DNA of 34,534 nucleotides from Desulfocapsa sulfexigens (lineage in GTDB: Bacteria; Desulfobacterota; Desulfobulbia; Desulfobulbales; Desulfocapsaceae). The translations under genes were made by a program, and so were the position numbers. Position 1 is the first letter of the stretch; the number at the start of each line of letters is the position of its first letter. A model generated the notes under the pieces. That model was not told the DNA's origin. It did not search any database and saw only the letters and a program-made list of their open reading frames with translations. Positions 1-34,534 of this stretch are shown here, piece by piece. The stretch covers positions 1-34,534 of the forward strand of contig DQTH01000231.1 of NCBI GenBank assembly GCA_015662865.1, in the 5' to 3' direction.

Positions 1-92
1 CCAAACTAATGTAGATTGGCAATTCAAGACAGATAACGCTCGCATTAAGCTAAAGCGACTTTATCCGAAACTTTAAATTATACTGTGTACTA
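1..92 (+). mobile_element. Right end of an IS630-like insertion sequence
   Basis: The transposase tail ends at 76. From 91 (TAG) rightward the sequence matches, in reverse orientation, one half of the palindromic repeat that is intact at 31073-31240. The left half is missing and replaced by transposase sequence. The junction falls at the CTAG that sits in the loop of the intact copy. IS630-family elements are known to insert at TA, with CTAG preferred by IS630 itself. The exact IS terminus is inferred, since the terminal repeat cannot be confirmed without the other end. Confidence 0.5.
2..76 (+). pseudogene. C-terminal end of an IS630-family transposase (cut by window edge)
   Basis: An open frame enters from the left edge and stops at TAA 74-76. 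Its 24 residues include VDWQF, DARIK-like NARIK and LKRLYPKL, the C-terminal signature I associate with IS630-family DDE transposases (typically WQF..DARIKLKRLYP). Only the tail is visible, so it cannot be said whether the gene is intact upstream. The family call rests on this short motif from memory. The adjoining sequence, which turns into a known repeat at a TAG (91-93), supports an insertion-sequence end here. Confidence 0.6.
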
Positions 93-157
93 GGCACATT
101 GAAATGATTTTATTTTCGTAGCAACGAAGAAGATAAAGAGTTTTTACGAATCCATCA
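91..157 (-). repeat. Half copy of palindromic repeat family A
   Basis: The reverse complement of 91-157 aligns with 31079-31148. In the first 57 aligned positions, read from 157 downward, I count 49 identities, including the 15-base run ATCTTCTTCGTTGCT and the run ATCATTTC. The half ends at the loop CTAG. The distal half of the palindrome is absent, which fits disruption by the adjoining insertion sequence. The segment ends 15 bp before the amidohydrolase start, so it also forms that gene's upstream region. Confidence 0.7.
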
Positions 158-172
158 TGCATTGAGATACAA

Positions 173-955
173 ATGATCCTCGACTTTCACACCCATGCCT
201 TTCCAGATGCAGTTGCAGCAAAGGCTATTCCCTCCCTCGAAAATGCAGGCAACATCAAAGCCTTCACATCAGGGACGGTGGAATCCCTTCTCGTGTCAAT
301 GGACAAAGCTGGTATTGACCGCAGTGTCATCTGTTCCATTGCCACCAGACCGGAACAGTTTGATGCAATCCTTGCCTGGTCGCAGGCCATCAGCTCAGAG
401 CGTCTGATTCCCCTGCCATCAATCCATCCCGCCGACCCTGATTGTGTGGAAAAAGTTCACACTGTTCACCAGCAGGGTTTTAAAGGGATCAAGATGCATC
501 CCTATTATCAGGATTTTTTTTTAGACGAGGAACGATTAATTCCCCTTTATGAAGCCTTAATCGAAACCGGCCTCCTGTTTGTTGTGCATTGCGGATTTGA
601 CATTGCCTTTCCTCGTACGCGCTGTGCTGATCCTGCCCAGATCCTCAATCTGCATAAAAAATTTCCACAGTTACGTCTGATTGCCACTCACTTTGGCGGC
701 TGGGATGCATGGGATGAAGTGGCAGAGTTGCTCATCGGTAAAGAAATTTTTATGGAAATCTCCTTTGCACTCCAGTATCTTTCTCCGAAGATAATAAAAC
801 AGATGCTGAACAGTCATCCGCCGGAGTATCTTCTTTTTGGCAGCGACTCTCCATGGGCTGACCAGAAAGAGTATCTCGAAAAACTGTACGCATTGCAACT
901 GAACGAGAAACTTCTTTCAGGTATTTTAAGTAGTAACGGACTGAAACTTCTATGA
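173..955 (+). CDS. Amidohydrolase family metal-dependent hydrolase (TIM barrel)
   Basis: This 260-residue protein has the layout of the amidohydrolase_2/TatD-like superfamily. An N-terminal metal-binding DFHTH (His6, His8) is followed by GIKMHPYYQDF near residue 105, VHCG near 138, THFGGWDAW near 170 and the late Asp motif FGSDSPW near 226, all expected at the metal site. There is no signal peptide, so it should be cytoplasmic. The substrate cannot be told from sequence. It overlaps the next gene by 4 bp (ATGA), so the two are probably translated together. ATG 173 is chosen because the metal motif starts within five codons; the upstream Shine-Dalgarno is weak (GAG). Family confident, reaction unknown. 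Confidence 0.85.
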   Translation: MILDFHTHAFPDAVAAKAIPSLENAGNIKAFTSGTVESLLVSMDKAGIDRSVICSIATRPEQFDAILAWSQAISSERLIPLPSIHPADPDCVEKVHTVHQQGFKGIKMHPYYQDFFLDEERLIPLYEALIETGLLFVVHCGFDIAFPRTRCADPAQILNLHKKFPQLRLIATHFGGWDAWDEVAELLIGKEIFMEISFALQYLSPKIIKQMLNSHPPEYLLFGSDSPWADQKEYLEKLYALQLNEKLLSGILSSNGLKLL

Positions 956-1323
956 AAAATACACCAAGCTTTGATAAAAGACATTGCGATTCATGTGGAA
1001 GAGATCTTCCGGATGGAGAACTGTTTTATCATTGCCGCACAGAAATGATTGCAGGAAAAGATTCGACCATTCCTGATCTCAAGCATCCGGACAAGCTAAT
1101 CGCCCAGGCTCTATCTGAAATCGCCGGAAAAGACGAAAACGAACTTCTTGATGATATCTACCAGGAACTTATTCTTCAACTCTGCCCGGACTGCCGGATG
1201 AGTCTGCTCAAAATGATTCAATCCATGATGAATAAAGGCTGTCAGGGCTGCGCCAAGTGCGAGAAACAACCTGTTAAGAAACAGGGAAAACTGCTGAAAT
1301 TTCCGAAGAAAAAGAATAAATAG
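952..1323 (+). CDS. Small Cys-rich putative zinc-binding protein
   Basis: I do not recognise a named family. The 123-residue product has eight Cys: a CxxC at 12/15, Cys28 in YHC, CPDC at 78/81, and CQGCAKC at 97/100/103. The pairs are separated by a helical acidic segment (about 45-75). The tail is Lys-rich (KKKNK). The pattern suggests a zinc ribbon or treble-clef-like metal-binding fold. The start codon overlaps the hydrolase stop by 4 bp, so the two are likely translationally coupled and functionally linked. No membrane segment or signal peptide is seen. Confidence 0.75.
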   Translation: MKNTPSFDKRHCDSCGRDLPDGELFYHCRTEMIAGKDSTIPDLKHPDKLIAQALSEIAGKDENELLDDIYQELILQLCPDCRMSLLKMIQSMMNKGCQGCAKCEKQPVKKQGKLLKFPKKKNK

Positions 1324-1441
1324 AACAGGTTAATACCTTTTGCCTTCCTTCTAAAACTGCCTTCTCAACAAACATCATTTTTTCCAGTTAGTCAGTGCTT
1401 TTTCAATAATTCCTTTAAACTCTGCTATTCTTTGGTCATTT

Positions 1442-1472
1442 AGTTTTTAACTCTTATACAGAGTTAAAAACT
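1442..1472. terminator. Perfect 13-bp hairpin between convergent genes
   Basis: AGTTTTTAACTCT (1442-1454), loop TATAC, AGAGTTAAAAACT (1460-1472). It lies between the Cys-rich gene (+) and rlmKL (-), where a bidirectional terminator would be expected. No clean T-tract follows on either strand, so the terminator role is uncertain. Confidence 0.4.
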
Positions 1473-1512
1473 GGAGTGTACTTTTCCTTGCACAGGTATC
1501 CAGTATTGCCAT

Positions 1513-1601
1513 TTTACCTTGTGGGTCTTTGTAACATTTTGATTTAAAATTCAATCCACAAAATCTTGTTTTTTATTGCTGTTTATATCGAGTAAGGCAC
1601 T
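1513..1601 (-). repeat. Dispersed repeat family B, copy 1 (overlaps rlmKL 3' end)
   Basis: This 89-bp segment matches 27393-27484 between gyrB and gyrA. Shared runs include CCTTGTGGGT, GATTTAAA, GTTTTTTATT and GAGTAAGGCACTAA, in the same order and spacing. In the gyrB-gyrA copy the ends are inverted (AGTGCCTT...AAGGCACT); here the left end is degenerate (TACCTT). Bases 1551-1601 of this copy are read as the final codons of rlmKL. A MITE-like origin is inferred. Confidence 0.7.
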
Positions 1602-3743
1602 AATCTCCCAGCACTTATGAATTTTTTGGTTTCGTGCAAAATCCTGTGGAATGGAAGCCTTACTGATATCCTTGATGGAAAAACGGTCTCCAATGACTTC
1701 ATCCATTTTAAAGCGTCTGAAGTTTGTTGAAAACAGGAGCAGGCCATCCGGAGCCAGCCGCTTCATTGCAAGCTCCAGCAAACGGACATGATCACGCTGC
1801 ACATCAAAAACCCGTCTCTCCTTCTTGGTGTTGGAAAAAGTTGGCGGGTCAACAAAAATCAGGTCATATTCCGCCCTTGATTCCTGCAGCCATTTCATGC
1901 AATCCGCCTGAACTGTTTCATGGGCCAGTCCTCCAAAACCATTGAGGGCAAGATTCATTCTAGCCCAATTCAGGTAATTAAATGAAAGATCCACTGTAGT
2001 TGTGGATGCAGCTCCGCCCACTGCGGCATGGACTGTTGCGGCGCCAGTGTAGGCAAAGAGGTTCAAAAAACGCTTCCCTGATGCTTCTTTAGCGATCCTC
2101 TGGCGAATACTGCGATGATCAAGAAATATCCCGGTATCGAGATAATCGGTAAAATTCACCAGGAAAAAACAAGCTCCTTCCCGTACCACATGCATTTTTT
2201 TTCGACTGCCCTGTTTCTGGTACTGAGCCTTGCCTTTCTGTTTTCTCCTGGTCTTCAGAAATACCCTGTCTCTGCGCACTCCAAAGAGATGTCGAACCTG
2301 GTGCAGGCTCTGTTGAAAACGATATTGTGCCGATTTTTCGTCAACAGTTGATGGTGCCGCATATTCCTGAACATGAATCCATTTTTCATAGAGATCCACC
2401 GACACATTGTATTCAGGTAAATCCCTGTCATATACCCTAAAACATCGAATCCCTTCACGCCTGGCCCATTTGAGGAGCTTCTTAGAATTTTTTCGCAAGC
2501 GGTTGCCAAACTCTATTCCCTCATCAGGCCCTTTTTCAGAAGCCAGCTGCCACTGAAAATCCTGTTCTTCTTCAGGTGCTACCTCTCCGCAAAACAGTCG
2601 GCAATTAATGGGGCCGTTATACAGACGATGGCTCGCCTTCCACTTCATCCCCATGCGATCGCCAAATTCTGGATTGGAGGTAAAAATACCAAGATGCCAG
2701 CCGGGCAACTCCTTTCTGCAGATGCGTCCCAGGGCACGGTGCAGCTGTTCCGCCTCATCTTTTTCAGCAAGCCGCTCACCATATGGTGGATTGGTCACCA
2801 AGAGACCTTTAGCAGCAGGACGATGCAGATGGGCAAGCTGGTTCTGTTTCACCACAATCCGCTCATCAAGACCTGCATACTCAATATTGTTTCTGGCAAG
2901 AGCCACAGCGCGGGGATCAGCATCATAGCCAAGGATGAGAGGCCAGTCTTTCTCCATCCCTGCATTTTCCCGCTGCACAGCCTCATCCACCAATCGTGCC
3001 CAGAGAGCAGAATCGTGCTTCTCCCAGCCACTGAAACCAAAATACGTGCGGGACAAACCGGGAGCAACATCACCGTAGAGGAGTGCCCCTTCAATGAGCA
3101 GGGTTCCGGACCCGCACATGGGATCAAGGAGCATATAGTCTTGGGGAATTTCTGACTGCCAGCCGGCAAGAGCAACAATTGCTGCAGCAAGACTTTCCTT
3201 GAGCGGGGCAACACCTCCACCTTCTGTGCGGTATCCGCGCCGATGCAGACTTTCTCCGGAAAGATCCAGGGAAACCGTAGCCTGGTCCTTATGAATATAA
3301 AGCCTGATTCTCACATCCGGACGTTCAACTTCAACTCCGGGACGATCCCCGAATTTCTCACGGAACTGGTCCACAAGAGCATCTTTGACCCGAAGAGCCG
3401 CAAAACGACTATGGTTGATGGCAGAATGGCTGAGGCTGCAATCCACTGCAAAAGTAGTCTTCAGGGTCATATGCTCAGCCCAGTCTATCCTGAGCACTCC
3501 CTGATAAAGAGCTTCTTCATCAGGAGCTGGAAATTCAGCCAGAGACAGAAAAATCCGTGAGGAATACCTTGACCAGAGACAGGTTCGATAGGCAGATTCA
3601 AGATCACCCTGCCAGGTCACCAACCCTCTGGCACTTTTGATATCCTGCCCGCCAAAATTTTTAATTTCCTGGCTGACCAGAGTCTCGAGTCCTGCGGCAC
3701 AACTCGCTGTAAGGCTGTATAATTGTTTTGTAATTTCTGACAT
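1551..3743 (-). CDS. rlmKL: Bifunctional 23S rRNA methyltransferase RlmKL (m2G2445 / m7G2069)
   Basis: The 730-residue protein has the RlmKL fusion architecture: an N-terminal THUMP region, a first SAM methyltransferase domain with DPMCGSGT (207-214) and NPPYGERL (318-325), and a second domain with FLNLFAYTG (about 559-567) and VDPPTF near 632. It makes two base modifications in domain V of 23S rRNA. The E. coli protein has about 700 residues, so this one is slightly long. Where family members stop soon after the CWxI segment, this protein carries on with SALLDINSNKKQDFVD. Those codons and the TGA stop lie inside repeat family B, so the tail appears repeat-derived. The gene is transcribed alone, convergent with the upstream pair. 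Confidence 0.95.
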   Translation of the reverse strand: MSEITKQLYSLTASCAAGLETLVSQEIKNFGGQDIKSARGLVTWQGDLESAYRTCLWSRYSSRIFLSLAEFPAPDEEALYQGVLRIDWAEHMTLKTTFAVDCSLSHSAINHSRFAALRVKDALVDQFREKFGDRPGVEVERPDVRIRLYIHKDQATVSLDLSGESLHRRGYRTEGGGVAPLKESLAAAIVALAGWQSEIPQDYMLLDPMCGSGTLLIEGALLYGDVAPGLSRTYFGFSGWEKHDSALWARLVDEAVQRENAGMEKDWPLILGYDADPRAVALARNNIEYAGLDERIVVKQNQLAHLHRPAAKGLLVTNPPYGERLAEKDEAEQLHRALGRICRKELPGWHLGIFTSNPEFGDRMGMKWKASHRLYNGPINCRLFCGEVAPEEEQDFQWQLASEKGPDEGIEFGNRLRKNSKKLLKWARREGIRCFRVYDRDLPEYNVSVDLYEKWIHVQEYAAPSTVDEKSAQYRFQQSLHQVRHLFGVRRDRVFLKTRRKQKGKAQYQKQGSRKKMHVVREGACFFLVNFTDYLDTGIFLDHRSIRQRIAKEASGKRFLNLFAYTGAATVHAAVGGAASTTTVDLSFNYLNWARMNLALNGFGGLAHETVQADCMKWLQESRAEYDLIFVDPPTFSNTKKERRVFDVQRDHVRLLELAMKRLAPDGLLLFSTNFRRFKMDEVIGDRFSIKDISKASIPQDFARNQKIHKCWEISALLDINSNKKQDFVD

Positions 3744-3863
3744 AAAAATCCATGAATAATGGAAAAATTATAATAAAAGAAGCACCTGAGCAAAGGATAA
3801 TACCCGTGAAGAAGATTCTAAAGGGAAAGAGAAGAAAGGGCAAAGAAAAATAATCGCACACTT

Positions 3864-3980
3864 ACATGTAAATGGTCACAGGTGGTGCAGGTTTGCCTTC
3901 TGATTTCCATCCGCAATAGCCTAACCTATGCGGATGGAAATCAGAAGGTGAAAATGCAGTGCCTGTGGCCATTTACATGT
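3864..3980. repeat. 117-nt imperfect hairpin directly after the RND permease stop
   Basis: Two 52-nt arms (3864-3915 and 3929-3980) are inverted copies with 8 mismatches by eye, around a 13-nt loop. Outer arms are ACATGTAAATGG / CCATTTACATGT; the inner 20 bp or so (CCTTCTGATTTCCATCCGCA) pair perfectly. The right arm ends on the first base of the permease stop codon. There is no T-tract after it on the minus strand, so it is not a standard rho-independent terminator. It may be an mRNA 3'-end stabiliser or a mobile palindromic repeat. No second copy was found in this window. Confidence 0.75.
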
Positions 3981-6900
3981 TATTTTTTCAGCATGTAATA
4001 TAGAACCGGCACCGCCATACGACTGACAAGAAGCGATGCTATCTCGCCAAACATCAGTGACAGTGCAAGGCCCTGGAAGATAGGATCAGCAAGGATCACA
4101 GAGGCACCAACCACAACAGCCAGAGCAGTGAGAAGCATGGGGCGGAAACGTACAGCACCGGCTTCCACCACAGCCTCTTTCAAAGGCAGGCCATGGCTGA
4201 TGCGCAGCTCGATAAAATCCACAAGAATAATGGAATTTCGAACCACGATTCCAGCTCCTGCCATGAAACCGATCATGGAAGTGGCTGTGAAAAATGCACC
4301 AAAACCCCAGTGGGCAGGCAGGATACCAATGAGTGAAAAGGGAATGGCTGCCATGACCACAAGGGGAGTGAAATAATCTTTAAACCATCCCACCATAAGC
4401 ATGTAGATAAGGATCATTACAACACAGAAGGCCAGTCCAAGGTCGCGAAAGACTTCCAGTGTAATGTGCCATTCACCGTCCCACTTCATGGCAGGCTCTG
4501 CGTTTGTGAAGGGTTGATTTAAATTGTAGAGTTTGACATTGTCACCACTGCCGCCAAAATCTGCGGGTTTCAGCTTAGCCAGTTTTTCATTCATGTCAAA
4601 TATTGCATAGACCGGACTTTCCACAGTTCCTGCAACATCTCCGGTGACATAGATGACAGGTTTTAAATTTTTGTGATAGATCGGCTGCTCAACCGGCACC
4701 TCTTCCACCTTCACCAGTTCTCGCAGGGGAACAAGCGGTGCCTGTGGATTCATGGCGGAACGCATTCCGATATTCATTAATGCTTCAGTTGAAGTCCGCA
4801 TGGAACGCGGCATTTCAAGGATGATGTTAATCGCTTCCTTATCACGAGGCTGGTGAAAGAGATCTATTGGTACTCCCTTCATCCCCATGCGTACGGTGCG
4901 GGTGATCTCTCCCTCGGAGATATGATTCAGCGCTGCTTTTTCTTTATCAACCGTGAGTACAAGGCGACTGCGTTTTGCTTCACGGTACCAGTCTACATCC
5001 ACAACTCCCTCAGTGGATTCAAAGATATCCTTCACAGCTCCTGCCAGGTTCACCCGATCATTCTCACTGGGACCATAGATTTCAGCAACCAGAGTCTGGA
5101 GCACAGGAGGGCCTGGCGGTACTTCAGCTACTGCAACCACAGCACCATATTTTTTTGCAATTTCTGCAATGGCCGGACGAACACGCACAGCAATATCGTG
5201 GCTCTGCAGAGAACGCTCCTGCTTGGGAAGCAGATTAACCTGGATATCAGCAACTGTCGGCCCCTGACGCATGAAGTAATGCCTGACCAGTCCATTAAAA
5301 TTATAGGGAGATGCAACACCGGCATAGATCTGATAATTTACCACAGTCGGATCAGCCTTTATTACCTCTGCCATCTCGAGCGCTACCCTGCTTGTCTGTT
5401 CAAGTGTCGAGCCTTCAGGCATATCAAGAATAACCTGAAATTCACTTTTATTGTCAAAGGGCAGCATCTTCACCTTGACCAGCCCGAAATACACCATGGA
5501 ACAGGTGGCAAGGAGCAGGCTGACGGTGACCAGAAAAAAACCAAAACGTGCAAAGCCGTTGCCCAGAAGCGGTTCCATAACCCGATGATACACACGGGTG
5601 AAAAAATCATCCGGTGCATGATCCTCATCCGCGTCTTCTTCAGTATGTTCAGTCTTTGCTGCACCCTTCTTGGCCAACATCTTCACCGAAGCCCAGGGGG
5701 TCACGGTAAAGGCGATAATTACTGAAAAAATCATTGCCGCTGAGGCGCCGATTGGAATGGGACGCATATAGGGCCCCATCAGTCCGCCAACAAAGGCCAT
5801 GGGCAGGATGGCAGCAATTACAGCCAGAGTTGCAAGAATTGTCGGGTTGCCTACCTCGATCACCGCTTCCACGGCAATTGTCAGCATCGACTTTTCCCCG
5901 CTGCCGGGTAGACGCATGTGGCGTACAATATTCTCAACAACCACTATGGCATCATCCACCAGAATACCTATGGAAAAAATGAGAGCAAAGAGGGTGATGC
6001 GGTTAAGTGTATATCCATAGAGATAAAAAATCATCAACGTAAGAGCAAGTGTGGAGGGAATGGCCAGCATGACCACGGTGGACTCACGCCACCCGAGGAA
6101 AAAGAGAATAAGGGTAGCCACACCAAAAACCGCAATTCCCATGTGAAAGAGCAGCTCGTTGGATTTTTCCGCTGCGGTTTCCCCATAGTCACGGGTCACT
6201 GTGACAGAGAGATCAGCGGGTATCAGGGTGCCTTTCAGCTCTTCCACCTTGGCCAGTACTTCATGAACCACACTCACCGCATTGGAGCTGGGTCGTTTGG
6301 CAATGGACAGGGTAACGGCAGCCTCTTCACCATGACCATCAGCGGTCCCGAACAGGACATAATTATTGGGCTCTTCCGGTCCGTCAATGATGGTTGCAAC
6401 TTCATCAAGGTACACCGGGCTACCGCCAAAGACGCCAACCACAACACGACCTATCTCTTCCTTATTTTTCAGAAATGTTCCGGTCTGGAGAAGGATTTCC
6501 TCATTCAGGACTTCAACCTTGCCACAGAATATCTGCCGGTTTGCCTGCTGCAGGGCCGGGACAAGCTGTGTCACGGTGAGATTTCTGGAGGCCAGAAGCA
6601 GAGGATCAAACTGGATACGGACCTGCCTTCTGGTTCCTCCAATCAAAGTGGTTTCAGCCACATTGTGGATACTCTTTACGGCATCATCTACTTCTGCCGC
6701 CAGCCTGCGCAGGGTATAATGATCATAATTTTTGGAATGAAAAGTGAGGGCCAGAATGGGGACATCATCAATAATATGCGGTTTGACAAGAGGGGGGGAA
6801 ACAGTCTGGGGCATGCGGTCAAGATTAGTCGCCAGTTTCTGGTTCAGCCTGACAATGGATGTTTCCAGGTTCTCTCCTACGTAAAATCGCACAACAAGAA

Positions 6901-7201
6901 GGCTCTGTCCGGACATGGATGTGGAATAGATATACTCAACCCCTGGAATCTCATAGAGCAGTTTTTCCATGGGAATTGTAATCTGCTCCTCCACCTCTTT
7001 GGGAGTGGCACCGGGCATGGATACCATGACATCAATCATGGGTACCTTGATCTGTGGCTCTTCCTCACGGGGCAGCATGACAATTGCCATGATCCCGAGA
7101 AGCATCGAAGCAATAATTCCAACCGCTGTCAGTTTGGAATCAACAAAAACTGCCGCCATTTTTCCGGCAAAACCCGGATGTTCAAATTCCTGCTTATTCA
7201 T
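3980..7201 (-). CDS. RND efflux transporter permease subunit (HAE-1-like)
   Basis: The 1073-residue inner-membrane pump has the RND layout: TM1 near the N-terminus, a large periplasmic loop, a TM block with the proton-relay pair in [13 protein letters not shown] (Asp416, Asp417), a second periplasmic loop and a final TM block. It should exchange protons for drugs or other amphiphiles and pass them to the adaptor and TolC-like channel encoded upstream. At the position of the conserved TM10 Lys (K940 in AcrB) it has Arg988 (VVRNSI). A His/Asp/Glu-rich linker ([16 protein letters not shown]) precedes the second half. Its start overlaps the adaptor stop by 8 bp. Substrate unknown. Confidence 0.93.
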
Positions 7202-8246
7202 GGGTACGAATGTCTATTGGCTGTCCGTCCTGCAGCTTCTCATTATTACTGACCACAACCTGCTCACCCAGCTCCAGTCCGGAAATAATCTCAACATCGC
7301 CATTGTATTCTACCCCTGTTCTGACAAGACGCATGCGGGCGACGTTTTTACTCTTCTCAACCACAAAAACAAGATCCATCTGTCCCCTTGAAAGCACTGC
7401 AGATTTTTCAAGCATCAGGGTTGTTTCTCCTGTTCCTTCAAGACTTATGCGAGCAAACTGCCCCACACGAAGATCAGGTCCTGAGGCAATGTCAATCTTC
7501 ACCGGAGCAGTGCGGGATATGGGGTCAGCCGCAGGGGCAACTTCCGCTACGTCTCCCATGAGGGTAAGACCTGCTGCAGGAATCTCGATGGAGAGACTTT
7601 CTCCTTCAGAAACTTTAAGCAGCAAAGCCTCGGGGATCCGGGCAATAACCTGAAGGGCATCACTGTTTTCTATCTGCAGTAAAATCATTCCCGGAGATGC
7701 TATGTCTCCGATATTGGCAATCTTTTTAGTGACAGTCCCCGAAAAAGGTGCTGTGACTGTGGCATAGTCCAGCATGGTTTGAGCCTCTTTATATGCGGCC
7801 TCGGCAATTCGGCTGGTATCAAGCAGGGATTTGACTGTCTCCTGGGTGGAGGCACCCTGTTTCTGCAATTTTCTTTCACGGGCCAGATTGCGCCTGACCT
7901 GGGACAGCTGGGCTTCTGCCTGCAAAACTTTTGCAGAAATTTCACCAGCGCTGATCTTAACCAGCAGATCTCCCTTCTGAACTTTTGATCCCAATACCAC
8001 CGGAAGTTCTATTATCTGGCCGGAGATTCTTGCGGAAATAGACGCTCTTTCCACTGCCTCAAGCGTTCCTACAACCTCAATACGGGTGCGGGCAACTTCT
8101 TCTCTCACCTGACCCACAGTCACTGCAATTGTCGGTAACTGTGGGGCTTCTGCCCTTGTCTGTTCTTCGTGATTTTTACATCCGGGAAGGAATACAATAC
8201 CACCAAGGAGGAGTACCCCCAGTGTCAGTCTGTTCCAGTTCATCAC
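7194..8246 (-). CDS. RND efflux periplasmic adaptor (membrane fusion protein), lipoprotein
   Basis: This 350-residue AcrA/MexA-type adaptor bridges the inner-membrane pump and the outer-membrane channel. The N-terminal signal ends in a lipobox LPGC (Cys23), so it should be lipid-anchored. A lipoyl/barrel-sandwich half ([19 protein letters not shown], about 72-90) precedes a helical hairpin (about 100-150), the second lipoyl half ([11 protein letters not shown]) and the beta-barrel/membrane-proximal domains. It overlaps both neighbours, so tolC, adaptor and permease form one operon. Start may be GTG 8246 or ATG 8243; the GGAG 7 nt before the GTG favours 8246. Confidence 0.92.
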
Positions 8247-9595
8247 TTACTCTCTCCTTCTTCTGTCGTTCCTTCAAATTGCGGTAAACCCAAAGATCTT
8301 CTTAAATCGGCTGTTGCAACTTTAATATTTCCTTTTGCCACACTCTGTCTGACAAGAGCATCGGTAAGGCGCATCTCCACATCAATAAGATCAGATGAGA
8401 GAATCACTCCTTCTTTGAATCGTGTCCGGCTGAGACGAGCACTTTCCACTGCCTGCTCAACCATCTTTTCGGTTACCTGCAAACGTTTCACAGCCTGCCT
8501 GTAATTGAGTTTCGCCTGTTTAACTTCCAGATCAATTCTCAGTTCTGTTTTGATACGCTGAGCCTGGATCGTTGAAAGCTCGGCCTTGGCTTTTGCCACA
8601 TCAGCTGACGTCCGCTTACCATCAAAAAGGGCATAATTGACTTTTACTCCAGCCATCCAGGAATCTCCTGAGCCATCAAAAACAAAACCCTTGTCGTACT
8701 GATATGAGGCATACCCGTCAATAGTGGGAAGATTGCCTCCTTTGGCTACCTGAAGGTTTGCAGCGGCTGCTTCTTCGGCATGGGCAATGCTCTGGAGTTC
8801 CGGCCGTAATTCATAGGATTGGTCCCTGGGAATCTCCTGAGTGCAGTCCCGCGACGGATCAATTATGACGCACCCTTCTTTAAGGCCCAGAAGGTTCAGG
8901 AATATTTTCTGCGAAAGTTCCAGACGATGCTCAGCCAGAATAAGGTTTTCACTGGCCCGGGATTCCTGGACTTCCAGATTGAGAAGATCTACTTTTAACA
9001 GATCGCCGGCATCAAAACGGGCCTTTGCCACCGCAAGGGAGGCCCGGATAGCATCGAGTGATGCATTTCTGGCTTCCAGCATTTCGTGAGCCTGAACCAA
9101 GGATTGAAAACTTCGAACCACTTCAAAGGCCAGCCGAGAATTGACAGCTTCGCGATCCATACGTGATCGTGCAAGACCGGCCTGGGCCGCATCAACGCCG
9201 GCCTGATCACGGCCTCCGTTATAGAAGCGATAATTCACTCCTGCTTTCATGACCAGATCATCTGTACGACCAGGATCATTGAAATCCATGTCTTGACTAA
9301 AGACACCATGATTAAGAATATTTCCAAATGAAAATATGGGGTTATCGGTTTGAGAGTACTGAGCCGACACATCAACATGCGGATAAAAACTAACTCTGGC
9401 CTGATCAACAGCAGCAGCAGCCACCTCAATTCGCTGCAAAGCAACCCGACTGTCCGGACTGTTGGCAAGTGCAAAGGCAACGCTGCTTTTGGCTGTCCAG
9501 ACTTCAGGTAACTCAGGACTCTCGCCCGCAGCTGCAGACAATACAGGACTTACAAGAAAGAGAAGCCAAAAAATAAAAACACCAGACTTAATCAT
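8243..9595 (-). CDS. TolC-family outer membrane efflux channel
   Basis: The protein has a signal peptide (KSGVFIFWLLFLVSPVLSAAA) and two repeated OEP halves: helical segments with VALQRIEVAAAAVDQAR near 55 and a second block near 285-330 (AAAANLQVAKGGNLPTIDGY). This is the usual TolC/OprM plan of about 450 residues. It forms the outer-membrane duct of the tripartite pump and is the first gene of the operon, overlapping the adaptor by 4 bp. A GTG three codons upstream (9604) is an alternative start; ATG 9595 puts Lys directly before the hydrophobic core. The Shine-Dalgarno is poor for both. Confidence 0.92.
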   Translation of the reverse strand: MIKSGVFIFWLLFLVSPVLSAAAGESPELPEVWTAKSSVAFALANSPDSRVALQRIEVAAAAVDQARVSFYPHVDVSAQYSQTDNPIFSFGNILNHGVFSQDMDFNDPGRTDDLVMKAGVNYRFYNGGRDQAGVDAAQAGLARSRMDREAVNSRLAFEVVRSFQSLVQAHEMLEARNASLDAIRASLAVAKARFDAGDLLKVDLLNLEVQESRASENLILAEHRLELSQKIFLNLLGLKEGCVIIDPSRDCTQEIPRDQSYELRPELQSIAHAEEAAAANLQVAKGGNLPTIDGYASYQYDKGFVFDGSGDSWMAGVKVNYALFDGKRTSADVAKAKAELSTIQAQRIKTELRIDLEVKQAKLNYRQAVKRLQVTEKMVEQAVESARLSRTRFKEGVILSSDLIDVEMRLTDALVRQSVAKGNIKVATADLRRSLGLPQFEGTTEEGESK

Positions 9596-9687
9596 TTTAC
9601 CCACTCTTTTAGAATGTTAAGAAACAAATTCGTGTCACTGATTTTGCAAATAAAGATATTTAAGGAAAAGATTAACTTTAAAACATG

Positions 9688-9710
9688 TTACACCTTGTTA
9701 CAAGGTATAA
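9688..9710. promoter_or_regulatory. Operator-like palindrome upstream of the efflux operon
   Basis: TTAcACCTTGttaCAAGGTaTAA is a 23-bp dyad. On the minus strand a TTGAGT (9716-9711) and a TGTAAC (9692-9687) flank it as a possible -35/-10 with an 18-nt spacer, so the dyad would sit between promoter elements, about 90 bp upstream of tolC. A TetR- or MerR-type regulator is plausible but no such gene is nearby. Inference only. Confidence 0.45.
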
Positions 9711-9857
9711 ACTCAATTTTTCCGCTAAAAAGGCCATATAATATCGTACAACTGATGACCCGCGAAAGAAAACGAAAAAAAACGTTTAGGAAAAAAAATC
9801 CCGGTCGCCAGATCCTGATGCGAATCTTTTGTAACAAACGGGAGAAGTGGAAATTTC

Positions 9858-9885
9858 TTGACGTCTCTCCCATTACGACTACAAT
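9858..9885 (+). promoter_or_regulatory. Sigma70-type promoter for pal
   Basis: TTGACG (9858-9863), 16-nt spacer, TACAAT (9880-9885), about 70 bp upstream of the Pal start. An inverted repeat flanks the -10: ACGTCTCTCCcATTA (9861-9875) and TAATGGAGAGACGT (9892-9905), 14 bp with one bulge. One arm overlaps the -35 and spacer, the other the likely start site, so it could be an operator or form a 5' hairpin. Confidence 0.6.
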
Positions 9886-9955
9886 GTAACCTAATGGAGA
9901 GACGTACTATTTTTAACATTCCCCCACCCCAGATTCTCAAAAACGAGGTTTCTAA

Positions 9956-10588
9956 ATGAATCCAATGATCAAATCAGTATGTATTACCACCGCCCTTCTC
10001 TCTTCTCTTCTTCTGCTCAGCTCCGGCTGCAGTAAAAAAACTGTTATTCCTCCTGAAGGAACTCCTGTAGATGGTGGCGGAATGAGTGGTGGAACCAATA
10101 TCAACTATCCGTCTGCTGACAGTTCCTATTCAGAAAGCGGGCTGGCCGGAGAAGAATCCATGGATTCCACCGGTGGCCAGGGAATTGGAAACCTTTCCAT
10201 CAATAGCGGTGCAGACCAGCAGTCTGAAGAATATAAACGCACTTACGGACGTTCTTCCACCGTCTTCAGCCCCATATACTTTGACTTTGACCAGGCCGGT
10301 ATCAATGCTGAAATGGCACCGATCCTGACAGCAAATGCCGATTACATGAAACAAAATCCCGGTACCACTATTGTAATTGAGGGGAATTGTGACGAGAGAG
10401 GAACCAACGAATACAACCTGGCACTCGGTGAACGACGCGCCATCAATGCTAAAGAATATATGGTAAACCTCGGTGTTAACCCTGCACGGATCCGCACAGT
10501 CAGTTACGGTGAAGAACGGCCACTTTTTATTAACCAGAATGAACTGGACTGGTCCCAGAACAGACGGGCGGATTTTATTGTTGAGTAA
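9956..10588 (+). CDS. pal: Peptidoglycan-associated lipoprotein Pal (OmpA family)
   Basis: The 210-residue protein has a lipoprotein signal with a lipobox-like LSSGC (Cys25). A Gly/Ser-rich linker (about 40-80) leads to an OmpA-like C-terminal domain that starts at YFDFDQAGI near 106. The domain holds the peptidoglycan-binding signature: EGNCDERGTNEYN (about 142-154), LGERRA, and SYGEERP with NRRADF near the end. It anchors the outer membrane to peptidoglycan. In many bacteria pal follows tolB in a tol operon; no tol gene is next to it here. ATG 9956 follows a GAGG Shine-Dalgarno and keeps a short charged n-region. Confidence 0.9.
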   Translation: MNPMIKSVCITTALLSSLLLLSSGCSKKTVIPPEGTPVDGGGMSGGTNINYPSADSSYSESGLAGEESMDSTGGQGIGNLSINSGADQQSEEYKRTYGRSSTVFSPIYFDFDQAGINAEMAPILTANADYMKQNPGTTIVIEGNCDERGTNEYNLALGERRAINAKEYMVNLGVNPARIRTVSYGEERPLFINQNELDWSQNRRADFIVE

Positions 10589-10608
10589 TCTGGCTGCTTA
10601 GTACTATG

Positions 10609-10651
10609 AAAAAAAAAGAGGTTGAGAAGAATTCTTCTCAACCTCTTTTTT
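10609..10651. terminator. Bidirectional rho-independent terminator between pal and cmk
   Basis: GAGGTTGAGAA (10618-10628), loop GAATTC, TTCTCAACCTC (10635-10645), preceded by an A-run and followed by a T-run. It therefore has U-tracts on both strands, between convergent genes. Confidence 0.9.
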
Positions 10652-10672
10652 AATTCCAACAAAAAAATTCAG

Positions 10673-11362
10673 TTATTTTACTAACTCAATTGCCTTAAGC
10701 ATGGTCTCAGCCACTTCCTCGATGCTGAGCGCGCCGGTATCAATCACCCGGGCATCCTCTGCCTTGCACAGTGGCGCAATGGAACGGGTCTGATCATCGT
10801 AGTCACGCTTGATGATCATGTCTAACAGCTCTTTTTCGTTTACCTGCTTTCCCTGGCCACGAAGCTGCTCTGCCCGCCTCTGCATCCGTACTTCAGGAGC
10901 AGCATCAAGGTAAAATTTCCAGGCAGCCTGCGGAAAAACAATGGTTCCTGTGTCCCGCCCTTCCGCGACTATCCTTCCTTTGCTCCCGATCTCCTGCTGC
11001 ATCTGGGTGAGTTTTTCACGAACTACAGGCAAAGCAGAAGCAGCTGAAGCCACCATGGCCATCTCCGGACTGCGTATCTCCAAGCTCACATCACGGCCAT
11101 CGAGCACCACTCCCACGTCTTCGCTTTCATCAGTTGCAGGAATGAGTTCAAGAGACATGCTCGCCAGACAATTCCGCACTGCAGTATCATCTTGCAGATC
11201 AATACCCGCCTGTTTGAGTTTTAAACCCACTGCCCGGTACATGGCTCCGGTATCCAGATAGATAAAAGACAGGGCAGAAGCAACCTTGCGGCTGATGGTT
11301 GATTTTCCCACGCCCGATGGGCCATCGATGGTAACAATCTGTTGTGAAGCCTTAAGATACAT
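10673..11362 (-). CDS. cmk: Cytidylate kinase
   Basis: Phosphorylates CMP/dCMP with ATP in pyrimidine nucleotide synthesis, in the cytoplasm. From ATG 11362 the product is 229 residues, near the family norm. It has the P-loop GPSGVGKST (14-22), the DTGAMYRA segment (37-44), DGRDVS, and AEGRDTGTIVFP. A start nine codons upstream (11389) would add MVVVLVSSD, which lies deeper in hisC and has no family support, so 11362 is preferred. With that start it overlaps the hisC end by 11 bp. Last gene of the minus-strand operon, ending at the shared terminator. Confidence 0.93.
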   Translation of the reverse strand: MYLKASQQIVTIDGPSGVGKSTISRKVASALSFIYLDTGAMYRAVGLKLKQAGIDLQDDTAVRNCLASMSLELIPATDESEDVGVVLDGRDVSLEIRSPEMAMVASAASALPVVREKLTQMQQEIGSKGRIVAEGRDTGTIVFPQAAWKFYLDAAPEVRMQRRAEQLRGQGKQVNEKELLDMIIKRDYDDQTRSIAPLCKAEDARVIDTGALSIEEVAETMLKAIELVK

Positions 11363-12467
11363 ATCCGAGCTCACCAAGACAACTACCAAGGGTTCGAATC
11401 AAACGACTGTTTTCCTCGGTTGTGCCCACGGTAATCCTGATAACATTGGTGTAACCATAGGCTTTCATGGAGCGTATTATCACCCCTTGATGCAGCATGG
11501 CCTCGTAGAGTGCCGTTGCATCGCCTTTCACATCAACAAGAAAAAAATTTGTCTGGGACGAATAACTTGTGCAGCCCAGTTTCTCCACTTCATTTTGCAG
11601 CCAGACCTTGCCTTCCCGGGTTTTTCTCAGGGTCGCTTCATAAAATTCAGTATCATTCAAAGCCGCAATGGCAGCTACCTGTGCCAGCTGGTTCACATTA
11701 AAGGGCTGCCTCACTCGATGAAGAAAACCTGCCACTTCCGCACTCATCAGGCCATAACCAACACGAATTCCGGCAAGCCCATAGGCCTTTGAAAATGTGC
11801 GCAGGGCCACAACTCCGCAACGACCTTTTGAATTGTGAACAAGAGAATACACATCCACCTGCACCTCGGAATCCATAAAATCCACATAGGCCTCATCCAG
11901 CACCACAATTACAGACTCCGGCACAGTACTGAGAAAGGTGTACAGATCTCCCGGATTAATGGCTGTTGCTGTCGGATTATTGGGATTATCAAGAAATATC
12001 AAACGAGTGCGATCAGTAATGCTCGCAAGAATTGCCTCGAGATCGTGGTGCATTCCTTTCAGGGGGATAATCTTATTCACTCCACCGCGAACCTGGACCA
12101 CTTTCTGATACATGAGAAAAGAAGGATGACTGGTGATGACCTCATCTCCGTTCTGCACATAGGCCTTGACCAGAAATTCAATGATATCATCTGAGCCGTT
12201 GCCGACAATTACTTCATCGGGAGAAAATCCCGTTTTATCCGCAATGGCCTGCACCAGATAATAATTGGAGCCGTCCGGGTACCGGTTAAGTTTAGCAAGA
12301 GACTCCCTGATCGCCTGAATGGCTTTGGGTGAGGAACCCCAGGCATTTTCGTTGGAAGCAAGCTTTATGGAGTCTTTTACTCCATATTCCCTTTCCAATT
12401 CCTCTATGGGTTTGCCCGGCGGATAAGGAACTATCGACTTAATATTTTCCGGAACCTGTATTTTCAC
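11352..12467 (-). CDS. hisC: Histidinol-phosphate aminotransferase
   Basis: A PLP-dependent fold-type I aminotransferase of 371 residues. Family marks are ASNENAWGSSP (37-47), NPNNPT (161-166), DEAYVDF (191-197) and the PLP lysine in FSKAYGLAGIRVGYG (Lys227). It transfers the amino group to imidazole-acetol phosphate in histidine synthesis, and some family members also act on aromatic amino acids. No other his gene is in the window; it lies between gatA (33-bp gap) and cmk (overlap), an order that suggests co-transcription rather than a his operon. Confidence 0.9.
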   Translation of the reverse strand: MKIQVPENIKSIVPYPPGKPIEELEREYGVKDSIKLASNENAWGSSPKAIQAIRESLAKLNRYPDGSNYYLVQAIADKTGFSPDEVIVGNGSDDIIEFLVKAYVQNGDEVITSHPSFLMYQKVVQVRGGVNKIIPLKGMHHDLEAILASITDRTRLIFLDNPNNPTATAINPGDLYTFLSTVPESVIVVLDEAYVDFMDSEVQVDVYSLVHNSKGRCGVVALRTFSKAYGLAGIRVGYGLMSAEVAGFLHRVRQPFNVNQLAQVAAIAALNDTEFYEATLRKTREGKVWLQNEVEKLGCTSYSSQTNFFLVDVKGDATALYEAMLHQGVIIRSMKAYGYTNVIRITVGTTEENSRLIRTLGSCLGELGYVS

Positions 12468-12500
12468 CTTATTTACCCTCAGTTGAATGAGATAATTCTG

Positions 12501-13961
12501 TCAGCCAACAGTTGGACATTTATTGGCAATTTTTGTCCCCAGTTCCAGGTTATAGGCTGCCTGAAAAAGGACGTCTTCGCGAAAATGGGCTCCCTGCATC
12601 TGTATACCAATGGGTAAGCCGTCACTGCTGAAACCACCCGGTACAGACATTCCCGGAATTCCTGCAAGGTTTGCTGAGATCGTCAGAATATCAGAAAGAT
12701 AAAGGGCCAATGGATCATCAGCGTGTTCTCCCTTCTTCCATGCAGGAGTAGGTGTTACCGGAGAAAGTAGCAAATCACAGGACTCATAGGCCTTTTTAAA
12801 ATCATTGAGAATAAGGGTCCGTGCCTGGGAAGCCTTTTTATAATAAGCATCGTAATATCCGGAGGAGAGCGCATAAGTACCGATCAGAATACGACGTTTT
12901 ACCTCACTGCCAAAACCCTGAGACCGGGTTTCCTTGTACATATCAAGAAGTGAATCCGCATCCTGGTTGCGATATCCGTATACCACCCCGTCATAACGGG
13001 CCAGGTTGGAACTGGCTTCTGCTGAGGCAATCAGATAATAGACAGCAACACAATACTCAGTGTGTGGCAGGGAAACATCTACGATCTCGGCGCCAGCATC
13101 TTTTAAGATCTGGATTCCCTTCTCAACCACCGAAGCAACTTCAGAGTCGAGACCATCACCAAAGTATTCTCGTGGAACACCCACCTTCAGCCCCTGCATT
13201 CCTTCTGTAAGAGATGATGTAAAATCAGGAACATCCTGTTCTACGGAGGTGGAGTCACGCCTGTCATAACCGGAAATTGCATTCATCATCATTGCAGAAT
13301 CCGTAACATCCCGGGTCAGGGGGCCTATCTGATCAAGGGAGGAGGCAAAAGCCACCAGACCATAGCGCGAAACACGGCCATATGTTGGTTTTATTCCAAC
13401 AACGCCGCAAAGTGAAGCAGGCTGTCTGATCGATCCGCCTGTATCTGATCCCAACGAACCAAGACATTCCATTCCTGCAACTGACGTTGCCGATCCCCCG
13501 GATGAACCGCCGGCAACATATCCTTTTTTCCATGGATTTTCAGGGATGTTGAAGGCACACGTCTCTGACGTGGAACCCATGGCAAACTCGTCCATGGCAA
13601 CTTTGCCAAGAATAACAGCTCCCTGTTTTTTCAGTTTTTCAATAACCGTAGCATCATAGGGCGGGACAAAATTTTCGAGAATCTTTGATCCGCAGGTAGT
13701 TGTCACCCCTTTTGTGCAGAGGAGATCTTTCATGGAAAGCGGAATACCGCAGAGCGGTTCAACACTTCCTTCTGCAATCTGTTTATCTGCCGCATCAGCC
13801 TGCTGCAAAGCCTCATCTTCGGTAACCAGAATGAAAGATTGGATATCTCCATCCACTTCCTTAATTCGGGCAAGACAGCTTTCTGTCAGTTCACGGGATG
13901 AAAGCTTGCCTGCATCCAGTTCTGTTCGTGCCTGACCAATTGTCAGTTCATATGGGTTCAT
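12501..13961 (-). CDS. gatA: Asp-tRNA(Asn)/Glu-tRNA(Gln) amidotransferase subunit A
   Basis: The 486-residue amidase-signature glutaminase releases ammonia from glutamine for transamidation of mischarged Glu-tRNA(Gln) or Asp-tRNA(Asn). The Ser-cisSer-Lys triad is visible as Lys78 (SMKDLLCTKG), Ser153 (GGSSGGSA) and Ser177 (GSDTGGSIRQP). Length is standard. It lies 65 bp downstream of gatC. gatB, which binds the tRNA, is not in this window. Confidence 0.96.
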   Translation of the reverse strand: MNPYELTIGQARTELDAGKLSSRELTESCLARIKEVDGDIQSFILVTEDEALQQADAADKQIAEGSVEPLCGIPLSMKDLLCTKGVTTTCGSKILENFVPPYDATVIEKLKKQGAVILGKVAMDEFAMGSTSETCAFNIPENPWKKGYVAGGSSGGSATSVAGMECLGSLGSDTGGSIRQPASLCGVVGIKPTYGRVSRYGLVAFASSLDQIGPLTRDVTDSAMMMNAISGYDRRDSTSVEQDVPDFTSSLTEGMQGLKVGVPREYFGDGLDSEVASVVEKGIQILKDAGAEIVDVSLPHTEYCVAVYYLIASAEASSNLARYDGVVYGYRNQDADSLLDMYKETRSQGFGSEVKRRILIGTYALSSGYYDAYYKKASQARTLILNDFKKAYESCDLLLSPVTPTPAWKKGEHADDPLALYLSDILTISANLAGIPGMSVPGGFSSDGLPIGIQMQGAHFREDVLFQAAYNLELGTKIANKCPTVG

Positions 13962-14026
13962 TGGGATAATGCCTCAAGATTAAAAAGAACCATAACGGCT
14001 CAAAAGGAGCTGATAATATAAAAATG

Positions 14027-14311
14027 TCAGATAATTTTTGGGACTATAAATGCTTCCTCATTCACCACGGGACCATTGGCTAAAGCTTCATCTCTTGGCA
14101 GAGAATCCTGTACTTCATCATCCCGAAAGGCGTTAGTATTGGAAAAAGCATGGGTGGTGGGGGCGATATCTGCGGTATCCAGTTCATCCAGCTTGGCTAC
14201 ATAGGAGAGGATGGTGTCAAGCTGCCCCGTCATCCTGACCAGTTCATCCTCGCTCAGGTTCAGTTTGGCAAGGCCGGCAACATGTTCGACTTCTTCACGT
14301 GTAATTTTCAT
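14027..14311 (-). CDS. gatC: Asp-tRNA(Asn)/Glu-tRNA(Gln) amidotransferase subunit C
   Basis: A 94-residue GatC, the small subunit that wraps and stabilises GatA against GatB. The N-terminal EEVEHVAGLAKLNLSEDEL helix and the later TTHAFSNTNAFRDDEV segment are typical. It begins 23 bp after the response-regulator stop and lacks a clear Shine-Dalgarno at normal spacing, so translation may depend on coupling to the upstream gene. Confidence 0.94.
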   Translation of the reverse strand: MKITREEVEHVAGLAKLNLSEDELVRMTGQLDTILSYVAKLDELDTADIAPTTHAFSNTNAFRDDEVQDSLPRDEALANGPVVNEEAFIVPKII

Positions 14312-14334
14312 TTATTTATCTGTTCTGCCTTCAG

Positions 14335-15444
14335 TTAATTTTCAGATTCAAGATTAAAACTATTCAGGTATTCACGGGAAAAGGCGTCACCAGTTGAGGC
14401 AAAATCAACAATAGCCACACTGAATGCCTTAACGCACCTTTCATCAAACTGAGTTCCTGCACACCTGTTCAACTCCGCCACCGCTTCCTTCATATCCATA
14501 TTCCGTCTGTAATTTCTCCTGGAAGTCATGGCATCGTAGCTGTCCACCACCATCAAAATTTTGGTCAACAGGTCGAGATCGTTGTCCTCCAGCCCATCCG
14601 GATACCCCTTTCCATCGATTCGTTCATGGTGGTGGCGAATAATAAACTGCTCCCTGTTCATGAACCCAAGGGGTTTGATAATATTTGCTCCAATACCTGG
14701 ATGTTTTCTGATAAGTGCCCACTCATCGTCGGTGAGTTTACCCGGTTTCTGGATGCAGGAAAGATCAATTACCAGTTTGCCGATATCGTGAAACTGGGCA
14801 GCACGGCGCAGGATAACCAGGTCAGTTTCCGGAATATCCATGGCAAGGCCAAGCAGAACCGCATATTCAGTCACACGAATAGTATGCCCTGCTGTGTAGA
14901 AATCTTTTTCCTCCATTGCGTTCTGGAGGCTGGTCATCAACTGAACAGTAGCGTTTTCCAGGCTATGACTGTAAGTGAGCAGGAGTTTATTAGTCTCTTC
15001 CAGTTCTGCAGCTTTTGCCCGAACATCATCCTCGAGTTCTCTCTTGTAGTGACGCTCCCTGCGGATATACATCCGCTTCTCAATGGCACGACGAATTTTC
15101 ACATTGAAAATATCAAGATCTTCAATGGGCTTGGTCAAGAAATCATAAGCTCCAAGATTGATGGCCTTGACCGCATAATCCATGGAACCGGCGCCGGTGA
15201 GAAAAATAACGGGTATTTCATGATCCAGTTCATTCAAAATCCGAATGGTTTCAAAACCATCCATACCCGGCATATTAATATCAAGGAGGATCACATCAAA
15301 AGAGTCATCCACAACCTCCTCAACATACTTTCCGTCATTTACCGATGTGACAGTGTGGCCGAACATTTCTAGAATTTTCGACACAGTGGTACGCACCATA
15401 TTGTCATCATCGGCGACTAAAATTTTTGCCTGTATCCCGTCCAA
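14335..15444 (-). CDS. Response regulator with HD-GYP phosphodiesterase domain
   Basis: This 369-residue protein has an N-terminal receiver domain (phospho-acceptor Asp55 in LLDINMPGMDG, Thr83, Lys105 in TKP). A coiled linker (about 125-165) leads to an HD-GYP domain with HDIGK (219-223), HHHE (271-274) and DGKGYPDGL (277-285). HD-GYP domains with these residues usually hydrolyse cyclic-di-GMP. No cognate histidine kinase is encoded nearby. It heads the gatC-gatA-hisC-cmk series, which is an unexpected place for a signalling gene. Domain calls are firm; the c-di-GMP activity is family inference. Confidence 0.93.
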   Translation of the reverse strand: MDGIQAKILVADDDNMVRTTVSKILEMFGHTVTSVNDGKYVEEVVDDSFDVILLDINMPGMDGFETIRILNELDHEIPVIFLTGAGSMDYAVKAINLGAYDFLTKPIEDLDIFNVKIRRAIEKRMYIRRERHYKRELEDDVRAKAAELEETNKLLLTYSHSLENATVQLMTSLQNAMEEKDFYTAGHTIRVTEYAVLLGLAMDIPETDLVILRRAAQFHDIGKLVIDLSCIQKPGKLTDDEWALIRKHPGIGANIIKPLGFMNREQFIIRHHHERIDGKGYPDGLEDNDLDLLTKILMVVDSYDAMTSRRNYRRNMDMKEAVAELNRCAGTQFDERCVKAFSVAIVDFASTGDAFSREYLNSFNLESEN

Positions 15445-15534
15445 ACCTCACACCCCCTAAAAACTATAAATTTCAATTAGTTAAATAGAAAGGGAAAACT
15501 TCAAAGTAAAAAAAACAATCTGCAATACAGAATT

Positions 15535-16599
15535 TTACAGTTTCCAAAATCTTTTTGCAACATTCCTTGCCTGATCAATTGCAGGGTGAACAGATTTTGC
15601 AGCAGTAAGCTCTGCCGCACGACTATCACCAAGATTTGTGGAATATCCCGTATCCAGTGCTGCCCCGTACAATTCTGACAGAACAGCCATTGCTCCATCA
15701 CGCTGGCCATTTAAATCGTAGCCGCCTTCAAGAGTAACCAGAAGTTTTCCCCCGCACACTTCTTTGGCCAGATTAACCAGACACCTGGTAAGATAGGCAA
15801 AACCCTCTGCAGTCACTTCCATTGAACCAAGTGGATCGTCTCTGTAAATATCAAAGCCGCAGGAAACAAGGATCAATTCAGGCTGATATTCTCTTCCCAC
15901 CGGTACAACTATATCGTTAAAAATTGTCGCATAATCCACATCCCCCTGGTATCCCGGGAGAGGAATATTTACCGTATATCCCTCTCCTTTACCCTTCCCT
16001 GTTTCGCTGAGATCTCCAGTGCCGGGATAATAAGGAAACTGGTGGGTGGAGACATATAAAACCTTATCTGAGTCATAAAAAGAGTGCTGGGTGCCATTAC
16101 CATGATGGAGGTCCCAGTCCACGATCATTACCTTTTTCAGGCCGCAGTGATTTATTGCATAATGTGCAGCCACCGCAACATTGTTAAAGAGGCAGAACCC
16201 CATGGAACGATCATGTTCTGCATGATGCCCTGGTGGTCGCACAAAGGCAAAACCGTTATCTATCTCTCCTTCAAGTAGAAGGTCAACACCTTTGGTAAGA
16301 GCGCCAACAGCAAGCGTTGCAGCAGCATAGGAGTCGGGTGATGTTTTGGTATCCGGGTCAAGGGCATCAAAAATTTTCCCTGCTGTTTCAGCCACCCGGT
16401 TCATGAGAGCAGAGCTATGGTTCAATCCGATAATCTTATGACTTGCCGGTGTAAAATCAGGGTATAGAAAACAGCTTTTAACTTCTTCCCTGTCAAGTAC
16501 CTCATTAATGACTTTTAATCGCTGGGGTGATTCCGGGTGGTCAAAACCGGGATCATGGTCTATGAAAAGAGGATCTCTGAATATCGCTGTCTTATGCAT
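15535..16599 (-). CDS. Histone deacetylase / acetoin-utilisation (AcuC-like) family deacetylase
   Basis: A zinc-dependent arginase-fold deacetylase. Counting from a TTG four codons upstream, it has RPPGHHAE (125-132), FNNVA (142-146), zinc ligands in DWDLHHGNGT (Asp165, His169... of 165-174), Asp254 in CGFD and GGYD (296-299). All catalytic features of the class II-like bacterial family are present. Substrates could be acetylated proteins, polyamines or small amides, which sequence cannot decide. ATG 16599 follows a GAGG at ideal spacing and is preferred to TTG 16611, which overlaps the upstream stop. It is probably translated after the cyclo-ligase gene. Confidence 0.9.
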   Translation of the reverse strand: MHKTAIFRDPLFIDHDPGFDHPESPQRLKVINEVLDREEVKSCFLYPDFTPASHKIIGLNHSSALMNRVAETAGKIFDALDPDTKTSPDSYAAATLAVGALTKGVDLLLEGEIDNGFAFVRPPGHHAEHDRSMGFCLFNNVAVAAHYAINHCGLKKVMIVDWDLHHGNGTQHSFYDSDKVLYVSTHQFPYYPGTGDLSETGKGKGEGYTVNIPLPGYQGDVDYATIFNDIVVPVGREYQPELILVSCGFDIYRDDPLGSMEVTAEGFAYLTRCLVNLAKEVCGGKLLVTLEGGYDLNGQRDGAMAVLSELYGAALDTGYSTNLGDSRAAELTAAKSVHPAIDQARNVAKRFWKL

Positions 16600-16607
16600 A
16601 TTGTTCC

Positions 16608-17204
16608 TCAAGCATCAATTTTATTGCGGTTTCCAACCACAGTACGTTCTTCTGTAACAATAAAATCCAAAAACTCATCATGGTCCTGTAGAGGTGCATG
16701 TTGGACCATTTGCAATTCATAGGCAAGTCCCACCCGTAGAGCCTGGGGGGCTTTTGCTGAAACAAAACGGTCATAATATCCGCCACCGTAGCCCATTCTT
16801 CCTCCCCGTTCATCAAAAACCGAACCCGGCAGAAAAATAATGTCAATTATATCAGGAGAAACTGTCCGGCTTTCCCTGATTTCCATGATCGGTTCAGGGA
16901 TAGAACAGTATCCTGGTGCCAACTCCCTGGCAGGATCTGTCATTGACACAGCAAGCAGATCTTTATCTCTGACAAGAGTAACCGGAACCACAACATTTTT
17001 GCCTGATTCCAGCATATACTTGACAAGGGGCGCAGTTATTACCTCAGAACGAAAATCCACATAGGTAAAAACGGTGGCAGCCGCCTGAAACTGGTCCATC
17101 AGAACGATACGTTTCATTATCCTGCTGCTGTATTCCTCTCGTCGGGATTCACTTAGCAGGTCACGTTGGGCCAGGATGTCTTTTCTTAGTTTGGGGGAGT
17201 CCAT
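16608..17204 (-). CDS. 5-formyltetrahydrofolate cyclo-ligase family protein
   Basis: This 198-residue enzyme converts 5-formyl-THF to 5,10-methenyl-THF with ATP, returning stored folate to one-carbon metabolism. Marks are the N-terminal KLRKDILAQRDLLS helix, the basic SRREEYSSRI segment, and the nucleotide/folate motif GYGGGYYDRF (143-152). Length is normal. It is the first gene of a two-gene unit with the deacetylase and lies downstream of the yedE terminator, so it needs its own promoter in 17205-17277. Confidence 0.9.
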   Translation of the reverse strand: MDSPKLRKDILAQRDLLSESRREEYSSRIMKRIVLMDQFQAAATVFTYVDFRSEVITAPLVKYMLESGKNVVVPVTLVRDKDLLAVSMTDPARELAPGYCSIPEPIMEIRESRTVSPDIIDIIFLPGSVFDERGGRMGYGGGYYDRFVSAKAPQALRVGLAYELQMVQHAPLQDHDEFLDFIVTEERTVVGNRNKIDA

Positions 17205-17277
17205 AGTATTGTTTTATAGGACAAGGTTGTGAATGTCGAATAAGAAATTCCAGCACCGATATCCTGAAGAGTCTAAG

Positions 17278-17320
17278 CAAAAAAAAATCGCAGTCACCAT
17301 CTAAGATGGAAACTGCGATT
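17278..17320 (-). terminator. Rho-independent terminator of the yedE transcript
   Basis: Outer stem ATCGCAGT (17287-17294) / ACTGCGAT (17312-17319) with inner pairs CCATC/GATGG. On the minus strand it is followed by a run of nine T. It lies 50 bp after the yedE stop. Confidence 0.88.
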
Positions 17321-17368
17321 GTATGAGAACTCTTTAAAAAAATAAAGAGAAACTGACTGGCTCAGAAA

Positions 17369-18628
17369 TCACATGGGCACAATCAGTTTGTTGGTATCTT
17401 CATTCCATGTCACAACAAGGTACCAGATCATCATTATGAAAGCGATCAGAGCAAGGGTTCCACCATATCCCAGGACATCAGGGAGATAGACGTATGATCC
17501 CAGAAAACCCTCTTTTTCCAGGCTGATTTCATCGGGTCCATAATTCTGAAACCATTTGGTCATCAGTGAATTGGAAATGGCAAAGAAAGGTACAACCATG
17601 ATGAGTTTTACCTGACCTTCACCCACGCGCCAGAGTGTACCGGAACCACAACCACCGGCAAGCATGGCGCCCAGTCCAAAAATAAAACCGCCAACCACAC
17701 TTCCCCAGCCAAATGTACCGCGTACATAGTTGGCAGGATGGAGTACCGGGTCTCCGCCATGGGCAACAGGCACACTGTATTTTAATACAACACCGCCGAT
17801 GGCGAGCAGCAGAATTGAAAGAGCAACTGATTTTGCAAGAGTGCAGTCACCGGTCATATGGGGCTCACGAAAACCCTGTACCATGCACCAGCGGCCGCGC
17901 TGCATGGTGTAACCAAGTGCAGCAGCAATCATGACAATTCCTGAGAGCGATGCGATATAGTCGCTGTCTTCATTTCCAGCATAGGTATTGGCTCCCCAGA
18001 TAAGAAGGGCAATGGCACCAATTGCCAGAACATTCTGAACTCCGTTGGGAACGTTTATGGTTCCGGAGCCGCCGTCACCCCATGAGATGTATTCCATTTC
18101 CATGTAGAGCATTTTCAGCCCGAGAAGGACGCCGGCAACGAGGCCGATCCACATTGTGAAACCATTTGCAGCAAGGTTTCCAATGGCATTATACATACCA
18201 CCAACATTACAGCCACCGGCAAATGTCGCACCAACACCCATCAGGATACCAGCAAGCACAGCTTTAACCATTTCCCGATACGGGGGAATCCGCAGGGCAA
18301 AATCTTTTCCAAGACAGGCGGAAATAAAAGCGCCGCCAATGAAACCGATACCGATTACTGAACCTGAACTTGTAAAAATACCTTTGGGTGCTTCATCGTA
18401 AAAACCAAGAAGTCCGTTTTCAGCCCCAATAACGGTATTCAATCCGTAAATAATCCAGTCGCCCCAGTTTCTGATGGCACCAACTGCTCCCCAGGGGCGC
18501 CACCATGCCATGATCAGCAGAGAGAGAAACGCAACAATGGCACCAGCCACCGTTGGATTCCACTCCGATTGACAACACGTTTTGTAAAGTGATTTCACCT
18601 TACCTCCCATTACACTTCCTTCACTCAT
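17369..18628 (-). CDS. yedE: YedE/YeeE-family sulfur-compound membrane transporter
   Basis: The 419-residue polytopic protein has about ten membrane segments and the duplicated YeeE/YedE motif. The two halves carry FAGGCNVGG (Cys140) and LAGGCGSGTLWR (Cys327), with further Cys in RGRWCMV (Cys248) and GDC (Cys262). In the thiosulfate transporter YeeE/TsuA such in-membrane Cys are essential to relay thiosulfate. YedE relatives next to TusA-like proteins have also been linked to selenium metabolism. Here it diverges from tusA-dsrE-type genes, so a role in moving a sulfur species across the inner membrane is most likely. Transcribed alone, from the promoter at 18857-18885 to a strong terminator. 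Confidence 0.88.
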   Translation of the reverse strand: MSEGSVMGGKVKSLYKTCCQSEWNPTVAGAIVAFLSLLIMAWWRPWGAVGAIRNWGDWIIYGLNTVIGAENGLLGFYDEAPKGIFTSSGSVIGIGFIGGAFISACLGKDFALRIPPYREMVKAVLAGILMGVGATFAGGCNVGGMYNAIGNLAANGFTMWIGLVAGVLLGLKMLYMEMEYISWGDGGSGTINVPNGVQNVLAIGAIALLIWGANTYAGNEDSDYIASLSGIVMIAAALGYTMQRGRWCMVQGFREPHMTGDCTLAKSVALSILLLAIGGVVLKYSVPVAHGGDPVLHPANYVRGTFGWGSVVGGFIFGLGAMLAGGCGSGTLWRVGEGQVKLIMVVPFFAISNSLMTKWFQNYGPDEISLEKEGFLGSYVYLPDVLGYGGTLALIAFIMMIWYLVVTWNEDTNKLIVPM

Positions 18629-18761
18629 ACTGCTCCTCCTTCCGTCAGATTAAATTAGTAACGGTTTACTTATATAGTGTTTATCCGGAAAGGATGCATT
18701 CTTCTCAGGCAGAGAGATAAATAAAATCAAACCAGAGAGTCCGACAGAAAATGCCCTTTTT

Positions 18762-18793
18762 GCATATATTTGATATTCCGAGGATAAAATTTT
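18762..18793 (+). repeat. 32-bp element shared with the dnaN-gyrB gap (family C)
   Basis: GCATATA, four differing bases, then ATATTCCGAGGATAAAATTTT; identical outside those four positions to 24801-24832. At this site the surrounding inverted arms seen at 24735-24883 are not evident, so this may be a fragment. Confidence 0.65.
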
Positions 18794-18856
18794 CCAGCTG
18801 AGAAAAGTCAGGGGGAAAAAACCTTTTCCGGACAGACACTATCTAAGTAAGAGTTT

Positions 18857-18885
18857 TCTTTACCCTTGCACACAACTTTTGTCAA
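18857..18885 (-). promoter_or_regulatory. Putative sigma70 promoter for yedE
   Basis: On the minus strand: TTGACA (18885-18880), 17-nt spacer, TAAAGA (18862-18857). It lies about 230 bp upstream of the yedE start, implying a long leader. Confidence 0.5.
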
Positions 18886-18995
18886 GTATCTAAGGTGTAA
18901 AAACGGTTTTTTGAACCTTCAAAAATAGACTATTTACCCAAAAAAACAACAAGTTAAATGTAAAGCAAACACTTGAATAGCCATTCACTTTGCCC

Positions 18996-19024
18996 TTGAC
19001 ATAATCTCCAGCCTAAAGTAAAAG
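18996..19024 (+). promoter_or_regulatory. Putative sigma70 promoter for tusA
   Basis: TTGACA (18996-19001), 17-nt spacer, TAAAAG (19019-19024), about 115 bp upstream of tusA. The -35 is perfect, the -10 is weaker. Confidence 0.5.
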
Positions 19025-19138
19025 TCTGACTGTTATCGTTTCAGTATACTGCAACGTATGCTGATGGAAGCCTATTTCAGACAGAAAACAATTACGTTTA
19101 TCAGTCTACCGAAACAAAATTTCCAGGAGGAACATCAA

Positions 19139-19396
19139 ATGAGTGACATCAAAGTTGCCGAAGACGGACTTGCTGTAGCTGCCACACTTGACGCGAAAGG
19201 TCTGAGCTGCCCCATGCCTCTTCTTCGTACAAAAAAAGAAATTGGTAAAATCGGATCCGGCGAGATCCTCCAGATTGACGGTACCGATCCCGGTTCCCGT
19301 AACGACATCCCAGGCTGGTGTGCCCGCGCAGGACACGAGTACCTTGGAGAGAAAGAGGAATCCGGTTATATCAGCTTTTTTGTAAAAAAAGGTTGA
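19139..19396 (+). CDS. tusA: TusA/SirA-family sulfur carrier protein
   Basis: The 85-residue protein has the family motif CPMPLLRTKKEI with the sulfur-carrying Cys24; a second Cys is at 61 (PGWCARAGHEY). TusA proteins pass persulfide sulfur to DsrE/TusBCD-type partners, either for thiolation or in dissimilatory sulfur metabolism. ATG 19139 follows a strong AGGAGG (19125-19130). A longer in-frame reading from 19058 adds residues with no family match and is rejected. It lies first in the plus-strand run, divergent from yedE, and its context fits the YTD cluster. Confidence 0.93.
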   Translation: MSDIKVAEDGLAVAATLDAKGLSCPMPLLRTKKEIGKIGSGEILQIDGTDPGSRNDIPGWCARAGHEYLGEKEESGYISFFVKKG

Positions 19397-19468
19397 TCGA
19401 TTAGCAAACCGGTACCTTAAAAGTTCATTTCATTTTTACTGTGAAAAGAATCTTATAAGGGTGCTTAT

Positions 19469-19508
19469 GCCTGGACACCTGATGTGCAGGCTGGTGTTAG
19501 TTTTTTTT
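19469..19508 (+). terminator. Possible attenuator between tusA and the DsrE-like gene
   Basis: GCCTG (19469-19473), bulge, CAC, loop, GTG, CAGGC (19487-19491), then eight bases and a run of eight T (19501-19508). An alternative ACACC/GGTGT stem ends nearer the T-run. The strong AAGGAGG of the next gene follows directly. Could lower downstream transcription relative to tusA; weak evidence. Confidence 0.35.
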
Positions 19509-19527
19509 ATAAGGAGGAAAAGACAAA

Positions 19528-19860
19528 ATGTCTGCTGATCCAAACAAAATCGCTATTTTTGTAACCTCACCGCAACACATGCGGCACGTGGTTGGTCTTG
19601 CCGAAGCTGCTAAAAAAGCCGGCAAACAGCCCATGGTTTTCTTTACCTATAAATCAATCCATTTGACCAAAGATCCCCGTTTCGCTGCTCTTGCTGAGTT
19701 GTGCGGACAGGATGATATTGCTATTTGTGCAGACAGTTATACATGCGAAGGGTATGACTCTGCTGCTGATATTCCTGCCGGTCTCAATGACAAACAGATG
19801 CGTACACAGGCATTCCACGGAGCTCTGCTCGACGAATGCGGCAAGTACATCGTATTATAA
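19528..19860 (+). CDS. DsrE-like sulfur-relay protein
   Basis: This 110-residue protein looks like the DsrE/DsrF fold. A first strand KIAIFVTSP leads to a helix of an alanine/lysine kind (VVGLAEAAKKAGKQP), a second strand MVFFTYKS and later Cys-bearing segments. Cys are at 59, 67, 73 and 104; Cys67 or Cys73 lies near where the DsrE/TusD active Cys is expected. DsrE/TusD proteins accept persulfide from TusA. It has a strong Shine-Dalgarno (AAGGAGG) and sits 12 bp before the next gene. The family call is from pattern memory; which Cys is active is not known. Confidence 0.75.
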   Translation: MSADPNKIAIFVTSPQHMRHVVGLAEAAKKAGKQPMVFFTYKSIHLTKDPRFAALAELCGQDDIAICADSYTCEGYDSAADIPAGLNDKQMRTQAFHGALLDECGKYIVL

Positions 19861-19872
19861 GGAGCTTATAAA

Positions 19873-20232
19873 ATGGAATCTTTAAAAGTATATATTCTGG
19901 TAGCTAACCGTATGTATAATGACGGTATCCGCTCCGCCTTGGGTCTTGCTGTGGAAAATCATTATGGCTATCCTGTAATTCTTAACGGTGAATTTCCCTC
20001 TTTCTCAACATACATGAAAGAGAATATCGCCTGGATCATGGACATGGAAGGTCAGGTATACAGCTGTGGTGCTCCGGTTCCTGAGGAGACATATGATGCT
20101 GAGTTGGAAGAAAATCTTATCAAAGAAATTGATCTTAAGGAACTTGGTGAAGCTATGCGTGAGGCTGATTACATCATCCCTTACGGTATTCCAAAGCAGA
20201 CCAATGAGCCACCACCAGCTTGTGCAGAATAA
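19873..20232 (+). CDS. Hypothetical protein of the sulfur cluster, possibly DsrF/TusC-like
   Basis: No named family is certain. The 119-residue product starts with a strand (KVYILVANRMY), then a helix GIRSALGLAVENH and a strand YPVILNGE, an order like DsrE/F proteins. Two Cys occur: Cys65 (YSCGAPVP) and Cys117 at the extreme C-terminus (PPPACAE), after a Pro-rich hinge. A Cys on a flexible tail recalls the sulfur-carrying tail of DsrC. It lies between the DsrE-like and the 57-aa genes with short gaps and its own Shine-Dalgarno (AAGGAGC). A role in sulfur transfer is inferred from context. Confidence 0.7.
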   Translation: MESLKVYILVANRMYNDGIRSALGLAVENHYGYPVILNGEFPSFSTYMKENIAWIMDMEGQVYSCGAPVPEETYDAELEENLIKEIDLKELGEAMREADYIIPYGIPKQTNEPPPACAE

Positions 20233-20243
20233 GGAGAGATACA

Positions 20244-20417
20244 ATGAAAATTTTACAGGTATATCGTTCAGCTCCCAGTGAAGAGACCAAAACACTGGTT
20301 GAAATTCTGAACCGTGATCGTGACGCAGATTCTTTTGATTTAAATGTTGATGCTCCAGATTATGACCAGCTCGTAGAAAAAATCTTTGCTGCTGACCAGA
20401 CTGTCTGCTGGTGGTAA
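20244..20417 (+). CDS. 57-aa protein resembling a shortened DsrH/TusB
   Basis: Start ATG 20244 has AAGGAGAG just upstream; the stop is TAA 20415-20417. The N-terminus MKILQVYRSAPSEET resembles the TusB start (MLHTLHRSPW), and the C-terminus PDYDQLVEKIFAADQTVCWW resembles TusB's DYTDFVRLTVKHPSQMAW. The roughly 35-residue middle of DsrH/TusB is absent. Cys55 is third from the end in CWW. I infer a minimal DsrH-like subunit completing a DsrEFH-type set with the two preceding genes. A longer in-frame reading from 20220 overlaps the upstream gene and lacks support. Final gene before a strong terminator. Confidence 0.7.
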   Translation: MKILQVYRSAPSEETKTLVEILNRDRDADSFDLNVDAPDYDQLVEKIFAADQTVCWW

Positions 20418-20443
20418 TAAAAGCTTTTTTCTCATAAAAGCGC

Positions 20444-20489
20444 AAAAGCCCCTCTGTAAAATTTTTTACAGAGGGGCTTTTTTTTTATT
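20444..20489. terminator. Strong rho-independent terminator ending the sulfur operon
   Basis: AAAGCCCCTCTGTAAAA (20445-20461) pairs with TTTTACAGAGGGGCTTT (20464-20480), followed by a long T-run on the plus strand. On the minus strand only four T follow, so it acts mainly on the plus strand, possibly also for the convergent gene. Confidence 0.92.
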
Positions 20490-20512
20490 TTTTTTTATAG
20501 ACCTGCAGGCTA

Positions 20513-22093
20513 CTATTCAAGCCGTACAGACTCACCCAGTTTTGGAACAAAGGCATCGTAACCCATTTCCCTGAGATACTCTGCAAAGGAGAGCGACTGC
20601 TCTTCCTCACCATGCACCACTGCAATTTTCTTCACGTTCAGGTTTGACTCTTTCAAGAAGCGGGTCATTTCGTTTTTATCACCATGGGCGCTGAATCCGC
20701 CAAGCTTTATAACATGAGCTTTAAGGCGGTATTCCGAGTTATGAAACTTTATGGTGGGAACCTCTCCCTTTCGTCCTGCTTCGGCATATTCCAGGCCAAG
20801 ATCCAGTAGTCTCCTTCCCAGTGTATTTCCTGCCATGTATCCCACAATGAGTACAGTATTTTTCCCATCCTCTATTTTATACCTCAGGTGATGAAGAATA
20901 CGACCACCCTCACACATGCCAGAGCCCGCAATTACAATGTGAGGTCGATCATCCCGATTCAATGCCATGGACTCCTCCACTGAACCGACAAAGTTGATCT
21001 CTTCAAAAAGAAATGGGTTTTTACCATTCTCAAGAAATGTCTCATGGGTTTCGTCATCATATGTTTCAGGATGCTCACCAAAAACTTTTGTCAGTTTATT
21101 TGCCAGAGGACTATCAATATAAATCGGCATTCTTGGTACTTTTCCTTCCATATAGAGTTCATGGAGGTAATAAATAATTTCCTGGGTCCTTCCATAGGAA
21201 AATGCAGGAATCATGATGGAGCCGCCACGTTTTTCGGTCTCAATAATAACGTTTTTGAGCATGGGTTTTAAATCCACAACCGGTTCATGCACACGGTTTC
21301 CATATGTACTTTCCATGATCATCAAATCAATATTTCTGTCTTCTTCTGCAAACTCCAGTGTCGGATCCTGGATAATTGGTTTATCAAAACGACCTATATC
21401 CCCTGTAAAAAGAATTGAATGATTTTTTCCTCTATCACGCACCTTTACATGTATCATTGCAGAACCGAGGATATGTCCGGCATCATAAAAAGTACAAACA
21501 GCATCCTTTCCAACTTCAATTTGATGTTGATAGGGATAACCTCTGAAATATTCCAGACAGTTTTCCACATCACCGGTTGTGTACAAAGGATCCACTGACT
21601 CAAGATGATATTTGGCAAGCAGGCGGTTTATTTCTCCACTATTCAGACGGTTTTTCTTTGATTGGAGGAGTTTTTTTATCTTTTTTGCTTCCCCGTTGGA
21701 AATTTTTTCGCCACTTGAATTACTGGCCCTCTTCTGCATAAAGTTTTTAACAGTTTTGTAATTCAGATATTGTGCATCTGATTCCTGGATTCGTGCAGAA
21801 TCATCGAGAAGATATACAGCTGCCTCAGCAGTTGCTCTTGTGCAGACGATTCGTCCGTTGAATTCATCTTTGGTGAAAAGTGGAATACGTCCACAGTGAT
21901 CAATGTGCGCATGGGAAAGCATAATGGACGATATCAACTCAGGTGCAAAAGGAATCACCCTGTTACGTTCAGCACTTTCTCGTCTTTTTCCCTGAAACAT
22001 TCCACAATCAAATAATAGCACATCATCATCTGTTACAAGCATATGCATAGAGCCTGTAACCTGACGAACAGCGCCGCAAAACACAATATACAT
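20513..22093 (-). CDS. Beta-CASP metallo-beta-lactamase-fold RNase
   Basis: The 526-residue protein has the metal motif HAHIDHCG (His61-His66), TGDIGRFDKP near 230, ESTYGNR, AFSYGRTQE near 294, AGSGMCEGGR near 386, and the beta-CASP/RMMBL end GGFSAHGDKNEM near 464. Such proteins are RNA endo- or exonucleases related to CPSF73/TTHA0252. A Lys-rich insertion at about 110-170 (KKIKKLLQSKKNRL) separates the first lobe from the rest and may bind RNA. ATG 22093 follows GGAGG; a longer frame from 22249 would overlap the upstream gene. Convergent with the sulfur operon; RNA target unknown. Confidence 0.9.
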   Translation of the reverse strand: MYIVFCGAVRQVTGSMHMLVTDDDVLLFDCGMFQGKRRESAERNRVIPFAPELISSIMLSHAHIDHCGRIPLFTKDEFNGRIVCTRATAEAAVYLLDDSARIQESDAQYLNYKTVKNFMQKRASNSSGEKISNGEAKKIKKLLQSKKNRLNSGEINRLLAKYHLESVDPLYTTGDVENCLEYFRGYPYQHQIEVGKDAVCTFYDAGHILGSAMIHVKVRDRGKNHSILFTGDIGRFDKPIIQDPTLEFAEEDRNIDLMIMESTYGNRVHEPVVDLKPMLKNVIIETEKRGGSIMIPAFSYGRTQEIIYYLHELYMEGKVPRMPIYIDSPLANKLTKVFGEHPETYDDETHETFLENGKNPFLFEEINFVGSVEESMALNRDDRPHIVIAGSGMCEGGRILHHLRYKIEDGKNTVLIVGYMAGNTLGRRLLDLGLEYAEAGRKGEVPTIKFHNSEYRLKAHVIKLGGFSAHGDKNEMTRFLKESNLNVKKIAVVHGEEEQSLSFAEYLREMGYDAFVPKLGESVRLE

Positions 22094-22145
22094 AGTAATT
22101 CCTCCAACAATTTTTCTATTATTTTCAATAAATTGATTTTCTTTC

Positions 22146-23234
22146 TTAACAGTTTTCCATAAGTAAATCATGAAAAACAGGTCTGAATTTTTTGATCTTC
22201 CAATTATCTCTGCCTGAATGAACACGGTTAGTGAGCAAAACCGCCACACATTCCTTCTCGGGATCTATCCAGAATGACGTACCGGTAAAACCAAGGTGAC
22301 CAACACTCTCCTTTGAAAAATATGTACCGCTACTGGATCCATTCTGTGAGACCATATCAAAACCCATGGTCCAGGTAGAATTCCCCACGCGCTTAAGAAT
22401 CCTTTGCAGAATATCATTTGAATAGGCAGGATGCTGCCCTCTACCCTTCCACTGATCAAGGAGTTGTTCACAAAAACATCGAACTCCCTTGAGTGTTCCA
22501 AACAGACCGGCATGTCCGGCAACTCCACCCAGCGCTCTGCAGTTATCATCATGTACCGTACCAAAAAGCATTTTTTCGCTCCATAAACACTTTTCAGTAC
22601 TCACATAGGGTTTATTTCCTTTTTTGTGTAAAGTCGGAAAAAAAAGGTCATTCTGAAGTTCCAGAGGTCTATATATGAGGGTATCTGCAAGTTCATCAAG
22701 ACCCTTGGCAGTTACCTTTTCTATAATCAGACCAAGCAGCATAAAACCAAGATCACTGTAACAGTGCTTTTTCCCTGGCTCTGACAGTAGGTTTTCTTCT
22801 AAAATCCTTTTTAATAGATGCTCTTTTCTATCCTTGTTCGGGACAGAAATCAGTTCCTTGAAATATTCTCTGTGAGGAACAAAGCCGGCACAGTGCGACA
22901 TGAGTTGTTGTATGGTTATATCTTTTTTATCGCTGGGACAGAACGAATAAACATCAGACAATCTGGTAAGAGGGGCAATTAAATTTTTTTCAAAAAGATT
23001 GAGTAAAACGGGAACAGTTGCCAGAGGTTTTGTAAGGGATGCAAGATCAAAAACATGATATTTACTGAGCTGTGTTTTGCGAAGAGTGCGTTCAGCAAAA
23101 CCATACCAACCATCCGAGCGATCATAGTCCTTACCTGACCATTTTGAAAAAGAAAAAGAGGCTCCTGAAAAAACATCATTATTTAAAGCCGTTACAAATA
23201 TATTATCTATTTTTTCGGCTCTTTTTTTATTCAT
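22146..23234 (-). CDS. Serine hydrolase of the beta-lactamase / class C esterase family
   Basis: From ATG 23234 the product has 362 residues. It has the acyl-Ser motif SLTK (Ser66-Lys69), YSD at 159-161 in the place of YxN, and GHLGFTGTSFW as the late HTG-like motif. This family covers esterases, D,D-peptidases and beta-lactamases. There is no signal peptide, so it should be cytoplasmic, which argues against a cell-wall penicillin-binding role. ATG 23234 follows an AAGGG at fitting distance; a longer start (23279) adds a poor segment. It sits 52 bp upstream of the nuclease gene, so they may be co-transcribed. Confidence 0.82.
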   Translation of the reverse strand: MNKKRAEKIDNIFVTALNNDVFSGASFSFSKWSGKDYDRSDGWYGFAERTLRKTQLSKYHVFDLASLTKPLATVPVLLNLFEKNLIAPLTRLSDVYSFCPSDKKDITIQQLMSHCAGFVPHREYFKELISVPNKDRKEHLLKRILEENLLSEPGKKHCYSDLGFMLLGLIIEKVTAKGLDELADTLIYRPLELQNDLFFPTLHKKGNKPYVSTEKCLWSEKMLFGTVHDDNCRALGGVAGHAGLFGTLKGVRCFCEQLLDQWKGRGQHPAYSNDILQRILKRVGNSTWTMGFDMVSQNGSSSGTYFSKESVGHLGFTGTSFWIDPEKECVAVLLTNRVHSGRDNWKIKKFRPVFHDLLMENC

Positions 23235-23593
23235 TAAAATGCCCTTATTACAACAACTCTTTGGAAAAGAAAAATTCACTAAAAAATCTTGTATTTTTAC
23301 CCGTTTTGCACTAGTATAATCACTAGTAAAAATGTTTATTATCGTATTGTTTTTCCATAAAAATATTTAATTATTTTTTTCTTTTTCAACAACTTTTCAA
23401 CAGCCTTTGTTAAAAGCTTATTAATAACTCAGTTGATAAGCTGTTAAAAACAGGAAATTAACAAATTTTCTCTTTTCTTTCACAACGCACTGTTTATAGA
23501 AATTTTTATTATTTTAATATGTTAAGTTTATTTTAAACATACTAACCGTCTTAATAACAATAATAAAAAGATTATTTAATAAAGAGATACCCC
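23235..23593. other. AT-rich gap upstream of dnaN, candidate origin region
   Basis: A very AT-rich, gene-free 359 bp. It holds TTTTCAACA twice (23383-23391, 23394-23402; 11-bp phase), and on the other strand CTTTTAACA (23416-23408), TTATCAACT (near 23439-23431) and TTTTTAACA (23450-23442). All are near the DnaA-box consensus TTWTNCACA, most with one mismatch at the sixth base. AGCTTAT (23415-23421) and ATAAGCT (23436-23442) form an inverted pair. CACTAGTA occurs twice, 12 bp apart (23309, 23321). dnaN-gyrB-gyrA commonly lie at the origin, but no dnaA is here, so this is a hypothesis. Confidence 0.4.
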
Positions 23594-24724
23594 ATGACAC
23601 TGAACTGTATCGTATCACGATCTGACTTAATGGAAGGTCTGAACAGCCTGCAAAATATAACAAACAAACGGGCTACCCTGGCCATTCTTTCCAATGTTCT
23701 CATAGAATCAACAGATGATGGTCTTATTCTCACAGGAACAGATCTGGAAGTAGGCTTACGAGTAAAAGTACCTGCTGAGATCCACGACCAGGGACTTTTA
23801 ACCCTGCCAAGCAAAAAAGTTTTTGAGATTGTACGTGAATCAGGAACTGATTCCATAACCATCCAGGAAACAGAGAACAGCTGGGTTATCGTATCTGCAG
23901 GTCTGAGTACTTATAACCTTGCCGGTATGCCAAGTGATGAATTTCCCGAATTTCCGGAATTTGATGAAGACAATTTTGTTTCCTTTGAAGCCGGTATTTT
24001 TGCAGACCTCATTGATAAAGTAATTTTCTCTGTGGCCAATGAAGAGGAAAATGCCTACTCCCTGACAAATGTTCTCTTTGAAACAGAAAAGAAAGATGAC
24101 AGATCCTATGTACGAATGATCTCATCGGATGGTCATCGTCTTTCCATCATGGAAAAAGATGTGGCAGCGGATATTGATCTTCTAAACATTCAGTCGGGAA
24201 CGCTTATTCCTAAAAAAGGTATTCAGGAGTTGAAAAAATTCTGTTATAACTGTGATACGGTTGAACTTTCTTTTGAAGAAAAACAGCTTGTCGCCAGGGA
24301 TAATGAATCCATCATGGTTATTCGCCTGAAAAAGGGTGAATTTCCTCAGTACAGTGCTATTGTTGATGCTGTCCAGCTTGAGAATAAAATACAGATTGAA
24401 AGAAATCCCTTTCTTGATTCACTCAAACGAATCAACCTTTTCACTGAAGATATTTTTCATACCATTCAGCTGGAAATTGAAAATGGAAAGATGATTCTCA
24501 CTTCACAGAATGTTGATCTTGGGAATGCAAAAGATGTGCAGGATGTCAAATATGACGGCGAACCGCTTCTCCTCGGTTTCAACTGCCGTTATTTTATTGA
24601 TGCTCTCCAGGTAATGGAATGTGATGTGGTCGATGCCTATATCAATTCCAATAACAGTCCCTGCCTGATGAAGTCAGATATTGATGAAGGGTTTTTGAGT
24701 ATCATAATGCCCATGCAGCTCTAA
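23594..24724 (+). CDS. dnaN: DNA polymerase III beta subunit (sliding clamp)
   Basis: The 376-residue clamp has three repeated domains. Typical segments are KRATLAILSNVLIES near 30, LEVGLRVKVPAEI, SSDGHRLSIME near 175, and the C-terminal DIDEGFLSIIMPMQL, matching the PMRL-type end of the family. It encircles DNA and tethers the polymerase. Length fits the family (about 366-380). Usually preceded by dnaA and followed by recF; both are missing here, and gyrB follows after a 234-bp gap holding a palindromic element. Confidence 0.95.
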   Translation: MTLNCIVSRSDLMEGLNSLQNITNKRATLAILSNVLIESTDDGLILTGTDLEVGLRVKVPAEIHDQGLLTLPSKKVFEIVRESGTDSITIQETENSWVIVSAGLSTYNLAGMPSDEFPEFPEFDEDNFVSFEAGIFADLIDKVIFSVANEEENAYSLTNVLFETEKKDDRSYVRMISSDGHRLSIMEKDVAADIDLLNIQSGTLIPKKGIQELKKFCYNCDTVELSFEEKQLVARDNESIMVIRLKKGEFPQYSAIVDAVQLENKIQIERNPFLDSLKRINLFTEDIFHTIQLEIENGKMILTSQNVDLGNAKDVQDVKYDGEPLLLGFNCRYFIDALQVMECDVVDAYINSNNSPCLMKSDIDEGFLSIIMPMQL

Positions 24725-24734
24725 AATTATTCAC

Positions 24735-24883
24735 TATAGGGTGCCTTGAATAATTAGGATTTTCGCTCAAAATCGAGGCATACAAAAATTTTTAACACAG
24801 GCATATACATAATATTCCGAGGATAAAATTTTGAGCATAACGAAGAGATTGAGCGAAAAGACGATTTTTCAAGGTAGCCTATA
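24735..24883. repeat. 149-bp inverted-repeat element between dnaN and gyrB (family C)
   Basis: Left arm 24735-24770 begins TATAGGGTGCCTTGAA and ends TTTTCGCTCAA. Right arm 24849-24883 is its imperfect inverse (TTGAGCGAAAA ... CCTATA). The 78 bp between contain a second inner pair (GCTCAAAAT / ATTTTGAGC) and the 32-bp segment shared with 18762-18793. MITE-like or structured intergenic element; no coding potential. Confidence 0.7.
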
Positions 24884-24898
24884 AAATTAGTTATTTAA

Positions 24899-27373
<2,475 letters not shown>

Positions 27374-27392
27374 CCCTCCACAAGGGGGTATA

Positions 27393-27484
27393 AGTGCCTT
27401 GTGGGTGTTTGTAGCTTTCAGATTTAAATATAATTCCATAATAAAGGATCGTTTTTTATTACTTCTTATATGGAGTAAGGCACT
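27393..27484. repeat. Dispersed repeat family B, copy 2 (gyrB-gyrA gap)
   Basis: A 92-bp element bounded by inverted ends AGTGCCTT (27393) and AAGGCACT (27484), the middle partly self-complementary. It matches 1513-1601 over nearly its whole length. It fills half of the 186-bp gyrB-gyrA gap and has no coding potential. Confidence 0.75.
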
Positions 27485-27559
27485 AAATATTTTACGATTC
27501 TCTTTTTCATATTTTATAGATATTTGAAATAAAAAACCTATACCGGAAAAACATTTCAT

Positions 27560-30049
27560 ATGACCACTGAAGAACAACAAAATAATCCAACCATCTCCAT
27601 TGAAAAGGAGATGAAAAAATCGTATCTCGATTATGCCATGAGCGTCATTATCGGCAGGGCTCTGCCGGATGTTCGTGACGGTTTAAAACCGGTTCATCGC
27701 AGATCGCTTTATGCAATGCGGGAACTGTCGGTATTTTTCAACAGACCTTATGTAAAATCGGCGCGTATTGTCGGTGATGTTATTGGTAAGTATCACCCCC
27801 ATGGCGACACGGCAGCGTATGATACAATCGTTCGTATGGCCCAGGATTTTTCAATGCGTTATCCCCTGGTAGACGGTCAGGGTAACTTTGGTTCAATGGA
27901 TGGTGACTCTCCAGCTGCCATGCGTTACACAGAAGCCAGGATGACCCGTATAGACAGGGAAATTGTCGCTGATCTTGAAAAAGATACCGTGGATTTTGGT
28001 CCCAACTACGATAATTCCATGACCGAGCCACTGGTCATGCCAAGCAAAATTCCCAACCTGCTTGTCAATGGCTCTTCCGGTATTGCCGTTGGTATGGCAA
28101 CCAATATTCCGCCCCATAATCTTACTGAGGTCATGGATGGATTGATCGCCATGATTGATAACTCCAATATTACTGTTCATGAACTGATGAACATTATAAC
28201 CGGTCCGGATTTCCCCAAAGGTGCTTTTATTTGTGGCCGTGCCGGAATCAGGGAAGCTTATGAAACCGGGCGTGGCAGTGTTCTCATGCGGTCACGGACT
28301 CATTTTGAAAATATAAAGGGGAGTAAACGGGAAGCAATTATTGTTACCGAAATTCCTTATCAGCAGAATAAGGCAACACTTGTCACCAAGATAGCTCAAC
28401 TGGTCAAAGATAAGAAAATAAGTGCAATCTCAGAAGTTCGTGACGAATCGGACAGACATGGCGAACGTATTGTTATTGAGCTGAAAAAAGACGAAATACC
28501 TGAAGTGGTGATTAACCAGCTTTATAAGATGACACCACTGCAGCGTTCTTTTGGTATCATTTTTCTGGCAATTGTTAATAATAAGCCGGAAGTTCTTAAT
28601 TTAAAGCAGATTCTTGAGTATTTTATACTCCATCGTAAGGTGGTGGTTTATAGAAGGACAGCCTTTGAACTGAGAAAAGCTGAGGAAAAAGCCCACCTTC
28701 TGGAAGGTCTTAATATTGCGATCACCAACCTTGATGCTGTGGTTGAGTTAATCCGGGCTTCTGAAAATCCCGCAGTTGCCAAGGCAGAACTTATAAACCG
28801 TTTTGATCTTTCTGAAATTCAGGCCCAGTCTATTCTTGATATGCGCCTGCAACGTCTCACCGGCCTTGAGCGTGATAAAATCATTAAAGATTACGAAGAA
28901 ATAATGGCTGAGATTGAACGCTTAAAAGAAATTCTTGGCGATGAATCACTGGTTATGAAGATAATTCGTGATGAATTTATTGAAATTAAAGAAACCTACG
29001 GTGATGAAAGACGTACTGAAATAATTGATGCTGTTGATGAAATTCTGCCGGAAGATATGATCACCCAGGAAGACATGGCGGTAACCGTCACCCATACCGG
29101 GTACATCAAACGTAATCCTGTTAGTATCTATAGGTCTCAGAGACGCGGCGGTAAAGGTGTTGTCGGAGTGAAAAATATTGAAGAGGATTTTGTTTCCAAT
29201 CTCTTTGTTGCATCCACCCACGATACTTTCCTCTTCTTTACAAATCTCGGTAAAATTTTCTGGAGAAAGGTGTATCAATTACCACTGGCCGGTCGTACTG
29301 CCAGAGGTAAAGCCATTGTTAATCTTTTAAACCTCACAGAGGGTGAAAAAGTAGCTGCAATTCTACCCGTAGCCGACCTGCAGAATGAAAACAGCAATAA
29401 AACAATTCTCATGGTTACCCGCCTTGGCAGGGTGAAGAAAACCAGTCTTCAAGAATTTATTAAACCACTGAAACGAGGGAAGAAAGCGCTCACCATCAAT
29501 GAAAATGATGAGATTATTTCAGCCCATATTCTCACCGGTGACAATACGATCTTCCTTCTTTCGAAAAATGGTTCTTCCATCCATTTCCATGAGGATGATG
29601 TACGAACCATGGGAAGAACAGCCGCAGGTGTGCGCGGTATACGGTTGAGGGAAGGTGATGTTGTGGTTGGCTCAATTGTCATTGATTCCGGTTCTTCCAT
29701 CCTTACTGTTACTGAAAACGGATATGGAAAGCGGAGTCCTGTTGAAGATTATCGCATTCAGAAACGCGGTGGCCTTGGAATTCTTGCAATCAAGACCAGT
29801 GAGCGAAACGGTAAGGTTGTGGGAGGCATGCAGGTTGATGATGAATCCGAAGTAATGCTCATAGCTGATTCCGGTAAAATGATTCGTATGCCAATGGGCA
29901 ATGTTCGTATTATCGGCCGGACCACCCAGGGAGTAGGTCTCATTAATCTCGCTGAAGGAGAACGGGTGGTTGCCATGGATCTTGTGGCGCCTGAAGAAGA
30001 TTCTGATGAAGACGAAGGACAGGACGCAGAACAGACAACGGATGAGTGA
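27560..30049 (+). CDS. gyrA: DNA gyrase subunit A
   Basis: The 829-residue breakage-reunion subunit has catalytic Tyr123 in [10 protein letters not shown] and the quinolone-region segment [17 protein letters not shown], with Thr where E. coli has Ser83. The C-terminal pinwheel carries the GyrA box QRRGGKG near 525, which marks it as gyrase rather than topoisomerase IV. The tail is acidic ([18 protein letters not shown]), as in many GyrA. Length is slightly shorter than E. coli (875). Start ATG 27560. It overlaps gpsA by 8 bp. Confidence 0.97.
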
Positions 30050-31070
30050 TAAACAGGTAACAAAAATTGCTGTTATCGGGGCCGGTTCCTGGGGAACAGC
30101 AATTGGTGGGGTGCTTTCCGGAAAAGGTCTGCACACTGTGCTTTGGGGTCACAACAAAGAACATGTGGCAGCCCTTGAACGGGACAGGGAAAACACAAAA
30201 TACCTTCCCGGTATTACTTTCCCGCCATCTCTTGAGATCAGTGCAGATCTTGAAAAAACTGTCACCGATGCTGAAGTTGTCTGTATGGTTGTTCCCTCCC
30301 ACGGATATCGTCCAGTTTTTGAAAAACTGGTTCCTTACCTGCAGGATGGGGCCTTTATCGTTTCTGCTGTTAAAGGCATTGAAAACAGCTCCCTCATGAC
30401 CATGACTCAGGTTATGGCCGATACCCTTGGGGATGACTTAAAAAACAAAAATATAACCCTTTCTGTGCTCTCAGGGCCATCTTTTGCAAAAGAAGTTGCC
30501 CAGGGTCTTCCAACTTTGGTCACAATCGGTTGTGACGAGCTTGAAAAAGCTCAATTCCTGCAAAAAGTTTTTGTTAGTGAACGCTTCAGGGTATATGCAG
30601 CCCAAGACATGATAGGTCTTGAAATAAGTGCGGCTCTTAAAAACATTGTGGCCATTGCAGCAGGAATAAGTGACGGGCTTGGTTATGGCTTGAACAGCCG
30701 CGCAGCCCTTATAACCAGAGGGCTTGCCGAGATGACCCGCATGGGTGTAGCCATGGGGGCCGATCCTGCCACATTTTCCGGCCTTTCCGGTCTTGGCGAT
30801 CTTGTTCTTACCTGTACCGGCGATCTTAGTCGAAACCGCACTGTTGGTATAAAGCTTGGTGAAGGGAAAAAACTTCCCGAGATTCTGGATGAAATGGAGA
30901 TGGTCGCAGAAGGCGTAAAAACGACCAAATCTGTTCATGGCCTGGTCTCCAGAATGCAGGTAGAAATGCCCATCCTCGATCAGGTTTATCAGATTCTTTA
31001 CCATGAAAAAGATTGTTCCACCGCTGTCATTGATCTTCTGACGCGTGAACTAAAAGCAGAAGTAGAGTAA
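30042..31070 (+). CDS. gpsA: Glycerol-3-phosphate dehydrogenase [NAD(P)+]
   Basis: From ATG 30042 the 342-residue enzyme reduces dihydroxyacetone phosphate to glycerol-3-phosphate for phospholipid synthesis. It has the Rossmann motif [10 protein letters not shown] (13-22), [12 protein letters not shown], the catalytic-Lys segment [19 protein letters not shown] and the [11 protein letters not shown] motif. The start lies inside the gyrA end (8-bp overlap), implying coupling. A longer frame from 29970 would read 24 residues out of frame in gyrA and is rejected. Confidence 0.95.
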
Positions 31071-31072
31071 GT

Positions 31073-31240
31073 CAAAATTGATGGATTAGTATAAACTCTC
31101 CATCTTCTTCGTTGCTGCAAAAATCATATCATTTCGGCGTATCCCTAGTACGCCGAAATGATATGGTTTTTGCGCGCCTCGAATATGGAGTTTTTCGAAG
31201 TCTACGCTTATCTACAAATCCATCTTAGATTTCAATTTTT
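31073..31240. repeat. Intact palindromic repeat family A (about 168 bp)
   Basis: The core is a hairpin with 25-nt arms and one mismatch: 31117-31141 and 31149-31173, around loop TCCCTAG. The inner 17 bp (CATATCATTTCGGCGTA) pair perfectly. Weaker outer pairing continues to the ends (TTGATGGATT near 31079; AATCCATC...TTTCAA near 31215-31236). The left half matches the interrupted copy at 91-157. It lies between gpsA and the permease gene and may also act as a transcription barrier, though it has no T-run. Confidence 0.8.
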
Positions 31241-31263
31241 GCGAATCTATCAATTAGAAAAAT

Positions 31264-32388
31264 ATGCCAAAACAGACAGATGAAGGTGTTCGATTTCTCT
31301 CGTACTTGACTCTTGGTTTGCTTGCTGCTTCACTCTATATTTTTTCTTCCTACCTGCATTACATCCTTGTTGCCACGGTTCTTGCTCTCTGCACCAGCCA
31401 TGGATTAACAGCTCTTGTTCAAATTTTTGAGCGCCCTTCCCTGCCTTCGTTTATAAGGAAACAAAAGCTTTTTATCAGCTCCACCATTCTCACCCTCTTT
31501 TTTCTCTGTCTGATTTTTGCGCCACTTGTCTATTTTGTCTCGGAAACCTATTCGCAGATGCAGGGTGTGGATCTTGAGCATGTGAAAGAAGTTACCATGC
31601 AGATGGTGGATAAGGTGGTGTCGTTTACCGATTCCATACCTATTCTCCACAAGTTCCTGGATTCTTTAAAAGCAGAAGGGTTTTCCGCCTTGAAAGGCGT
31701 ATCCATGGAAGCCCTGTACAAAGCGGTGAATGGGGTTGCATCAGGTGCCGGTGGACTGGTTGTGCAAATAGGCTGGATTCTTATCTTTTATTTCCTCATC
31801 AACCTGAACGGCAGACAGATCCTCGCCTTTGCGGCACGCGTAATGCCAACCAGCTTCGATCATGAAAAGTATCTGTATCGCGAATGCACGGGTACTGTGG
31901 CGGTGGTCTTTTACGGGACCCTTTTCAACATGCTCGCCCAGGGCGTGACTTTTGGTCTTCTTATGGCCTTTCTAGGTGGTTACAACGCTTTTTACCTGGG
32001 TGTACTTGCAGGTTTCTGTTCGGTTATTCCCATTATCGGTGCTGCACTTGTCTATATTCCTGTTATTGCTTTTGAACTTGTTTCCCAAGAATATGTACAC
32101 GTGGTGATAATCCTTATTGTTGTCTGGGGAGTAATGGGGTTTTTCATCGACAACATCCTGCGAATCATCTTTATCAGTTATCTTAAACGGATTTTCGGTT
32201 TTGAGTACACCATGAACGAAATCCTGATCTTGCTTTCCATCCTTGCCGGGATCGCAAGTTTTGGTTTCTGGGGACTGATTATCGGCCCGTCTGTCATTGC
32301 CCTCACCCTTGCTGCTGCCAATCTTTACAGCTCCCAGGTACATCACACCGGGTTTCCTGAAGAAGCTGAAATTGACGAAAAGCAATAA
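31264..32388 (+). CDS. AI-2E family (PerM-like) permease
   Basis: The 374-residue membrane protein has the AI-2E transporter family plan: paired N-terminal TM segments (YLTLGLLAASLYIFSSYLHY), a TM hairpin around FISSTILTLFFLCLIFAPLVYF, a soluble part (about 95-165), then TM segments with the family-type GFCSVIPIIGAALVYIPV and the final GIASFGFWGLIIGPSVIAL. Members are uncharacterised exporters or Na+/H+ antiporters; the autoinducer link holds only for some. Substrate cannot be told. Single gene between a palindromic repeat and the rhodanese gene. Confidence 0.88.
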   Translation: MPKQTDEGVRFLSYLTLGLLAASLYIFSSYLHYILVATVLALCTSHGLTALVQIFERPSLPSFIRKQKLFISSTILTLFFLCLIFAPLVYFVSETYSQMQGVDLEHVKEVTMQMVDKVVSFTDSIPILHKFLDSLKAEGFSALKGVSMEALYKAVNGVASGAGGLVVQIGWILIFYFLINLNGRQILAFAARVMPTSFDHEKYLYRECTGTVAVVFYGTLFNMLAQGVTFGLLMAFLGGYNAFYLGVLAGFCSVIPIIGAALVYIPVIAFELVSQEYVHVVIILIVVWGVMGFFIDNILRIIFISYLKRIFGFEYTMNEILILLSILAGIASFGFWGLIIGPSVIALTLAAANLYSSQVHHTGFPEEAEIDEKQ

Positions 32389-32487
32389 GAAGTTCAAGGG
32401 TTAACAGATAAAAGGATTGGGTTCAGCAATATTATCCCCAGCGGAAGAGCCTTAAAGAAGCATTTTTACAGGAATGGAATTCTATTG

Positions 32488-32904
32488 ATGATTAATTCAG
32501 AACTACTGGCTGTATGTGCTGGTTTTGTAGATAAAATTCCTGCAAATCTTAACTACATAACACCATCTGAATTACGGAAAATCCAACAAAATTCACCAGA
32601 AAGTGTATTTATTCTGGATGTCAGGAATTGTGAATCCTATGAAGAGTCACATATCGAAGGAGCAACAAATATTGTTCTGGATGATATTTTTCAAGTTCAA
32701 AATATTAGCAGACTCCCTGCAACTACAACCATAGTGGTTTGTTGTGGCATAGGTCATGTTGCAAGCCAGGTACTCACTCTGTTGCAACTGCTTGGTTACG
32801 ATGCTGTGGGTCTGAAATATGGCATGGGGATTTCCACTGTAGCGAATGAAGTACAAAAAGGTTGGGTGGAGCTTGGGTATCCGGTGTCAACTGGTAAGGA
32901 TTGA
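32488..32904 (+). CDS. Rhodanese-like domain protein
   Basis: The 138-residue single-domain protein has ITPSELRKI, FILDVRNCESYEESHIEGATNI (Asp44, Arg46) and an active-site loop VCCGIGHVAS with tandem Cys85-Cys86; Cys86 is the expected persulfide-bearing residue. The KYGMGISTVANEV stretch is the usual following helix. It could transfer sulfane sulfur. A TTG at 32485 precedes the ATG; ATG 32488 is preferred. The gene is more AT-rich than the efflux and gat blocks, like msrA that follows. Confidence 0.85.
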   Translation: MINSELLAVCAGFVDKIPANLNYITPSELRKIQQNSPESVFILDVRNCESYEESHIEGATNIVLDDIFQVQNISRLPATTTIVVCCGIGHVASQVLTLLQLLGYDAVGLKYGMGISTVANEVQKGWVELGYPVSTGKD

Positions 32905-32966
32905 ATTTACCTACAAGAAATACTAATAAAACACGCAAAATTTCAGTATTTTGATGGGGAAATAAT

Positions 32967-33557
32967 ATGAAAAATAGACTGACATTATTTTTATTGATAA
33001 TCTTATTGAGCTTTTCCTCAAATGCTTTTGCGGATAAAGCCATATTTGCCGGTGGGTGTTTCTGGTGTATGGAATCAGATTTTGAAAAACTGGCAGGAGT
33101 TACCGATGTAATTTCAGGGTTTACAGGTGGCACTTTAAAAAATCCAACGTATAATGGTAACCATAGAGGTCATTATGAAGCAGTTGAAATAACATATGAT
33201 CCAGGTAAGGTAAGCTATAAAGCTCTTCTTGATCACTACTGGGTTAATATCGATCCGTTTGATGCAAGGGGACAGTTTTGTGATAAGGGACCAAGCTACT
33301 TATCTGCAATATTTGTTGCAAACAAGACTGAAAGAAAGCTTGCAGAAGAATCCAAAAAGAAAGTAATGGAACAGTTTCCCCACAAAAAAATTGTGACCCC
33401 AATACTCAATGCTTCAACATTTTATCCCATAAAGGGGAAAGAAAGTTACCATCAGGATTATTATAAAAACAACCCGATTCGCTACAAAACATATCGTTGG
33501 AGATGTGGTCGTGACAAGCGACTAAAAGATATCTGGGGCGACAAAGCAACCCATTAA
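32967..33557 (+). CDS. msrA: Peptide methionine sulfoxide reductase A, exported
   Basis: The 196-residue protein begins with a signal peptide (NRLTLFLLIILLSFSSNAFA), so it should act in the periplasm. The active-site motif GCFWCMES (Cys31) reduces Met-S-sulfoxide in proteins. RGHYEAVEITYDP and the YHQDY segment are family marks. A likely resolving Cys is Cys180 (YRWRCGRDK). No MsrB domain is fused or adjacent. It lies after the rhodanese gene and 13 bp before the ZIP gene. Confidence 0.92.
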   Translation: MKNRLTLFLLIILLSFSSNAFADKAIFAGGCFWCMESDFEKLAGVTDVISGFTGGTLKNPTYNGNHRGHYEAVEITYDPGKVSYKALLDHYWVNIDPFDARGQFCDKGPSYLSAIFVANKTERKLAEESKKKVMEQFPHKKIVTPILNASTFYPIKGKESYHQDYYKNNPIRYKTYRWRCGRDKRLKDIWGDKATH

Positions 33558-33570
33558 CAGGGATTAAACG

Positions 33571-34383
33571 ATGGATTTTTTTCTACAGCTTTCCCCGGTT
33601 ATGCAGGCTTTTATAGCCACACTTTTTACCTGGGCTGTTACTGCTGCCGGGGCAGCACTTGTATTTTTTTCAAAGTCTGTAAATGAAAAGTTTATGGATT
33701 CAATGCTTGGCTTTGCTGCAGGCGTAATGATTGCCGCAAGCTTCTGGTCTCTGCTGGCACCCGGCATAGAAATGGCAGAGCAGTTCGGGCAAATCCCCTG
33801 GTTGTCTGCAGCCATAGGGTTTATGGGCGGTGGAATTTTCATGAGGCTGATTGATAAATTCCTGCCCCATCTTCATCCCGGTCTCAGCATTGATAAACGT
33901 GAGGGAGTAAAAACCTCCTGGCAGCGGAGTACCCTTCTGGTGCTTGCCATAACTTTACATAATATACCTGAAGGTTTGGCCGTGGGAGTCGCTTTTGGAG
34001 CAGTTGCTGCTAATCTTCCCTCTGCCACAATTGGCGGTGCCATTGCTCTGGCCATAGGTATCGGGATTCAGAATTTTCCCGAAGGTGCTGCTGTTTCAAT
34101 GCCACTGAGAAGAGAAGGTATGGCCAAAGGAAAGAGTTTTCTCATGGGGCAGGCATCTGCTCTGGTGGAACCCATAGCCGGAGTTGCCGGTGCCTTGTTT
34201 GTTCTGAAAATGCAGAATATTTTGCCATATGCACTCTGTTTTGCGGCTGGGGCCATGATTTTTGTTGTGGTGGAAGAGCTGATCCCGGAATCCCAGAGAA
34301 GATATGAACATATCGATATCGTTACAATGGCTACGATGACAGGATTTTCAGTGATGATGATTCTTGATGTGGCGCTCGGATAA
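33571..34383 (+). CDS. ZIP-family metal transporter
   Basis: The 270-residue protein has about eight TM segments and the metal-site motifs HNIPEG (130-135, TM4), QNFPEG (167-172, TM5) and EELIPE (235-240). It resembles ZupT-type importers of zinc and other divalent metals. The central cytoplasmic loop (95-120) is short and lacks the His-rich run of eukaryotic members. It begins 13 bp after msrA, suggesting co-transcription. Metal specificity is not visible. Confidence 0.92.
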
Positions 34384-34534
34384 CCTGAAATAATTTCTGT
34401 CAGATCATCACTTCTTTCAAGCAAACCTCCATAAGTGGAAATCTGATTAAGAGGTAACCATTCAGCGTAATTTATTTTTGAGCTTCAGATTTAATTCACA
34501 AAATTCGGCAACTCACCTTGAAACAATAACGCCA

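Follow-up and report, generated by a model that had tools for sequence, protein, structure and literature searches.

A short dispersed repeat supplies the C-terminus of RlmKL in Desulfocapsa sulfexigens and in many other copies lies at gene ends

Introduction

In Desulfocapsa sulfexigens, the gene rlmKL runs into a repeated sequence at its 3' end, which raises the question of how the encoded rRNA methyltransferase came by its C-terminus and what kind of repeat supplied it. The original prediction, made on the 34,534-nt stretch of DNA analysed here (contig DQTH01000231.1 of assembly GCA_015662865.1, hereafter the window), placed the last 16 codons and the TGA stop of rlmKL inside a dispersed repeat with one other copy, between gyrB and gyrA, and proposed that the repeat had been inserted at the gene end and captured as coding sequence. 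The features concerned are the following:

1551–3743, minus strand: rlmKL, bifunctional 23S rRNA methyltransferase RlmK/RlmL (NF008748, 963.8 bits, match ending at residue 715)
1551–1601, minus strand: the 16 captured codons SALLDINSNKKQDFVD and the TGA stop of RlmKL, wholly within the repeat
1602–1604, minus strand: Ile codon of CWEI across the insertion junction (A from the flank, TT from the right end of the repeat)
1517–1603, plus strand: repeat core and right half (about 40 own-genome places; boundary alignments; sharp right end at ...GAGTAAGGCACTAA)
1487–1603, plus strand: full extent of the rlmKL copy (covariance model, 82 bits, model positions 1–114)
24959–27373, plus strand: gyrB, its C-terminus unaltered by the insertion (orthologue comparison)
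27370–27373, plus strand: target tetranucleotide CTGA, made of the last base of an Ile codon and the gyrB stop TGA
27374–27486, plus strand: second copy of the repeat in the window, intergenic between gyrB and gyrA, directly 3' of the gyrB stop

Results

The tail of RlmKL begins at the right end of the repeat

The RlmKL ORF (730 aa) ends in ...HKCWEISALLDINSNKKQDFVD before its stop, a C-terminus also read as ...IHKCWEISALLDINSNKKQDFVD, and its last 16 codons with the TGA do lie wholly within the repeat core at 1517–1603. The right end of the repeat is at 1603, so that the Ile codon ahead of the tail takes two repeat bases; on the minus strand the junction reads GAG A/TT AGT GCC (the slash marking the repeat boundary), with the cut exactly at the repeat's right end. 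This boundary is also the point where RlmKL departs from its orthologues, GAG A/TTAGTGCC corresponding to CWE-I/SAL, and the peptide that leads from the protein's own part into the tail reads ...CWEISALLDINSNK...

The expectation that RlmKL homologues end soon after the CWxI segment was borne out. Readable orthologues of the genus stopped about 2–10 residues after CWEI, with ends such as CWEIRKK, CWEIRRR, CWEIRRK and similar, the longest being CWEIRRKQETGKQR, and the E. coli protein (3V97) ends in CWLITA(A), that is, a few residues past CWxI. When the C-termini were compared, the test on which the prediction had been staked, the tail SALLDINSNKKQDFVD was absent from all readable orthologues, in the genus and beyond. 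Since orthologues end 2–9 residues after CWEI, the tail is best read as capture by insertion, and the intact ORF suggests that it would be translated.

Because the left hairpin half has degenerated in the rlmKL copy, the target of this copy is not directly readable, and the covariance model places its far end only approximately, at ~1487. The closest RlmKL orthologue is 79% identical, and the exact pre-insertion sequence is thus inferred: the ancestral site would have been GAG ATT AGR (Glu-Ile-Arg), holding TTAG, which is CTAA on the other strand, and the empty site would read GAGATTAG(A/G)... At this position, G013 has the codons GAGATTCGG and G019 has GAAATAAGG, and no orthologue has both ATT and AGR.

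The converse reading, in which the tail is ancestral and its likeness to the repeat is coincidental, or the repeat was copied from rlmKL, could appeal to the fact that the rlmKL copy is among those with a 53-nt reading frame. It is hardly credible, however, given that every readable orthologue is without the tail, that some 40–66 intergenic copies exist elsewhere in the genome, and that copies lie at unrelated loci across the genus.

The repeat family is spread across the genus

In the own genome, a BLAST search with window positions 1440–1612 as query returned about 40 places that match from query position 78 (window position 1517), many of these core matches (1517–1603) at 85–93% identity and with E values down to 1e-32. 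The repeat is dispersed and about 114 nt long, and a covariance model based on 24 copies found 66 in the same genome. The copy between gyrB and gyrA was present in the non-coding spacer as proposed, directly 3' of the gyrB TGA (similarity match 27397–27486; with its full extent in the covariance model, 27370–27486); the two-copy picture, by contrast, gave way to one of dozens.

Among relatives, the covariance model counted at least 148 copies in G015, 54 in G005, 46 in G010, and 24 in G003, and six of the 19 genomes searched were near zero, with one copy each in G006, G011, and G018 and none in G002, G007, and G008. The repeat is spread across the genus, with up to about 150 copies per genome. 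When GTDB contigs were scanned for the repeat pattern, 114 stretches came up, and the loci listed belong by title nearly all to Desulfocapsa, Desulfobulbaceae, Desulfocapsaceae, or unplaced Deltaproteobacteria MAGs; among the few exceptions is one with a Sulfurovum label, perhaps a mis-binned contig. Rfam gave no match at gathering thresholds. Judged by title, the literature searched on Desulfocapsa repeats held nothing relevant, so that neither the family nor its stop-restoring end seems to have been described there.

Ends, target, and structure of the element

On its left, the element starts just 3' of a CTAA-like tetranucleotide and opens with a hairpin, and on its right it ends sharply at ...GGAGTAAGGCACTAA. 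The two ends, CTAA/C-hairpin... and ...AAGGCACTAA, are not inverted repeats, and the aligned copies showed neither terminal inverted repeats at the extreme ends nor target duplication. The left tetranucleotide, read in about 31 own copies, is CTAA in 16, CTAG in four, CTGA in two, and others including TTAA in the rest, whereas the right one is encoded by the element and is CTAA in 34 of 37. As the left varies while the right is CTAA, the two form no target duplication. The same follows at gyrB, where the empty site of G008 reads CTGA, as in the own genome, and the right end of the element is CTAA.

These ends bear on whether the repeat is a classical MITE, that is, an IS5-like element with inverted-repeat ends, moved by the cut-and-paste action of a DDE transposase and generating a 4-bp CTAA/YTAR duplication. 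Such an origin would suit a short, non-coding, dispersed sequence with CTAA at both ends of many copies, but we hold it to be highly improbable, as the extreme ends lack a terminal inverted repeat and many copies pair a left CTGA, CTAG, or TTAA with a right CTAA, including the gyrB copy with its empty CTGA in a relative. The IS5-type YTAR duplication was rejected on these unequal tetranucleotides, and integron attC sites were rejected by inspection, the ends being direct rather than inverted.

The left hairpin varies between subfamilies and keeps its self-complementarity (CCCCACAAGGGG, GCAGATAAACTGC, CCGACAAGTCGG, ACCGGTGATGAACGGT), its arms changing in step (CCCC..GGGG, GCAG..CTGC, CCGA..TCGG). 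A right hairpin is predicted for the own-genome consensus (z −3.3), and the predicted folds of some other subfamilies are no better than those of shuffled sequences. The left AGTGCCTT and the right AAGGCACT can pair (AGTRCC with GGYACT), and one pair between the ends covaries (G-C 71, A-T 16, A-C 7, G-T 1; Fisher p 7e-12, uncorrected for relatedness). Tandem copies with a single common CTAA at their junction were found at L053, L054, and L089, the arrangement that would result if one copy had used the right end of another as its target.

Extra hairpin modules occupy two fixed positions inside L051, L052, L054, L142, L189, and further copies, namely TCGAAGGTCTCTCTTCGTTCGCTA after AAGTGCC and CGGAGTCTACGCTTACC before TGTTTTTTATT. 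In addition, a second small repeat with inverted ends TTACGTATGAAACTCAGCCA and TGGCTGAGTTTTGTACGTAA is nested in the element at L042, L046, and L048, and was apparently struck in turn by a third repeat (GGTGTCATCCCCGC...GCGGGAATGAC). Longer autonomous versions did not emerge among the copies with odd left halves: L042, L046, and L048 are the copies with this nested repeat, and L146 and L150 are the same insertion in two species.

Many copies at gene boundaries would leave proteins intact

CTAA contains TAA, and its reverse complement TTAG contains TAG. Genes of the own genome were called with a model of codon usage derived from 386 kb of its sequence, and the search for further copies at gene ends that had been suggested proved productive: 9 of the 35 own copies provide, in the TAG of their TTAG end, the exact stop of a converging gene, and in four the element begins exactly after an upstream stop codon (gyrB, L016 with a MutS-like C-terminus, L007, and L041). 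The TAG-restored genes include those for carbamate kinase, an HtrA-type protease, a lytic transglycosylase, a sodium-pump decarboxylase beta subunit, and a PPDK-type protein, and a stop is restored at TTAG in 12 copies from other genomes too. The last A of the element joins a genomic TG to form the ATG of the next gene in at least two copies (L012 and L043, the latter thrS-like), and probably also in L002 and L029, with AAGG five bases upstream of the element-derived starts. No own copy (0 of 35) is interior to a gene, compared with 60% of CTAA sites.

In the relatives compared, the gyrB protein ends in EVSELDI or a near variant with or without the element. The PPDK-type protein of the own genome ends in EEMHILPI by use of the element's TAG, the protein stops at that residue in all readable relatives too, and an empty TTAG is seen at this gene in G003. 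RlmKL is the out-of-frame exception.

Stop-restoring junctions were more frequent in the own genome than at non-genic CTAA sites taken from its 386 kb (9/35 against 22/330, p = 0.001); in the wider set from other genomes there was no enrichment against this same background, which represents the own genome only (12/123, p = 0.3). A CTAA target, together with purifying selection against insertions that disrupt genes, accounts for most of the gene-end pattern, and a true preference of the element for stop codons is possible. It is conceivable, although we consider it doubtful, that the termini are shaped for gene boundaries, with stops on both strands in CTAA, an ATG formed with TG, and a well-spaced Shine–Dalgarno-like AAGG, so that the element would spread at stops and starts without changing proteins and would add tails only when the frame is missed.

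Alternatively, the position at stop codons could reflect a regulatory role, as a selected 3'-UTR hairpin or terminator, rather than insertion chemistry combined with purifying selection. The over-representation of stop-adjacent copies in the own genome and the left-end hairpin of every subfamily would agree with this, yet Rfam has no match, loci including those of gyrB and the PPDK-type gene are empty in relatives, and the copies checked are lineage-specific; we therefore regard such a role as quite unlikely.

Reading frames through the element and other C-terminal captures

A gene that reads into the element at its right end has three possible frames, which we followed in 163 copies. The frame T/TAG stops immediately in all 163, the frame TTA GTG stops at variable distances, and the frame TT/AGT stays open for at least 10 codons in 153. 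RlmKL is read in this third frame as far as a TGA (GGATTGAAT) common to several copies of its subfamily; the L002 copy, read in the same frame, gives RALLHINSNIKQDFVD followed by a stop, so that neither frame nor stop is unique to the rlmKL copy. As the frame is open in most copies and the TGA is common to copies of the subfamily, the tail is what its subfamily yields in that frame, and no later adaptation. Peptide-level selection on the captured frame was sought in the entropy by codon position (0.54, 0.64, and 0.67), which gave no clear third-position excess. The L002 ORF with this tail was dropped, a ferredoxin-type gene on the opposite strand being likely the real one.

Captures were confined to C-termini and affected rlmKL, folK, a SpoU-type methylase (L138), and a NUDIX protein (L170). 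The last two, from related genomes, read into the left end of the element, and an unassigned ORF (L141) has the same tail as L170, NPNKSEF. The own folK (NCBIfam folK) ends in ...NTWPDTS, while most relatives end in ...W-x, which suggests a one-base deletion beside a CTGA target, through which the gene would run three codons into the element's left end.

Candidates for the mobilising enzyme

The own genome contains two IS200-type Y1 ORFs, one of them truncated, and one TGA-interrupted RAYT-type ORF. None of the 31 Y1 loci of the genus carries the ends of the element, except for the RAYT at L124, which lies inside duplicates, and TnpB was absent from the genus above the cut-off. The IS200 elements L105 and L106 were rejected as mobilisers, their ends being different.

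REP elements are short, hairpin-bearing, extragenic sequences, often near stop codons, for which a Y1 transposase is suspected, and the present element resembles them in all of these traits of form and position; unlike REP/RAYT systems, it has no demonstrated GTAG-footed REP hairpin pairs, and the RAYTs found have other ends. Mobilisation by a RAYT (REP-associated tyrosine transposase) of the genus could be argued from the G015 RAYT at L124, which has a copy of the repeat on each side, and from the RAYT reading frame of the own genome (L107). However, the RAYT has its own ends, GGGGTCAAGTCCGCTTTTGAC, internal to the repeats; the two flanking copies belong to larger direct duplicates of about 190 nt; the own-genome RAYT has an in-frame TGA; and G008, G011, and G018, genomes with 0–1 copies, have RAYT-type ORFs as well. 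This source of mobility thus seems unlikely. The L107 ORF (567–1566) is split by TGA where its G015 homologue L124 has a Cys codon, and both RAYTs are flanked by GGGGTCAAGTCCGCTTTTGAC ends.

Other repeats in the window

Another dispersed repeat, AACGAAGAAGATGAAGAGTTTTTACGA..CCATCA with a ...ACGCCGAAATGATATGG hairpin, lies at 101–157 and 31079–31225; it occurs at several more places in the 386 kb own-genome sample and adjoins the present element in G015 (L057, L163). At 3864–3980, between rlmKL and the minus-strand gene at 3980–7201, inverted-repeat arms of 52 nt are 85% complementary, one of them touching the stop codon of that gene, and no second copy was found in 386 kb of genome. A motif of about 30 nt, GCATATATTTGATATTCCGAGGATAAAATTTT, appears at 18762–18793, at 24801–24832, and at L259:13127–13155, about 90% alike. 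Finally, a near-perfect palindrome at 1442–1472 (AGTTTTTAACTC..GAGTTAAAAACT), single-copy in the sample, lies between converging genes and is possibly a bidirectional terminator.

Discussion

The repeat at the 3' end of rlmKL is very probably a non-autonomous mobile element of about 114 nt, inserted 3' of a CTAA-like tetranucleotide without duplication and with its own CTAA at the right end, in the manner of IS200/IS605. Under this model, the element would land beside its target and bring its own CTAA, as single-strand transposition of the IS200/IS605 type would give. In rlmKL, the target would have been the TTAG within the codons ATT-AGR (Ile-Arg) of CWEI-R-K-K; the insert would have pushed away about three C-terminal codons, and the gene would then have been read on in the open frame of the element (TT AGT GCC...), stopping at its TGA after 16 residues. 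Elsewhere, the CTAA end would be mostly harmless: its opposite-strand TTAG would give a TAG stop to a converging gene, an upstream gene ending in CTAA, CTGA, or CTAG at the left of the element would keep its stop, and CTAA followed by TG would provide an ATG start. Insertion at the gene end with capture as coding sequence, as originally proposed, agrees with the repeat boundary being the point of divergence and with orthologues devoid of the tail.

The palindrome-associated transposable elements (PATEs) of Haloquadratum walsbyi, which have near-terminal palindromes, derive from IS200/IS605 elements (PMC3119063). The present element has a hairpin at its left end and a predicted one at the right of the own-genome consensus. 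Like PATEs, it has no terminal inverted repeats, causes no target duplication, is too short for a transposase, and exists as many divergent copies with nested elements (PMC3119063). Unlike PATEs (PMC3119063), it is bacterial, no IS605-type transposon with its ends was found, its right end encodes CTAA, the preferred target, and it forms stop-codon junctions. With no Y1 ORF of the own genome bearing matching ends and TnpB absent from the genus above the cut-off, the element is a putative member of the IS200/IS605-derived PATEs, and appears to work like one.

C-terminal capture by small repeats is an already known type of event, from Rickettsia RPEs and Coxiella QMITE2/EnhC. In Coxiella Dugway, 33 C-terminal residues of EnhC are supplied by QMITE2 (PMC5896051), and QMITE1 and QMITE2 are, like the present element, small dispersed repeats over gene 3' ends, one of which supplies a C-terminus (PMC5896051). 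QMITEs are described as MITEs, with inverted repeats (PMC5896051), whereas the present element is without terminal inverted repeats and the logic of its junctions can be seen in the TAA/TAG of the target. Rickettsia palindromic elements are translated within unrelated host proteins (review, PMC10969869), and here too a repeat would be translated as a piece of an unrelated host protein; RPEs, however, often lie in frame within genes and encode a conserved peptide (PMC10969869), whereas none of the 35 own copies of the present element lies within a gene and only C-termini were captured.

In this context, RlmKL offers a traceable case of a new C-terminus from mobile DNA, with a right junction resolved to the base and insert-free orthologues for comparison. 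With a stop codon on either strand of its target, a mobile element can settle at gene ends while proteins remain intact, which may explain how most such insertions go unnoticed.
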